59,361 bases of DNA from Bacteroidales bacterium (GTDB lineage Bacteria; Bacteroidota; Bacteroidia; Bacteroidales; VadinHA17). Below are positions 1-59,361 of the stretch, piece by piece (positions within the stretch are counted from its first letter, which is position 1; each line of letters opens with the position of its first letter). The stretch spans positions 1 to 59,361 of the forward strand of contig JANTGF010000014.1 in the NCBI GenBank assembly GCA_024763075.1, written 5' to 3'. The position numbers and the translations under genes are program-made. The notes beneath the pieces were generated by a model. That model was not told the origin of the DNA, ran no database searches, and saw nothing but the letters and a program-made list of their open reading frames with translations.

Positions 1-494
1 GTATCTTTCTTAAATCCTGGTGGCCTGAAATCTACAATTGATTCAATTTCTACTTCCTGCAGATTTTCTTTGAATACAAATGTTTCAATGGCCTTAAATT
101 CCTCATTTGAAATATTGAAAACCTCAGAAGCTGTATTAACAATACTCATTCGCCTCTCTACCATCTCCGGGTTTACAGCAACCAGCTCAAGAAGTTTTAT
201 AATAACCATTACTTTTTGTTTCTGAGTAAGTGTATGGTTTATTGTTTTACAAATGGCAAGGATTGCAACTGAATCTTTTACAGAGGGAATAGGAATTGTC
301 AGAGAAATTCCTTCTTCAGAAGTAAGACCGGCAAAGTCCCGGAAGATTGTAAGATATTTTCTGACATCAGCTTCATTCAGCTGACTTTTAAGAAATTCCC
401 TGACAAATCTTATTTCTACTTTTCGAACGCCGGTTCCCCTTTTAATAATCAGCGCAAAAAGCTGCATCAATGCTTTTAAAATTTCCTCACTCAT
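1..494 (-). CDS. 5' part of a TerB-like-domain protein, probably the N-terminus of a large Bacteroidota ABC transporter ATP-binding protein (runs off the window)
   Basis: Reading the minus strand from the ATG at 494 gives 164 codons with no stop down to base 1, so this is the 5' end of a longer gene. The product begins MSEEILKALMQLFALI and is helical, with stretches such as KVEIRFVREFLKSQL and MSIVNTASEVFNIS. This resembles the TerB/DjlA-like helical domain found at the start of a large Bacteroidota protein family that continues into FHA/ABC ATPase and permease parts; that link comes from memory of the family and the diagnostic domains lie outside the window. There is no signal peptide. A perfect 8-bp inverted repeat (TTTACTTT/AAAGTAAA, 528-546) lies just upstream. 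The reading frame is convincing; the ABC assignment is tentative. Confidence 0.75.
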   Translation of the reverse strand, partial: MSEEILKALMQLFALIIKRGTGVRKVEIRFVREFLKSQLNEADVRKYLTIFRDFAGLTSEEGISLTIPIPSVKDSVAILAICKTINHTLTQKQKVMVIIKLLELVAVNPEMVERRMSIVNTASEVFNISNEEFKAIETFVFKENLQEVEIESIVDFRPPGFKKD

Positions 495-764
495 TTTTTA
501 TTACCGGGGTATTACAATATATCGGGATTTACTTTTCTAAAGTAAAAACCAGGTTCTCAGATTAAACATACTATTGAAAATGCATACAAAATATATACGA
601 AAAAGATCATCTTTAGTTTTACTTTGAAGGTGTTGGTTAGGAACAAGAAGTTTGAAAGGACTATATTCGCTGAAAGACCTATGTAGGGTAATGCTTTTAT
701 ATATCTTGCACCTAGGCGGTTAGCGGGAATGATGATGAGAATTTTGCGAGTCTGACTTAAGAAG

Positions 765-1820
765 TTATTTTTTAAATTTTATAGTAATAAGAACCGGCTG
801 ATGATCAGAGTTTTCAAAATCAAGATTTATTGTTTTTACACTCCGTGGTATAACATTGGGTGAACATAGAAAAAAATCGAGTATGGTTGTTGCTGTCTTC
901 CCCGGTTTGTAGTAAGTTGTCAAAGACCGGTTAGAAGGGTAAGAAATGTCAAAATTCCAGCTCCATCCTTCAGGTAAGAAATCCGAAGAAATATCTTCCA
1001 GGGTAAAATTTTCATAACCCGAGTTACTTTTAAAAGTTGCCGGATCAAAGCCGGGAGGGTTCTGGTTCCAGTCGCCACCAACAATAATATAGTTCCCCTT
1101 TGAATATTCACTCAAAATGAACTTTTTAAGAAACTGCATTTCATGTTTCTTTAGTGTTCCGCCATCAAAAGCGGAATTGTGGGTGTTCAGGACCAGAAGT
1201 TCCTTTTTATTGGATAAAGGGATTCGTGAAGCCATAAAGCACCGGTCGAGCATAAATAAATTTTTTGGCCACGGATATTTCCCAGGGAAATCATAACGCA
1301 CAACCCGGGAAGGTTTAAGTTTACTAATGGTCACAAGCCCTGAAAGCACTCTTCCAATAGGCTCGGATGGGGGTATAGGAAGGAAAAACACTTTAAAATT
1401 CGGGGCAAAATAGTAATTGGGATAACCTACTATGCCACTTATTTCCGACACTTCATTAATGTGGTAAGTTCTTTTTGATTTTACATCTACCTCCTGGAGT
1501 AACATCATATCTACTGTATCGTTGGTAACCAGAACCTTGCTGATAGCACTCAGATTTTTATTTGTATTTTCCTTTGAATCCCTGACTTTTTTACCACCGT
1601 CATAAAAGAAATCCATTTCTTTGCCCAAACCACAATAACCGATATTCCATGTTAATATACATAAACTGTCATCAACAGAAAAGATATCCGGGTTTGCAGG
1701 CTCATCAATTACAATACGTTCATCGGGCTTGTAGTCAGCGATGGTTGAGAATAGTAAAAACAATCCAAACAAAACAATCAGGCTGAGAAGAAGATAAAGA
1801 AAATATCGTAATACTTTCAT
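765..1820 (-). CDS. endonuclease/exonuclease/phosphatase (EEP) family hydrolase, membrane-anchored
   Basis: The 351-residue product has one N-terminal hydrophobic segment (about residues 5-27) and then an EEP fold of the DNase I/exonuclease III/sphingomyelinase superfamily. Catalytic landmarks are visible: LTWNIG with N59, LLQEVD with E110, LNTHN with H214, GGDWNQNP with D250 and N252, and a closing SDHQPV with D339-H340. These are the metal and phosphodiester-cleaving residues of the superfamily. The substrate (nucleic acid, phospholipid or inositol phosphate) cannot be told. The N-terminal anchor places the catalytic domain outside the cytoplasm, which argues against a housekeeping DNA-repair enzyme. 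In many relatives an EEP gene follows mutL-rhomboid-rhomboid; here it lies about 50 kb away, next to purQ and divergent from it. Confidence 0.88.
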   Translation of the reverse strand: MKVLRYFLYLLLSLIVLFGLFLLFSTIADYKPDERIVIDEPANPDIFSVDDSLCILTWNIGYCGLGKEMDFFYDGGKKVRDSKENTNKNLSAISKVLVTNDTVDMMLLQEVDVKSKRTYHINEVSEISGIVGYPNYYFAPNFKVFFLPIPPSEPIGRVLSGLVTISKLKPSRVVRYDFPGKYPWPKNLFMLDRCFMASRIPLSNKKELLVLNTHNSAFDGGTLKKHEMQFLKKFILSEYSKGNYIIVGGDWNQNPPGFDPATFKSNSGYENFTLEDISSDFLPEGWSWNFDISYPSNRSLTTYYKPGKTATTILDFFLCSPNVIPRSVKTINLDFENSDHQPVLITIKFKK

Positions 1821-1909
1821 GAGTAGTAGTTTTGGTTTCTAAAAATGATTAAAGTTAATAAAAAAAGTAAATTCCATATTCGAAAATTGCCATCAAAGTG
1901 AATTATATC

Positions 1910-1917
1910 TATATTTG
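1910..1917 (+). promoter_or_regulatory. -7 promoter element for purQ
   Basis: TATATTTG matches the Bacteroidota sigma-ABfr -7 consensus TAnnTTTG and lies 15 bases before the purQ ATG, so transcription would start only a few bases before the start codon. No convincing -33 TTTG is seen. Confidence 0.45.
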
Positions 1918-1931
1918 AAGAAAAAAATAAA

Positions 1932-2645
1932 ATGAAATTTGGTGTAGTCGTATTCCCGGGTTCTAATTGTGATCATGATACTGTATATACCCTTCGTGAA
2001 ATACTGGATCAGGAAGTTGTTGAGTTATGGCATAAAGATACTGACCTTCAGGATGTAGATATGATTATTTTGCCCGGGGGGTTCTCATACGGAGACTATT
2101 TGAGATCAGGGGCAATTGCCAGGTATTCTCCAATTATGGGGAAGGTTATTGAGTTTGCTGAAAGAGGGGGCTATGTGTTGGGAATTTGTAATGGTTTTCA
2201 GATTTTATGTGAGGCTGGTTTACTTCCCGGAGCTCTTTTGCATAACCAAAATCAAAAATTTATTTGTAAAAATATTTATATCTTACCGGATAATAATGAA
2301 GCCCCGGTTAACAGGCTACTGGATAAAGAAAAACCTCTAAAGATACCTATTGCTCACGGAGAGGGTCGATACTTTGCGTCTCCGGAAACTCTTTCCATGA
2401 TGCGTCAGAATAATCAGATTTTGTTTCGCTATTGTAATGATTCAGGTGAAATTTCAGAACAATATAACCCGAATGGATCTGTTGAGAATATTGCAGGTGT
2501 TTGTAATGAAACAAAAAATGTTTTTGGAATGATGCCTCATCCTGAAAGAGCTGCCGACGATGAACTGGGAAATACTGATGGGCGTCTGATATTGGAATCA
2601 CTGATTAAGATAATACTGGAAAAGAAGATAAGTTATTATAATTAG
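1932..2645 (+). CDS. purQ: phosphoribosylformylglycinamidine synthase glutaminase subunit (PurQ)
   Basis: PurQ supplies ammonia from glutamine to PurL for the fourth step of de novo purine synthesis (FGAR to FGAM). The 237-residue protein starts with the family signature VVVFPGSNCDHDT and has a class I glutamine amidotransferase triad: nucleophile C86 in GICNGFQ, with H203 and E205 in MMPHPERA. The length fits stand-alone PurQ (about 225-240) rather than the large fused PurL. No purL or purS is in the window, so the partner lies elsewhere. The gene has its own -7 box at 1910-1917 and is divergent from the EEP gene. Confidence 0.96.
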   Translation: MKFGVVVFPGSNCDHDTVYTLREILDQEVVELWHKDTDLQDVDMIILPGGFSYGDYLRSGAIARYSPIMGKVIEFAERGGYVLGICNGFQILCEAGLLPGALLHNQNQKFICKNIYILPDNNEAPVNRLLDKEKPLKIPIAHGEGRYFASPETLSMMRQNNQILFRYCNDSGEISEQYNPNGSVENIAGVCNETKNVFGMMPHPERAADDELGNTDGRLILESLIKIILEKKISYYN

Positions 2646-2704
2646 TTGAGATTTTACCTGATTTATATTCCGTTATTTGCAAACCCGGATATAGCTGGAT
2701 TCTT

Positions 2705-4783
2705 ATGATTTTGCCTGATAAGTTGCAAAGGCTTCAATCCTTTGTGGTTTTTACCATTTTACTGATTTTATTATCTGGTTTTAAAATTCTTAATGCACAG
2801 GGTGGACGAACAATTGATGTTTTACAATACACTCTCAATGTGAATATTCTGGATTTTAAGTCGCAGGAAATATCCGGAATTACTGATCTGCAAATTCGGG
2901 CTTTGACCGACCGTGTTTCAGAAATACAGCTTGATTTACTTGCTCTGAAAGCCGATTCTGTATGGGTTGATGATGAAAGGATTACTGATTTTACGCAAGT
3001 GGGTGAAAAACTGATTATCCCTTTATTTGAACCAATGGAAAAAGATGGTACAGTGCTCATCAGTGTTTTTTATCATGGGAAGCCGGCAAAAGATCCTTCC
3101 TGGGGCGGTTTTTATTTCAAAGACAATTATGCATTCAATATGGGAGTTGGGATGAAGTCTGATCCACCCGGTTTTGGTCGAGCCTGGTATCCCTGTGTGG
3201 ATAGTTTTACGGACAGAGCCGGTTATGATTATTTTATTACTGTTTCCGGGAATAATACGGCAGTTTGCCCCGGCATATTGAAAGAGGTGATTGAAAATGC
3301 TGATGGTACACATACTTTTCACTGGCAACTTCTTAATGGCATCCCAACGTATTTGTCTTCTGTTGCGGTTTCGGATTATGTTTGTTTGAGTGACACTTTC
3401 CATGGCTTGCAACGTGATATTCCTGTAATGATATTTGTGGCTCCAGAAGATAGTTTAAATGCTGCCGGTTCTTTTCGTGACCTGCCAAAATGGATGGAAT
3501 GTTTTGAGGATATGTACGGGCCCTATCAATGGGAAAAGATTGGTTTTGTTTCAACTCCGTTTTCAGGAGGTGCAATGGAACATGCTACTGCAATAAGTTT
3601 TTCAAGATCTACATTGATGGATACTACTGGTTTTAAAGGAATTCTGGTCCATGAATTATCTCATAGCTGGTTCGGGAACCTGGTAACCTGTGAAACTCCG
3701 GATGATATGTGGCTGAATGAAGGTTGGGCCAGCTATTCTGTGCCATTGTATCTTGAATGGGCAAAAGGTGAGAAGGAATACAGGGATTATATGATGAGAA
3801 ATCACTGGAATGTTCTCAGATTTGCACATATTCGTGATGATGGTTACCGTTCGGTTTATGGGAATGCACCTGACCATACCTACGGTAGTACGGTATATAA
3901 CAAAGGAGCAGATGTGGCATATAACCTTCGGAATTATATTGGAGACGATTACTTCCTTCCGGCTCTGAAAAAGTATTTTAAAACCTATGCTTTTAAAAAT
4001 ATAAATACTGTTGAATTTAAAGAATTCTTTAGTTTGCAAACCGAAGCAGATCTTGATCATTTCTTTGATTTTTGGGTTTACGGTAAGGGTTTTCCTCATT
4101 TTTCTGTAGATTCCCTAAATGTAAATAAGCAAGGAGATAACTGGCAGGTGAAGGTTTATTCAAGTCAAAAACTTCTGGGAACAGATCAGTATAGTAATTA
4201 TAATCAGCTGGAGATATTATTTCTTGGCAGGAACTGGGTTGAAAGAAAAGAAATTATGCAAATGTCAGGACCTGCGGACAGTGCGGTTTTCTCATTGGAT
4301 TTTAATCCGGAAACGATAATTATCGATCCTGATAATAAGATACTTGGTGCAACTACCGGTGAATTAATTGTTCTAAGAGAAACGGGTGAACAGAATATAA
4401 GGAATGCTTATTTTTCCCTGAATGTTAAACGTGTTAAGGATTCAGCTTTGTTTAAAATCACCCGTGACTGGGTAAGCGCCGACACTGTGGGTTCGGAATT
4501 TGAGATTGACCCGGTAGGTTATTGGACAGTCTCTGGATATAATCTTACAAAACAGGATATGGAAGGGAAGTTTGTTTATGAAAATCTGAAATTTGTGCCT
4601 GATAAATTTATTCAGACAATTAAAGAAAGGGATGAAATGAATACCCTGGTTTTATTTTACCGGGCTGGTGCAGGTGAGGAATGGAAAATGATTGATGCAA
4701 AATCAGATCACAATGAAAATGGTGGTAGCTTTACGACTTCATTTATAAAATCCGGGGAATACTGCATTGGCCTGAACAGGTAG
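2705..4783 (+). CDS. secreted M1-family zinc aminopeptidase
   Basis: A 692-residue M1 metallopeptidase. A hydrophobic segment (about residues 12-31) looks like a signal peptide ending near LNAQG, so the enzyme is exported. The exopeptidase substrate loop GGAME (about 288-292) and zinc site HELSH (H316, H320) with downstream glutamate E339 in NEGWASY are all present. The N-terminal beta domain is about residues 35-240, the thermolysin-like domain about 240-460, and a beta-rich C-terminal tail follows. The shorter C-terminal part (no long HEAT-like domain) is typical of Bacteroidota periplasmic M1 enzymes that trim peptides. The gene starts 59 bases after purQ, but nothing shows a functional link. 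Confidence 0.93.
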   Translation: MILPDKLQRLQSFVVFTILLILLSGFKILNAQGGRTIDVLQYTLNVNILDFKSQEISGITDLQIRALTDRVSEIQLDLLALKADSVWVDDERITDFTQVGEKLIIPLFEPMEKDGTVLISVFYHGKPAKDPSWGGFYFKDNYAFNMGVGMKSDPPGFGRAWYPCVDSFTDRAGYDYFITVSGNNTAVCPGILKEVIENADGTHTFHWQLLNGIPTYLSSVAVSDYVCLSDTFHGLQRDIPVMIFVAPEDSLNAAGSFRDLPKWMECFEDMYGPYQWEKIGFVSTPFSGGAMEHATAISFSRSTLMDTTGFKGILVHELSHSWFGNLVTCETPDDMWLNEGWASYSVPLYLEWAKGEKEYRDYMMRNHWNVLRFAHIRDDGYRSVYGNAPDHTYGSTVYNKGADVAYNLRNYIGDDYFLPALKKYFKTYAFKNINTVEFKEFFSLQTEADLDHFFDFWVYGKGFPHFSVDSLNVNKQGDNWQVKVYSSQKLLGTDQYSNYNQLEILFLGRNWVERKEIMQMSGPADSAVFSLDFNPETIIIDPDNKILGATTGELIVLRETGEQNIRNAYFSLNVKRVKDSALFKITRDWVSADTVGSEFEIDPVGYWTVSGYNLTKQDMEGKFVYENLKFVPDKFIQTIKERDEMNTLVLFYRAGAGEEWKMIDAKSDHNENGGSFTTSFIKSGEYCIGLNR

Positions 4784-4802
4784 GAAAACTTTAAACTGTG
4801 AT

Positions 4803-5057
4803 CTAATAACTTAAAGGATAGAAACCTGACATTAATCTTTCAGCATCTTCAAACGATGATACAAAATAAAACGAATCAGTATTAAAAGGATCGAATATTA
4901 ATCTGCTTGAAATTCGGATATTTATGTGCTGTTGTTCACTGTTTTCAGCACAAATCAGAATGGAATTTGTGACAAGACCAATTCTTCTTTCCACATCGTA
5001 TCCTTTGATTGTTAGTCCTGCCTCCAAATATGATGCTATTTCATAAATGTTAGCCAT
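4803..5057 (-). CDS. small protein of unknown function (84 aa)
   Basis: I do not recognise the family. The frame is open for 84 codons, begins MANIYEIASYLEAGL and ends SGFYPLSY, with balanced composition, no signal peptide and no membrane segment. It fills the space between the M1 peptidase stop and the tRNA-Ala repeat region and is convergent with the peptidase gene (19-base gap). Amino-acid use (alternating polar and hydrophobic, few Cys and Trp) looks like a real small folded protein rather than an antisense shadow, but there is no motif to confirm it. Confidence 0.55.
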   Translation of the reverse strand: MANIYEIASYLEAGLTIKGYDVERRIGLVTNSILICAENSEQQHINIRISSRLIFDPFNTDSFYFVSSFEDAERLMSGFYPLSY

Positions 5058-5108
5058 ACTTATTATACGGGAAATAAGTAAATTTTGTTGTATAAACGGT
5101 TGATTTGA

Positions 5109-5249
5109 ATGAACATCCCTTTTGTGGAGAATAGCGGAGTCGAATGCCGGGAATTATAAGCTATGCTTGTTAAATTCCCGAGCATCCTCGAAAAATGAAT
5201 CAAATTAGCAATTTGATATTTTTCGGGACCGCAGACCTTTTGACTGCCA
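5109..5249 (-). pseudogene. degenerate second copy of the tRNA-Ala 3' half, interrupted by a palindromic insertion
   Basis: Bases 5109-5144 are identical over 36 nt to 5588-5623, which is the 3' end of the intact tRNA-Ala plus the left arm and loop of its terminator. Bases 5229-5249 match 5624-5644 (20 of 21), which is the anticodon-loop to T-stem part of the same tRNA. Between them sits an 84-base block (5145-5228) absent from the intact tRNA. The copy therefore runs from the anticodon loop to the terminator loop, and has no 5' half and no right terminator arm. It cannot encode a tRNA. It resembles the displaced half-site left when an element integrates into a tRNA gene. Confidence 0.8.
5145..5228. 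repeat. 84-bp double-hairpin palindromic insertion inside the tRNA remnant
   Basis: The block holds two strong inverted repeats. Hairpin 1: GGGAATT at 5149-5155 pairs with AATTCCC at 5173-5179, with an inner AAGC/GCTT (5158-5161, 5165-5168). Hairpin 2: CGAAAAAT at 5189-5196 pairs with ATTTTTCG at 5218-5225, and inner ATCAAATT (5199-5206) pairs with AATTTGAT (5210-5217) around an AGC loop, giving 16 pairs with only a 2-nt bulge. It is inserted exactly between the 5' T-stem strand and the T loop of the duplicated tRNA. Its ends are not clear terminal inverted repeats and I see no target duplication. No other copy was seen in this window. Confidence 0.75.
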
Positions 5250-5304
5250 ATGTTCCCTGATATTGGAATTGAAGAAAGGAGCATGAGAAAAGCTGTACTA
5301 TTTA

Positions 5305-5568
5305 TCAGATCATTATGAAACTATTCTTATGAACATACTCAAAGACAACTTTTCTTGATTTCATGTTTTTCAATTTACGCTCAGCTGCCATAGCTTCACT
5401 ACGTGAGCTGAACTCTTTGTAAGCAAATAATTTCCAGGGTTTAAAAGGCTTGGTGTATTTTGACCTTCCGTTGTTATGGTCAGAAATACGTTTATTCAGA
5501 TCTTGTGTCTGTCCGATATAAAGCTTATCGTAGTTAACACTTTGAATGATGTAAACAAAATAGATCAT
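5305..5568 (-). CDS. GIY-YIG nuclease-family protein (87 aa), flanked by tRNA-Ala sequence
   Basis: Starting at the ATG at 5568 the product begins MIYFVYIIQS, followed by KLYIGQT, the two halves of the GIY-YIG signature, then a basic RISDHNNGRSKYT region and a conserved glutamate in EAMAAERKLK. This is the stand-alone UvrC-N-like/GIY-YIG domain with nothing attached. The start lies three bases after the T run of the tRNA-Ala terminator, so there is no room for a promoter or ribosome site of its own; an in-frame ATG at 5595 (MFICIPFFI leader) falls inside the terminator hairpin. Expression would need read-through from the tRNA. Direct repeats of the tRNA 3' end lie on both sides, which suggests a homing-type or selfish element; whether the enzyme cuts tRNA genes is inference. 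Confidence 0.85.
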   Translation of the reverse strand: MIYFVYIIQSVNYDKLYIGQTQDLNKRISDHNNGRSKYTKPFKPWKLFAYKEFSSRSEAMAAERKLKNMKSRKVVFEYVHKNSFIMI

Positions 5569-5571
5569 AAT

Positions 5572-5602
5572 AAAAAAAGGGATGCATATGAACATCCCTT
5601 TT
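5572..5602 (-). terminator. Rho-independent terminator of tRNA-Ala
   Basis: On the minus strand AAAAGGGATG (5602-5593) pairs with CATCCCTTTT around an 8-nt loop, followed by a run of seven T (5578-5572). It starts two bases after the tRNA discriminator base. The GIY-YIG ATG lies directly beyond the T run. Confidence 0.75.
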
Positions 5603-5603
5603 G

Positions 5604-5677
5604 TGGAGAATAGCGGAGTCGAACCGCTGACCTTTTGACTGCCAGTCAAACGCTCTAGCCAACTGAGCTAATCCCCC
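5604..5677 (-). tRNA. tRNA-Ala (anticodon GGC)
   Basis: The 74-nt cloverleaf folds fully. The acceptor stem GGGGGAT/ATTCTCC contains G3-U70, the alanine identity pair; the D arm is TAGCTCAGTTGG; the anticodon stem TTTGA/TCAAA holds the loop CTGGCAG with anticodon GGC; the T arm is GCGGTTCGACTCCGC; the discriminator is A. No CCA is encoded. A -7-like box TATTTTTG lies at 5756-5763 on the minus strand. Part of its 3' half is repeated at 5109-5249. Confidence 0.96.
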
Positions 5678-5755
5678 ATAAAAATAAGAACAGAATTATA
5701 AATTTAAAATTCTTTCCAATTCATTTATTAAATAATATCTTTGAACCTGCGTGGA

Positions 5756-5763
5756 CAAAAATA
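5756..5763 (-). promoter_or_regulatory. possible -7 element for tRNA-Ala
   Basis: On the minus strand TATTTTTG fits TAnnTTTG. It lies about 80 bases before the tRNA 5' end, which would leave a leader that must be processed. A plus-strand TATCTTTG at 5736-5743 overlaps the same region and could instead serve the tonB-like gene. Confidence 0.3.
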
Positions 5764-5954
5764 GTAAATTTTTAACATACCTGAAATATTATTTTTTCGC
5801 ATCAATTATTTGGTTAAAAACTTTGGTGTGATTTTTGTGGTATTTCATTTGAGAGGTATTTATTAAGTTTTTTGGTATTTCTGCGAAACATTTTTAAAAA
5901 TGTTTTGATTATATATTAAGAAATCAGTATTTTTAGCCACTAAAATTTTAAAAA

Positions 5955-6638
5955 ATGGAACTTAAGAAGTCAGAAAAAGCAAATCTGGAAAAAAGAAAAG
6001 CAGTTTTTTTCCAGCTGGGACTGGTTATTGCACTGTCACTTTCGTTAATTGCCTTTGAATGGACATCAGGTGGTTTGGGTTCGAATGAGTACGCCACCGG
6101 AGACCAGGAACAGGTTGAAGAGGAAATGATACCTATAACCCGTCAGAAACCACCGGAACCACCAAAACCGGTGGAGCCACCAAAAGTTACCGAAATGTTG
6201 AATATTGTTGATGATGACGTTCAACTGGATGATGAATTGCAGCTGGATGACTTTGAAGTGGATCAGGAAACAGAAGTGGAAATTAAAGAATACGAAGAGG
6301 AAGAAGAAGCCGATGACGCTGAAATCTTTTTTATCGTTGAAGATATGCCGAGTTTCCAGGGCAAAGGACAGGATGGTTTTCGTACTTATATTGCCAATAA
6401 CCTGAAATATCCTGAGATTGCTGCAGAAAATGGTATCAGCGGGAAAGTTTTTGTTAGGTTTGTAGTTGAGCCGGATGGTAGTGTTACTCACGTTGAAGTT
6501 ATTCGTGGAGTGGATCCTGCCCTTGATGCTGAAGCCGTCAGGGTTGTGAAATCCTCCCCAAAATGGGCTCCTGGTAAGCAAAGGGGTAAGCCTGTAAGGG
6601 TTTCTTTTACATTCCCGATAAGTTTTGTTTTACAATAA
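5955..6638 (+). CDS. TonB-family energy transducer
   Basis: A 227-residue TonB-like protein. A short basic N-terminus is followed by one membrane helix (about residues 18-38), then a proline-rich linker (QKPPEPPKPVEPPK, about 63-77), a strongly acidic stretch (about 85-118), and a C-terminal TonB domain (about 135-227) with the typical YPEIAAENGISGKVFVRFVV pattern and a closing FTFPISFVLQ. TonB proteins pass inner-membrane proton-motive energy from ExbB/ExbD to outer-membrane receptors. No exbB, exbD or SusC-type receptor is nearby, so the receptor it serves cannot be named. A perfect 20-base palindrome lies upstream at 5886-5905. Confidence 0.92.
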   Translation: MELKKSEKANLEKRKAVFFQLGLVIALSLSLIAFEWTSGGLGSNEYATGDQEQVEEEMIPITRQKPPEPPKPVEPPKVTEMLNIVDDDVQLDDELQLDDFEVDQETEVEIKEYEEEEEADDAEIFFIVEDMPSFQGKGQDGFRTYIANNLKYPEIAAENGISGKVFVRFVVEPDGSVTHVEVIRGVDPALDAEAVRVVKSSPKWAPGKQRGKPVRVSFTFPISFVLQ

Positions 6639-6667
6639 ATAATTTATCAATATTTTAAAAACTCCGG

Positions 6668-6685
6668 AAACCCCGGGGTTTTTTT
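6668..6685 (+). terminator. likely terminator after the tonB-like gene
   Basis: AAACC pairs with GGTTT around a CCGG loop and runs into seven T (6679-6685), 30 bases after the stop codon. The stem is short, so this is moderate evidence. Confidence 0.45.
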
Positions 6686-6756
6686 ATGCCTGTAAGTAAC
6701 TTTCCTAAGGGCATTTCGTAATTTCTTTTAAATAAGTAGTAATAAATTTAATTTAA

Positions 6757-7926
6757 ATGAAAAAGTTATTATACCTGAGTATCCTTGCACTTCTCACAGT
6801 GGGCTGTGGTTCCTCCAAGAAACAATTGCAAAACGGTAATTACGATAGTGCCATTCAGAAATCTGTAAAAAAATTATTAAAACACCCTGATAGCGAAAAG
6901 GACATTGAGGTTCTTTCAAAATCCTTCCGCCTTGCCAATGAACAGGATAATGAAAGAATACGGTTTCTTAAACTGGAAGGCAAACCTGAAAACTGGGAAG
7001 AAATTGCGCAAATTTATAACCGGCTTAAACGCCGGCAACAAATGATACAACCTGTGATGCCCCTGGAACTGAGAGGAGAGGAAATTAAATTCGATTATGT
7101 GGATTACAATCGTGAGCTGGTGGAATCGCGGCATAAAGCCGCAGAATTCTTTTATACTCATGGGCAGAAACTTATGAGCAATAATACAAAAGAGTCATAC
7201 AGACAGGCTTATTATGAGTTTTCTAGGGTAAAGGAATATTGGGGAGATTATGAGAATATAGATGAATTGCTTTTAAGATCACGTGAACTTGGAGTGAGCA
7301 GGGCTTTGGTTACGGTAGATAATAAATCAAAATTCAGGTTGTCAGAGGATTTTAAAAATAGTTTACTGGCAATTAATCCACAGGAACTGGACTCTGAATG
7401 GGTTGAATATTACACAAAAGACCTGGATGATAATGTTGAATTCGACTATCATCTTGTCATTATGATAAATATTATTGATGTTAGCCCTGACCAGGTTAAA
7501 GAAACGGACCGGATAGAAAAGAAAAAAGTAGATGATGGTTTTGAATATGTTCTGGATAGTAATGGAAATGTGAAAAAAGATTCCCTGGGGAATGATATTA
7601 AAGTTAAAAAATATAAGAATCTTACATGTACCGTGATTGAAACGGCACAGTCAAAATCTGCTCATATTGAGGGAAATCTGGAGATATATCAAATGAGACC
7701 TTTGAAATTATTGAGAAAGGAACCACTCGGAGCCGATAGCCATTTTTCACATCTTTCTGCCAGAGCGATAGGAGATACGGAAGCACTTTCTGAAGAATCA
7801 TTAAATCTGATAGAAGTTAAACCTTTGCCATTCCCGAATGATGATGAAATGATTATGCTGTGCAGCCAGGGTATGAAGCAGGCAATCAGAGGTGTTTTAC
7901 AGAGAAACAAACGATATTTGTATTAA
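6757..7926 (+). CDS. lipoprotein of unknown function (389 aa)
   Basis: The N-terminus MKKLLYLSILALLTVGC is a lipoprotein signal with the lipobox cysteine at residue 17. The mature protein starts with a repeat-like helical part (NGNYDSAIQKSVKKLLKHP) reminiscent of TPR-type helices, and continues with a mixed region in which the residues near 250-280 are very lysine-rich. I recognise no catalytic motif. It belongs with conserved Bacteroidota lipoproteins annotated only as hypothetical. It follows the tonB-like gene by 118 bases with a likely terminator between, so co-transcription is doubtful. Confidence 0.82.
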   Translation: MKKLLYLSILALLTVGCGSSKKQLQNGNYDSAIQKSVKKLLKHPDSEKDIEVLSKSFRLANEQDNERIRFLKLEGKPENWEEIAQIYNRLKRRQQMIQPVMPLELRGEEIKFDYVDYNRELVESRHKAAEFFYTHGQKLMSNNTKESYRQAYYEFSRVKEYWGDYENIDELLLRSRELGVSRALVTVDNKSKFRLSEDFKNSLLAINPQELDSEWVEYYTKDLDDNVEFDYHLVIMINIIDVSPDQVKETDRIEKKKVDDGFEYVLDSNGNVKKDSLGNDIKVKKYKNLTCTVIETAQSKSAHIEGNLEIYQMRPLKLLRKEPLGADSHFSHLSARAIGDTEALSEESLNLIEVKPLPFPNDDEMIMLCSQGMKQAIRGVLQRNKRYLY

Positions 7927-7966
7927 GAAAATTTATAGATATTTCTATCTTCTAAGTTTGGATTGT

Positions 7967-7974
7967 TATCTTTG
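7967..7974 (+). promoter_or_regulatory. -7 promoter element for hflX
   Basis: TATCTTTG matches the TAnnTTTG -7 consensus, 27 bases before the hflX ATG. Confidence 0.45.
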
Positions 7975-8000
7975 AAAAAAACCTGGGTATTCAATGAAGA

Positions 8001-9197
8001 ATGATAGATAAACCGGTAAATAATGAATTGAATTTACCCAAAGCTGTGCTTGTGGGTTTAACCACAGGTGACAGAGATAGGCACGAAGTAATGGAATATC
8101 TGGAGGAGCTGGCTTTTCTTGCCGAAACTGCCGGGGCTGAGCCTGTAAAAATTTTCACCCAATCTCTGGATTTACCCAATTCAAAATATTTCGTTGGCAC
8201 CGGAAAGTTGAAAGAAATAGAAGAGTTTATAAAGGAAGAGGGAATAAAACTGGCCATCTTTGACGATGAACTTACATCAAGTCAGCTACGGAATATTGAA
8301 AAGCGACTGGACTGCCGTGTGCTGGACAGAACGAATCTGATTCTGGATATTTTTGCAAGCCGGGCAAAAACGGCACACGCTATGGTGCAGGTTGAACTGG
8401 CTCAGTATCAGTATTTACTCCCCCGGTTAACAAGGATGTGGACGCACCTTGAACGTCAGAGAGGGGGGATTGGTCTCAGGGGGCCCGGTGAAACAGAAAT
8501 AGAAACGGACCGCAGGATAATCCGGGATAAAATCGCTAAATTAAAAACTCAGCTTGTAAAAATAGATAAGCAAAAGGCTACACAGAGAAAAAACCGTGGA
8601 AAAATGGTACGGGTGGCATTGGTAGGTTATACAAATGTTGGTAAATCTACTATCATGAACCTATTAAGTAAATCAGATATTTTTGCAGAAAACAAATTAT
8701 TTGCAACCCTTGACACTACTGTTCGGAAAGTAGTAATTAACAATCTCCCATTTTTATTATCTGATACAGTGGGATTTATAAGAAAGTTGCCACATCATCT
8801 CGTAGAGTCGTTTAAATCAACCCTGGATGAAGTCCGGGAAGCTGATATACTTATCCATGTTGCTGATATTTCACATTCCGGATTTGAAGAACAAATCACC
8901 GTTGTTAGAAATACACTTAAAGAATTGGGTGCTGCAACCAAGCCGACCTATCTTGTTTTTAATAAAACAGATGCCTACAGTTTTATTGAAAAAGATGATG
9001 ATGACCTAACTCCTAAAACACGTGAGAATTTAAGTATGGAGGAATTGATGAACAGCTGGATGGCAAGAGATCATAACCCTTCCATTTTTATTTCTGCAAA
9101 AGAAAAGTTAAATATCTCTGAGTTTAAGGAGAAAATTTATTCAATGGTTAAGGAGATTCATGTAAAAAGATATCCTTACAACGATTTTCTATATTAA
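8001..9197 (+). CDS. hflX: GTPase HflX, ribosome-associated
   Basis: A 398-residue HflX-type GTPase that splits or rescues 50S/70S ribosomes under stress. The N-terminal HflX domain (about 15-190) includes the signature RGPGETEIETDRR near residue 165, followed by a coiled-coil linker. The G domain has the P-loop GYTNVGKS (209-216), DTVGF (switch II/G3) and NKTD (G4). The length fits the family. The last nine bases overlap the convergent asd gene (9189-9197). Confidence 0.96.
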   Translation: MIDKPVNNELNLPKAVLVGLTTGDRDRHEVMEYLEELAFLAETAGAEPVKIFTQSLDLPNSKYFVGTGKLKEIEEFIKEEGIKLAIFDDELTSSQLRNIEKRLDCRVLDRTNLILDIFASRAKTAHAMVQVELAQYQYLLPRLTRMWTHLERQRGGIGLRGPGETEIETDRRIIRDKIAKLKTQLVKIDKQKATQRKNRGKMVRVALVGYTNVGKSTIMNLLSKSDIFAENKLFATLDTTVRKVVINNLPFLLSDTVGFIRKLPHHLVESFKSTLDEVREADILIHVADISHSGFEEQITVVRNTLKELGAATKPTYLVFNKTDAYSFIEKDDDDLTPKTRENLSMEELMNSWMARDHNPSIFISAKEKLNISEFKEKIYSMVKEIHVKRYPYNDFLY

Positions 9198-10178
9198 TTT
9201 CCTGCTGATTAACTTTTCTGCTATCTGAATGGCATTTGTAGCAGCTCCTTTGCGGAGGTTGTCAGATACAATCCACAAATTTAAGCAGTTCTCTCTGGAC
9301 TCATCCAAACGGATTCTGCCAACGAAAACATCATCTTTCCCTTTTGAGTTAATTGGCATCGGGTATTCATTCCGGGATGGGTTGTCAACGATAGTAATAC
9401 CGGGAGCCTCTTTTAAAATGGAAAGGATCTCTGATAACTGAAAAGTTTTGTCGAATTCCAGGTTCACTGACTCAGAATGGCCACCTGTAACTGGGACCCT
9501 GACAGTTGTAGCTGTAACCTTAACTGTTGGATCAGCAAGAATTTTATGAGTTTCATTCACCATTTTCATTTCTTCCTTTGTATAACCGTTCTGTTCGAAA
9601 ACATCAATGTGCGGAAGACAATTCATATCTATTTTATGGGGGTAGAAGCGGGGTTCATCCTTTCCCAGCCTTTCTGCTTCCAATTGCTTAACTGCATGAA
9701 TCCCTGAGCCGGTAACAGATTGATAAGTAGATACTACAATACGGTTAATACGGTATTTCCAATGCAGAGGTGCAATGGCCATCAGCATTTGAATGGTTGA
9801 GCAATTCGGATTCGCAATTATTTTATCCTCCTTTGTGAGAATATCTCCGTTTATCTCCGGGATGATGAGTTTTTTTAACGGATCCATTCTCCAGGCTGAG
9901 GAGTTATCGATTACCACAGTTCCAAGTTTGGCAAACTCAGGCGCTACCTGGAGAGAAAGGCCAGATCCGGCTGAAAAAAGAGCAATGTCAGGTTTGAAAT
10001 CCAATGCATTGGAAACAGATTGAACCGTGAGTTCATTCCCTTTGAAAATAATTTTCTTATTTACAGATCTATCACTGGCAACCGGCATGAAATCAGTAAC
10101 CGGGAAATTCCTTTCTTCCAGTACCCGGATCATCGTTTTTCCTACAATCCCTGTGGCACCTACAACAACAACTTTCAT
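9189..10178 (-). CDS. asd: aspartate-semialdehyde dehydrogenase
   Basis: Asd reduces aspartyl phosphate to aspartate semialdehyde, the branch point for lysine/diaminopimelate, threonine and methionine. The 329-residue enzyme has the NADP-binding start VVVGATGIVGKTM, nucleophile C126 in NPNCSTIQM, and the conserved H234 in VTGGHSE. The length matches the Gram-negative class of about 330-340. Diaminopimelate use agrees with dapD and mpl elsewhere in this window. A minus-strand -7 box at 10292-10299 is a possible promoter. The 3' end overlaps hflX by 9 bases, tail to tail. Confidence 0.96.
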   Translation of the reverse strand: MKVVVVGATGIVGKTMIRVLEERNFPVTDFMPVASDRSVNKKIIFKGNELTVQSVSNALDFKPDIALFSAGSGLSLQVAPEFAKLGTVVIDNSSAWRMDPLKKLIIPEINGDILTKEDKIIANPNCSTIQMLMAIAPLHWKYRINRIVVSTYQSVTGSGIHAVKQLEAERLGKDEPRFYPHKIDMNCLPHIDVFEQNGYTKEEMKMVNETHKILADPTVKVTATTVRVPVTGGHSESVNLEFDKTFQLSEILSILKEAPGITIVDNPSRNEYPMPINSKGKDDVFVGRIRLDESRENCLNLWIVSDNLRKGAATNAIQIAEKLISRKLI

Positions 10179-10291
10179 CCGCAGAAAATTAAACAGTTTT
10201 TACAATATTAATAAACAAAATCACCTGATTTTTCGTAAACAGAATTTAATCACTTATTTGGTATTGTGTCAGACATTAAAATTTAAGACAC

Positions 10292-10299
10292 CAAAGTTA
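10292..10299 (-). promoter_or_regulatory. possible -7 element for asd
   Basis: Minus-strand TAACTTTG fits TAnnTTTG, 114 bases upstream of the asd ATG, in the intergenic space shared with the divergent lamin-tail gene. Confidence 0.35.
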
Positions 10300-10330
10300 G
10301 ATTATTTTCTGGTATTATTGACAGGCTTTT

Positions 10331-12979
10331 ATGAGAAAACTCTTCCTGCTTCTATGGCTTTTACCTGTGTTGCTGACCGCACAGGTATCTTTTAATTTTG
10401 AAGGTGGATCAATTGAAAATTGGGAGGAAAGTGAAGCGGACAGATGGATTGCAGATAGTCTGAATGCCATCAATGGTAGTTTCTCACTTCATCATATTTT
10501 TGATAATCCCTCATCAGGGCATGATCAGATATCAGTCGCAATCAATGATTTAAAACCAGATCAGGGCAAAACTACCTGGCGTTTTAAAATTAGACATTCT
10601 TACCCGCCCTCGTCAGCGAATAATTGGGCGGTATATCTCTTTGCCGATATAAATGCTGTCGAAATGTATCCTTCGGGGAGAGCCAATGGTTATGTACTTG
10701 GAGTGAATTTTACCGGTTCAGATGACCTGATAAAACTATGGAAAGTCTCAGAAGGTGTAAAAGCACCTGTAATTGCTACGGATTTTAACTGGCAGGACAG
10801 TATACCGGTTGATTCCGCAGTAGCTTTTCAGGTGAATCGTTCAAAAGAGGGTGACTGGTCAGTTTACATTGGAACCGGAGGAGACTATAGCAGGATGATT
10901 GAAATTGGCACTGCAAAAGATGAGGAATTGGCAAATGCAGCCTGCTTTGGTGTCTATTATGAATATTCTTCATCACAGGACAGAAAATTATGGGTGGATG
11001 ATATTTCAATATCCGGACCATTTATTAAAGATACAATACCCCCTGAACTGATAAATCTTGAAATAGTTTCTTCAAATGCTTTAAGCTTAGAATTCAATGA
11101 GCCTCTTCAGGATACTTCCTGGGCAGATTTTAACAATTTCTTTGTAGATCAGGGAGTAGGAAATCCTGTAATTATCGAAGAGAAAGTCCCGGGTATTTTA
11201 CAAATGACTTTTGGGAATGATTTTAAGGATGAAACCATACATCATCTGGAGGTTAAAAATGTCAGTGATTTATCAGGGAATACTTTGTTAACATTTAAAA
11301 AGGAATTCTTTTGGTACATTATCAGGCCTTTTGATATTGTGATCAATGAAATTATGGCGGATCCGGTTCCGTCAATTGGTCTGCCCGAAAAGGAATTTAT
11401 TGAATTAAAGAACAATACTTTCTGGGATCTCAAAATTGATGGCTGGAAGTTCAGGGTGGGTACAAAAGAGAAACCCATTCCATCATTTATTTTTCCGGCA
11501 GAAGCTCATTTGATCCTGTGTGAAGAATCTGATACTTCCTTTTTCCTGCCTTTTGGACATGTCAAAGGAGTTTCCGGTTTACCAACACTTAACAATGACG
11601 GACAGGATTTGGTATTGCTGGATTCATCCGGGGTGGTGATATCTTTTGTTTCATACAAACAGGACTGGTATCAGAATGATTTAAAGTCTGAGGGAGGCTG
11701 GTCATTGGAGCAAATTGATCCGGGAGTGCCGTGTGCAGGAGCTGAAAACTGGCGGGCATCTGATGATTTAAGCGGGGGTACACCCGGAAAGGAGAATTCA
11801 GTTTTTGCCTCAAATCCGGATTATACCAACCCCGGATTAAGAAGTGTCATCATCCGGGACAGTAACAAAGTTGAGGTGGTTTTTAATGAACCATACAATA
11901 GGTTTACGGCAAACAATCACTTGTTATATGAGATTGATAATTCTTTTGGCACCCCTGATTCAGTTGAGCTGATTGCACCTGATTATCGCAAACTTATTCT
12001 TACATACCCCGGTTCATTTACCGGAAATACTATTTATACTCTGAAAGTTGGAAAAAACTTTTCCGATTGCTCAGGAAATACAATTGGTGATACTTATTCA
12101 ATGTCTTTTGGTATTCCTGAAAAAGCGGAAATTCATGATGTAATTATTAATGAAATACTCTTTCACCCTCTTCCAGATGGTGTTGATTACGTGGAGATTT
12201 TTAATCGATCAGAAAAAATACTGGATGCAACTGATCTCAGAATTGCTTCAAGGGATGATATTTCAGGGGAACTTACTTCTGTTTTGAGTTTTACAACTGA
12301 GCCCATGATATTATTACCTCACCGGTTTTTGGTATTAACAGAAAATCCGGCGCAGGTTGAAGTTCAGTATCCTTTTGCTAATCCTTCCTGTTTCCTGAGA
12401 ACTGAAAAATTACCATCTTTTCCCAATTATGAAGGGACAGTTGTAATAACTGATAAATGGTTTAATATTCTGGATGAATTCAATTATTCTGAGGAAATGC
12501 ACTTTAGTTTGCTTCAGAACAAAGCAGGAGTATCATTGGAAAGATTAAATCAGGATAACTTCAACATGGATAAATCAAACTGGCATTCTGCAGCTGAAAC
12601 AGTAAATTTCGGAACACCTGGTTTGAAAAATTCGCAATATCTTGAAAAATCCGAATCAACCGATCCTGTTTGGATTGATCCTGAAGTTTTCTCCCCGGAT
12701 AATGACGGATACAGGGATGTGGTTCAGGTATTTTATATGTTTAACCAGCCAGGTTATGTTGCAAATGTAACGGTATTCAATTCCAGAGGCAGACGGATTA
12801 GATTCTTACATGAGAATGAACTTTTAGGGACCACCGGAAGTTTTTTGTGGGATGGAGAAGACGAAACAGGGAGAAAAGCAGATATTGGGATTTATGTATT
12901 TTTTATAGAAGTTTTTGATCTGAAAGGTAATGTTAAAGTATATAAGAAAGCCTGTGTACTCGCACATAAACTGAACTAA
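10331..12979 (+). CDS. large secreted lamin-tail-domain surface protein
   Basis: An 882-residue exported protein with a clear signal peptide (MRKLFLLLWLLPVLLTAQ). After an N-terminal jelly-roll-like part come two lamin-tail/LTD modules, recognisable by INEIMADPVP (about residue 338) and INEILFHPLPDG (about residue 607), with Ig-like BACON/SbsA-type segments between them (PPELINLEIVSSNALSLEF, LRSVIIRDSNKVEVVFNEPY). The last 100 residues (SPDNDGYRDVVQV...DETGRKADIGIYVFFIEVFD) look like the FlgD/gliding C-terminal Ig fold common in Bacteroidota surface proteins. No enzyme motif is seen, so an adhesive or envelope role is likely. It shares its last four bases with the convergent MFS gene. Confidence 0.88.
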   Translation: MRKLFLLLWLLPVLLTAQVSFNFEGGSIENWEESEADRWIADSLNAINGSFSLHHIFDNPSSGHDQISVAINDLKPDQGKTTWRFKIRHSYPPSSANNWAVYLFADINAVEMYPSGRANGYVLGVNFTGSDDLIKLWKVSEGVKAPVIATDFNWQDSIPVDSAVAFQVNRSKEGDWSVYIGTGGDYSRMIEIGTAKDEELANAACFGVYYEYSSSQDRKLWVDDISISGPFIKDTIPPELINLEIVSSNALSLEFNEPLQDTSWADFNNFFVDQGVGNPVIIEEKVPGILQMTFGNDFKDETIHHLEVKNVSDLSGNTLLTFKKEFFWYIIRPFDIVINEIMADPVPSIGLPEKEFIELKNNTFWDLKIDGWKFRVGTKEKPIPSFIFPAEAHLILCEESDTSFFLPFGHVKGVSGLPTLNNDGQDLVLLDSSGVVISFVSYKQDWYQNDLKSEGGWSLEQIDPGVPCAGAENWRASDDLSGGTPGKENSVFASNPDYTNPGLRSVIIRDSNKVEVVFNEPYNRFTANNHLLYEIDNSFGTPDSVELIAPDYRKLILTYPGSFTGNTIYTLKVGKNFSDCSGNTIGDTYSMSFGIPEKAEIHDVIINEILFHPLPDGVDYVEIFNRSEKILDATDLRIASRDDISGELTSVLSFTTEPMILLPHRFLVLTENPAQVEVQYPFANPSCFLRTEKLPSFPNYEGTVVITDKWFNILDEFNYSEEMHFSLLQNKAGVSLERLNQDNFNMDKSNWHSAAETVNFGTPGLKNSQYLEKSESTDPVWIDPEVFSPDNDGYRDVVQVFYMFNQPGYVANVTVFNSRGRRIRFLHENELLGTTGSFLWDGEDETGRKADIGIYVFFIEVFDLKGNVKVYKKACVLAHKLN

Positions 12980-14175
12980 TCCGGTTTAAAGATCTTCTTT
13001 CTTTTCTTTGGCAGCATCAAAGCAAAAGGGATTGCCAGCAAAGCCACAAAACTACTGATCAAATAGGTGATATCCATCCCAAATTTATCGGAAAGGAACC
13101 CAACCAGCAATAGCATCAGAGAACTTAATCCAAAGCTGATGGTCATGTAAATACCATTTACAAAAGCCCGGTGTTCGGTATCCAACTCCTGAACAATGGC
13201 GAGCATTACAGGGCCCGGGGCAACAAGAAAGAAACCGGTGAGTACAAGGATGGGAAAAGTTAATATCCCTTCTGAATGAAGAAAGATCCACATAAGTACT
13301 GGTGAAGCAGCTGTAATGATGACCATAGCCGTCCGGCGGCCAATACGGTCAGAGAAAGTTCCTGCCGTAAAGGTTCCAATCACACCGGCAAACTGAATGA
13401 CCGATAAGGCAATTCCTGCAAACCACAATGAATTCCCTTTGTCAGTAAGGTAAACAGAAAGATATAAGGTAAGGGCAGATTTCATTGCACCGCGAAAAAA
13501 GATGATCATACCAAGAATTAAAAAGGTAGGCAGGAATTTCTTAAATGTAGATGTATAACTTACATGAACTTTCTCTTTCTGAAAATCTTCCCGCAGGTCA
13601 ATATTTCGCAATTTGAAAAATAAAATTGCAGAAGCAATTAATCCGAACGGAATAAGTTTGTAAGTACCATCAAGCCCCCAGTGGGTTACTGCTGCCACGA
13701 TAATGAGCGGGCCCAGGGTTCTTGCAAGTTCGCCGCCAACCATGAAGAAACTCATGCCCTTACCCAGTTTATTGCCTGAAATATGCCTGATCATTACCGG
13801 TGATGGAACATGGAACATTGTTGAGCTTAAGCCTGCAATAAAAAGGAGGATAGCAAGGATCAGGTAGCTGGGTGCAAGCCCGATCAGGCTCATGGAAATA
13901 GTGGTAATTGCCGGAGCAAAAATGACAAAATACCGTACTTTGAAATTGTCGGCAAGGATACCTATAAAAGGATTGAAAAGGGAGGGGATTCTCTGAATAA
14001 CCGATAACATTCCTGCCAAAGAAAGGCTTATCCCAAGTTTTTCAACAATAAGAGGAAGGATGGGAGCAAGGAATGAGGAGTAAATATCATGTGCCAGATG
14101 AGCCAGACTAATGGAAACCACATCTCCCGAGCGAAAATTTTTCTTATGTTGAATTTGATTTTTATTTTCTTCCAC
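12976..14175 (-). CDS. MFS transporter
   Basis: The 399-residue product is an integral membrane protein with about 12 hydrophobic segments in two halves. The first half carries GILADNFKVRYFVI, a weak form of the loop 2-3 motif, and the second half has the matching GTFSDRIGRRTAMV, the classical DxxGRR motif of the major facilitator superfamily. The pattern resembles the fosmidomycin-resistance/sugar-efflux branch, but the substrate cannot be inferred. It is convergent with the lamin-tail gene and lies 11 bases downstream of the PNP gene, so it may be the last gene of the sppA-lpxK-PNP transcript. Confidence 0.9.
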   Translation of the reverse strand: MEENKNQIQHKKNFRSGDVVSISLAHLAHDIYSSFLAPILPLIVEKLGISLSLAGMLSVIQRIPSLFNPFIGILADNFKVRYFVIFAPAITTISMSLIGLAPSYLILAILLFIAGLSSTMFHVPSPVMIRHISGNKLGKGMSFFMVGGELARTLGPLIIVAAVTHWGLDGTYKLIPFGLIASAILFFKLRNIDLREDFQKEKVHVSYTSTFKKFLPTFLILGMIIFFRGAMKSALTLYLSVYLTDKGNSLWFAGIALSVIQFAGVIGTFTAGTFSDRIGRRTAMVIITAASPVLMWIFLHSEGILTFPILVLTGFFLVAPGPVMLAIVQELDTEHRAFVNGIYMTISFGLSSLMLLLVGFLSDKFGMDITYLISSFVALLAIPFALMLPKKRKKIFKPD

Positions 14176-14186
14176 AAAAGCAATCC

Positions 14187-15005
14187 TTAAAGCATACTGA
14201 TTAATTCACTCATGATCACAGTCATTTTCTCTTCGGCTTTGGCAGCAACCTTCTGAACGGCCTCATGAGTAATGGTTTCAATTTTTCCGGGCACTCCCAG
14301 GTCAGTAATAATTGAAATTGCAAAGCATGGAAGGCCCATCTGATGAGCCACGATTGTTTCAGGGACTGTTGACATTCCTACTGTATCGGAACCAATGATT
14401 CGAAAATACTTATATTCAGCAGGGGTTTCGAAGGTGGGCCCTGTTGTTGCAGTATAAATACCTTCTTTTACATTTATTTGTTTCTTTTGGGCAATTTTTT
14501 TTACTTTCAGAATAAGATCTTTGGAATAAACTTGTTCCATATCGGGAAAACGAACGCCAAATTCAGGGTAGTGCTTTCCTATTAATGGGTTTGGAATCAG
14601 GTTAATATGGTCAGTAATGATCATCAGATCCCCAATCTCAAATTCCGGATTTACGCCCCCGCTAGCATTCGATAAAAAGAGGTATTTAATGCCTAAAAAT
14701 TTTAATATTCTCACAGGAAAGATTACATCCTGAATATTGTAACCTTCGTAGTAATGAAACCGTCCCTGCATGGCAACCACCTTTTTATTTCCCAGTATCC
14801 CGAAAATGAGCCTGCCATGGTGGCCATCCACCGTAGATACCGGGAAGTTGGGTATTTTTTCATAGTCCATCTCATGATGTATGGCTATTTCATTGACAAG
14901 GCCACCAAGCCCGGTTCCCAGGATTATTCCAATTTCGGGTTTAAAAGGAATAGTTTCTTCAAGAAAAGAGATTGTTTCTTTTATTTTTCCTAACATAATC
15001 AACAA
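14187..15005 (-). CDS. purine-nucleoside phosphorylase
   Basis: The 272-residue enzyme splits purine nucleosides with phosphate in the salvage pathway. It belongs to the trimeric PNP/MTAP family: ILGTGLGGL near residue 30 (phosphate loop), MQGRFHYYEGY near 80, SNASGGVNPEF near 113 and ATTGPTFETPAEYKYF near 185. The start at 15005 (MLIMLGK) overlaps the end of lpxK by 47 bases; the internal ATG at 14996 (MLGKIKE) is an equally good start. Overlap and shared strand imply one transcript with lpxK and sppA, an arrangement common in Bacteroidota. Confidence 0.94.
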   Translation of the reverse strand: MLIMLGKIKETISFLEETIPFKPEIGIILGTGLGGLVNEIAIHHEMDYEKIPNFPVSTVDGHHGRLIFGILGNKKVVAMQGRFHYYEGYNIQDVIFPVRILKFLGIKYLFLSNASGGVNPEFEIGDLMIITDHINLIPNPLIGKHYPEFGVRFPDMEQVYSKDLILKVKKIAQKKQINVKEGIYTATTGPTFETPAEYKYFRIIGSDTVGMSTVPETIVAHQMGLPCFAISIITDLGVPGKIETITHEAVQKVAAKAEEKMTVIMSELISML

Positions 15006-16068
15006 TGTATTTCACAAAGGATGCCTTTGCTCTGTTATGAAAACTTACTTCAATAGGAATGTAATACCAGAATCTTTTTTCAGGTAAAACTTTATCCTTA
15101 TATCCAACAAGGCGCATGGCATCTTTCTCAGTAGTAATAATTATTTTATTCTCATTTTCAATGTTATTAAATGTATCTTCGATATGTATCATATCTTTTG
15201 GAGCAAAGTTATGATGATCCGGGAATTTTATTTCTTTAATTTTTGGAGAAATACTGCGAGTATGTCTTCGAAGTGGCCTGGAATTTGCAATTCCGGTAAC
15301 TAAAAGAATACTGTACTTTCCGGTTTTGCAATCCTCTTTCAACAATGTAGCAGCAGAATCACTAAAAACCGGTTTCATCTCTCCATATTTTATGGTTGTG
15401 AAAAAGAGTTTCTGATAAGGATAAAGATTCATTTCACTGAGAATAATTCTTTGTTCAATCGGCTTTAGATTCTCAGGGCATTTAGTTGTAACTACGATAT
15501 GGGCTCTTGTTTTTTCAGAAGGGCTTTCCCTCAGCCGGCCTAAAGGGAGATAGTGATCTTTGGATAAGGGCTGATTAAAATCGATCATCAGAATCGACAG
15601 CCCGGGTATCACATATCTGTGCTGATAAGCATCATCAAGGAGAATGACATCCAGCGAATTATCACGTTCTATCAGTTCTCTGATGCCATGAACCCTGTTT
15701 TTATCAACCGCCAGGGTAACCTCCGGAAACTTTTTCTTCATTTGTAAAGGTTCATCACCAAGGTCATCTAGTGTAGAACTTTGATTTGCCAACAGAAAGC
15801 CTTTCGATTTTCGCTTATAACCACGGCTGAGTATGGCCACCTTAAATTCCTTTTCAAGAATGGAAACCAGAAACTCAATAAAAGGTGTTTTCCCTGTTCC
15901 TCCAACGGTTATGTTTCCAACACTTATAACCGGAATATGAAATTCTACTGAGCGCAGGATGTGATAATCAAAAAGTAAATTTCTGATAAAGGCAATCAAT
16001 CCGTATATCATTGAAAATGGCTTCAATAATAAATACCAGAAAATATTATTTTTTGATGGTCTGTTCAT
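14959..16068 (-). CDS. lpxK: tetraacyldisaccharide 4'-kinase (LpxK)
   Basis: LpxK phosphorylates the 4' position of the lipid A precursor at the inner membrane, giving lipid IVA. The 369-residue protein has an N-terminal hydrophobic helix (about residues 8-33), a P-loop GNITVGGTGKTPF (51-63), and the catalytic DDAYQHR motif around residue 145. The length is slightly above the E. coli enzyme and normal for Bacteroidota. It starts 36 bases after sppA on the same strand and its 3' end overlaps the PNP gene. Confidence 0.95.
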   Translation of the reverse strand: MNRPSKNNIFWYLLLKPFSMIYGLIAFIRNLLFDYHILRSVEFHIPVISVGNITVGGTGKTPFIEFLVSILEKEFKVAILSRGYKRKSKGFLLANQSSTLDDLGDEPLQMKKKFPEVTLAVDKNRVHGIRELIERDNSLDVILLDDAYQHRYVIPGLSILMIDFNQPLSKDHYLPLGRLRESPSEKTRAHIVVTTKCPENLKPIEQRIILSEMNLYPYQKLFFTTIKYGEMKPVFSDSAATLLKEDCKTGKYSILLVTGIANSRPLRRHTRSISPKIKEIKFPDHHNFAPKDMIHIEDTFNNIENENKIIITTEKDAMRLVGYKDKVLPEKRFWYYIPIEVSFHNRAKASFVKYIVDYVRKNKRNNLFS

Positions 16069-16104
16069 TTAAATTATTCAGCCCGGATTTTATCCGGGGA
16101 AAGA

Positions 16105-17877
16105 TTAATAAACTCTTAAATAATAGGGTAACCGCATTTGAATCTGGAATGAATTTTTGAGTTGCTGCAGTTCTTCATACAGATTATAATACTCACCCAG
16201 TTCGGCTTTGATGTTCTTTGTACGAATTTCAGAGTATAGATTCCTCATGATCATTTCAAAGGGGTCTTCAAGTTCAGGATATTCAACAATCCTGTAGTGA
16301 TCAAGATCAGTCATTTCTGCAGCAATATCAATGGCTTTTGTTAAACCACCAAAAATATCTACCAGTCCGTTTTCTTTTGCGTTGATTCCACTCCAAACCC
16401 GCCCCTGGCCAATAGAGTCAACAGTAGAAACAGTCATCCCTCTGCCTTCGCTGACATGAGAGATAAAGTCCTGGTATGTCTTTTCAATTCCGGATTGAAT
16501 GTATTCTCTTTCTTTCGGCCTCATAGGTCTGTAAATTGAACCCAGGTCGGCATTATTATTGGTTTTTGCCACATCAAAGGTCAGCCCAAGCTTCTCATTG
16601 AATAATTTTTCTGCATTAGGAATAGTGCCAAATACTCCTATTGATCCGGTTATGGTCATTGGATGGGCAACCAGGGTATCTGCCGGTGCCAGAATGTAAT
16701 AACCTCCTGATGCTGCAAGATTTCCCATGGATCCGATGACTGGCTTTGTTTTTTGGGCAAGTTGAACTTCTCTCCAGATATGCTCCGAAATCAGGGCACT
16801 TCCTCCCGGTGAGTTTACACGAAGGACGATGGCCTTAATGGTAGAGTCTTTTCTTGCTTTTCTAATGGCCTTAACAAAACGGGGTCCGCCAATACTAGAC
16901 TCAGCTCCCCTGTCAACTCCAATAACTCCCGATGCATAAATTACGGCAATTTTACTTTTCGCAAGTCCCCTTTTCGAAGAGGAATGTTTTGGCACCTTTG
17001 CATATTTTGAAGAATTAACGAAACGCAATTTTTTATTTGGATCAATCCCTGATTTTTTCCTCAGTAAATCCCTGATTTCATCTTCGTACATTAAACCATC
17101 AATCATTCCGGCTTTAACAGCATCAACAGGTTGCCGGATGCTAAGATTATCAGCAATTTTGTTTAGTTCATCAACGGAGACATTTCTGGATACAGAAATG
17201 TCTGTTAAGATTTTATTCCAGATAGACTCCAGGTATGCCATGATCTGTTCCCGGCTTGCTTCACTCATATCCTTTCGGAAGTATGGTTCCACCGCACTTT
17301 TGAATTTACCATGACGAAGAATCTGCATTTCTATTCCGAGTTTGTCCAGGGCTCCTTTGTAATACATAGTCTCAGATCGGAGACCCCTGAAATCAAAATA
17401 GGCTACCGGATTGCAGAAAATAGAATCGGCAATTGTGGCCAGGTAATAGGAGGTCTGGGGAAAGAATGAATTTGCCCAGGCAATAACAAATTTACCGGAT
17501 GTTTTGAAATCCTCCAGCGCCTCTCTTAACTCCTCCTGTGTTGCAATCCCGGGTGTTGCTGACCCTATATCAAGAAAGACACCTTCAATTTTTGGATCTG
17601 ACTTCGCCTTTTTCAGATTTTTCAGAATATCATTTAACCCTGTTTTTGGCTGCAGGTCAAAACTCATAAAATCAAAATTGAACGAATTCCCGGGACTCCG
17701 GTCCGGGATACTTTGATTGATTTTAAGATGTAAAATTGTCTGATCTTTAATGCTGACAGGTTTGTCCGCAGTTGAGATCATGGCCCCGATGATGCCAAAA
17801 ACCAAAAGAGTTATTACAAAAACAGAAAGAATGATTCCTGTTATGGTTGCTAAAGTGTACTTTAAAAAACTTTTCAT
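16105..17877 (-). CDS. sppA: signal peptide peptidase SppA, 67K type
   Basis: A 590-residue two-domain SppA that degrades cleaved signal peptides in the membrane. One N-terminal helix (about residues 8-33) anchors it. The catalytic lysine is K193 in FKSAVEP of the first domain, and the nucleophile is S390 in AASGGYYI of the second, as in the E. coli 67K enzyme where the dyad is split between domains. It is the first gene of the sppA-lpxK-PNP group, with a -7 box at 17909-17916. Confidence 0.96.
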   Translation of the reverse strand: MKSFLKYTLATITGIILSVFVITLLVFGIIGAMISTADKPVSIKDQTILHLKINQSIPDRSPGNSFNFDFMSFDLQPKTGLNDILKNLKKAKSDPKIEGVFLDIGSATPGIATQEELREALEDFKTSGKFVIAWANSFFPQTSYYLATIADSIFCNPVAYFDFRGLRSETMYYKGALDKLGIEMQILRHGKFKSAVEPYFRKDMSEASREQIMAYLESIWNKILTDISVSRNVSVDELNKIADNLSIRQPVDAVKAGMIDGLMYEDEIRDLLRKKSGIDPNKKLRFVNSSKYAKVPKHSSSKRGLAKSKIAVIYASGVIGVDRGAESSIGGPRFVKAIRKARKDSTIKAIVLRVNSPGGSALISEHIWREVQLAQKTKPVIGSMGNLAASGGYYILAPADTLVAHPMTITGSIGVFGTIPNAEKLFNEKLGLTFDVAKTNNNADLGSIYRPMRPKEREYIQSGIEKTYQDFISHVSEGRGMTVSTVDSIGQGRVWSGINAKENGLVDIFGGLTKAIDIAAEMTDLDHYRIVEYPELEDPFEMIMRNLYSEIRTKNIKAELGEYYNLYEELQQLKNSFQIQMRLPYYLRVY

Positions 17878-17908
17878 AGATCTGTATTAGGTAAATTAAA
17901 TTGTACTA

Positions 17909-17916
17909 CAAAGTTA
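17909..17916 (-). promoter_or_regulatory. -7 promoter element for the sppA-lpxK-PNP operon
   Basis: Minus-strand TAACTTTG matches TAnnTTTG and lies 32 bases before the sppA ATG. Confidence 0.45.
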
Positions 17917-17985
17917 GACGCTAAAGTATAAAATAAAAATGGAATGATATATTTGCTGTAATTTTCTTAAAGATTTTAAGAAACA

Positions 17986-18069
17986 GGGTTTGCTGAAAAA
18001 GTATGTAGCGCATTAGATTCAAGGCGGCAAGGCGAAGCCAACGAAGAAGATGATGTGTTACAGGCCAAC
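17986..18069 (+). repeat. dispersed intergenic repeat, family A copy 1
   Basis: The block starts AGGGTTTGCTGAAAAAG and ends AGATGATGTGTTACAGGCC. It matches, with gaps, the minus strand of 35404-35498, sharing AGGG-TTGC-GAAAAAGT at one end, GGCAAGGCGAAGCCAA in the middle and GATGATGT-TTA--GGC at the other. It contains the small hairpin GGC-GAA-GCC and no reading frame. It occupies most of the 325-base gap between sppA and folK; the rest of that gap is AT-rich with nothing else visible. Confidence 0.6.
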
Positions 18070-18202
18070 AAAAAAATGCAAACTTATTTGTTCATCTTAT
18101 AAAAAAAGCTTACATTTTAAACAACAATAATTATATATAACGTATTAACATTTAGTTAATTTTGTATTTTACAGCTAACCCTGAATAAATATTTTTAAAT
18201 TT

Positions 18203-18682
18203 ATGATTCTGGTCATTCTTGGGAGTAATACAGGTGAAAGGCAAATGGTTTTGCAAAATGCCAGAGAGCTTATTTCCCGGGAAGCCGGGAAGATAGTCCG
18301 ACAATCTTCGGTTTATGAAACGGTACCCTGGGGTTTTGAAACGAAAGATCTCTTTTTGAATCAGGTTGTGGAAATTGATTCGGTATTAGCGGCACCGGAG
18401 TTGATGACATGCCTTCTGAAAATTGAAACTTCCATGGGCAGGGTCCGGGAATATTATGGCTACCACTCACGGATCATTGATCTGGATATTTTGTTTTACA
18501 ATGATTTGATTTTATCTTTACCTGAACTCGTATTACCCCATCCCCGCTTACATTTGCGAAGGTTTGTCCTGATACCTTCTAATGAGATTGCCCCGGGACT
18601 CATCCATCCGGTATTTAATAAAAGTATTAAACAATTACTGGATGAATGCAAAGATCCTTTGGCCGTGGAAAAAATAGATTAG
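18203..18682 (+). CDS. folK: 2-amino-4-hydroxy-6-hydroxymethyldihydropteridine pyrophosphokinase
   Basis: FolK transfers pyrophosphate from ATP to the pterin in folate synthesis. The 159-residue product begins with the family signature ILGSNTGER, has the pterin-binding NQVVEID segment, and the catalytic loop RIIDLDILFYND with the two metal-binding aspartates, followed by LPHPRLHLRRFVL. The length is typical. It stands alone on the plus strand, without folP or folB beside it. Confidence 0.95.
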   Translation: MILVILGSNTGERQMVLQNARELISREAGKIVRQSSVYETVPWGFETKDLFLNQVVEIDSVLAAPELMTCLLKIETSMGRVREYYGYHSRIIDLDILFYNDLILSLPELVLPHPRLHLRRFVLIPSNEIAPGLIHPVFNKSIKQLLDECKDPLAVEKID

Positions 18683-18754
18683 CCGGGTTTATTTAGTGCT
18701 TCTAAGACAACTCTTAATTTTTCAAGTGGCTTCATAGAAGACGCCAAAGACAAG

Positions 18755-18842
18755 ACTTTCGAAGCTTTGAAAATCAGGGAGTTTACTTTTGTAAATGACC
18801 GTTTTCAAAACGAGAATAACGCAATATTTGGCGTTTTCTAAG
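18755..18842 (+). repeat. dispersed intergenic repeat, family B copy 1
   Basis: The block shares GAAG, GGAGTTTACT-TGTAA-GA and ATAACGCA-ATA, in the same order and spacing, with 38186-38262. It lies just after folK and before the end of the convergent gene at 18848. No ORF or hairpin of note. Confidence 0.45.
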
Positions 18843-18847
18843 AGACA

Positions 18848-19807
18848 CTATTTAAGGAATGGTTTTAGCAGTCTGGTCAGTAAGCCTGCATTTTTAAATG
18901 AAATAGAAGAATAATTATACTCCTGAGCTCCGAAATGCCTGAAGATTTGCTCCATCTTTTCCAGGTTCTTTGGATGATGTTTACCGGAAATCATTTTCGG
19001 GAAATGTAGTCCTGGAAGCTCAAATTTAAGTGTCAGATTTTGTCCGGCATTTCTTTCAATAAACCGATGAATTAAAAAGATCAACGGAGTTTCAAAATCT
19101 TCTGTCTGATTAAAAACGGTTAACAATAATGTTGTATTTTGGCGGAAACTGAAAAAGCAACTACTGGCAATAAGGTTGTTAAATTCCGAATATACACCGT
19201 TAATCTCACAGACCTGATAGTGGATTCCCCTTGAAAGTAAACGTCGAAGTTTATTTTCTTCTTCTTTTTGCACAATACCTGAAGACTTTTTCCATAAAAA
19301 AATAAAGTCATTTGGTGCCAGCTGTTTCATTAATGAGAAACCTTCGTTTTTAGCCAGGTTAACCCGATCGTGAATGGCTTTATCATATTTTGCTGAAATC
19401 TGATGTGCGGATGAAATAAGATCAAGCTCAAATATTTTCTGTTTTCTGGCTTTAAAGTTAGCAGGAACTACTGAGTTATATTTATTTAAGTTTAATTGGA
19501 TCCATTTAAATCGGCGTGGTAAAAAATCAAGAAATGCTTTGATTTTTACCGGGTTTATGTTTTCTCTGGAAAAAATGCCCAACTGAAGAGTTAAAAAGGG
19601 CTGGGCCAGATAATTTAAACCAAATTTGGTTTTCAGAGGAAGAACCATACCGCTTTCATAATCTCCATCAATCAGTATTCCCCATTCTTCGCAAACGGAA
19701 TTCAAGTACCACGACCATGCGTAAAATGAACCATTGACGGAGTCATTAATTAGCTGATCCCATTTTCCAAAATCTATTTGGTCGTATGTCAGGTACCGGA
19801 TTTTAAT
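18848..19807 (-). CDS. FemAB/GNAT-like protein of unknown function, unusual start codon
   Basis: The coding frame clearly extends upstream of the first TTG (19705): YDQIDFGKWDQLIN and GSFYAWSWYLNSVCEEWGI read through in frame from about 19807. These residues resemble the conserved N-terminus (M-K-I-R-Y-L-x-Y-D-x-I-D-x-x-K-W-D) of a Bacteroidota family of about 320 residues with GNAT/FemAB-like character. No ATG, GTG or TTG lies between the radC stop (19838) and 19705 in this frame; the family start would fall on ATT at 19807. A CTG at 19792 is another option. The gene follows radC in the same frame by 30 bases and is probably translationally coupled. Function unknown; the coding call is firm, the start is not. 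Confidence 0.75.
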   Translation of the reverse strand: MKIRYLTYDQIDFGKWDQLINDSVNGSFYAWSWYLNSVCEEWGILIDGDYESGMVLPLKTKFGLNYLAQPFLTLQLGIFSRENINPVKIKAFLDFLPRRFKWIQLNLNKYNSVVPANFKARKQKIFELDLISSAHQISAKYDKAIHDRVNLAKNEGFSLMKQLAPNDFIFLWKKSSGIVQKEEENKLRRLLSRGIHYQVCEINGVYSEFNNLIASSCFFSFRQNTTLLLTVFNQTEDFETPLIFLIHRFIERNAGQNLTLKFELPGLHFPKMISGKHHPKNLEKMEQIFRHFGAQEYNYSSISFKNAGLLTRLLKPFLK

Positions 19808-19837
19808 TTTGAAAAGTTTTATTTTACTGACCCCAAG

Positions 19838-20533
19838 TTACAAAATTCTTTCGTCAGCAAAGCTATAATAGTGCTGTCCTCCGATTATAATATGATCAAG
19901 CACCTGAATATCATGAAAATCAGCAGCTTGTTTAATCTTTTTTGTGATCTGAATATCTGAGGTGCTTGGTTCGAGATTCCCTGATGGATGATTATGGCTG
20001 ATAATAATGGAAGAAGCCAGCTTTTCTATTGCATGTTTAAGGATAATCCGTACATCTATTACCGTACCTGAAACACCTCCCTGACTTATTTTAACCTGAT
20101 CTATAACCCGGTGAGATCTGTTCAGATACAAAACCCAGAATTCTTCATAGGAAAGGTCTTCAACAAAAGATTGTACATACTCAAAAGCATCACGACTGCC
20201 TGAGATTTTTTGTTTTTGCTGTATTTCTGAAAGTTTTCTCCTTCGGCCCAGTTCTAAGGCGGCTATCATCGTAATGGCTTTTGCCTCGCCAATACCTTTG
20301 ACCTTTTCCATATCTTTAACTGAAAGTTTTCCCAGCTCATTCAGGTTGTTTTTTACAAGTGAAAGTGTCTTCCTTGCAATTTCAACGGCGGATTCATTTT
20401 TCTTTCCGGTCCGGATCAATATGGCAAGTAATTCCGCATCAGACAGGCTTTTAATGCCCTTAGTGAGAAGCTTTTCCCGTGGCCGGTCTTCAGGTGCCCA
20501 GTCTTTGATCTTAAGATTCTTTGATTCCTCCAT
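19838..20533 (-). CDS. radC: RadC family JAB-domain protein
   Basis: A 231-residue RadC-like protein. A helix-hairpin-helix-like N-terminus (KVKGIGEAKA, about 78-87) precedes the JAB/MPN metal site: H180 and H182 in ISHNHPSGN and D193 in STSD, the JAMM pattern of metal-dependent hydrolases. Despite the name, a role in DNA repair is not proven for the family. The downstream FemAB-like gene is in the same frame 30 bases beyond the stop. Confidence 0.94.
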   Translation of the reverse strand: MEESKNLKIKDWAPEDRPREKLLTKGIKSLSDAELLAILIRTGKKNESAVEIARKTLSLVKNNLNELGKLSVKDMEKVKGIGEAKAITMIAALELGRRRKLSEIQQKQKISGSRDAFEYVQSFVEDLSYEEFWVLYLNRSHRVIDQVKISQGGVSGTVIDVRIILKHAIEKLASSIIISHNHPSGNLEPSTSDIQITKKIKQAADFHDIQVLDHIIIGGQHYYSFADERIL

Positions 20534-20614
20534 AGAGTTAATACTGATAATTGTATGATTTATATACGAAACAGGAGGGGTGTTAGTTTAGAGATGAGAG
20601 GCTTTTTTGGAAAT

Positions 20615-20643
20615 AAAAAAGCCCCCCTGATAACAGGAAGGCT
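20615..20643 (-). terminator. terminator of the tRNA-Glu-rpsT transcript
   Basis: On the minus strand AGCCTTCCTG pairs with CAGGGGGGCT (10 pairs, two of them G-U) around TTAT and is followed by a T run. It lies 26 bases after the rpsT stop. Confidence 0.75.
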
Positions 20644-20668
20644 GAAGTTATATAGAGTTATCTGAATA

Positions 20669-20926
20669 CTACGCTGATAACTGATTCACGTGTTTAGTGA
20701 GTTTTGCTTTAAGGTTAGAAGCTTTATTTTTATGGATAACATTTATTTTTGAAAGCTTATCCAGCATGGAAGTTACCTGAGGAAGCAGCTCACCGGCTTC
20801 CTTTTTATCTTTCATTCCACGTAACTTTTTGACAGCATTCCGTGTCGTTTTTGCATAATACTTATTATGTACCCGCCTTACTTCGGTTTGTCTGATTCTT
20901 TTTTTTGAGGATTGATGATTTGCCAT
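20669..20926 (-). CDS. rpsT: 30S ribosomal protein S20
   Basis: The 85-residue, strongly basic protein begins [18 protein letters not shown] and ends [12 protein letters not shown], the usual S20 pattern that binds 16S rRNA early in assembly. It lies 25 bases downstream of tRNA-Glu on the same strand and there is no promoter between them, so it is probably transcribed with the tRNA from the -7 box at 21050-21057. A strong terminator follows. Confidence 0.97.
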
Positions 20927-20951
20927 TATCTTTAAAATAAATTTTATTTTG

Positions 20952-21023
20952 TAGTCCGTAGGGGAATCGAACCCCTGTTACCAGGATGAAAACCTGGCGT
21001 CCTAACCCCTAGACGAACGGACC
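20952..21023 (-). tRNA. tRNA-Glu (anticodon TTC)
   Basis: The 72-nt cloverleaf has acceptor GGTCCGT/ACGGACT (one G-U at the end), D arm TCGTCTAGGGGTTAGGA, anticodon arm CCAGGTTTTCATCCTGG with TTC, and T arm AGGGGTTCGATTCCCCT; the discriminator is A and no CCA is encoded. It lies directly upstream of rpsT. Confidence 0.96.
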
Positions 21024-21049
21024 AGATCGAACTTTTTTTGTTCGGACTG

Positions 21050-21057
21050 CAAAGGTA
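21050..21057 (-). promoter_or_regulatory. -7 promoter element for tRNA-Glu-rpsT
   Basis: Minus-strand TACCTTTG matches TAnnTTTG and ends 27 bases before the tRNA 5' end. No second candidate lies between the tRNA and rpsT. Confidence 0.5.
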
Positions 21058-21147
21058 AAATAATTTTTTTGTTACGAACAAAAATTTTACAGAAAAATTA
21101 AAAAGGAATTAACCTGCATTATAAGATGTATGTAAAAACAAGAGTAT

Positions 21148-21630
21148 TCAGAATAAATATCGGACAGAAATGCCAAATTGCAAGAAATCAAAATCAGCGT
21201 ATCCAATCATGTTAAACAAAGGAGTCCAGTCAAAACCTATACTTATCGGAGCTTCCTGAAACCAGTAGTTTATACCGGCGATGGCTTCAAGTCCAAAAAC
21301 TAGCTGATACTCTGGTACATCTACCCAGGGACTTTTATTATTATAGTAACCCAGGGCAGCACCTCCACCAAAGTACCAATATAATCCCGGATAAATATTG
21401 GTTTCCATGTTATATTCATATTTAAAGGATGTTGAAAGTCCTTTCCATCGTGTGCCAGCTATTGCTTCCAAAGATGAATGATTGTCTAAATACCGGATAT
21501 AACTGATTCCAAAAGGTAAGCCTGCGCGAATACCAATGGCATTCTTATGATCCTGGGCAATAGTATATGAACACTGCATAAAAAGCCCGATGATTATTCC
21601 TAATATTGTTTTCCGAAACATAGCAAACAA
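21148..21630 (-). CDS. small outer-membrane beta-barrel-like protein
   Basis: A 160-residue exported protein. The signal peptide runs to about CSYTIAQ; the start could be 21630 (MFAMFRK) or the in-frame ATG at 21621 (MFRK). The rest alternates polar and hydrophobic residues with many Gly and Tyr/Trp (AIGIRAGLPFGISYIRYL, LYWYFGGGAALGYYN) and ends in FGISVRYLF, a terminal aromatic as in outer-membrane barrels. The size suggests an 8-strand barrel of the OmpA/OmpW kind. No function can be given. It is the last gene behind zupT on this strand (15-base gap). Confidence 0.82.
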   Translation of the reverse strand: MFAMFRKTILGIIIGLFMQCSYTIAQDHKNAIGIRAGLPFGISYIRYLDNHSSLEAIAGTRWKGLSTSFKYEYNMETNIYPGLYWYFGGGAALGYYNNKSPWVDVPEYQLVFGLEAIAGINYWFQEAPISIGFDWTPLFNMIGYADFDFLQFGISVRYLF

Positions 21631-21645
21631 AGGTAATACATTTTT

Positions 21646-22452
21646 TTATACGAAAAGCACCAGACTTACTGCCATTACTATCATGCCTGCAATAAGACCA
21701 TAAATTGATAAATGATGCTCACCATATTTCTGTGCGGCAGGAAGGAGTTCGTCAAGGGAAATGAAAACCATAATCCCGGCTACCCCTGCAAATAGAATTC
21801 CAAAAACCAGTTCATTCATAAATGGTAGTAGGATCAGATAACCTATTAAGGCGCCAACGGGCTCTGCTAATCCGGATAAAAATGATAACCAGAAAGCTTT
21901 TTTTTTGTCTCCCGTTGCAAAATAAATAGGTACAGAAACAGCAATGCCTTCGGGAATGTTATGGATAGCAATGGCTACCGCGATTGCTATTCCCAGTTTT
22001 GGCTCAGTCAGTGCTGCGGTAAAGGTCGCCAGTCCCTCAGGAAAGTTGTGAATGGCTATGGCAAGAGCGGTAAAAAGACCCATCCTCATAAGTTGCTGAT
22101 CTTTTTTTGGCTTCTTGTGCATTTCTTCTATATCTCTTAATTCATGGGGATTTTCAACCGATGGAATAAATTTATCAATGATGGCAATTACAAAAATGCC
22201 TCCAAAAAAAGATGCAATGGTTAACCACCAGCCGGCTGATTTCCCTAAAGATTCAACCAGGGAAATATTTGCTTTCTGAATAATTTCCACAAATGAAACA
22301 TAAATCATAACTCCCGCTGAAAATCCCAGGGCAACAGAAAGAAATTTTGTATTGGTTCGTTTGGCAAAAAAGGCCAATGCACTGCCAATACCTGTAGATA
22401 AACCGGCGAAAAGAGTAAGTCCGAAAGCAAATAAAAAAGAGTTAAATTCCAT
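21646..22452 (-). CDS. zupT: zinc transporter ZupT (ZIP family)
   Basis: A 268-residue ZIP-family divalent metal importer. Eight hydrophobic segments are visible, with the paired metal motifs of ZupT: HNFPEG (135-140) in TM4 and HNIPEG (164-169) in TM5, plus the long cytoplasmic loop before TM4 ([13 protein letters not shown]) with a few charged and histidine residues. Length and motifs match ZupT, which brings in Zn2+ and also Fe2+/Mn2+. No Zur box is apparent upstream. Confidence 0.95.
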
Positions 22453-22499
22453 CTGAAAGTTTAGGTCTTATATTATGGGTTAAAATTACACAATAATTG

Positions 22500-23855
22500 T
22501 TATAAATTGAGATCAATTATTTGTTTAAAGTCCAGACCCGAAAAATTTCCTGAAGACATGATCAGAAAATTGGTATTTTTCACAGGAGTATTTTCCAAGA
22601 TTTTTATTATTTCATCCGGACGGGTACATACAATGATGTTGTTCGTTCCAAATGCAGTTTCTACCTGTTTTTTACTGATCGGTTTCAGCTTTTTATGTTT
22701 TAGGGTTTCAGGACTGAAATAAACGATGGCCTGATCTGCTTTTTCCATTGTATGACTATACTGAGGAAGGAAATCTTCTTTCAGGCTGCTGAAAGTATGT
22801 AGCTCAAAAATGGCAAATAGTCTTCGATCAGGATATTGTTCTTTAGCAGCCTGGACGGTTGCCTTTAATTTGGAAGGAGAGTGAGCAAAATCATAAAATA
22901 CGGCAGAGGTAGCTGTTTTTTTCAAAAGCTGTAATCGGCGGGCCGCCCCCCGGAAGGAAACAATGGCTTTGTAAAATTGTTCTTCACTGATACCCAGTTC
23001 CATGCAAATAAGTTTTGCCCCTTCCAGGTTTTGCATGTTGTGTTTGCCAAATATCTTAACAGGTAATTTTTGATCTTTTACAAGCAGAACCGTTTCATCT
23101 TCTCTGGTTTCATAAGGATGAGTTTGGTAAGGCTTATAATTACGGTTGGAGGGTCCGTCTGAAATAATTTTACGGAGGTTTTCATCATCTGCCTGATAGA
23201 TAATGGTTGCATAGGGTTCGGTCTTTTCTATGAAAATACTAAACTGATTGAGATAATTCTCAAATGTTGGGAAAACATTCACGTGATCCCATGCAATTCC
23301 AGTGATCAGAGCTACATGTGGTTGGTAAAGGTGAAATTTTGGCCTTTTATCCAGGGGGGAGGAAAGATATTCATCTCCCTCAAAAATGGCGATGGGTGCT
23401 TCATGTGTGAGTTTTACCATGGTTTCAAAACCATCCAGTTTGGATCCGACGAGATAATCAAAATCAAAATGGTTAAGTTTTAATACATGCATCACCATTG
23501 ATGTAATGGTAGTTTTACCATGGCTTCCTCCCACTACAACCCTTTTTTTATGTTTTGTTTGTTCAAACACATACTCCGGAAAGGAGTAAACCTTTATATT
23601 TAATTCTTTTGCTTTGATTAATTCCGGATTATCCGGTCGTGCATGCATACCAACAATTACAGCATCCAGTACAGGTGTGATACGGGCAGGGACCCATCCT
23701 TTTTTTTGAGGGAGAAGCCCGTATTTTTCAAGCCTGGATTTTGCAGGTTCAAAAATTTCATCGTCCGAACCACTTATATTATAATTTTTATTATGCAGGG
23801 CAATAGCCAGATTATGCATGATGCTCCCTCCGATTGCAATCAGATGAATATTCAT
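22500..23855 (-). CDS. mpl: UDP-N-acetylmuramate:L-alanyl-gamma-D-glutamyl-meso-diaminopimelate ligase (Mpl)
   Basis: A 451-residue Mur-ligase-family enzyme that reattaches recycled murein tripeptide to UDP-MurNAc. Visible parts: N-terminal Rossmann-like start MNIHLIAIGGSIMHNLA, typical of Mpl/MurC; ATP P-loop GGSHGKTTIT (109-118); EGDEY of the central domain near residue 180; and DFAHSPSKLKATVQ of the C-terminal domain. The missing serine-rich MurC features and the SIMHNLA start favour Mpl over MurC. It implies that peptidoglycan stems carry meso-diaminopimelate, in line with asd and dapD. Confidence 0.92.
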   Translation of the reverse strand: MNIHLIAIGGSIMHNLAIALHNKNYNISGSDDEIFEPAKSRLEKYGLLPQKKGWVPARITPVLDAVIVGMHARPDNPELIKAKELNIKVYSFPEYVFEQTKHKKRVVVGGSHGKTTITSMVMHVLKLNHFDFDYLVGSKLDGFETMVKLTHEAPIAIFEGDEYLSSPLDKRPKFHLYQPHVALITGIAWDHVNVFPTFENYLNQFSIFIEKTEPYATIIYQADDENLRKIISDGPSNRNYKPYQTHPYETREDETVLLVKDQKLPVKIFGKHNMQNLEGAKLICMELGISEEQFYKAIVSFRGAARRLQLLKKTATSAVFYDFAHSPSKLKATVQAAKEQYPDRRLFAIFELHTFSSLKEDFLPQYSHTMEKADQAIVYFSPETLKHKKLKPISKKQVETAFGTNNIIVCTRPDEIIKILENTPVKNTNFLIMSSGNFSGLDFKQIIDLNL

Positions 23856-23884
23856 TTTATATGGTTTCTTAATTTTGAGTTAAT

Positions 23885-23892
23885 TATATTTG
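23885..23892 (+). promoter_or_regulatory. -7 promoter element for the MBL-fold gene
   Basis: TATATTTG matches TAnnTTTG and ends 24 bases before the ATG at 23917. It overlaps the more upstream ATG at 23890, which argues against that start. Confidence 0.5.
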
Positions 23893-23916
23893 TTCAAAAT
23901 TAGAATAATATTCGTT

Positions 23917-24777
23917 ATGATGGAAACAAAAGTATTCCCGGTTCATATTTCAAATTTCAAACTGGATGGCGGTGCGATGTTTGGAGCTGTTCCCAAAACA
24001 ATCTGGCAGCGATATTACCCGGCGGACGAGAAAAATTTATGCAATTGGTCATTAAGATCACTGCTTTTTGATAATGGCAAACAAAAAGTGTTGATTGATA
24101 ACGGTTGCGGGGATAAACAAAGTAATCGTTTTTTCAGTTTTTTGTATATGAATGGTGGCGACGGATTGCAGGGGGGACTGAAAAAATGTGGTTATTCCCC
24201 GGATGATATTACCGATATGGTCCTTACACACTTGCATTTTGATCATTGTGGGGGCGGGGTAAGGTATAATTCAGCCAGGACCGGTTTTGAACTGGTATTC
24301 CCAAATGCCACCTACTGGGTCAGTAAGCAACAATGGGAATGGGCAATGAATCCGAATAAAAGGGAAAAGGATTCCTATCTTGAAGAAAATATTATTCCAA
24401 TGATGGATAGTGGCCGGTTAAAGTTTATTGAAGAGGACACGGAATTGTTTCCCGGGTTTGAAGTCCGCCTTTTCAACGGGCATACTGAAGGGCAGGTGAT
24501 CCCATTTATCTCTCATAAAGGAAAAACCATTGTTTTCACCGCTGACCTGATCCCTTCTTCAGTCCATGTGCCCATTCATTATAATATGTCATACGATGTC
24601 AGACCTCTGGTAACTATGGAAGAAAAGGAGAAATTTTTAGAGGAGGCAGTTGAAAAAGACTATATCCTGTTTTTTGAGCATGACCTTTATAATGAGTGCT
24701 GTACGCTGAAGAAATCAGCCTCAAAAATCATGGTAAAAGAAACTTTTTCTTTGGAAAAATATTTGCAAACAATCTAA
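23917..24777 (+). CDS. metallo-beta-lactamase-fold hydrolase
   Basis: A 286-residue MBL-fold protein (counted from the ATG at 23917, MMETKVFPVHI). The metal site is THLHFDHCGG (H105, H107, D109, H110), followed by GHTEGQVIPF with a further histidine and FTADLIPS with the bridging aspartate. An ATG at 23890 is open but lies inside the promoter box, so it is not used here. The overall pattern resembles AHL-lactonase/GloB-like hydrolases without identifying the substrate. Its last bases overlap the convergent gene at 24774. Confidence 0.9.
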   Translation: MMETKVFPVHISNFKLDGGAMFGAVPKTIWQRYYPADEKNLCNWSLRSLLFDNGKQKVLIDNGCGDKQSNRFFSFLYMNGGDGLQGGLKKCGYSPDDITDMVLTHLHFDHCGGGVRYNSARTGFELVFPNATYWVSKQQWEWAMNPNKREKDSYLEENIIPMMDSGRLKFIEEDTELFPGFEVRLFNGHTEGQVIPFISHKGKTIVFTADLIPSSVHVPIHYNMSYDVRPLVTMEEKEKFLEEAVEKDYILFFEHDLYNECCTLKKSASKIMVKETFSLEKYLQTI

Positions 24778-25181
24778 AAAAACTTCCAGAAAAACAGTAA
24801 ATTCTTAAAACAAATTAAAAACAGAATTACTGAAACAATGCTGTCGGCCCAAATGAGTTTCCTGAGCTGAATTTTACTTGAAAGGATTAGATAACTGCTA
24901 AACAGCCTTAATAAAAGTTGAATTGTAAAGAACAGAAAAAGAGGAACCCCGTTCTTGTTCCAGGATCTTGCCGAGGTGATATTTCCACGAATTATCTCTG
25001 AGAAACTACGTGACAAACCCGTTGTGGGAGATGGTTTATGCAGAATACTTTCATATACCGAAGGAACCGGATGATTATCTTTTTGTGCTGAGAAGATCAG
25101 GGAATATGAAAAAATAAGAATTATAATTCCTGCAAATGAAATATTCAGAATAAGATAGGGGTGAAAAATGATCTTTTTCAA
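24774..25181 (-). CDS. small membrane protein, DUF2752-like
   Basis: A 135-residue protein with about four hydrophobic segments. The stretch SPTTGLSRSFSEIIRGN followed by A-x-x-WN lines up with the DUF2752 signature (CPGCGLTRSF...G...A...N), except that both cysteines are replaced by S/T. DUF2752 proteins are small membrane proteins of unknown role that often pair with DUF4190 or CD225-type proteins, and a DUF4190-like gene lies 8 bases upstream on the same strand. The family call rests on that one motif and is moderate. Confidence 0.7.
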   Translation of the reverse strand: MKKIIFHPYLILNISFAGIIILIFSYSLIFSAQKDNHPVPSVYESILHKPSPTTGLSRSFSEIIRGNITSARSWNKNGVPLFLFFTIQLLLRLFSSYLILSSKIQLRKLIWADSIVSVILFLICFKNLLFFWKFF

Positions 25182-25189
25182 AAAACAGA

Positions 25190-25687
25190 TTACTTCCTGG
25201 TTGAACTACTATCGGGAATTTCAGAATCGGAACTTTGTTGAACAGCATCCAGACTGTCTTTCTTTTCCAGTTCTTCCAGGGTCTTTTCCAGATCCGAATC
25301 TGTTTTTTCCATATCCGATTCCACCTCATCCCCATACTCCTTTTCAAATTTATTGACAAACTCCTCAATGATAACATCCAGTTTCCCGTCTTCATTATCA
25401 AGATTTTTGAGAAATAACCCACCGGCTGAAAAAAACAAAAGCCATACTGCAGCAATTAGCGTACCTATGATGGAAATAATCAAACCTGATAAAATAAGTC
25501 CTGTGCTACCATTTGCACTCCGGGCCTGCGAAAGCCCGACAATTGCAAGAACAATTGCAATTACCCCTGGAAGTAAGGCAAAAATTCCTATACATGGAAT
25601 AAATGCAATGAGTAAAGCAAGTATCCCTAAAATCAGGGAGGCTATTCCAAATCCCTGTCCGGCCGTAGTTTTTACAGGTTCTTCCAT
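25190..25687 (-). CDS. DUF4190-like membrane protein with acidic C-terminal tail
   Basis: A 165-residue protein. Residues 10-75 form the DUF4190 pattern: FGIASLILGILALLIAFIP, GVIAIVLAIVGLSQAR and SGLIISIIGTLIAAVWLL, two or three membrane helices with many Gly. The second half is a charged, helical tail (EKEYGDEVESDMEKTDSDLE) that may form a coiled coil outside the membrane. No enzymatic motif. It is the first gene of a two-gene operon with the DUF2752-like gene. Confidence 0.85.
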   Translation of the reverse strand: MEEPVKTTAGQGFGIASLILGILALLIAFIPCIGIFALLPGVIAIVLAIVGLSQARSANGSTGLILSGLIISIIGTLIAAVWLLFFSAGGLFLKNLDNEDGKLDVIIEEFVNKFEKEYGDEVESDMEKTDSDLEKTLEELEKKDSLDAVQQSSDSEIPDSSSTRK

Positions 25688-25767
25688 TTTTAAGAAGCTT
25701 TGTTCATATTCTTTGCAATCAAAGTTATGAAATTATTTTAAAAGAAAGAGAGATGTAAAAAAAATCT

Positions 25768-26280
25768 TTATTTCAAAATCCGGAGTAAATCCTCTTCCAG
25801 GCTCTTTTTGGGTGACTCGGTGATCCTGCCAGTCTCTTTATTATTCTTATAAACAATGATCGTTGGAACCTTCTCTATATCAAATTTTGAAATATCTTCA
25901 CCGGGAACCAGTTTTACCCTGTTCACATTGATGAGTTCAATCTGATCTTCAGTAAAACCGATTTCATCAAGAATACGGTATAACCGTGGGACTTCTCTTC
26001 TGCTGTCAGAGCACCAGGTCCCCATTACTACAACTATATTCAGATTATTTTTGCTGATTTCAGAAAGGATGTGGATGGTTTTTTGTTCCGGTACATAGTT
26101 TTCATAACCTTCATCAAACCAGGTTTGGAATTCAGGCATAACAAAAGCATCTCTGTTACAATGGCCAATAAGTATAACAGAGTTCGTTGCTTCAGAAAAA
26201 ACGGTTTTGTTTATTTCCTGACTATTAGCAATTGTAGTCAGAAAGATAAAAGATAACAATACAGAAAATATAGTTTTCAT
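25768..26280 (-). CDS. exported thioredoxin-like protein with a CSDS site
   Basis: The 170-residue product has a signal peptide (MKTIFSVLLSFIFLTTIANSQ), so it acts in the periplasm. A thioredoxin fold is indicated by IVVVMGTWCSDSRREVPRL, the conserved strand and active-site helix, and by the cis-proline segment EKVPTIIVYKN. The second active-site cysteine is a serine (C-S-D-S in place of C-x-x-C), so disulphide exchange by the normal two-cysteine route is unlikely. Related Bacteroidota proteins share this WCSDS form. The partner is unknown. Confidence 0.85.
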   Translation of the reverse strand: MKTIFSVLLSFIFLTTIANSQEINKTVFSEATNSVILIGHCNRDAFVMPEFQTWFDEGYENYVPEQKTIHILSEISKNNLNIVVVMGTWCSDSRREVPRLYRILDEIGFTEDQIELINVNRVKLVPGEDISKFDIEKVPTIIVYKNNKETGRITESPKKSLEEDLLRILK

Positions 26281-26370
26281 TTCTAATAATTTTTTTAATT
26301 AAATGTAAATGAATTAATGTTTCGCAGGTAAAGTAGTCTGGCATAATATATTGATATTAAGATTGTTGAT

Positions 26371-26475
26371 CTTAGTGAGTCCTTTGTGATATCCTTTGGG
26401 ACCTTAGTGGTTAAAATTGGAAACTCTATATTACCACTAAGGAACACTAAGGAATGCACAAAGGTATCACAAATT
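26371..26475. repeat. imperfect long inverted repeat with CACTAAGG motifs
   Basis: The left arm (26371-26414) reads TTTGTGATATCCTTTG then CCTTAGTGGTT. The right arm (26432-26475) is its reverse complement apart from a gap of about 12 bases, and holds ACCACTAAGG, a second CACTAAGG and CACAAAGG as a tandem pattern. Transcribed, it would fold into a long hairpin. It fills the middle of the 310-base gap between the thioredoxin-like gene and the mutase; nothing else is seen there. Confidence 0.6.
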
Positions 26476-26590
26476 AAAAAGTTCAAAAATGGAAATATTA
26501 AGTAATTAATTATCATGGATATAATTTAGTTATGGATTTTTAACTGATTAAATATCATACAACTACCTTTAAGTGCGAAACATTTGTAAA

Positions 26591-28726
26591 TTAACTTATA
26601 CTATGGATCAAAAGATCGAGGATCTTAATCGCGGCATTTGCAACAGACGATCCGGGACCAAAAATAGCAACTACACCACTACTGTAAAGGAATTCATAAT
26701 CCTGAGCAGGAATCACACCACCGGCAATAACCATGATATCCTCCCTGTCGAGCTTTTTAAGTTCTTCAATAACCTGTGGTATCAGAGTTTTATGCCCACC
26801 TGCAAGGCTGGATACGCCAAGAACATGTACATCATTTTCCGCCGCCTGATGAGCAGCTTCCACAGGAGTCTGAAATAGTGGCCCAATATCCACATCAAAA
26901 CCGATATCTGCATAACCGGTAGACACTACTTTTGCACCTCTGTCATGCCCGTCCTGACCCATTTTTGCAATCATTATACGTGGTTGTCGTCCTTCCATCT
27001 CAGCAAATTTGCGGGTAAGTTCTCTGGCTTTTTCAAAGTCGGGATTTCCGCTGGTTTCAGATGAATAAACACCAGAAACAGATCGTATTACGGCTTTATA
27101 TCTTCCGGAAACCTTTTCAATGGCCATGGAGATTTCTCCCAGGGTAGCTCTGCTCTTAGCTGCTTCCACCGAGAGTTCAAGTAAGTTACCTTTTCCTGTT
27201 TGAGCAGCTTTTGTAATATTTTCCAGTGCTGTTTTTACTTCTTCTCCGTTTCTTTCTGTTTTTAGCTTTTTCAAACGTTTAATTTGGGATTTACGAACAG
27301 CGGAATTATCAACTTCCAGAATATCCAAAGGATCTTCCTTCTCAAGCTGATGACTGTTCACTCCAACAATGATATCTTTTCCGGAGTCAATGCGGGCCTG
27401 CTTTCTGGCAGCGGCTTCTTCAATTTTCATTTTGGGTATTCCGGTATCAATGGCCTTGGCCATTCCTCCAAGTTCTTCAATCTCTTCAATAAGATCCCAT
27501 GTTTTATGGACCAGCTCATGCGTTAATCGTTCCATATAATATGAACCACCCCAGGGATCCACATTCCTTCTAATTTGGGTTTCTTCTGCTAGATAGATCT
27601 GCGTGTTCCTTGCAATCCGGGCTGAGAAGTCCGTTGGCAATGCGATTGCTTCATCCAGTGCATTGGTGTGAAGGGATTGAGTGTGACCAAGCACTGCAGC
27701 CAGCGCCTCAATGGTTGTCCGGGAAACATTATTAAATGGGTCCTGCTCGGTGAGGCTCCATCCTGAAGTCTGACAATGTGTGCGCAGAGCCAGAGATTTT
27801 GGGTTTTTCGGGTCAAATTGCTTTACAATTTTTGCCCATAACAAACGGGCTGCTCTCAACTTGGCAATTTCCATGAAATGGTTCATGCCAATTCCGAAAA
27901 AGAAGGATATTCTGGGAGCAAAAGCATCAATATCAAGGCCCGCTTTTATTCCTGTTCTCAAATATTCCAGACCATCTGCCAATGTATAGGCAAGTTCAAT
28001 ATCTGCCGTTGCTCCGGCTTCCTGCATGTGATATCCGGAGACACTGATTGAATTAAACCGGGGCATTTTTTGTGAAGTAAATTCAAAAATATCAGCAATG
28101 ATACGCATGGACATATCCGGTGGATATATATAGGTGTTCCGTACCATGAATTCCTTCAAAATATCATTCTGAATGGTTCCGCTAAGTTTATTTAGCGGAA
28201 CTCCCTGTTCCAGCCCGGCTACAATATAAAAAGCCATTACCGGCAATACTGCCCCGTTCATTGTCATGGAAACAGACATATCCTGCAATGGGATTTGATT
28301 AAACAAAACTTTCATGTCAAGAACAGAATCAATTGCCACCCCTGCTTTACCTACATCACCTTCCACTCTCTTGTGATCAGAATCATACCCGCGATGGGTG
28401 GCAAGGTCAAATGCAACTGACAAACCTTTTTGACCCGATGCAAGATTTCTCCGGTAAAAAGCATTGGATTCCTCTGCAGTAGAGAAGCCTGCATACTGCC
28501 GGATGGTCCATGGCCTTGTAACGTACATGCTTGAGTACGGACCCCTTAAAAAAGGAGGGATGCCCGCTACGAAATCCAGATGGTCAGCCGGAGCCAGGTC
28601 TTCCCGGGTAAAAACACTTTTCAGATCAATTTGCTCCGGAGTTTTCCATAATTCTCCTTCGGGTGATAGCTTTCCGGGATCTCTTGTTTTCTTTCTGAAA
28701 TCTATATTCGTGAAGTCGGGTCTCAT
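26591..28726 (-). CDS. methylmalonyl-CoA mutase large (catalytic) subunit
   Basis: A 711-residue B12-dependent mutase that interconverts succinyl-CoA and methylmalonyl-CoA in the propionate/succinate route. Residues up to about 540 form the TIM barrel, starting with [16 protein letters not shown] and including [11 protein letters not shown]. The C-terminal cobalamin domain has D592-G-H594-D-R-G597, the lower-ligand histidine motif, and GVSSLAGGH. The length matches MutB/ScpA. It follows the small-subunit gene by 15 bases; no meaB-like GTPase or epimerase is in the window. Confidence 0.97.
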
Positions 28727-28741
28727 TGTATTCTATTTATT

Positions 28742-30598
28742 TCATTTTGAGTTAAAACTGATTCCTCGTTCTTTATGAATCATGACTAATGTTTCAAGCA
28801 CATTTGACCTGAGGTGAACAAAATATTTAATACCTGATTTTTTTAATGCAATGATGTCCTTTTCAGGATTTCCGGCTACAACCAGAGTTGCATTTTTTAT
28901 TTGCCCTGCTAGAGAAGGGATGTGCTCAATATACTCCTTGTCGGAACTACAGAAAATGACAACATCCGGTTTTATTTGCTTACACTGCTTTATCCCTTCC
29001 TCAGTAGATGATATGCCGGTGAGATCCTTTATTGAGAACCCACCACAACCGAAAAAGTTGGATGCAAAAATTTTTCTTGCTGTTCGGACAGCCGGGTCCC
29101 CGAATGGGAATAATACAGCAACGGGTTTGTTGCCCCCGGGTGATTCCGCAACTTTTCGCAAGTCTTCAAATTCTGTTGCCCCCCTTTGATTAAGCCAGGA
29201 TATTTCTTCATTTGCTGAAGGGAACTCTTCTTCGGGGTATTGTTCATTAATATCAGAATAATGATTTGTTCCCACCAAAATCTCTTTCCTTGCAGCAATA
29301 TTCTTTTTTCTTATGCTCTGTCTTTTTTTGAGTTCTTCCTGAATATATCCGGTCTTACAGGCATGTATAAATCCTCCGCGGTTTTCAATTTCCTTGAACA
29401 GGGTCCAGGCCTCTTCTGCAATCGAGTCCGTCAGGCTTTCAATATAATAAGAGCCGGCAGCAGGATCAGCTACCTTATCAAAGTAGGCTTCTTTTTTAAG
29501 GATGATCTGCGTATTCCTGGCAATTCTTTCTGAAAAATTTCCAGGCTTTTTTGTAAGTTGATTGAATGGAAACTGCCCGACGGAATCAGCCCCACCCAGG
29601 GCGGCTGATAAAGCCTCTGTTGTGTAGCGCAACATGTTTACCCAGGGATCCAGTTTTGTCTTGTTCCACCAGGAAGGCACAGACCGGATAAAAGTTTTTT
29701 CATTACCGGGGATATCCTTGTTATAAGTATTTATCAATGTTGACCAGAGTAGCCGCGCAGCCCTTATTTTGGCAATTTCCATAAAATAATTTGATCCAAT
29801 TCCCAATATCATTTGAATATGCCTGGATATAACATCAGCTGTTTGACCTGTTTCAGTCAATGAAAAAAGAAACTCGGAACCCATAGAAAGGCAAATACCC
29901 AACTCCTGGGGAATGGTTGCTCCTGCATTATTTAAAATATTTCCGTGAATGGATAAAAGACAAAATCCGGGAAGATTATTGTTCATTTCCTGAATTAAAG
30001 AAGAGGCCTTTTGCAATTCCTTCTTAATATCCTTTTTATTAGGATCTGTTTCATATAGATATTCGATGAAGGGGTCGAATTCGATTGCTCCTTTTATTTT
30101 ATGCGTATCGTAATTGCTTTTTTGAAAATAATTCATCAAAAAAGAATAAAGCTCCTGAGGTTGGTTTCCGGTATTAAAGCAAAGTCTTACTTTCTCCGGG
30201 TTTATTTTTAGCAGGAGATTTTCCACATCTTTATCCGTAATTGCAGATGTTGTTTCAATTTCAACTTCTGATACACCAGAACGAATAGCTGTCCTGATAT
30301 TCTGGTTGGTTTCATCCATGTTTTCTGCCATAAAACGCTGGTGAATAAGCCAGTTATTACTTTTCGTTTTCACCCCTCTGTTATAAGGGGTCTCACCAGG
30401 TGTGGTATCCAGATAACTCAACGCGGCAAGATCATCCCGGGTATAAACAGGAGATACTTCAATCCCTTCCGGGCTTTTCCAGTTGAGTTCTTCAAAAGCT
30501 TTTACTTTTAAATCGGAAACAATTTTCTTTTCCCAGGCCTTTTTATCTGTAGCGGCAAATTCAGAGAAGAAATTGTTATGTAGCTGATCGTTCGGCAT
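28742..30598 (-). CDS. mutA: methylmalonyl-CoA mutase small subunit
   Basis: A 618-residue paralogue of the large subunit that forms the heterodimer. It has the barrel features (RNTQIILKKEAYFDKVADPAAGSYYIE, ILGIGSNYFMEIAKIRAARLLW), but its C-terminal B12-like domain has no DxHxxG: the matching place reads FPFGDPAVRTARK, so it does not bind cobalamin. That loss is normal for MutA. It is first in a two-gene operon, with a -7 box at 30618-30625. Confidence 0.95.
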   Translation of the reverse strand: MPNDQLHNNFFSEFAATDKKAWEKKIVSDLKVKAFEELNWKSPEGIEVSPVYTRDDLAALSYLDTTPGETPYNRGVKTKSNNWLIHQRFMAENMDETNQNIRTAIRSGVSEVEIETTSAITDKDVENLLLKINPEKVRLCFNTGNQPQELYSFLMNYFQKSNYDTHKIKGAIEFDPFIEYLYETDPNKKDIKKELQKASSLIQEMNNNLPGFCLLSIHGNILNNAGATIPQELGICLSMGSEFLFSLTETGQTADVISRHIQMILGIGSNYFMEIAKIRAARLLWSTLINTYNKDIPGNEKTFIRSVPSWWNKTKLDPWVNMLRYTTEALSAALGGADSVGQFPFNQLTKKPGNFSERIARNTQIILKKEAYFDKVADPAAGSYYIESLTDSIAEEAWTLFKEIENRGGFIHACKTGYIQEELKKRQSIRKKNIAARKEILVGTNHYSDINEQYPEEEFPSANEEISWLNQRGATEFEDLRKVAESPGGNKPVAVLFPFGDPAVRTARKIFASNFFGCGGFSIKDLTGISSTEEGIKQCKQIKPDVVIFCSSDKEYIEHIPSLAGQIKNATLVVAGNPEKDIIALKKSGIKYFVHLRSNVLETLVMIHKERGISFNSK

Positions 30599-30617
30599 AG
30601 TTTACATTAATTTATGA

Positions 30618-30625
30618 CAAAGGTA
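30618..30625 (-). promoter_or_regulatory. -7 promoter element for the mutase operon
   Basis: Minus-strand TACCTTTG matches TAnnTTTG, 20 bases before the small-subunit ATG. Confidence 0.5.
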
Positions 30626-30784
30626 AGTCAATTTGGGTTAGTTAAACCAATGATATTTATCATTTCTGCATGTTTTGGAAACAGAAGAAAACTAACCTGA
30701 AATAAAACTCTTTGGCATAAGCATTTAAGTCATGCCACATGAGTTTCCAAAAAGCATTGGGGGCTTATGCCCACCAGGAATAAA

Positions 30785-31510
30785 TTAGAAAAAATAGCTG
30801 ATTCCCAGGGTGATATGATACGCTCTGACCGGCATTTCCCAGACTGCTGAAACTATTTCTCCTTCACCTGTTCCATCATCTATTTTATCCTCAAGATTAA
30901 GTTTTGCCTCACTTGCAAAATAGTCAGCTCCTAACCTGAAACCATACATTTCAGAAGGCTTAAACTGGAGACCTGCACCCAGTAAATAACCAAAAGCAAC
31001 ATTATGACCGGCAGAATTACTGGTAATTTCTACATTTGTATAAGTAATATAAATATTCCTTTCCGGGGGAGTAATCACACTCATCCCACCCTGTGCTTTT
31101 AATTCCAGGGATAAACGCCCGAATGGAAAGGAAAGAACAGGGCCTGCAAAAAGATTTACATATGTCCATTGAGAAGTAATAAACCGGACATTTGCATCAT
31201 CCGGAATGGTTACATCATGGAGATTTTCAAGATAAGTAATCCAGTCTGTCTTCAGCTCTTCTTCTGCTGTTCCGTTCATGCCAAATGTAGCTGTACCACC
31301 AACACCCAGAAATTTCATGAAGTAATAATTGCCCTGAAAATTTAGGGAAAAACCGCTTTCTGCATATCCGGTTTTGTTGGCTTCAGTAGTAGATGCATAA
31401 TCTCCCATTGGGATTGACCCTCCCATTGACAGACCTATGTAATTGTCCTGAGCAGATGCAAACCCTGCAAAAAGGCAGCTTATTAATATGAATAATCTTA
31501 TACGTTTCAT
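30785..31510 (-). CDS. outer-membrane beta-barrel protein
   Basis: The 241-residue product has a signal peptide (MKRIRLFILISCLFAGFASAQ) and then a glycine- and aromatic-rich alternating pattern typical of an 8-12-strand barrel (NYIGLSMGGSIPMGDYAST, FLGVGGTATFGMNG, VAFGYLLGAGLQFKPSEMYGFRLGADYFA), ending in the outer-membrane closing ITLGISYFF. No substrate can be given. The 300 bases upstream hold the terminator of fumC at 31752-31790 and otherwise AT-rich sequence. Confidence 0.87.
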   Translation of the reverse strand: MKRIRLFILISCLFAGFASAQDNYIGLSMGGSIPMGDYASTTEANKTGYAESGFSLNFQGNYYFMKFLGVGGTATFGMNGTAEEELKTDWITYLENLHDVTIPDDANVRFITSQWTYVNLFAGPVLSFPFGRLSLELKAQGGMSVITPPERNIYITYTNVEITSNSAGHNVAFGYLLGAGLQFKPSEMYGFRLGADYFASEAKLNLEDKIDDGTGEGEIVSAVWEMPVRAYHITLGISYFF

Positions 31511-31751
31511 CTGTTTAAAATTTTTAATAACTTGGTTACAAATTAACTAAAAATTTAAGAACAGATGTAACCACTCCGTTCTCCCATGAACTTGTTTTAA
31601 TCCTTTTCGTGTGTGAACTTTTGATTAAAAAAGTTCATGTTCGTTTCATGTAGAATTTTCCTGATTTAACTTTTCAAATGTACAAAAAAAACTGAAACTG
31701 TATTTTATCTATAAATGACACCGCTATTTTTAGTTCATAATTCGAAAAAAG

Positions 31752-31790
31752 AAAAAACCTTTCCTGATTCAGATTAAAGAGGAAAGGTTT
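31752..31790 (-). terminator. terminator of fumC
   Basis: On the minus strand AAACCTTTCCT pairs with AGGAAAGGTTT around a 14-nt loop and runs into TTTTTT. It begins 22 bases after the fumC stop. Confidence 0.75.
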
Positions 31791-31811
31791 ATAGAAACTT
31801 TTTATTTTAAA

Positions 31812-33203
31812 CTATAAGGTTCCAATCATTTTTGAGGGATCAACCCAGAGGTCAAACTGCTCAGCAGTCAGAAGGCCCAGGTCAAGTGCGGCCTCTTTTA
31901 AGGTTGTGCCCTCTTTATGAGCCTTTTTGGCAATTTTTGCTGCATTTTCATAGCCAATATGAGTATTTAAGGCAGTAACCAGCATTAAGGAGTTTTCCAG
32001 GTTTTTCTTAATGTTTGGCAGGTTTGGTTCAATTCCAACCATACAATTATCGGTAAATGACACGCAGGCATCGCCTAATAATCTGGCAGATTCCAAAAGG
32101 TTATGTATCATTACCGGTTTAAAAACATTGAGTTGGTAATGTCCCTGCATCCCTCCTACGGCAATGGTCATATCGTTACCAATAACCTGGGCACAAACCA
32201 TGGTAAGTGCTTCATTCTGGGTTGGGTTTACTTTTCCCGGCATGATGGATGATCCCGGCTCATTTGCCGGAAGGTTGATTTCACCGATCCCGCATCTTGG
32301 ACCTGATCCCAATAAGCGGGTATCGTTCCCGATTTTCATAAGACTTACGGCCAGTGTTTTTAATGCCCCTGAAGTTTCAACAATAGCATCATGTGCCGAA
32401 AGGGATTCAAATTTGTTCTCTGCGGTCACAAAAGGATTTCCTGTGAGTTCAGCAATTTTTTGAGCAACCAGCACATCATAACCCTTGGGTGTATTTAACC
32501 CGGTTCCCACGGCGGTACCTCCCAATGCCAGTTCCGAGAGGTGGGGTAAGGTGTTTTTTAAAGCCTTTAATCCATGCTCAAGCTGTGAAGAATAAGCTGA
32601 AAACTCCTGACCCAGAGTTAAAGGAGTGGCATCCATCAGGTGGGTACGCCCGGTTTTTACTATATCCTTGTACTCATTGACTTTTATATCAATTGAATTC
32701 TTTAATTTTTTCACTCCGGGAATGGTTACCCGTGAAATCATTTCGTAAGCAGCAATATGCATGGCTGTTGGAAATGTGTCATTAGAAGATTGCGACTTAT
32801 TAACGTCGTCATTTGGGTGGATGATTTTCTTGGCATCATCCAGTTTCCCTCCTTTTAGCACATGTGCTCTGTTTGCAACCACCTCATTTACATTCATATT
32901 ACTTTGCGTACCGGAGCCTGTTTGCCATACTACCAACGGAAAATGATCATTGAGTTTTCCAGCAATAATCTCATCACAAACCTCCATGATGAGTCGTGCC
33001 TTTTCTTCGGGTAATACTCCAAGCTCCATATTGGCCATAGCTGCTGCTTTTTTAAGAATTCCAAAAGCATGAATAATCTCAACCGGCATTTTGCCGCTTC
33101 CGATTTTAAAATTATTCTTTGATCTTTGGGTTTGTGCCCCCCAGTACTTATCAGCGGGCACTTCTACTTCACCCATGGTGTCGTGTTCAATTCTTACTTT
33201 CAT
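31812..33203 (-). CDS. fumC: fumarate hydratase class II
   Basis: A 463-residue iron-independent fumarase of the TCA cycle (fumarate to malate). The superfamily signature [15 protein letters not shown] is present with the catalytic serine in its loop, along with [11 protein letters not shown] and [16 protein letters not shown] that line the active site, and the N-terminal [19 protein letters not shown]. The length is as expected. Together with methylmalonyl-CoA mutase it fits a succinate/propionate-handling metabolism. It has its own terminator. Confidence 0.96.
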
Positions 33204-33248
33204 GATGTGTTAATTTTTATAAATTCGTTATAATTTTGTTAGAAAAAC

Positions 33249-33590
33249 CTAAAATAATTCATTTAAATTTTCAGGAGGATTAGCCAAAACAGCTTTACTG
33301 TCTTTAACAACGATCGGACGCTCAATAAGTTTTGGGTTTTCAATAAGGATTTTCACCCATTGATCATCCGTAAACACTTTGCCTTTAAGTTCTTTTTTGA
33401 AAACATCTTCCTGTTTCCGGACTATTTCAAAAGGCTTTTTCCCCATTTTTTTTAAAGCATCTTTCAGTTCGTTTTCTGTGAAAGGTTCCTTAAGGTATTC
33501 CCTGATTTCATAGTCAGTTGTTTTTTCCTGTAAATAAGCAAGACCTGCCCTGCTTTTGCGACATCTGTGGTTGTGATAGATTTTTATCAT
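33249..33590 (-). CDS. ArsC/Spx-family protein (arsenate reductase-like)
   Basis: Starting at the ATG at 33590, the 113-residue product begins MIKIYHNHRCRKSRAGLAYL, with the redox Cys10 and Ser13 of ArsC-like thioredoxin-fold proteins and the RPIVV segment near residue 88 that carries a conserved arginine. The longer open frame starting at 33632 would overlap the prfB stop and adds a stretch with no similarity, so the shorter start is used. No arsB/arsR genes are nearby; a stress-related or housekeeping reductase role is as likely as arsenic resistance. Confidence 0.88.
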   Translation of the reverse strand: MIKIYHNHRCRKSRAGLAYLQEKTTDYEIREYLKEPFTENELKDALKKMGKKPFEIVRKQEDVFKKELKGKVFTDDQWVKILIENPKLIERPIVVKDSKAVLANPPENLNELF

Positions 33591-33615
33591 AAGATTATTC
33601 TTAAATGGTTTAATA

Positions 33616-34708
33616 TTAAAATTTTCCGCCAAATTCCATTAAATAGGCTTTTATAAAATCATTCAGGTCGCCATCCAATATGGCCTGAACATTAGAAGTT
33701 TCGTGATTTGTTCGCAGATCCTTTACCATTTTATAGGGATGCAATACATAGCTTCGTATCTGAGAACCCCATTCTATTTTAAGTTTTGCTCCTTCCAGTT
33801 TTGCCTGTTCTTCCATTTGTTTTCGGAGTTCCAGCTCATATAATGTGGATCGTAATAGTCGAAGTGCATTTTCTTTATTCTTATGTTGTGAACGGGTTTC
33901 CTGATTTTCGATTACAATACCGGTGGGGGCATGGCGAAGTCTGACTGCTGTTTCCACCTTGTTTACATTTTGTCCACCTGCCCCGCTTGAGCGGTAAGTT
34001 TCCCATGTAATGTCTGCCGGATTTATTTCAATCTCAATGGTATCATCCACTACCGGGGATACAAACACTGATGCAAAAGTAGTTTGTCTTTTTCCCTGTG
34101 CATTGAATGGAGAAATGCGCACCAGACGATGGACTCCGTTTTCACTTTTCAGATAACCATAAGCAAATTCGCCGGTAAATTCAAGCGTAACAGACTTTAC
34201 ACCGGCTTCATCCCCGGCCTGGTAGTCGATCTCCTTAACTTTGTAATTGTTCCGTTCGCCCCAGCGAAGATACATCCGCATAAGCATTTCTGCCCAGTCC
34301 AGGCTTTCAGTTCCTCCGGCTCCGGAGTTGATTTTCAATATGGCACCGAACGAGTCTTCCTCGTTCCTTAGCATGTTCTTTAACTCCAGTTCTTCAATCA
34401 GCTTAAAGGCAGTCTGATATTGTTCTCCCAATTCTTCCTCAGAAGCTTCTCCCTCTTTCATAAAGTCATAGATAACAGTGAGGTCTTCGAGTGCTGATTC
34501 AATTTTATCGTAGGCTTTTATCCATGCATTATCACGGGAGATTTCCTGTAGTTTTTTTTCGGCTTTCTTCGGATCGTCCCAAAAACCCGGTTGCTGAGTG
34601 ATCAGTTCCTTCTCTGCAACTATTTTTTTTCGCTGGTCAATGTCAAAGATGCCTCCTCAGCGCATCCCGTCGCTTTTCAAGTTCTTTTATCTGGTCGTTG
34701 TTAATCAT
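33616..34708 (-). CDS. prfB: peptide chain release factor 2 with programmed +1 frameshift
   Basis: RF2 ends translation at UAA and UGA. The gene starts at the ATG at 34708 ([14 protein letters not shown]), reads 21 codons to CTT then meets in-frame TGA (34645-34643); skipping one base (T at 34645) puts GAC next and the frame continues [12 protein letters not shown] to the stop at 33616, giving about 363 residues. The AGGAGG at 34657-34652, just before CTTTGAC, is the classical internal stimulator, so RF2 controls its own level. RF2 marks: SPF tripeptide in VRISPFNAQ and the peptidyl-release GGQ in [10 protein letters not shown]. The arsC-like gene lies 25 bases downstream. Confidence 0.97.
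34643..34657 (-). promoter_or_regulatory. RF2 autoregulatory frameshift site
   Basis: Minus-strand order: AGGAGG (34657-34652), a three-base spacer, CTT (34648-34646), TGA (34645-34643), then C. The TGA is decoded by RF2 itself; when RF2 is scarce the ribosome slips +1. The spacing and CUUUGAC match the E. coli-type site. Confidence 0.95.
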
Positions 34709-34796
34709 ATTATATTTTTATAAATACAAAAATAATGAATAAGCTTAAACCTTTGTCATGGTTTGGCCTAAAGTTTTGGATATTTTTAAAAAGCTT

Positions 34797-35282
34797 TCAA
34801 TCATTTTTTATAATTTGTTCTGCGGTTGATTTTACAAGATCGTATTCAAATCCTTTTCCTGTGGCATAACTAATTAATTTTCCCAGTTTTTTCAGGCCGG
34901 AAGAGCCTTTTGTTTCGCGGCTTTTTCTTTTTAAAAGATCCTGCAAAACCTGAAAGTAGTCTTTATCTGATATTTCAGACTTAATTGCCCGGTTGATTGT
35001 TCCTTCACTCAGATTCTTTGCTTTCAGGGAAAATCTGATTTTTAATTTACCCCATTTATTGCCCCGGAATTTTGATTTTACAAAACTTTCGGCAAATCTT
35101 TCCTCATTAATGAACTGCCCGTCTTTAAGTTCTTTCAGGATTTTTCCATGAAACTGTTCAGGAACTTCCCATTGATTCAGTTTCTTTTCAATATCGAAAG
35201 CACATTTTTCCTGTCTGGAACACAAGTACTGTGCTCGAGAAAGAAATTTTTGGTACTCTTTATTCGAATTGTTAGTTGCCAT
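34797..35282 (-). CDS. recX: regulatory protein RecX
   Basis: A 161-residue all-helical protein with the RecX tri-helical repeats: CSRQEKCAFDIEKKLNQW, LKDGQFINEERFAESFVKSKFRGNKWGKLKIRFSL-type motif (broken here at 20) and a third repeat ending KGFEYDLVKSTAEQI. RecX binds RecA filaments and limits recombination. The length fits Bacteroidota RecX. recA is not in the window. It follows the prmC gene direction with a 214-base gap that holds repeat family A copy 2. Confidence 0.9.
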   Translation of the reverse strand: MATNNSNKEYQKFLSRAQYLCSRQEKCAFDIEKKLNQWEVPEQFHGKILKELKDGQFINEERFAESFVKSKFRGNKWGKLKIRFSLKAKNLSEGTINRAIKSEISDKDYFQVLQDLLKRKSRETKGSSGLKKLGKLISYATGKGFEYDLVKSTAEQIIKND

Positions 35283-35403
35283 ATTTAAAGTTTTCAGAAA
35301 TAAGCTTAAATTTCATATAATCAATTGGATAAAAGTATCTATTTCATTTCAAATGCAAGGTTTATTATAGGTTTTTACTAAAAATCCTGCCTTTTTTACT
35401 ATT

Positions 35404-35498
35404 GTTAGCCCATAATACATCATCTGCTTTATTGCTATGGCTTAGCTTCACCTTGCAGCTTTATATATGGCATATTCCTGACTTTTTCCGCAAGCCCT
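35404..35498 (-). repeat. dispersed intergenic repeat, family A copy 2
   Basis: On the minus strand this starts directly at the prmC stop (TAG overlaps its first bases: AGGGCTTGCGGAAAAAGT) and ends AGATGATGTATTATGGGC. It parallels 17986-18069 with about ten extra bases. No ORF. Confidence 0.6.
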
Positions 35499-36363
35499 AT
35501 TTATTTTTTACCCCTTTTGCCATTCGGTATTTCCCTGAGAGATCTTTCCGTATCTCTATGTTCCCAAACTGAAAGGAAGACAGCAATTGGTAAATTTCCC
35601 GGGAATGGTTTTCATTTATTTCCAGAAACAGACTTCCTCCGGGTTTTAATATTTTTTTTGCTTCAGAAATAATCTTTTTGTAAAATTTCATCGGATCATC
35701 ATCCGGAACAAAAAGAGCCGAATGTGGTTCCCACAGTAATACATTCGGGTTCATCTGTTCTTTTTCTTTTTCCGTAACATAAGGAGGATTACTCACAACC
35801 AGGTCAAACTTTTCCGGTGAAAAATATTTCTGTTGTTTCAGAATATCACAAATAATAAAGCGTATCAATACCTGGTTCAGTTTACTGTTTTGGCTGGCTG
35901 TTTCTAGTATGGTTTTATCTATATCACATCCGGTAACTCCGGCTTTTGGAATGGCTTTTTTTAAAGCTATGGCAATGCAACCACTTCCGGTGCCGATATC
36001 CAGAATCTCAGGCTCTTCTTTTTCGTTGGACCGGATGATCCAATCAATCATTTCTTCGGTTTCAGGTCTTGGGATAAGGGTATGTTCGTTTACTTTGATC
36101 CGGATATTGTAGAATTCGGTTTCCCCAAAAATATACTGGATGGGTTTATGCATCTTTAAAGAGTGGATGATTTTGTTGACCCGGTCGAGATGATGCCGGT
36201 TGACCTCTGTACCTGAATTCTGATAAATGTAGTATTTGTCGAAACCAAAAACCTGTTTAAAGGTTAGATATGCTAAGCTTTGTGCCTCTCTTTTTTGGTA
36301 AAATGGAGTGATTTGAGAGAGCATATCGTTAAATAATTCTTTTACCGTCATGGTTTCGGACAT
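35497..36363 (-). CDS. prmC: release factor glutamine methyltransferase PrmC
   Basis: PrmC methylates the glutamine of the GGQ motif of release factors. The 288-residue enzyme has an N-terminal helical domain, LIPRPETEEMIDWII near residue 97, SAM-binding LDIGTGSGCIAIALK (121-135) and the glutamine-methylating NPPY (192-195). Its substrate gene, prfB, lies 0.8 kb downstream on the same strand. The -7 box at 36384-36391 is a likely promoter. The stop codon borders repeat family A. Confidence 0.96.
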   Translation of the reverse strand: MSETMTVKELFNDMLSQITPFYQKREAQSLAYLTFKQVFGFDKYYIYQNSGTEVNRHHLDRVNKIIHSLKMHKPIQYIFGETEFYNIRIKVNEHTLIPRPETEEMIDWIIRSNEKEEPEILDIGTGSGCIAIALKKAIPKAGVTGCDIDKTILETASQNSKLNQVLIRFIICDILKQQKYFSPEKFDLVVSNPPYVTEKEKEQMNPNVLLWEPHSALFVPDDDPMKFYKKIISEAKKILKPGGSLFLEINENHSREIYQLLSSFQFGNIEIRKDLSGKYRMAKGVKNK

Positions 36364-36383
36364 TTCAATACAAAATTAGTAAA

Positions 36384-36391
36384 CAAAGATA
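36384..36391 (-). promoter_or_regulatory. -7 promoter element for prmC
   Basis: Minus-strand TATCTTTG matches TAnnTTTG, 21 bases before the prmC ATG. Confidence 0.5.
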
Positions 36392-36429
36392 AATAAGTGT
36401 AAGGATGACAGGTAAAATACAAATTTGCG

Positions 36430-36437
36430 TATTTTTG
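36430..36437 (+). promoter_or_regulatory. -7 promoter element for ribD
   Basis: TATTTTTG matches TAnnTTTG, 34 bases before the GTG start of ribD, back to back with the prmC promoter. Confidence 0.45.
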
Positions 36438-36470
36438 TTTCTTTAAAGTTGGTGGACGGAGTTTGAGATA

Positions 36471-37529
36471 GTGAATAAAGACAAGCATACATATTTTATT
36501 AACAGGTGTCTGGAACTGGCTGGAAAAGGCATGGGTAGTACCCGGACTAACCCAATGGTGGGGTCGGTTATTGTTCATGATGGCAAAATTATTGGAGAAG
36601 GTTATCATCAGAAATTCGGGGAGAACCATGCAGAGGTAAATGCCATTGAGGCTGTGAAAGATAAAAAATTATTGAAAAACAGCACACTTTTTGTAAACCT
36701 GGAACCCTGTTCCCATCAGGGCAAAACACCTCCCTGTTCCGACCTGATCATCCGGATGGGTATTCCACATGTAGTGATTGGCATGGTTGATCCGAACGCT
36801 GTTGTTGCAGGCAAAGGAATCAGGAAAATGAAACAATCCGGGATAAAGGTGGAGGTTGGATTCATGGAAAGTGAATGTCGCTTTTTAAATCGCCGGTTTA
36901 TTACATTTCATGAAAAAAAAAGACCCTATATTATATTAAAATGGGCACAATCTGCCGATGGCTTTATAGATATTGTCCGGCAAAAAGAAACAGCCATTGG
37001 CCCACACTGGATATCCGGACCATATGAGCAGATGCTTGTGCACAAATGGAGATCAGAGGAAATGGCTATTCTGGTCGGGACCAACACAGTGGAAAAAGAT
37101 AATCCTGCGCTGAATGTGCGGGATTGGGCCGGAGATTCACCGCAAAGATTTGTAATTGACCGGACCCTGCGCCTTGACAATGATCTGAAGTTGATGAATG
37201 GTTCTTTCCCTTCTGTGATTTTTACTGAAAAACAACAGGCTCCCGGGACCGGAAAAAAGAGTATCCCAATTGATTTCAGTAAAGACATCTGGCCGCAGAT
37301 TATGAAACATCTGTATGATCTGGACCTGGTTTCCGTATTAATTGAAGGAGGCGGGGACACCATAAATAGCCTGATAAATTCAGGTTTGTGGGATGAAGCC
37401 AGGGTATTTACTGGTTATAAGAACTTTGGTGATGGAGTAAAGGCTCCTGTGATACAGACAAAGCCAGTACAGCACCACCAAACATGGAATACTGAGCTGG
37501 GTTTTTATTTCAATGATTTAAAACCCTAG
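36471..37529 (+). CDS. ribD: bifunctional riboflavin biosynthesis deaminase/reductase RibD
   Basis: RibD deaminates the pyrimidine intermediate and then reduces its ribose side chain in riboflavin synthesis. The 352-residue protein has the zinc deaminase site H53-A-E55 with C80 and C89 (PCSHQGKTPPC), and a C-terminal RibD_C reductase domain (about 155-350) with VLIEGGGDTINSLI. The start is GTG: in frame, the only codons between the upstream TAA (36444) and this GTG contain no ATG, and the sequence MNKDKHTYFINRCLELA matches the expected N-terminus. The 3' end is three bases from the convergent LOG gene. Confidence 0.95.
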   Translation: MNKDKHTYFINRCLELAGKGMGSTRTNPMVGSVIVHDGKIIGEGYHQKFGENHAEVNAIEAVKDKKLLKNSTLFVNLEPCSHQGKTPPCSDLIIRMGIPHVVIGMVDPNAVVAGKGIRKMKQSGIKVEVGFMESECRFLNRRFITFHEKKRPYIILKWAQSADGFIDIVRQKETAIGPHWISGPYEQMLVHKWRSEEMAILVGTNTVEKDNPALNVRDWAGDSPQRFVIDRTLRLDNDLKLMNGSFPSVIFTEKQQAPGTGKKSIPIDFSKDIWPQIMKHLYDLDLVSVLIEGGGDTINSLINSGLWDEARVFTGYKNFGDGVKAPVIQTKPVQHHQTWNTELGFYFNDLKP

Positions 37530-37532
37530 ATA

Positions 37533-38120
37533 CTAGATGGCTGCATTCTTTCTGGCTCTTACCGGATCCCAATTTCCTGAGTTCTTTAAAGCAGAAATTA
37601 CTTCGGAAGATTTATTTACAATTTGCCATGTATGGTTATGATCTTTTTTGATGAAGTTGTTTGCAAGCATTACCGAGAAAAACTCCAGTAACTTATCGTA
37701 ATAGCCGTTAATGTTTATAATAATGATGGGAACAGATATTAGTCCCAGTTGTTTCAGGGTAATGGCCTCAGTAAGTTCTTCCAGCGTACCATATCCGCCC
37801 GGTAAGGCAATGATGGCATCGGTTTCCATCATAATTATCTTTTTGCGTTCCTGCATGGTATCCACTGCCACCAAATCACTGACTCCCTGATGTGCCCAGC
37901 CTTCATTTATCATAAATTTTGGAATAACACCTCTGATTTTACCGTTCAACTCAAGGACGGTATCTGCCAGTTTTCCCATCAGTCCGATGGGCCCGCCTCC
38001 ATACTGAATCAAAATGTCTTCCTTTACCAGAATCTGTGCCAGGGCTTTGGTTTCTTCCACAAACTCACCCCCGGCAAGGCTGCTGGATGCACAAAATATG
38101 GTAGCACTGGAAATATTCAT
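37533..38120 (-). CDS. LOG family protein (cytokinin riboside 5'-monophosphate phosphoribohydrolase-like)
   Basis: A 195-residue TIGR00730/LOG family protein. The signature PGGYGTLEE (107-115) and the upstream ERKKIIMM (R92, K93) are both present; these hydrolyse nucleoside monophosphates to the free base. In plants the products are cytokinins; in bacteria the physiological substrate is often AMP or unknown. It is convergent with ribD and upstream of repeat family B. Confidence 0.93.
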   Translation of the reverse strand: MNISSATIFCASSSLAGGEFVEETKALAQILVKEDILIQYGGGPIGLMGKLADTVLELNGKIRGVIPKFMINEGWAHQGVSDLVAVDTMQERKKIIMMETDAIIALPGGYGTLEELTEAITLKQLGLISVPIIIININGYYDKLLEFFSVMLANNFIKKDHNHTWQIVNKSSEVISALKNSGNWDPVRARKNAAI

Positions 38121-38185
38121 GTTGTAGACTATTTAGTTTATCTATAAACTCGGTGTCTGGTTCAGAAAGTTAGCTATCAAGGCTT

Positions 38186-38262
38186 GTGAAGTCAAAAAAA
38201 GCGGAGTTTACTGGTGTAATCGAGTATTTTTTTGACAAATATAACGCAGATAGCGGACTTTA
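38186..38262 (+). repeat. dispersed intergenic repeat, family B copy 2
   Basis: Shares GGAGTTTACT-TGTAA-GA, an AT-rich spacer and ATAACGCA-ATA with 18755-18842, in the same order. It lies upstream of the LOG gene, in the gap that also holds the trxA terminator. Confidence 0.45.
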
Positions 38263-38294
38263 TGGACAGACAATTTAAAAAATATAAGCCAGAC

Positions 38295-38326
38295 CAAAAA
38301 AGGCATAGTTTAAACCATGCCTTTTT
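38295..38326 (-). terminator. terminator of trxA
   Basis: On the minus strand AAAAAGGCAT pairs with ATGCCTTTTT around GGTTTAAACT, ending in a T run. It is 22 bases after the trxA stop. The stem is symmetrical enough to act for both strands. Confidence 0.75.
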
Positions 38327-38347
38327 GATTACATGCTTGTATAAAAT

Positions 38348-38665
38348 TTACAATAATGGTTCAAGTTTTGACAGAAAATGTCCTTTGGGAACAGCACCGA
38401 CCTGTTTGTCAACTGCTTCTCCGTTTTTAAAATAGAGGACTGTCGGGATATTTCGTATTCCGTACTTCCTTGTAACATTCGGATTGCTGTCAACATCCAG
38501 TTTTGCAACAACCACTTTCCCTTCATAATCTTCTGCAAGTTCTGAAAGAATAGGTCCAACCATCCGGCACGGGCCACACCATTCAGCCCAGAAATCAACA
38601 ATTACAGGTTTGTCAGATTTTATTACCAACTCTTCAAAATTGGTATCAGTAGCTTCTACAGTCAT
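38348..38665 (-). CDS. trxA: thioredoxin
   Basis: A 105-residue cytoplasmic thioredoxin with the exact active site WCGPCR (C30, C33), the KLDVDSNPNVTRKYGIRNIPT strand with its cis-proline (given here in two parts: KLDVDSNPNVT and RNIPT), and the GAVPKGHFLSKL C-terminus. No signal peptide. It lies 57 bases downstream of dnaE on the same strand and has a strong terminator. Confidence 0.96.
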   Translation of the reverse strand: MTVEATDTNFEELVIKSDKPVIVDFWAEWCGPCRMVGPILSELAEDYEGKVVVAKLDVDSNPNVTRKYGIRNIPTVLYFKNGEAVDKQVGAVPKGHFLSKLEPLL

Positions 38666-38722
38666 AAATGATATTTTTAAAAATTATTAATAATTATATG
38701 CGTCCCGTTTTTGGTTAAACTA

Positions 38723-41700
38723 TTATCTTACAGTTATGTCAATTCCTGGCTGATGATCAATAAAGCCAAGTAATTCATCCGAGATCTTTATCCTTTTTGT
38801 CCGGGAAAACATGTTCACGCTCACTTTATCAACGGGGTCAAAGATATTAATTTTGAATAAAACATTTCCTTTCACGGAAGAAACTTTTTGAATTTCCTCT
38901 ACAAAATCCGAGGTAATTGTCGAAACCGGTACATTGAGTGTAACTGCTTTAATAAGCTCGTTTCTGACTTCCGATAAGAGGTGCATGCTTTTAACTTTAA
39001 ACTCAAAAACATTTTCTTTATAATAAGAAGCCTGGGCACTGCCTTTAATAAGTAAAGACAATCCTTCTTTAAAAAACTTGCCATAATTCAGATAGTCATG
39101 GCCAAAAAGTGCAATTCTGAAAGCCGCATTATAATCCTGTATAGTTAGGAACCCATATGGCTTACCATTTTTGGAGGTGCCGGTTTTAAAATCAGATACA
39201 ATACCGGCGAAAGACAGCTTTTTGCCTTTCAGGGTGTTCATATCTGTCAGTCCATCCAGGCTTATATTTGTAAAAGAGCTAATCTCAAATTTATAATCGT
39301 CCAATGGGTGAGCAGATAAATATATTCCAATAAGGTCTTTTTCTTTTTTTAGTTTTTCTATTTTAGACCAGGTCAGGGGCACAGGGAGGGCTGGTTTTAC
39401 AATTTCAAAGCTGGCCGATTCACCAAATAAAGATTGCTGGGTGGTGTTTTTCTCTAGCTTGAACCGGTTCCCATACTTAATGATTTCCTCCACAAAAGTT
39501 GATCCCTTACCGTTTTCGGCAAGAAAATGCTCCCTTCTTACATCCGGCAAATTGTCAAAGGCTCCTGCAATTGCCAGGGCTTCCAGGTTTTTCTTATTCA
39601 CAACAGAAAGGTCAATTCTCTCCACAAAATCATAAATACTTGTGAAAAGACCGTTTTTCTTTCTTTCGTCTTTAATAAGCTCAGCTGCATGATGACCCAC
39701 ACCCTTTATGGCTCCAAGGCCAAAGCGGATATCCCCTTTATTATTAACGGTGAATTTAATATTGCTTTCATTTACATCCGGACTTAATACAGAGATTCCC
39801 ATCCTTTTTGCTTCATCCATATAGATGGTGATCTTTTTGAGGTCATTGATTTCCCTGCTGAGAACGGCAGCCATATATTCGGCAGGAAAGTGGGCTTTCA
39901 GATAAGCCGTTCGGTAAGCCAGGTATGCGTAACAGGTGGAGTGTGATTTGTTGAAAGCATATTGTGCAAAAGCTTCCCAGTCATGCCATACTTTTTCAGC
40001 TGTTTTTTTATCAATATTGTTTTTCTCACAACCTTCCAGGAAACGTTTGTTGAGCTTGTCCATTTCCTTTTTTTTCTTCTTTCCCATAGCTTTCCTGAGG
40101 GAATCAGCTTCGCCCCGGGTAAATCCGGCCATGGCCTGCGAAAGTTGCATGACCTGTTCCTGATAAACCGTAATTCCGTAGGTGTCTTTCAGGTATTTCT
40201 CCATTAATGGCAGGTTGTACTGTATTTTGGAACGGCCGTGTTTTCGGTTGATGAATTCAGGAATATACTCCATTGGGCCGGGGCGATAAAGTGCATTCAT
40301 GGCAATCAGATCTTCAAAACGGTTGGGTTTTAATTCCCTCAGGTGCTTTTTCATCCCGTCCGATTCAAACTGGAAAAGCCCTGTAGTTTCTCCCCGGCTG
40401 AATAATTCAAAAGTTTCTTTATCATCCAATGGTATTTCATCCATTTTAAGATCGATGCCTCTTGACTCCCGGACATTTTCTACAGCATCCCTGATTTTGG
40501 AAAGTGTTTTCAGCCCCAGAAAGTCCATTTTTAACATACCCACACTTTCCACCCAGTCTCCGTCAAATTGAGTTACAAAAAGATCGGAATCCTTTGAAGT
40601 GCAGAGGGGGATATGATTTACCAGATCAGATTTTCCGATAATGATACCACAGGCGTGAAGCCCGGTATGCCGTTTGGAGCCTTCAAGAATCTGAGCATAT
40701 TTCAGGGTTTGGGAAACAAGCGGGTTTTCCGAGTCTTTAGCCTCACGTAGTTCTTTTACTTCTTTATAGGCCTGTTCCAGTGTTATTTTTGGCCTTTCCG
40801 GTACCAGTTTGGCCAGTCTGTCTGCCTCGGAAAGAGGCAGTTTTTGTACCCTGGCAATATCCCGGATGGCCATTTTAGCTGCCATGGTGCCAAAAGTTAT
40901 GATGTGGGCTACTTTTTCTTTCCCATATCTTTTTACCACCCATTTAAGTACATCATCTCTTCCGTCCTCATCAAAATCAATGTCAATATCCGGCATACTG
41001 ATCCTGTCAGGATTTAAAAATCTCTCAAAAAGGAGGCCATATTTCAGCGGATCGATGTCTGTAATTTTTAGAGAATAAGCCACTACTGAACCTGCCGCAG
41101 ATCCGCGACCAGGACCCACAGAAACGCCCATTTCCCTTGCGGCATTCAAGACCTCCTGTACAATGAGAAAATACCCGGGGAATCCCATTTTTTGAATAAC
41201 GGATAGTTCAAAATCAATTCTTTCACGGATATCATTGGTAATTTCAGGGTATCTCTTTTTCGCCCCTTCATAACTCAGGTGGCGTAAGTAGTCATCTGCA
41301 TCCTTAAACCCTTCCGGTATGGGAAAGTCCGGCATGATGGGCCGCTGGTCCAGTTCGTAATCTTCAATTTTCTCAGCAACTTCCATGGTATTTTCCAGCG
41401 CTTCGGGGATGTCCGGAAAAAGTGCATACATCTCATCCCGTGTTTTAAACCACTCCTGTTTGGTGTACCTCAACCGATTCGGATCGTCAAGGTCTTTTCC
41501 AGTGTTCAGGCAAATAAGCCGGTCATGAGCTTCCGCATCTTCTTCATTGATGAAATGAACATCATTTGTTGCAATGAGTTTAATCTGGTATTTTTTTGCA
41601 AATTCAATCAGTTTTGCATTGACAATCCGTTGTTTGGCAAAAGTATCCCTGTCCATTTCAGGATCACCGGATTTATGTCTTTGGAGTTCAAGGTAGTAAT

Positions 41701-42205
41701 CTTCTCCAAAAAGTTCTTTGAACCAGATTATGGTTTTTTCAGCTTCCTCTTCATTGCCATGAATGATAGCCTGAGGAACTTCACCTCCCAGACAGGCAGT
41801 AGATGCAATAATCCCTTCATGATACTTTTCCAGAATCTCTTTGTCTATCCGGGGTTTATAATAGAAGCCTTCTGTCCAGGCAGTTGTAATCAACTTCGAC
41901 AGATTTTTATATCCCTGCTTGTTTTTTGCCAGCAATATCAGGTGGTTGCCCCCCCGGTCTGTTTTATCCGTCCTGTCTTTCAAACTGTTTTTTGCCACAT
42001 AAACTTCACAGCCCAGAATAGGTTTAATATCATTCGCCATAGCAACATTATAAAAATGTTTTGCCCCGAACAGATTTCCATGATCCGTAATTGCAACCGC
42101 TGTCATTCCGTCTTCCCTGGCCTTTTTTATTATAAGCTCAACTTTTGAAGCTCCGTCAAGAATAGAGTACTGCGTATGGACATGTAAATGTGTAAATGGC
42201 TTCAT
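38723..42205 (-). CDS. dnaE: DNA polymerase III subunit alpha (DnaE)
   Basis: The 1160-residue replicative polymerase. The N-terminal PHP domain starts LHVHTQYSILDGASK; the polymerase core has GPGRGSAAGSVVAY (about 360) and the catalytic aspartates in MPDIDIDFDEDGR near residue 405; RPGPMEYIPEF and MQLSQAMAGFTRGEAD follow; the helix-hairpin-helix region is near GLGAIKGVGHHA, and the C-terminus contains an OB-fold (KLSFAGIVSDFKTGTSK) that binds single-stranded DNA. It is a DnaE1-type enzyme; the PHP metal residues appear intact (HVH, DHGN), so it could still proofread, though this is not shown. Confidence 0.97.
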   Translation of the reverse strand: MKPFTHLHVHTQYSILDGASKVELIIKKAREDGMTAVAITDHGNLFGAKHFYNVAMANDIKPILGCEVYVAKNSLKDRTDKTDRGGNHLILLAKNKQGYKNLSKLITTAWTEGFYYKPRIDKEILEKYHEGIIASTACLGGEVPQAIIHGNEEEAEKTIIWFKELFGEDYYLELQRHKSGDPEMDRDTFAKQRIVNAKLIEFAKKYQIKLIATNDVHFINEEDAEAHDRLICLNTGKDLDDPNRLRYTKQEWFKTRDEMYALFPDIPEALENTMEVAEKIEDYELDQRPIMPDFPIPEGFKDADDYLRHLSYEGAKKRYPEITNDIRERIDFELSVIQKMGFPGYFLIVQEVLNAAREMGVSVGPGRGSAAGSVVAYSLKITDIDPLKYGLLFERFLNPDRISMPDIDIDFDEDGRDDVLKWVVKRYGKEKVAHIITFGTMAAKMAIRDIARVQKLPLSEADRLAKLVPERPKITLEQAYKEVKELREAKDSENPLVSQTLKYAQILEGSKRHTGLHACGIIIGKSDLVNHIPLCTSKDSDLFVTQFDGDWVESVGMLKMDFLGLKTLSKIRDAVENVRESRGIDLKMDEIPLDDKETFELFSRGETTGLFQFESDGMKKHLRELKPNRFEDLIAMNALYRPGPMEYIPEFINRKHGRSKIQYNLPLMEKYLKDTYGITVYQEQVMQLSQAMAGFTRGEADSLRKAMGKKKKKEMDKLNKRFLEGCEKNNIDKKTAEKVWHDWEAFAQYAFNKSHSTCYAYLAYRTAYLKAHFPAEYMAAVLSREINDLKKITIYMDEAKRMGISVLSPDVNESNIKFTVNNKGDIRFGLGAIKGVGHHAAELIKDERKKNGLFTSIYDFVERIDLSVVNKKNLEALAIAGAFDNLPDVRREHFLAENGKGSTFVEEIIKYGNRFKLEKNTTQQSLFGESASFEIVKPALPVPLTWSKIEKLKKEKDLIGIYLSAHPLDDYKFEISSFTNISLDGLTDMNTLKGKKLSFAGIVSDFKTGTSKNGKPYGFLTIQDYNAAFRIALFGHDYLNYGKFFKEGLSLLIKGSAQASYYKENVFEFKVKSMHLLSEVRNELIKAVTLNVPVSTITSDFVEEIQKVSSVKGNVLFKINIFDPVDKVSVNMFSRTKRIKISDELLGFIDHQPGIDITVR

Positions 42206-42399
42206 TAATATAATGTATTGAAAATGTTATGTTTAAGGAATCCGTAAAGTTTTGGATACCGGGCCTGTAAAGTTATAGAAAACTGTGGCATGAAAATAGC
42301 CTGTTGATAAGTTCTGAATAATTTAAGAACGACTTAAATGAAGGTTTTTTCCAATAAGCAAAAATTACCAAAAACATTTTTTTAACAACAATTAAATAG

Positions 42400-42407
42400 T
42401 ATCTTTG
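42400..42407 (+). promoter_or_regulatory. -7 promoter element for rpsP-rimM
   Basis: TATCTTTG matches TAnnTTTG, 42 bases before the rpsP ATG. The stretch upstream back to dnaE is AT-rich and holds nothing else I can name. Confidence 0.55.
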
Positions 42408-42448
42408 CGCCCGTTAAAATTATAGGATTATTAACTAAAAGCGTAAAA

Positions 42449-43063
42449 ATGCCAGCAAAAATCAGATTAACAAGACATGGTAGAAAGAAAAAACCTTTTT
42501 ATCATATTGTGATAGCTGATAGCAGGGCGCCACGGGATGGCAAATTTATTGAAAGGATTGGGATTTATAATCCGAATACAAATCCTGCCACTATTGAGTT
42601 GAATTTTGATAGTGCTTTAGATTGGCTTCAAAAAGGCGCACAACCTACAGATACCTGTAGAGCTATCCTGTCGTACAAAGGAGTTTTATACAAAAATCAT
42701 CTCTTAAATGGAGTGAAAAAAGGAGCCTTTTCAGAAGATGAAGCTGAAAAAAGGTTTCAGACATGGCTTACAGCCAAGGAACAGAAGATTCAGGCTAAAA
42801 GAGACAGCCTGAGTAATGCCGCAAGGGAAGCAGCGAAGGAGAAATTTGAAGCTGAAACCAAAGTAAACGAGGCAAGAGCTGAAGAAATTGCCAAAAGACA
42901 GTCAAAACTGGCTGAAGAATTAGCAGCATCAGAAGCTAAGGCAAAAGGAGAAACTGTTCCTGAAGAAACTGTTGAACAACCGGTTGCTGAGGAGCAGGCT
43001 CCCGCACCGGAAGAGACCTCTGAAAAAGAAGAAAAAACAGAGACTCCTGCGGAAGAAAAATAG
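42449..43063 (+). CDS. rpsP: 30S ribosomal protein S16 with long acidic C-terminal extension
   Basis: Residues 1-80 are S16 proper ([39 protein letters not shown]). The remaining 120 residues are a helical, alanine- and glutamate-rich tail ([21 protein letters not shown]) ending in a proline/glutamate-rich end ([16 protein letters not shown]). Extended S16 is common in Bacteroidota, where the tail has no assigned role. It is followed by rimM, whose product acts on 16S rRNA maturation near S19; both are normally co-transcribed. Confidence 0.97.
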
Positions 43064-43090
43064 AATCGTACTCTATATATCTGATCTTTT

Positions 43091-43615
43091 ATGACCCTGA
43101 AGAGAGAGAAAGTCGATCTTTTGGGAGTTTTGATAAAAACCCATGGTTTTAAGGGTGAACTTGTTTTGAAAGCAGGATTACCTCTGAAAGACAGATATGA
43201 AAATATGGAATCAGTATTTCTGTTAATCAACGGGATACTGGTTCCTTTTTTTTTGGAAGAATTTGAGATAAGTACAGAAAAATCTGCCATTCTGAAATTT
43301 GAAGATGTGAATACAAAGGATGAAGCGGAAAAGCTGAGGAGTAAAAGTGTATTTATCCAAAAAACAATTTCAGAATCCAATTCCAATCCCGATCGTATTC
43401 AGGATTTCGCAGGTTTTGAATTACGGAATGAAAACGGCCAAAATTCAGGGATTATTCTGGATCTTGTTGAAATTGCCGGAAATCCACTTCTTGTGATTGA
43501 CGTAAAAGGAGTTGAAGTCTTGGTTCCTGCAAATGAAGAATTATGGATTGAAGTAAATCCTGAAGAAAAATATATTTGTCTAAGGATACCGGATGGGTTG
43601 ATAACACAGGAATAG
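43091..43615 (+). CDS. rimM: 16S rRNA processing protein RimM
   Basis: A 174-residue RimM that binds S19 and helps 30S head assembly. The N-terminal domain shows VDLLGVLIKTHGFKGELVLK; the C-terminal PRC-barrel starts near DFAGFELRNENGQ and ends VLVPANEELWIEVNPEE. It starts 27 bases after rpsP on the same strand, the standard pairing; trmD does not follow here. Confidence 0.95.
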   Translation: MTLKREKVDLLGVLIKTHGFKGELVLKAGLPLKDRYENMESVFLLINGILVPFFLEEFEISTEKSAILKFEDVNTKDEAEKLRSKSVFIQKTISESNSNPDRIQDFAGFELRNENGQNSGIILDLVEIAGNPLLVIDVKGVEVLVPANEELWIEVNPEEKYICLRIPDGLITQE

Positions 43616-43710
43616 TTTTTGTTTATTTTTCTCTGCAGATAATCACAATGGTATGCAACATTGTGTGAATGTTAACGTCTTTCAAAATATAACCATTATT
43701 ATTTATTATT

Positions 43711-44421
43711 ATGAGAAAAAAATCAATTGGGATCGTCCTTGTATTTTTTATCCTGGCATCGGGTAGTGTGAATGTTTTTGGGGCCGGCCAAAACAAGGAA
43801 ACACGAAATGTGAATGCTTTTAGCGAGCTTGGGTTATCCGTATTGGCTGATGTCTACATAAGCCAGGGGAATAAAACAGAAATTACAATCGAGGGAGATG
43901 CAAATGCAATAGAACATATTGAAACAAAGGTTTCCGGAGATAAGCTAAAAATTAAATACGATTCCTGGAAAACTTTCGGGTATAAACGGGTGAAAATTTA
44001 TATCAGCTCTCCAAATTGGAATGGCATTTATTTGTCAGGTTCGGGAAATATCCGCAATAAAACGGCAATGGAAAGCAAAGAGCTGGATATTTCCGTCAGC
44101 GGAAGTGGGAATGTCTCCATGGATCAGTTGTCAGTTGAACAATTTGAAATCAGGATTTCCGGATCAGGCGATATTAACCTTAGAAGTAGTAAAAAAGGGG
44201 ATTCCATGAATATTGCAATAAGTGGGAGTGGAGATATAGATGCAACCGGCGTTCCGGTTGACAAGGCCGAAGTTAGAATCAGTGGTTCAGGAAGAGCAAA
44301 ACTGTTTGTTGAAAGTGAGCTTGATGCAAGTATTTCGGGAAGCGGGAGTGTGTACTACAAAGGAAATGCCATTATTGATGCCCGGACCAGCGGATCCGGG
44401 AAGGTAAAAAAACTGAAATAA
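43711..44421 (+). CDS. exported DUF2807 (head GIN) beta-helix protein
   Basis: The 236-residue product has a signal peptide (MRKKSIGIVLVFFILASGSVNVFG) and a DUF2807/GIN domain: repeated ISGSGDI/VSGSGNV-type turns (LSGSGNIRNKT, VSGSGNVSMDQ, ISGSGDINLRS, ISGSGDIDATG, ISGSGRAKLF, ISGSGSVYYKG) of 20-25 residues, as expected for a right-handed beta-helix. Such proteins are thought to be secreted or periplasmic; the role is unknown. Confidence 0.9.
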   Translation: MRKKSIGIVLVFFILASGSVNVFGAGQNKETRNVNAFSELGLSVLADVYISQGNKTEITIEGDANAIEHIETKVSGDKLKIKYDSWKTFGYKRVKIYISSPNWNGIYLSGSGNIRNKTAMESKELDISVSGSGNVSMDQLSVEQFEIRISGSGDINLRSSKKGDSMNIAISGSGDIDATGVPVDKAEVRISGSGRAKLFVESELDASISGSGSVYYKGNAIIDARTSGSGKVKKLK

Positions 44422-44426
44422 AATAT

Positions 44427-44993
44427 TTATTTTCTGATAATTTCTATTTCATTGTGGGGTCCGAGCCTGATAATGGAGGAAGGGATTTTTGGTGCGTTGC
44501 TTTCCCCCAAACCGGGATCAATAATATAATCCACACCTTTTTTGACGGCTTCTTCTATATTACTAAAAGTTTGCGGATGCGGATGCCCTGAAATATTTGC
44601 AGATGTTGAAACTATGGGCTTTTGAAACCGGCTGATCAATTCCTGACAAAAAGGTGTTTTGCATATCCTTATTCCGATTGAGCTGCCGGGGCCGATCAGA
44701 TTTGGAGCCAGGTGGACCGCACCGGAGAAGATGATAGTGAGTGGTTTTTCTGACAGTTGAATCAAATCCCAGGCCATTGAAGGTAATTCTATAATATAAT
44801 TTTCAAGCATTTCCATGCTGTCAACCAGTACCAGCATTGATTTGCTGTCTTCCCGTTGCTTGAGATGATAAACTTTTTTAACTGCCTCAGGGTTTGTGGC
44901 ATCACAGCCAATTCCCCAGATGGTATCCGTCGGGTAAAGAATCAGGTTTCCTTCTTTCAGGACTTTTAAGGCTGCATCAACTTCTTTCAGCAT
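44427..44993 (-). CDS. L-threonylcarbamoyladenylate synthase (TsaC/Sua5 family)
   Basis: The 188-residue YrdC-domain protein makes threonylcarbamoyl-AMP for t6A37 of ANN-decoding tRNAs. It shows the N-terminal ILYPTDTIWGIGCDA, KQREDSKSMLVLV and the later STSANISGHPHP, which match the substrate pocket of YrdC. Its length corresponds to short TsaC-like forms without the Sua5 C-terminal domain. It begins one base after the glycosyltransferase stop, so the two share a transcript. Confidence 0.94.
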   Translation of the reverse strand: MLKEVDAALKVLKEGNLILYPTDTIWGIGCDATNPEAVKKVYHLKQREDSKSMLVLVDSMEMLENYIIELPSMAWDLIQLSEKPLTIIFSGAVHLAPNLIGPGSSIGIRICKTPFCQELISRFQKPIVSTSANISGHPHPQTFSNIEEAVKKGVDYIIDPGLGESNAPKIPSSIIRLGPHNEIEIIRK

Positions 44994-44994
44994 T

Positions 44995-45753
44995 TTATTT
45001 TTGATTTTTTCGTAACATCCAGAGCTTGATGTAACGCATGCTTACAGCATATGCTGAAACAACTGAAATTACAAATCCCGGAAACCCGTCAAGAAAACCG
45101 GTGTGAATAAAATAATGTTTGACAAACCGGTAAAACGGCTTTATTAGAAGATGGTATAAAGTAATTTTTCCAACCTTCGGATCATAATCGAGTGCCTGGA
45201 GCGTTGCATACCGGTTCAGTTTTTCAATATACGCATCAAGAGTTGTATAGGTATTGTGGTACAATTTATTTTCCAGGAATCCCACTTTCCCATCGGCAAT
45301 CAACTCTTCATGAACATATTTATTGTTATACCTTGATTGATCCCTTTGAAATAAGCGGATAACTTTGTCATTACGCCATCCACTATGCCTGATCAGCCTT
45401 CCCATAAAGTAAAACGTCCGGTAAATCCAGAATCCTGATTCATCCGGATCTTTATTCAGGACCTCAATAATTTCTTTTTTTAACTCAGGGGTGACTCGTT
45501 CATCCGCATCCAGGATTAGTACCCACTTATTTTTGGCCTGTGGAATAATCCAGTTTTTCTGGGCTGATCCGGAAATGTACTCATGCTGAAGAAAAGTAAC
45601 ATCGAATTTCTTAGCAATTTCCGGAGTTTTGTCGGTACTGAATGAATCTACAACAATAATCTCTTCTGCAAAAAGGACAGAGCGAATTGTTTCCTCAATG
45701 TTTCTTTCCTCATTATAAGTGGTGATTATGGCTGTTAGATTTATCGTATCCAT
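44995..45753 (-). CDS. family 2 glycosyltransferase, LPS-core (WaaE/KdtX-like)
   Basis: A 252-residue GT-A enzyme. It begins INLTAIITTYNEERNIEETI; the metal/nucleotide-binding DXD is D82-A-D84 in LILDADERVTPEL; GSAQKNWII and the later HSGWRNDKVIRLFQRD follow. This is the pattern of the WaaE/KdtX beta-glucosyltransferases that extend the LPS core. The C-terminus has a hydrophobic stretch that probably touches the membrane. The gene is co-transcribed with the downstream tsaC-like gene. Confidence 0.9.
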   Translation of the reverse strand: MDTINLTAIITTYNEERNIEETIRSVLFAEEIIVVDSFSTDKTPEIAKKFDVTFLQHEYISGSAQKNWIIPQAKNKWVLILDADERVTPELKKEIIEVLNKDPDESGFWIYRTFYFMGRLIRHSGWRNDKVIRLFQRDQSRYNNKYVHEELIADGKVGFLENKLYHNTYTTLDAYIEKLNRYATLQALDYDPKVGKITLYHLLIKPFYRFVKHYFIHTGFLDGFPGFVISVVSAYAVSMRYIKLWMLRKNQK

Positions 45754-45921
45754 CTATTCCGGTTGGTTATTTTAAGGGTACAAAAAGGGTTTGGCTTTCT
45801 TATCATCTGCCTATTTAATAATTAACTGATGAAAAGTGATTTTATTTTATAGAAAGGAAAGAATTTACTGCACTACTTTTTAAAAGAGCAAAAAAATTAA
45901 GAAATTAAGCACCAATTGTAA

Positions 45922-46740
45922 TCAGACACTTACATTATAGTCTCTTAAAGCTTCATTTAGTGACGTTTTAAGATCCGTTGATGCCTTTCTCTTGCCAATG
46001 ATAAGTGCACAGGGAACCTGAAATTCGCCTGCGTTGAATTTTTTTGTAAAAGATCCGGGAATTACAACCGACCTTTCAGGTACAAAACTCTTGTATTCAA
46101 CCGGCTCATTTCCGGAAACATCAATGATCTTTGTTGATTTTGTGATAACAACATTGGCCCCAAGTACGGCTTCCCTGGTAACTCTTACACCTTCGACTAT
46201 GATGCACCTTGACCCTATAAAACAATTGTCTTCAATAATTACCGGTGCCGCCTGTACGGGTTCCAGCACGCCTCCGATTCCGACACCGCCACTTAAATGA
46301 ACATTTTTCCCGATTTGTGCGCAGGATCCTACCGTTGCCCAGGTATCTACCATGGTTCTTTCATCCACATAAGCTCCGATGTTTACATATGATGGCATCA
46401 TTACCACACCGGGGGCCAGATAGCTCCCATAACGGGCATGAGCCAGCGGCACCACCCTCACCCCTTTTTCTTTAAAACCTGTTTTTAATTTGATTTTATC
46501 ATGAAATTCCAGTGGTCCGACTTCAAAAACCTTTGTCTCCAGAATAGGAAAGTACATCAGAACGGCTTTTTTTATCCATTCGTTCAGAATCCATTTTTCT
46601 CCTTCTTTCTGGCAAACTCTTACTTCTCCCTTGTCCAGTAATTCAATAACCTCCTTTATGGTGTCAATAACTTTCTTGTCCTTAAGTAATGCTTTGTTTT
46701 CCCAGGCTTTTTCAATAATTTTTTGTAGCTGCTGACTCAT
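45922..46740 (-). CDS. dapD: tetrahydrodipicolinate N-succinyltransferase (DapD)
   Basis: DapD succinylates tetrahydrodipicolinate in the succinylase route to diaminopimelate and lysine. The 272-residue protein has a helical N-terminus, PLAHARYGSYLAPGVVMMPS at the start of the left-handed hexapeptide helix, and repeats such as VNIGAYVDERTMVD, GSCAQIGKNVHLSGG, GVLEPVQAAPVIIED and CFIGSRCIIVEG. The trimeric acyltransferase length is right. It fits with asd and mpl in the window. Confidence 0.96.
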   Translation of the reverse strand: MSQQLQKIIEKAWENKALLKDKKVIDTIKEVIELLDKGEVRVCQKEGEKWILNEWIKKAVLMYFPILETKVFEVGPLEFHDKIKLKTGFKEKGVRVVPLAHARYGSYLAPGVVMMPSYVNIGAYVDERTMVDTWATVGSCAQIGKNVHLSGGVGIGGVLEPVQAAPVIIEDNCFIGSRCIIVEGVRVTREAVLGANVVITKSTKIIDVSGNEPVEYKSFVPERSVVIPGSFTKKFNAGEFQVPCALIIGKRKASTDLKTSLNEALRDYNVSV

Positions 46741-46898
46741 TTGAAAATATTTTTATTTTTAACTTTTAAGCAAACACTGGCAAATAAAAAACTATTTTTT
46801 TACTTACACAAAGTTATTTGATTGAATTTGCTGCGATTATCATTTTTATAATGCTTGATCAATGAATGATTATTATCTTTAGGCATTCATTAAAAAAT

Positions 46899-49328
46899 AT
46901 GGTTATGTTAAACAAAGTTTTTCATTTGGTTTATGGTATTATGTTTTTAATACCTGGTTTGTCGATTCAGGCACAATCTGATTTTAAGTATCAGATACCA
47001 CCTGATGAGATGGTTGCTATTGTTGATGCCCCGGTTACCCCAAGAGTAATTTTGTCCCCCGGAGCTGACAGGCTGGCTGTATTGTCCCGGCCGGGTAATC
47101 CTTCCATTGCTGATTTATCAGCTCTTGAATACAGGATTGCCGGACTCCGGATAGATCCGGTTACCAATGGACCGAGTCGGTTGTCTTATATGACCGGAGT
47201 ACGAATAAAAAGTATTAAAGACGGTACAGAAAAAGAAGTAAAAGGACTTCCGGGAAATCTGAAGATCACTGAAGTTCAATGGTCTCCTGACGGAAGTTTC
47301 CTTGCCTTTGTGAATACTGAATCAACGGGCAGATCACTATGGTTGGTGGATGTGGCAACGCTGAATGCTAAAAAGATTACAGAACCTGTTTTAAATGGAG
47401 TTTTCAGGGGAGGTTCCTTTATCTGGATGCCTGACAGCAAGTCTTTGATATTTAAAGCTGTAATAAAAAGCAGAGGTGAAATTCCTCAAAAACCGGAGGT
47501 GCCTGTTGGCCCGGTGGTGCAGGAGACAAAGGGCAGTTTGGCAGCAGTAAGAACCTATCAGGATCTTCTGAATACGCCTTACGACGAAAAACTTTTCACC
47601 TATCTGAGTTCTTCTCAATTGTTTCTTGTGGATTTAAACGGGAAAACCCGGAAATTGGGCAGTCCGGGTGTTATTACTTCTGTAAACCCCGCACCCGGTG
47701 GCAGTTTTATTTTGGTACAAACCATCCACGCACCGTATTCTTATCTTGTTCCCTATTATCGTTTTCCGTTTACCGTTGAGGTTTGGGATAAAGAGGGAAA
47801 TCAGGTGAAACTTCTTGCAGATATTCCTCTGGCAGAGGAGATCCCAAAAGGATTTGATGCTGTTCGTACCGGACCGCGATACTTCTCCTGGAAATCTGAT
47901 TCTCCGGCTACGGTTTATTGGGTGGAGGCTCTTGATGATGGAAATCCTAAAAAGAAAGCTGAACTCAGAGATCAGGTATTTTTTCTGCAGGCTCCTTTCA
48001 GTGGAGACCCTTCAAAAAGTGTAGCCACTCAATTACGCTTCAGGGGGATCACCTGGGGAAAAAAAGACCTGGCTGTTCTGCATGAATACTGGAGAAAAAC
48101 AAGGAAAAGTAAAGTCAGCTTTTTTGATCCGGAAAATCCACAAACCAGTCTGAAAACCATTTTTGAACTTTCTTCCGAAGACAGATACAATGATCCCGGT
48201 AATTTTGTCACTTCAGAAAATTCTTCAGGGAAAAGTGTGCTGCTGTTTGGGAAAAAGAAAAAAAGTTTGTATTTGTTTGGTAGCGGCGCTTCCCCCGATG
48301 GGAACAGGCCTTTTGTGGATAGTTATAATATTGCTTCGGGTGAAACAAAACGCCTTTGGAGGTCTGAAGCACCTTATTATGAAAGCCCGTATGGTTTTCT
48401 GGACGAGAGTAAGGGGCTGCTGATTACTTCCCGTCAGTCGGTTGCCGAGCCACCGAATTATTTTATTCGTGCACTAAAATCCGGGAAGTTAACTCAGTTA
48501 ACCAGTTTCCCTCATCCTTATCCACAATTTAAGGATGTTCATAAGGAGGTGGTTACCTATAAAAGAGCCGATGGAGTACAGCTTAGTTTTGACTTATATC
48601 TGCCGATTGGATATAAAAAAGAAGATGGCCCCCTGCCAACATTTCTCTGGGCTTATCCTCGTGAATATAAAAGCGCATCAGCAGCAGGCCAAATGAGTGG
48701 ATCACCCTATACTTTTGTAAGAATTAGCCCTTTATCCGCATTAGTAATGGTAACCCGGGGATATGCTGTTTTGAATAATGCAGCGTTTCCGATTATTGGT
48801 GAGGGAGACAGTGAACCAAATGATTCATTTGTGAAACAGCTGGTGGCAAATGCGGAAGCAGCCATTAATAAAGCTGTGGAAATGGGTGTAACCGACAGAG
48901 AAAGGGTAGCCGTCGGGGGGCATTCTTATGGTGCATTCATGACCGCTAATTTGCTGGCCCATTCTGAATTGTTTGCTGCAGGGATTGCCCGAAGTGGAGC
49001 CTATAACAGAACACTTACACCTTTTGGCTTTCAGGCAGAACCCAGAACTTACTGGGAAGCACCTGAGATTTATTATGCCATGTCTCCTTTCATGCATGCC
49101 GATGAAGTGAAAACCCCGATTCTGTTAATACATGGTATGGCCGATAATAATTCCGGAACATTCCCTATTCAAAGTGAAAGGTTTTACAGTGCCCTGAAAG
49201 GGAACGGAGCTACTGCAAGACTGGTAATGCTTCCGAAAGAAAGCCATGGGTACAGGGCAAGAGAATCTGTTTTACATATGCTTTGGGAAATGAACAACTG
49301 GCTTGAAAAATATGTAAAAAGCAAATAG
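46899..49328 (+). CDS. exported S9-family (prolyl-oligopeptidase-type) serine peptidase
   Basis: About 809 residues from the ATG at 46899 (MVMLNKVFHLVYGIMFLIPG, signal peptide ending at SIQAQ). An earlier ATG at 46866 lies before a -7-like TATCTTTA (46874-46881), so it is probably not used. The N-terminal half is a beta-propeller-like part (VQWSPDGSFLAFVN, SFIWMPDSKSLIFK); the C-terminal alpha/beta hydrolase has the nucleophile S676 in GGHSYGAFM, D749 in HGMADNN and H783 in KESHGYRA. It resembles glutamyl endopeptidase-like S9 enzymes of Bacteroidota. The substrate is unknown. Confidence 0.92.
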   Translation: MVMLNKVFHLVYGIMFLIPGLSIQAQSDFKYQIPPDEMVAIVDAPVTPRVILSPGADRLAVLSRPGNPSIADLSALEYRIAGLRIDPVTNGPSRLSYMTGVRIKSIKDGTEKEVKGLPGNLKITEVQWSPDGSFLAFVNTESTGRSLWLVDVATLNAKKITEPVLNGVFRGGSFIWMPDSKSLIFKAVIKSRGEIPQKPEVPVGPVVQETKGSLAAVRTYQDLLNTPYDEKLFTYLSSSQLFLVDLNGKTRKLGSPGVITSVNPAPGGSFILVQTIHAPYSYLVPYYRFPFTVEVWDKEGNQVKLLADIPLAEEIPKGFDAVRTGPRYFSWKSDSPATVYWVEALDDGNPKKKAELRDQVFFLQAPFSGDPSKSVATQLRFRGITWGKKDLAVLHEYWRKTRKSKVSFFDPENPQTSLKTIFELSSEDRYNDPGNFVTSENSSGKSVLLFGKKKKSLYLFGSGASPDGNRPFVDSYNIASGETKRLWRSEAPYYESPYGFLDESKGLLITSRQSVAEPPNYFIRALKSGKLTQLTSFPHPYPQFKDVHKEVVTYKRADGVQLSFDLYLPIGYKKEDGPLPTFLWAYPREYKSASAAGQMSGSPYTFVRISPLSALVMVTRGYAVLNNAAFPIIGEGDSEPNDSFVKQLVANAEAAINKAVEMGVTDRERVAVGGHSYGAFMTANLLAHSELFAAGIARSGAYNRTLTPFGFQAEPRTYWEAPEIYYAMSPFMHADEVKTPILLIHGMADNNSGTFPIQSERFYSALKGNGATARLVMLPKESHGYRARESVLHMLWEMNNWLEKYVKSK

Positions 49329-49397
49329 GTGAAATATTTTGTTTATAATTGAGTTTTAAAGAAAAAAGAAACCATTTTTGTATTAAATTCTGAATAT

Positions 49398-50156
49398 TTG
49401 AACAGGTTTTTCACCATATATTTGTTGATGGCTCTGATGGCTTTTAGTTCTGCAGTAGCTCAGGTTCCAACAGATTCGCTGGTTACCATAAGCGGGCAGT
49501 TAAAAGACCTTGATGAAATGCCTGTTCCATACGCACATATTATTAACCAGGGCTTAGGATTGGGAACCACATCTGACAGCCTGGGCTTTTTCAGGATTTA
49601 CATGCGGTTTGGTGATTCTTTACATATTTCAGCCATTGGGTTTAATGATAAGTATTTTCAATTACCCAAATTCTGGTTTTCAAACCATTTTTCAGGTATT
49701 ATACATCTTCGTTATAAGATTTATGAAATTAAAGAAGTGTCTATTCAAAGCTGGGGAACTTATGCACAGTTTAAACAGAAAGTATTGAACACAAAGATTC
49801 CCCCTCCCCCTGCCGAAGAGGCAAGGATTTACCTTCAGCGTATTGCCAGGGAAGAAGCGATTAAATACGACAAGGTACGGGTTGGTTTCAGTTTTCATAT
49901 GAGGTCTCCTGAAGAAAGAAGTCTGAAAAAACTTAAGGATAAGATGGAGGAAGAAAGGAAAAGAAGTATTATCGTTAAGAAATTTAATGAGAACAATGTA
50001 GGTCAGCTTACCGGACTAAAAGGGGATGAATTAAGGGGTTTTATGAATTATTGCAGGTTCCCTGAGGATTTCTTACTTTATTCCTCGGAATATGAAATAC
50101 TGGAAGCGGTAAAAAGGATTTATCATAAATATTACCGGGACCTGGATCTCAGATAA
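49398..50156 (+). CDS. exported protein with carboxypeptidase-regulatory-like domain
   Basis: A 252-residue protein that starts with TTG at 49398: the reading MNRFFTIYLLMALMAFSSAVAQ gives a complete signal peptide, which later ATGs would lose. Residues 28-115 form a CarboxypepD_reg-like beta-sandwich (VTISGQLKDLDEMPVPYAHI, GTTSDSLGFFRIYM, GDSLHISAIGF) as found at the N-terminus of SusC-type receptors but here without a barrel. The second half is basic and helical (KLKDKMEEERKRSIIVKKF). Bacteroidota-specific, function unknown. Confidence 0.87.
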   Translation: MNRFFTIYLLMALMAFSSAVAQVPTDSLVTISGQLKDLDEMPVPYAHIINQGLGLGTTSDSLGFFRIYMRFGDSLHISAIGFNDKYFQLPKFWFSNHFSGIIHLRYKIYEIKEVSIQSWGTYAQFKQKVLNTKIPPPPAEEARIYLQRIAREEAIKYDKVRVGFSFHMRSPEERSLKKLKDKMEEERKRSIIVKKFNENNVGQLTGLKGDELRGFMNYCRFPEDFLLYSSEYEILEAVKRIYHKYYRDLDLR

Positions 50157-50202
50157 ACAAAAAAATATTTTCCGGAGTTTGTAATTTTACCGGACAGAAA
50201 TC

Positions 50203-51180
50203 ATGAAATTACCTGAATTTAAAGATATTGAAAATGCCCATGCGCGGATCAGATCATACGTGCATCGTACCCCTGTTCTGAGTTCTTTAGCTATTAATTC
50301 CCTGGCAGGTGCCGAACTGTATTTTAAATGTGAAAATTTTCAGAAAGTAGGGGCTTTTAAATTCAGAGGTGCCACAAACGCAGTCCTGTTAATGAATAAG
50401 GAGGAGTTGCAGCATGGGGTAGCAACCCATTCCTCAGGAAATCATGCGGCTGCTCTGGCTTTGGCCGCCAGGAATCTGGGTGTTCCGGCGTATATTGTTA
50501 TGCCTGAAAATGCCCCTGAGGTAAAAATAAAGGCAGTCCGGTCCTATGGCGGTAAAATTACTTTTTGTAAACCCGATTTAAAAGCCAGAGAAACGGGTTT
50601 GAAAGATGTCATTGAACGTACAGGTGCTGGTTTTATTCATCCCTACGATAATTTTAACGTTATTAGCGGACAAGGAACTGCTGCGAAAGAGTTGCTGGAG
50701 GATATGTCTGCTCCGGATATTATTATGGCTCCTGTGGGGGGGGGAGGATTAATGAGCGGCACATCAGTTGCAGCCGGAGGAATGAATAAAAATATCAGAA
50801 TAATTGGTGCGGAACCTGAAAATGCAGATGATGCTTTTCGTTCATTTCAGAAAGGCTACCTGATCCCTTCTGTAAATCCCTCTACTGTGGCAGATGGTCT
50901 CCTTACCTCTTTAAGTCTTCTGACTTTTGAAATTATCAAAACTAATGTGAATGATATTTATACTGCCTCGGAGGAATTTATTATAAAAGCAATGCGAATG
51001 ATATGGGAGCGGATGAAAATTGTGGTGGAACCTTCTTCTGCCGTTCCTCTTGCGGTAATATTGCAACACAAAGAACAATTTAAAGGGAAAAGAATTGGAA
51101 TAATTCTGTCAGGGGGGAACGTGGAGCTTGATCAGCTGCCAAAACTGCTTTCACTTTCCAAAGGAGGAAGTCAGACATAA
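50203..51180 (+). CDS. PLP-dependent serine/threonine dehydratase (or serine racemase-like)
   Basis: A 325-residue fold-type II PLP enzyme. The Schiff-base lysine is K53 in AFKFRGATNA, SSGNHAAALA (78-87) binds the carboxylate and the phosphate loop is GGGGLMSG (179-186). There is no C-terminal ACT domain, so isoleucine-feedback IlvA is unlikely; a catabolic threonine/serine dehydratase or serine racemase is more probable. It follows the previous gene by 46 bases. Confidence 0.92.
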   Translation: MKLPEFKDIENAHARIRSYVHRTPVLSSLAINSLAGAELYFKCENFQKVGAFKFRGATNAVLLMNKEELQHGVATHSSGNHAAALALAARNLGVPAYIVMPENAPEVKIKAVRSYGGKITFCKPDLKARETGLKDVIERTGAGFIHPYDNFNVISGQGTAAKELLEDMSAPDIIMAPVGGGGLMSGTSVAAGGMNKNIRIIGAEPENADDAFRSFQKGYLIPSVNPSTVADGLLTSLSLLTFEIIKTNVNDIYTASEEFIIKAMRMIWERMKIVVEPSSAVPLAVILQHKEQFKGKRIGIILSGGNVELDQLPKLLSLSKGGSQT

Positions 51181-51221
51181 TTTAAGTATTGTTATGTTGG
51201 ATGAATGGAGTTTGAAGAAAG

Positions 51222-52121
51222 CTATGATTTCTTTTTTTTGTTTCCACTCATCTTAAAAAGGATTTCTTTTTCTTTTTTAGACAGGCTGTTATAGCCACCT
51301 TTGGAAATTTTTTCAAGGATTTCATCAATTTGCCCCTGTTGGTCGGCTTTGTATTTATTGTATTCAATATCATCTGCAGGGGGTTTTCTGTATTTTACTT
51401 TTAGATTTGGTTTGGGTCTGAATATACTAAACAGGCCGTCCATTAGCCGGTCAAACCATTTACCGATATCCTTTCCTTTTTTGTATTGGAGTACATAAAT
51501 AAACCCAAAAAATGCACCTCCCAAGTGGGCAATTTTTCCACCGGTATTGGTGGCAAAATCCAGGAAAGATGTAAAAAAGAGCGCCCCGATTGCAATGTAT
51601 TTTATCTTAACCGGACCAATTAGTATCAGTCGTACTACATAATTTGGAACATAAGTAGCTGTAGCAATAACAACAGACATAACCGCTGCCGAAGCTCCCA
51701 GGGCAATGGAAACATCTTTGGTTTTCTCAAAAGCAGGAAAGATGTTGAATGATACAACATACAGAAAAGCACCTGAAAGTCCTCCAAGTAAATAGATGGT
51801 GGTAAGTTTTTTCTGTTCGAAATATTCAAGAAGGATAATGCCAAACCAGTAAAGCCAGAGCATGTTAAATAAGATATGCATGAAGCCTTCATGAAGGAAC
51901 ATATAAGAGATTGGAGTCCAGAACTTCATGGTTAGTTGAGATAAATTTGCAGGAACTGCAAGCCATTTGATCACCTGAAATTCTCCCCCGGGATTGTTTA
52001 AAAGAAAAAAGAAGATCGTAAGGACTTTAATCAACAGAAATACACCCACATTTATATAAATGAGTTTGGTGAGTGATGTTCCTTCTTTAAACGACGCTTT
52101 GATCTCTCCTGAAATATTCAT
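51222..52121 (-). CDS. rhomboid-family intramembrane serine protease, second of a tandem pair
   Basis: A 299-residue rhomboid with six or seven membrane helices. The catalytic dyad is S144 in ALGASAAVMS and H199 in KIAHLGGAF; HEGFMHILFNMLWLYWFG gives the conserved HxxxN (H82, N86). A cytoplasmic C-terminal tail of about 75 basic residues (KPNLKVKYRKPPADDIEYNK) is not present in the neighbour. The residue after the nucleophile is Ala rather than the usual Gly (GASA for GASG). It starts 7 bases after the other rhomboid and ends the mutL operon. Confidence 0.93.
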   Translation of the reverse strand: MNISGEIKASFKEGTSLTKLIYINVGVFLLIKVLTIFFFLLNNPGGEFQVIKWLAVPANLSQLTMKFWTPISYMFLHEGFMHILFNMLWLYWFGIILLEYFEQKKLTTIYLLGGLSGAFLYVVSFNIFPAFEKTKDVSIALGASAAVMSVVIATATYVPNYVVRLILIGPVKIKYIAIGALFFTSFLDFATNTGGKIAHLGGAFFGFIYVLQYKKGKDIGKWFDRLMDGLFSIFRPKPNLKVKYRKPPADDIEYNKYKADQQGQIDEILEKISKGGYNSLSKKEKEILFKMSGNKKKKS

Positions 52122-52128
52122 TTGACTG

Positions 52129-52872
52129 TTAATAAAATTGGGTTCTGTCTTTGTTCCAGAATTTAATTAAAAAATAACCAAATATCATGCCACCCAGATG
52201 TGCAAAGTGGGCTACGTTGCTACCCGGTTGTGCAAATGCAAGTACCAGCTCCACTGCCCCGTATATAATTACAAAGTATTTGGCCCTGATCGGAATGGGT
52301 GGAAAAAGAAGCATAAGTTGTGTATTGGGGAAGAGCATCCCGAAACCAAGCAGTACTCCGAAAACAGCACCTGATGCTCCTAAAACCGGCACATTCAGTA
52401 ATATATTCAGCTTGCCCATTTGTGGATTGGTATAATTTTGCATTCGCTGAAGAATTTCTGCTCCGTTGTTTACAACCAATTGATATTGTTCAGGACTAAT
52501 CTGGTTTTTAATTGCAGCAAGTTCAATCCAGTGAACAAAAGTATAGAAAGCAGCAGCTCCCAGGCCGGTTACAAAATAAAAAATAAAAAATCGTTTACCT
52601 CCCCATACCGATTCCAGAACCCGCCCGAACATCCATAAAGCAAACATATTGAAAAACAAGTGACCCAGACTACCATGCATAAACATATGGGTAATAAACT
52701 GAAAGGGTTGAAAATGTTCTGCCGTTGGGTAATACAGTGCCAGTATGCGAGACAGGTCAACCCCAAAAGATTTACCCATAACTATAGTAGCAAGGTAAAA
52801 CAGAACGTTCAGGATAATTAGATTCTTGACCACAGGGGGCGTTGAGCCATATATTGATCTGAAATTATTCAC
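52129..52872 (-). CDS. rhomboid-family intramembrane serine protease, first of a tandem pair
   Basis: A 247-residue rhomboid. S167 in LGASGAVFGV and H225 in AHFAHLGGMIFG form the dyad; GHLFFNMFALW holds H71 and N75. The motif is the canonical GASG. Substrate unknown. It lies between mutL and the second rhomboid on one strand, an order common in Bacteroidota. Confidence 0.94.
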   Translation of the reverse strand: MNNFRSIYGSTPPVVKNLIILNVLFYLATIVMGKSFGVDLSRILALYYPTAEHFQPFQFITHMFMHGSLGHLFFNMFALWMFGRVLESVWGGKRFFIFYFVTGLGAAAFYTFVHWIELAAIKNQISPEQYQLVVNNGAEILQRMQNYTNPQMGKLNILLNVPVLGASGAVFGVLLGFGMLFPNTQLMLLFPPIPIRAKYFVIIYGAVELVLAFAQPGSNVAHFAHLGGMIFGYFLIKFWNKDRTQFY

Positions 52873-53142
52873 AATTAAAAGAAAATTTTATTATAAAAAT
52901 ATTTGTGCAAGATAATTACAATACTTACGCCAAAGTATGAAATATTGGTAAAAAATAAAAGGAAATTTTTTGAAAAACCCCAGGAAACATTTCTGTGAAA
53001 TACAAATAAGTGATTATCAATATAGTATATAGTTTTCAATTATGGAGATTATTGCATCCGTTGAGATTCAAAAGATTTTAAGCTGCGGGCTTTTTTGAAT
53101 TTATTTAACCCGTTTTTTTGGACAAAATGTCAGATGGGCAGT

Positions 53143-54987
53143 TTATTGAAACCGTTTTTCGAATTCATCCAGCTTAATGATGGAAACTATTATTCTACCT
53201 GTGGGGGAATAATTGGGTGAGGAGCAGGCAAAAAGCTGATCAATAAAATTTCTCATTTCCTCGGGGCTGAGTTGTTTCCCATAGGGTATGGCTGCAGTTT
53301 TTGCCAGGGAAACGGCAATTTTCTCTGTCCGGTCCTGAATGATATCAGGTGCGGTGCTTTTATATTTCTCAAGAATGGAATCAATAACCTCCTGCATTCG
53401 CCCACCATCTATTTCTGGTGGATAACCGTTTATGATAACTGAACGGTTTCCAAGATCATTTATGTCAAACCCCAGGTGATTCAGGTCATCCAGTATTTCT
53501 TTCAACAATACATAATCTTCAGAGTTCAGCTCCAATGATTCAGGAAAAAGACTCTGTTGAACCGGTGCTTTTTTTGTCTTTATAAGATTCAGATAATTCT
53601 CATATAAAATCTTTTCGTGTGCTCTTTTCTGGTCAATTATCATTAGGCCCGACTTAACCGGAGTCAAAATGTATTTATTTTTAAACTGAAAAATATGAAT
53701 CCCGGTTTCCTGCATGGGCAGGGTGCCCTGATCAGAAGTTTTTTGTGTTGGGGCTTGCCCGGGAAATGAATTCTCTTTCTCCAGGCCGGAATACAAACGG
53801 TCCCAGTTCTTTAAATTGCTTTTTTCCAATGGCGAATCCTGATTCTGACGAGGATAGGGCTTTGATTCATTATTGCTCTCAAAAGGATTGAATGTCGGAT
53901 CATAATTGACTTTAGGAGGATCTGCTTCCTGATCTTTTCGCATCACCGGTATATCAATGGAGCCTTCTGTATTGAAATCCAGAGACGGAACAATGTTAAA
54001 TTTCCCCAGCGCTTCCCTTATACTTGCATGGAGAATTTGCCAGATGGCTCTTTCATCTTCAAATTTTATTTCTGTTTTGGTAGGATGAATATTAATATCA
54101 ATACTTTCCGGATTTATTTCGAAATATAAAAAATAAGAAGGAATTGTTTCGGGAGGAAGTATTTCCTTATAGGCTTCCATAATGGCTTTATGAAAATAGG
54201 GATGGCGCATAAACCGGTGGTTTACAAATAGGTATTGTTCACCGTAAGTTTTTCTTGCAAATTCGGGCTTGCCGATGTAACCTTTGATATTTACAATGGT
54301 GGTTTCTGTTTTTACCGGTATCAGGTTAGGAAGTATGCCCCTTCCGTAAATTCCTGAAATTCTTTGTGGCAGAGAGGTTACCTCAGGGAGGTTATAGATC
54401 TCTGAGTCGTTATGGTATAGTGAAAATGCGATCTTCGGCAGGGTCAGGGCAATGCGCTGAAACTCCACTATAATATGCCTTAGCTCAGTAGAATTGGTTT
54501 TCAGGAATTTCCTTCGTGCAGGAATATTAAAGAACAAATTTTTAACAATAATATTTGTGCCTGCAGGACAGGAAACGGGTTCCTGGTTTTCAACAACTGA
54601 ACCTGCTATAATAATATGTGTGCCCAGATCATCCTCCTGTTTTCTGGTCTTTAATTCCACCTGCGCAACCGCTGCGATGGAGGCCAGAGCCTCTCCCCTG
54701 AATCCCATGGTGCGGATTAAAAACAAGTCTTCGGCCTTCTGTATCTTCGAAGTTGCATGTCTTTCAAAGGCCAGCCTTGCATCGGTTTCCGACATCCCGC
54801 AGCCGTTATCAATGACCTGGACCAGTGTTTTCCCTGCTTCTTTTATGATGATCTTTATCTCTGAACTTCCGGAATCGACAGAATTTTCAACCAGTTCTTT
54901 AATAAGGGAAGCCGGCCGTTGAATAACCTCTCCGGCAGCAATCTGATTCGCAACGGAATCGGGTAAAAGATGAATTATATCGGGCAT
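53143..54987 (-). CDS. mutL: DNA mismatch repair protein MutL
   Basis: A 614-residue MutL. The GHKL ATPase has ELVENSVDSGS (31-41), DNGCGM (60-65) and TMGFRGEALASIAAVA. A transducer domain follows, then a variable linker (about 340-430) and the C-terminal dimerisation domain. The endonuclease motif DQHA(x)2E(x)4E is present only in altered form, DQKRAHEKILYE near residue 450, with the His replaced by Lys and Ala by Arg. The gene has its own -7 box at 55028-55035 and precedes the two rhomboid genes. Confidence 0.96.
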   Translation of the reverse strand: MPDIIHLLPDSVANQIAAGEVIQRPASLIKELVENSVDSGSSEIKIIIKEAGKTLVQVIDNGCGMSETDARLAFERHATSKIQKAEDLFLIRTMGFRGEALASIAAVAQVELKTRKQEDDLGTHIIIAGSVVENQEPVSCPAGTNIIVKNLFFNIPARRKFLKTNSTELRHIIVEFQRIALTLPKIAFSLYHNDSEIYNLPEVTSLPQRISGIYGRGILPNLIPVKTETTIVNIKGYIGKPEFARKTYGEQYLFVNHRFMRHPYFHKAIMEAYKEILPPETIPSYFLYFEINPESIDINIHPTKTEIKFEDERAIWQILHASIREALGKFNIVPSLDFNTEGSIDIPVMRKDQEADPPKVNYDPTFNPFESNNESKPYPRQNQDSPLEKSNLKNWDRLYSGLEKENSFPGQAPTQKTSDQGTLPMQETGIHIFQFKNKYILTPVKSGLMIIDQKRAHEKILYENYLNLIKTKKAPVQQSLFPESLELNSEDYVLLKEILDDLNHLGFDINDLGNRSVIINGYPPEIDGGRMQEVIDSILEKYKSTAPDIIQDRTEKIAVSLAKTAAIPYGKQLSPEEMRNFIDQLFACSSPNYSPTGRIIVSIIKLDEFEKRFQ

Positions 54988-55027
54988 AAATTATCAGTGA
55001 TTGGTCATTGACCGGTAAATTTAGCAA

Positions 55028-55035
55028 CAAAGATA
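55028..55035 (-). promoter_or_regulatory. -7 promoter element for mutL
   Basis: Minus-strand TATCTTTG matches TAnnTTTG, 41 bases before the mutL ATG. Confidence 0.45.
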
Positions 55036-55072
55036 CATGGATTCTTAAAAACAGAAAGAAATTTAAAGTGAT

Positions 55073-55357
55073 TTACCGGAAAAACAGAAGCCAGGCAGCA
55101 AGACTTAAAACAAGAATGATAATAAACAGGCGAAGATTGGATTGCCGGGATTGTTTCAGCCGGTTTTTACGGATGTAGTTGCCCATCTGTCCTTTTCTTA
55201 TTTTTGGAACATAGGCTTTCCCGGGTTCAACTCCCATTTCCGATTCAATTTGCCTGATCCGTTGCTCCAGATCCTCTTTTTGTTCATCGTAGTACCGGGG
55301 CCTGTAGTTGAACCTTTTATGCTTATGGGTATTAAAAAATGAGGGTAAGTTTGCCAT
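55073..55357 (-). CDS. conserved small membrane protein (94 aa)
   Basis: The protein has a basic, tyrosine-rich N-terminus (SFFNTHKHKRFNYRPRYYDE), a helical charged part (QKEDLEQRIRQIESEMG) and one C-terminal membrane helix (LRLFIIILVLSLAAWLLFF). This tail-anchored layout is conserved next to mutL in Bacteroidota, as far as I recall; the role is unknown. It has its own -7 box and ends 85 bases before mutL. Confidence 0.85.
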   Translation of the reverse strand: MANLPSFFNTHKHKRFNYRPRYYDEQKEDLEQRIRQIESEMGVEPGKAYVPKIRKGQMGNYIRKNRLKQSRQSNLRLFIIILVLSLAAWLLFFR

Positions 55358-55380
55358 GCTGAAAAATTGCCTGTGTTTTG

Positions 55381-55388
55381 CAAATTTA
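55381..55388 (-). promoter_or_regulatory. -7 promoter element for the 94-aa membrane protein gene
   Basis: Minus-strand TAAATTTG matches TAnnTTTG, 24 bases before the ATG. Confidence 0.45.
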
Positions 55389-55502
55389 CAAAATTATTAT
55401 TAAAACTGAGATTTTCTTTCTAATGTCAGAATATGTCTTTTATTACATTCATCATTAAGAATTACTCTCTTGAATCTTTTATGTTATTCGTTCCTCTACT
55501 TG

Positions 55503-55530
55503 TTTCTTGGATCTTGTTTCTTGGATCTTG
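55503..55530. repeat. 14-bp unit repeated twice in tandem
   Basis: TTTCTTGGATCTTG occurs twice head to tail in the 200-base gap before the ion-channel gene end. No function seen. Confidence 0.7.
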
Positions 55531-55558
55531 GAAAATTCTGTACTTCAACGATCATCCT

Positions 55559-56386
55559 TCAACCTTTTTCTTCTTCCTCCGGATTAAGATCTGAGCCACA
55601 ATATTTACAATATTTCGCATCCAGGTCATGTCCTTCTTTCAGGCACTCGGGGCAGGTTTGGGTGGTTACTGTTTTATGCTTTGTACGGGTGATCTCCGCT
55701 GTAACTATTCCCGTTGGAACCGCAATAATTGAATAACCAAGGATCATTACAATACTGGCAAAAAACTGCCCGATGTTTGTAACAGGGGCAATGTCTCCAT
55801 AGCCTACGGTAGTTAGAGTAACAATGGCCCAGTAAATACTTTTCGGAATACTTGTAAAACCGTGTTCTTCACCTTCTACCAGATACATCATTGTACCGAT
55901 AACAATAACAATTGTAAGTATGGTAAACAAAAATAAGGTGATTTTATGACGGCTTGCTTTCAATGCACGCATCAAATGATTGCCTTCAGATGTGTACCGG
56001 GTTAATTTGAATAACCGGAATATTCGTAATAACCGAAGTGCCCTGATAATAAGCATCCCGTGTGCTCCGGCAAAAAAGATTTCCAGAAAGCTCGGAAGGA
56101 TCGCCATAAAGTCAATGATGCCGTAAAAACTAAAAATATACTTAAAAGGATGCCGGACGATCCATATCCGTAAAAAATATTCAAGGGTAAAGAAAAACGT
56201 AACAATCCATTCAATAATAATTAATGCTTTCCCATATTTGGTAAAGATGGATGAAACACTTTCAAGCATTACAGCTAATATGCTGATTATGATAAGTATA
56301 AGCAGGAAGACGTCAAATGCTTTTCCGGCCTTTGTATCAGCTTCAAATATTATTTCATATAACTTGTGTTTTACTTTGTAGGTCAT
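55559..56386 (-). CDS. voltage-gated potassium channel with C-terminal zinc ribbon
   Basis: A 275-residue six-helix channel. The S4 segment carries Arg every third position (R115, R118, R121, R124, then K127 and R130), the S5-S6 pore has the K+ selectivity filter TVGYGD (193-198), and the protein ends in a zinc-ribbon-like motif with C245, C248, C260 and C263 (CPEC...CKYC). It resembles KvAP/Kch-like prokaryotic channels; the zinc ribbon is outside the usual channel core and may be a cytoplasmic regulator. The 200 bases upstream hold nothing I can name. Confidence 0.94.
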   Translation of the reverse strand: MTYKVKHKLYEIIFEADTKAGKAFDVFLLILIIISILAVMLESVSSIFTKYGKALIIIEWIVTFFFTLEYFLRIWIVRHPFKYIFSFYGIIDFMAILPSFLEIFFAGAHGMLIIRALRLLRIFRLFKLTRYTSEGNHLMRALKASRHKITLFLFTILTIVIVIGTMMYLVEGEEHGFTSIPKSIYWAIVTLTTVGYGDIAPVTNIGQFFASIVMILGYSIIAVPTGIVTAEITRTKHKTVTTQTCPECLKEGHDLDAKYCKYCGSDLNPEEEEKG

Positions 56387-56587
56387 TTCCTTTGGGTTTT
56401 TGACAGCATTAAAGATAAAAATTATTATAGAATAAACAGAGGATGCAATAGATTTGAAACTTCTTTACTTTTTTTGAGTATTAAAATAGAAGAGTGTGCG
56501 GGTAGATACAATTTTTTGAATTGTTTATCCATTCCCGAATGATCTCAGGGCTTCGTAATGTATTTAATATTTTGACGCTATTACAAT

Positions 56588-58126
56588 ATGCTTGTAAAGA
56601 CTTTTGGTAGTGCTGTTTATGGAATAAAGGCAACTACCGTAACGGTAGAAGTAAATGTTTCGAGAGGAATCCGTTTTCTACTGGTTGGATTACCCGATAA
56701 TGCGGTAAAGGAGAGTCAGCACCGGATGGTTTCTGCTTTTGGTAACCTGGATTATAAATGGCCGGGTAAGCAGATAGTGATAAATATGGCCCCGGCAGAT
56801 ATTAAAAAGGAAGGTTCTGCTTATGATCTTACTATTGCGGTTGGAATACTTGCTGCCTCTGAGCAGTTGACTCCTGATGTACTGGAAGATTATCTGATCA
56901 TGGGGGAATTGTCTCTTGATGGTGGCTTGCAACCCATAAAAGGAGCACTGCCCATTGCACTTCAGGCAAAAGCTGAGGGATTCAAAGGATTTATTCTTCC
57001 GGAAAAGAATGCTGCCGAGGCTGCTGTAGTGGAAGGACTGGAAGTATATGGAGCACACAACCTGAGGGAGGTTGTGGAGTTTTTAGACGGCAACAGGCAG
57101 ATGGAAAGAAAAGTGGTTGACCTGAAGGCTATGTTTGAAGCAAATGTGGATAATTATCTGTTTGATTTTGAAGATGTAAAAGGACAGGAAACCGTTAAGC
57201 GGGCGTTGGAAATTGCTGCAGCAGGCGGACATAATGCAATAATGATAGGTCCTCCCGGAGCTGGTAAAACAATGTTAGCGAAGCGATTACCAACCATCAT
57301 GCCCACTTTGAGCCTGGATGAGGCACTGGAAACTACAAAAATCCATTCCGTTGCCGGAAAAATAGAAAAGGAAGATTCTTTGATCACCAGAAGGCCCTTC
57401 CGTTCACCACATCACACGATTTCTGATGTTGCCCTGGTTGGTGGGGGTGCCTGGCCACAGCCGGGAGAAATTTCCCTGGCACACAACGGTGTTTTGTTTC
57501 TGGATGAATTACCGGAATTTAAAAGAACCGTTCTCGAAGTAATGCGTCAACCTCTGGAAGACCGGGTTATCACGATTTCCAGGGCAAGGTTTACAGTGGA
57601 ATATCCGGCAAGTTTTATGATGATTGCTTCCATGAACCCCTGTCCCTGTGGCTATTATAACCATCCCGAGAAGGAATGTGTCTGTTCTCCGGGCATTGTA
57701 CAGAAATATCTAAATAAAATTTCCGGTCCTTTACTTGACCGAATTGATATTCATATTGAAGTGATCCCGGTTCCTTTTGAGAAACTGGCTGAAGCCCGGA
57801 AAGCGGAAAGCAGTAGCATTATCAGGGAAAGGGTTATAAATGCAAGAAAAATTCAGGAAGAAAGGTTTCAGGATAATCCCGGCCTGTTCAGCAATGCCCA
57901 GATGTCATCCAAAATGCTGGGTAGATATTGTGCGCTGGAAAAGGAAGGGCTGGAGATGCTAAAAATTGCCATGAACAAACTGGGGCTCTCTGCCCGAGCT
58001 TACGATCGCATCTTGAAAGTTTCGCGAACTATTGCCGACCTGGAAGCCAGCGAACACATTCAGAACCACCATCTTGCAGAGGCCATCAATTACCGCAGCC
58101 TTGACCGGGAAAACTGGGCGGGCTAA
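56588..58126 (+). CDS. YifB/ComM-family AAA+ ATPase (Mg-chelatase-like)
   Basis: A 512-residue protein with an N-terminal Lon-like fold (about 1-165), a central AAA+ domain with Walker A GPPGAGKT (221-228) and the helicase features FRSPHHTISDVALVGGG and FLDELPEF, and the C-terminal zinc-binding/VWA-type part with PCPCGYYNHPEKEC. The family helps integrate DNA taken up in natural transformation (ComM helicase). No com genes are nearby. Confidence 0.95.
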   Translation: MLVKTFGSAVYGIKATTVTVEVNVSRGIRFLLVGLPDNAVKESQHRMVSAFGNLDYKWPGKQIVINMAPADIKKEGSAYDLTIAVGILAASEQLTPDVLEDYLIMGELSLDGGLQPIKGALPIALQAKAEGFKGFILPEKNAAEAAVVEGLEVYGAHNLREVVEFLDGNRQMERKVVDLKAMFEANVDNYLFDFEDVKGQETVKRALEIAAAGGHNAIMIGPPGAGKTMLAKRLPTIMPTLSLDEALETTKIHSVAGKIEKEDSLITRRPFRSPHHTISDVALVGGGAWPQPGEISLAHNGVLFLDELPEFKRTVLEVMRQPLEDRVITISRARFTVEYPASFMMIASMNPCPCGYYNHPEKECVCSPGIVQKYLNKISGPLLDRIDIHIEVIPVPFEKLAEARKAESSSIIRERVINARKIQEERFQDNPGLFSNAQMSSKMLGRYCALEKEGLEMLKIAMNKLGLSARAYDRILKVSRTIADLEASEHIQNHHLAEAINYRSLDRENWAG

Positions 58127-58402
58127 GGAACAAACTTTAAAATATCGAATTGTTGCTGAGGATTTGTCACATAGTGTTCCCTTAGGGGCAATCCGTGCCA
58201 TTTATAACTTTAGTTGTTATTTACTGGAACCAGCCTGCCCGCAAAATTGCAGACCACCCCGTTATGACGTGATTTGCCTGGTTTTTCGTGTAGTACCCTG
58301 AGTTTGTCCCCCAAGGGAATCCCTGTGGGAGAAGGGTACTAAGACTACCCGTATATTACCAATAGCTTTGGGAATTTTTACATGTAAAATGAAAAAACTT
58401 GC

Positions 58403-58456
58403 TGTATTCAGCTCTGAAAAGGGCACTATATTTAAGCCTGGGGTGAAACCCCGGGT
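58403..58456 (+). repeat. palindromic repeat family D, copy 1
   Basis: Contains CAGCTCTGAAAAGGGC, an AT-rich spacer and GGGGTGAAACCCC, in the order found inverted at 58932-58990. Confidence 0.6.
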
Positions 58457-58596
58457 ATTGGAAAATAATGTAATCCCGGCGCTCTGAAATGCATTGCAAA
58501 AAGTCAATGTCGGATAGCGCCGGGATGATATGAGATTCTTCAATCCATGCCATCAAGGTGGTTATTGTATGCTTACAACCACAGAGTGGTTGAATG

Positions 58597-58627
58597 TCAG
58601 AAACCCCGGGTTTCAACCCGGGGACTA
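58597..58627. repeat. palindromic repeat family D, copy 2 (core only)
   Basis: CCCCGGGTTTCAACCCGGGG forms a near-perfect hairpin and lacks the CTCTGAAA side module of the other copies. Confidence 0.65.
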
Positions 58628-58931
58628 GGGGAGCAGGATAAAAAGGTTTTGGCGGGGATTTTGCCAAAAGGGGGCACTGTGTGATGTAATGCAAAATCCA
58701 TGTCAAAACCGGAAACCTACCGGAATGACGGAGAATCCACTGCCACATGAAAGGATTTGTGCTGCAGTGGGGATGCATCGTGTCACATTCTCATAGAAGG
58801 AGAAACTTTATAAAGAGTTATCTGCAATAGTAAAGTCTTCCGGTTTAGCCAGGCGTTTTCAATTCCGGCCTTGTTTAACTATATTTTTCTGTAAGGCCTG
58901 ACAGAACGCCGGGTTCTTTTTACGGTTTATT

Positions 58932-58990
58932 AACCCCGGGTTGAAACCCGGGGCTATGATATTCCGCTCTTTCAGAGCCTGGGGTTTGCA
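58932..58990 (-). repeat. palindromic repeat family D, copy 3
   Basis: CCCCGGGTTGAAACCCGGGG followed by CTATGATATTCCGC and CTTTCAGAGCC. On the minus strand this gives GGCTCTGAAAG, spacer, GCCCCGGGTTTCAACCCGGGG-like palindrome, the same layout as copy 1. Confidence 0.65.
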
Positions 58991-59298
58991 ATTTGCTTTA
59001 TGCAGCATGAGTTTATAATATTATATACAAGCATACGAGTGTGCCTTGTTTACTGAGATAAGTACCAAACTCCTATTTATTCGACATTCAGAAGTTCATT
59101 GGCCTGTAATATACATGATTTTACCACTTATTTTTTTCCCCCGCCTTCTGCAATTGGCTCGGAGAAGGTTTGTCGGATGTAATTGTTATTTAATGGTAGC
59201 ACGGATTTCAAATACGCGCCATCGTTGTAAATAATACATAATATTAATTGTATGAGAAAATATATTATGTAACTTTAACCTTTAACCAATTTTAAATT

Positions 59299-59361
59299 AT
59301 GATATTATTAGACCTAAATCCCAATCTTTCAATTATATTCTATAATTTTGTTGTATCCTTT
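59299..59361 (+). CDS. possible 5' end of a gene running off the window
   Basis: An ATG at 59299 opens a frame of 21 codons (MILLDLNPNLSIIFYNFVVS) with no stop before the window ends. It is preceded by an AT-rich leader ending TTTTAAATT. Too short to identify. Confidence 0.3.
   Translation, partial: MILLDLNPNLSIIFYNFVVSF

Follow-up and report, generated by a model that had tools for sequence, protein, structure and literature searches.

The tRNA-Ala(GGC) locus and its GIY-YIG nuclease

The window (the whole 59,361-nt stretch of Bacteroidales DNA analyzed here) contains an intact tRNA-Ala(GGC) gene on the minus strand (positions 5603 to 5677; predicted by ARAGORN and scoring 65.9 bits against Rfam model RF00005). 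On the same strand, it is followed by a terminator-like hairpin (5575 to 5602), the single hairpin found there by the terminator scan, then by an ORF encoding an 87-amino-acid, single-domain GIY-YIG nuclease (5305 to 5568; Pfam GIY-YIG, 2.2e-19), and finally by a displaced 3' half of the tRNA-Ala gene (5109 to 5249). The displaced copy extends from the anticodon loop into the terminator loop and thus comprises the tRNA 3' half and the first part of the terminator. Repeat search and split alignment resolved it into two blocks: positions 5109 to 5144 are a direct repeat of 5588 to 5623 (36/36 identical; spacing, 479), and positions 5228 to 5249 repeat 5623 to 5644 (21/22 identical, 95%). By a rough estimate, ~5e-15 exact 36-mer pairs are expected by chance in 1.8 kb, and the split alignment scored 68, compared to a null maximum of 32. 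The layout, the 36/36 block, and the end of the copy in the terminator loop are as the earlier note on this sequence had described them. Its description did not include the 83-bp double-hairpin palindromic insert (5145 to 5227, minus strand; CCCGAAAAA...CGAGGATGCTCG...) that separates the two blocks in the T-arm of the displaced half. The insert folds at -29.2 kcal/mol (RNA parameters), and related sequences are dispersed across the genome.

The GIY-YIG start codon lies directly 3' of the terminator T-run, so expression from upstream would need read-through. The eight neighboring ORFs scanned (765 to 10178) matched Exo_endo_phos, GATase_5, peptidase M1, TonB_C, GTPase, or semialdehyde dehydrogenase models or had no match, and no integrase was found among them, as the same note had claimed.

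The nuclease retains the catalytic residues Y6, Y17, G19, R27, H31, and E63, and in an alignment of 26 family proteins Y6, Y17, R27, H31, and E63 are invariant, as is characteristic of the GIY-YIG superfamily. An AlphaFold2 model of the 87-residue protein is one compact domain (pLDDT, 95.9); no added DNA-binding domain, such as the separate binding region of homing endonucleases, is seen in this predicted model. The NCBIfam model for group I intron endonucleases was matched by 11 of the 26 proteins, and the window protein scored 21.1 bits against a cutoff of 56.05. Among solved structures, the UPF0213 protein BH0048 (1zg2) and Slx1 are the closest to the window nuclease in both sequence and fold, and I-TevI and UvrC are weaker matches; the solved Slx1 chains are longer than 87 residues (about 250 to 320, with one of 183). 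These comparisons are compatible with a specificity that may reside either in sequence or in hairpin structure.

Linkage of the nuclease family to intact and broken tRNA genes

All five family matches in the genome that harbors the window (G000) are at tRNA loci. Three tandem GIY-YIG genes precede tRNA-Ser(CGA), each of them preceded in turn by a tRNA-Ser 5' part with a ~38-bp palindrome in the D-loop, and one GIY-YIG gene lies behind tRNA-Asn, with a broken, palindrome-bearing 5' part upstream. A search of 60 genomes (G000 and 59 members of its family and order) gave 81 matches in 37 genomes. Forty-three of the 81 were located at most 300 bp from a tRNA, and all 46 matches with any tRNA in the locus were on the same strand as that tRNA. 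Ranked by similarity from best to weakest, the matches within 300 bp numbered 16/21, 18/20, 7/20, and 2/20, so the linkage is a property of this subfamily and not of GIY-YIG genes in general. Relatives in which the gene lies far from any tRNA, which had been named as an observation contrary to a tRNA-targeting element, are thus not the usual case; it is the weakly similar GIY-YIG matches that are mostly placed in this way.

The linkage extends across the phylum. A profile of the 26 proteins had matches at E <= 1e-6 in 193 of 296 genomes, with a maximum of 19 per genome and none in the other 103. The best 29 loci, from 29 genomes (each GIY-YIG gene taken as 223 bases; own locus L187 excluded), contained a tRNA in 27 cases, within 200 bp in 24, and on the same strand in 27 of 27. 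A separate scan with a single-protein query returned 64 loci, and after exclusion of the query's own locus (L337), 43 of 63 had a tRNA within 300 bp (32/41 in Bacteroidota and 11/22 in other phyla), always on the same strand (43/43). The loci outside Bacteroidota include Desulfobacteraceae, Neomarinimicrobiota, Cloacimonadota, Dehalococcoidia, Elusimicrobiota, and several candidate phyla, all of them records from metagenome bins in which misplaced contigs are possible. In the sets of 81 matches, 29 loci, and 63 loci, the tRNA counts take in ARAGORN predictions without an assigned type, and a few of these are broken copies. The numbers give strong support to a recurrent tRNA-coupled nuclease cassette, one of the two possibilities raised in the earlier note. 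In one relative (locus L034, G037), two GIY-YIG genes lie within an array of tandem tRNA-Val-like genes, four of them spaced 106 to 107 bp apart and several left unassigned by ARAGORN.

Two mirror-image layouts recur. In the form seen in the window, the order is intact tRNA, terminator, GIY-YIG gene, and then the displaced 3' half that belonged to the old tRNA; in the other form, a displaced 5' half, together with its upstream region, comes first, and the GIY-YIG gene and the intact tRNA come after it in that order. In two pooled sets, a partial tRNA copy was found near 89 of 109 GIY-linked tRNAs, and 20 had no copy at the threshold. The first set (relatives and profile matches) had a copy with a score of at least 28 in 55 of 66 cases, with null percentiles (n = 198) of 25 (95th) and 35 (99th) on either side of this threshold. 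It drew on 27 of the 29 phylum loci, with the two that have no tRNA omitted together with genes whose nearest assigned tRNA was more than 260 bp away. The second set (named records, L337 excluded) had a copy in 34 of 43, including 9 of 11 outside Bacteroidota, and here the threshold of 28 is just under the 95th percentile of the null (n = 172; 95th, 29; 99th, 33). Both nulls consist of the flanks of other isotypes, which themselves hold real broken copies. In 71 of the 109 cases, the partial copy lies beyond the GIY-YIG gene, so that the gene stands between an intact and a broken tRNA.

The copies follow a rule of sides. Pooling of copies with a score of at least 32, G000 included, gave 125 copies (51 5' copies, 54 3' copies, 14 near-full copies, and 6 internal copies); 45 of the 51 5' copies were upstream of the tRNA and 52 of the 54 3' copies downstream. 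The 5' copies ended between the 3' side of the D-stem and the anticodon loop in 37 of 51 cases, and the 3' copies started most commonly in the variable loop (24/54), followed by the anticodon loop (9/54). Some loci recur in the pooled sets (L037/L347 and L349/L350, and three G000 tRNAs counted twice among the 125), and the pooled counts are therefore slightly inflated. The near-equal numbers of 5' and 3' copies bear on whether such loci are scars of ordinary integrase-dependent elements (islands or phages) whose other genes were lost. We give practically no credence to that origin: the balance of 51 to 54 argues against it, as do the lack of an integrase among the eight window neighbors and the recurrence of an identical tiny unit in tandem arrays (see below).

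Partial copies also occur without the nuclease. In G000, an alignment allowing long inserts detected them at scores of at least 28 beside 17 of 36 tRNA genes and at scores of at least 32 beside 16 of 36. In the null (216 comparisons of tRNAs with flanks of other isotypes or with block-shuffled flanks), the 99th percentile was 28 and the maximum 32, and 14 of the 36 tRNAs scored above every null value. Two neighboring tRNA-Leu genes share one partial copy, leaving 16 distinct copies, and for tRNA-Phe, where the alignment crossed the masked tRNA, the first part alone was counted. Only 3 of the 17 tRNAs have an adjacent GIY-YIG gene. A duplication present without the gene, which the earlier note had weighed against its proposal, is thus found in part: in the 14 remaining cases in G000 and in one relative (L110; without TonB synteny), where a palindrome-bearing 3' copy of tRNA-Ala is present and no GIY-YIG gene.

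Two comparisons between genomes, both using tRNAs from the loci ranked highest by the search, gave different results. In the first, 16 of 49 tRNAs from five GIY-rich genomes scored at least 28 and 13 of 49 at least 33, compared to 0 of 41 in five genomes lacking the gene (null 95th percentile, 31; 99th, 38). In the second, a copy was found at 1 of 63 tRNAs in ten further GIY-bearing genomes and at 3 of 62 in ten GIY-lacking ones. We therefore do not claim a genome-wide dependence of broken copies on the nuclease, since GIY presence is no predictor of broken copies at tRNAs sampled regardless of the gene. The second comparison favors plain decay, in which a tRNA is duplicated in tandem, one copy dies and gathers dispersed palindromes, and GIY-YIG genes are passengers in the spacer; this is also in line with the GIY-less majority of G000 copies and with palindromes away from tRNAs (6 or 7 of the 17 sites described below). 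We nevertheless consider it an unlikely account, because decay predicts neither the position of the gene between intact and broken copies (71/109), nor the consistent sides and breakpoints, nor nuclease lineages specific to an isotype.

Such lineages were seen in a tree of 88 nucleases. Separate usable proteins were available for 93 of the 109 GIY-linked tRNAs, and five near-identical ones were dropped; the 88 loci span tRNAs for 16 amino acids. The tree required 36 isotype changes, compared to 64.8 +/- 2.3 after shuffling (minimum, 58), and 47 host-family changes, compared to 59.8 +/- 1.1 (minimum, 56), and when each combination of host family and isotype was kept as a single row, there were 32 isotype changes compared to 44.3 +/- 1.7 (minimum, 39). 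The nucleases thus follow the tRNA more closely than the host. The tree is weak, with few columns, 11 of 85 inner branches starred, and frequent isotype switches. Lineages specific to one target gene, as expected of homing genes, are indicated by these isotype counts on a poorly resolved topology, so that vertical inheritance combined with loss can account for some of the signal.

The gene is patchily distributed at the window locus itself. The tRNA-Ala loci of 29 relatives were checked, and 18 of these have TonB near tRNA-Ala(GGC). One of the 18 is occupied (G005): its locus L113 has a GIY-YIG gene together with a 5' copy bearing a palindrome, and a 3' copy is seen as well at its locus L026. 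The other 17 have neither the gene nor a copy scoring above 24, and 16 of them are informative, as one contig (L099) ends 65 bp behind the tRNA. In L106, both flanks are kept (M1 peptidase, 39% identity; TonB, 66% identity) and the element is absent. The only genome of the same genus (G001) did not match the tRNA-Ala query and was unusable as an empty site, and the comparison of occupied with empty loci is one between species and genera. Occupied and empty alleles of one locus, a property of homing genes, therefore exist between species (1 compared to 17, of which 16 are informative).

This patchiness also bears on a host function, by which the protein would be a regulator coupled to the tRNA or an enzyme of defence or repair belonging to the tRNA transcription unit, with tRNA fragments accumulating as nuclease action destabilizes the locus. 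The strict same-strand coupling is as such a role would have it, and the closest structures are UPF0213 and Slx1, the latter a DNA-processing enzyme. We regard a host function as rather unlikely, however, given that 1 of 18 syntenic relatives is occupied, that the gene itself occurs in tandem arrays and beside tRNAs for 16 amino acids, and that genomes range from 19 matches to none at E <= 1e-6 (103/296).

Palindromic inserts and tandem arrays

Inserts of 10 to 125 nt were seen in the copies at 45 of the 109 GIY-linked tRNAs and in none at the other 64. Among the 74 inserts counted, the D-loop holds 25, the T-loop 18, and the 5' side of the T-stem 13, and 41 of 53 unique D- and T-arm inserts fold at z scores below -2 compared to mononucleotide shuffles. 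Their sequences are diverse between loci (TCCC..GGGA, CCTG..CAGG, and CCCG..CGGG). A scan of G000 with a palindrome core gave 21 matches, compared to 1 for the reversed control. Of 17 sites counted, ten are at tRNA loci (binomial P, ~5e-19) and six elsewhere; the remaining one (L141), read by eye, is one broken half of a tRNA at the end of a contig.

Six G000 loci without a GIY-YIG match (L127, L134, L135, L136, L138, and L139; tRNA-Pro, -Gly, -Arg, -Met, -Asp, and -Met, respectively) have a partial 5' copy upstream with a TCCCG..CGGGA-like double palindrome of 83 to 89 bp in the D-arm, and these copies often include the upstream region. In some broken copies at L040, L042, and L404, a TCCCG..CGGGA hairpin replaces the anticodon arm, giving tRNA-like sequences without an anticodon. 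In a genome with no GIY match at E <= 1e-6 (L302, G249), the broken 3' copies of a tRNA-Val pair carry a T-arm insert that is GC rich and palindrome-like.

The preference for loops raises the possibility that the palindromes are the mobile element and that the GIY-YIG nuclease moves them into tRNA hairpin loops, in the manner of REPs, which RAYT transposases are thought to move. The insert positions and folding, the ten tRNA loci among the 17 sites of one palindrome family, and the palindromes beside Y1 transposase genes, which differ from these by eye, are on the side of this explanation, which we nonetheless judge highly improbable: the sequences vary widely between loci and are present at sites without the gene, the GIY-lacking genome with the L302 insert included, and we know of no GIY-YIG transposase.

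The nuclease gene and its tRNA piece are amplified together. At L401 (tRNA-Asp), five tandem 315-bp units match one another at 99%, each composed of a palindrome-bearing T-arm (TCCCGACTAGTCGGGA), the 3' end of the tRNA, a terminator, and the GIY-YIG gene. Read by eye, the GIY-YIG frame of this array (744 to 2327) continues into the T-arm of the broken tRNA and stops at a TAG within the palindrome, and the C terminus of the protein is thus encoded by tRNA sequence. Two or three units each were found at L402 and L403 (both tRNA-Ser), L404 (tRNA-Pro), L405 (tRNA-Ser), L406 (tRNA-Arg), L407 (tRNA-Ser; one unit cut), and L408 (tRNA-Leu). These arrays cover both mirror forms, and in that of L404 the palindrome stands where the anticodon arm would be. 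The assemblies of G353, G191, G295, and G247 are single contigs, so their arrays are not contig-end artifacts. With tandem units of about 305 to 370 bp and loci without the gene, the earlier proposal of a self-spreading unit of about 480 bp gains partial support, as regards a small discrete unit with occupied and empty sites, and the movement itself is what we infer.

Proposed mechanism and relation to known systems

The explanation that we consider probable is that the window holds one copy of a family of minimal, tRNA-restoring, homing-type selfish elements, each consisting of little beyond a one-domain GIY-YIG gene and the tRNA piece that restores the invaded tRNA. It draws on direct observations, namely, the layout and its recurrence, the same-strand orientation, breakpoints lying mostly around the anticodon arm and variable loop, the palindrome positions, the amplification, the empty loci, and the isotype lineages; from these we infer cleavage and movement by the element. 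The nuclease would cut uninvaded copies of its cognate tRNA gene, and repair would copy the cassette into the cut gene, as in intronless homing, with the restored tRNA keeping the host alive. Repair between repeats could then multiply the unit, a process published for SegB, a phage nuclease. Expression of the GIY-YIG gene probably starts at the tRNA promoter, and this would account for the strict same-strand rule. In the least certain step, the palindrome may be a dispersed repeat that was captured and that either erases the half-site left behind or prevents loop-out between the repeats. Weighing against the homing reading are the GIY-less copies of G000, the second genome comparison, and the GIY-linked tRNAs with no copy (20/109) or no insert (64/109); in addition, the restored tRNA should still contain much of the presumed target, and the predicted protein has no added DNA-binding domain and most closely resembles UPF0213 and Slx1 rather than I-TevI.

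More tentatively, and with a slight inclination against it, we raise a new class of mobile element of ~300 to 480 bp, with one single-domain GIY-YIG nuclease and largely one tRNA isotype per lineage, which would insert near the anticodon arm and restore the tRNA from either side. The D-, anticodon, or T-arm of the displaced half would be marked by palindromic hairpins that play a part in the mechanism, either as the hairpin substrate of an Slx1-like nuclease or by erasing the target, and the class, found in Bacteroidota and several other phyla, would rank with the smallest autonomous selfish elements.

If the homing-type reading is true, a one-gene selfish element survives in essential genes by regenerating them, and its targets, tRNAs for 16 amino acids, offer a natural series in which to follow how a minimal nuclease becomes specific. 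The same reading would account for many of the broken tRNA copies and small GIY-YIG genes of Bacteroidota genomes, and it opens to testing the question of whether amplification driven by a nuclease, as shown for SegB in phages, reshapes bacterial tRNA loci too.

SegB, as described in the available part of the account, is a free-standing GIY-YIG homing endonuclease of T-even phages that lies beside phage tRNA genes and drives segmental amplification via double-strand breaks and recombination, and its homologues colocalize with tRNAs in phages (PMC13096335). The element shares with it the GIY-YIG gene beside tRNAs of many isotypes and the tandem amplification of a tRNA-nuclease segment, as far as that part describes them (PMC13096335). 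SegB is phage borne, whereas the element is one short domain on bacterial chromosomes, and the same part of the account describes no tRNA-half duplication or palindrome (PMC13096335). Searches of phage and plasmid sequences yielded 5 phage and 4 plasmid records, all with identities under 60%, and IMG/VR had no relative of the two queries in a search reaching close relatives only; a phage or plasmid origin is rejected on these results.

Group I introns with homing endonucleases occur in tRNA anticodon regions, according to the part of the source available (PMC3984707). As in the element, a nuclease gene parasitizes a tRNA gene near the anticodon, but introns restore the tRNA by splicing and the element does so by a second tRNA copy. 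At the five loci compared with 4227 Rfam families, tRNA models alone matched, and a group I intron is rejected there. An endonuclease specific for tRNA-fMet has reportedly been found among group I intron nucleases. Integrative elements that target tRNAs (tyrosine recombinase islands and phages) likewise restore the tRNA and leave a displaced part; the element differs in having a single gene, no integrase near the window copy, and displaced 5' parts as well.

The arrangement is real and general and, as far as our literature search goes, undescribed: we found no account of tRNA-linked GIY-YIG genes with tRNA-half duplication in bacterial chromosomes, in a search that left subscription papers mostly uncovered and is weak evidence. 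We file the element with free-standing, tRNA-parasitic, homing-type elements, for which homing would be the mode of spread.

Dispersed palindromes are common to REP/RAYT systems and the element, but here they are inserted in the loops of tRNA halves, the associated gene is a GIY-YIG gene, and the palindromes next to Y1 transposase genes differ in appearance when read by eye. G000 has four Y1_Tnp genes (L148 to L151), and, read by eye, the sequences beside them are unlike the tRNA-associated palindromes and do not support a Y1 transposase as the owner of the latter. A repeat search at three of the four found one palindrome, unrelated to those at tRNAs. Palindromes of another kind flank these genes, e.g., CACCGTGCTAAAGTACGGTG beside L150, and suggest that G000 also contains a separate REP/RAYT-like system.
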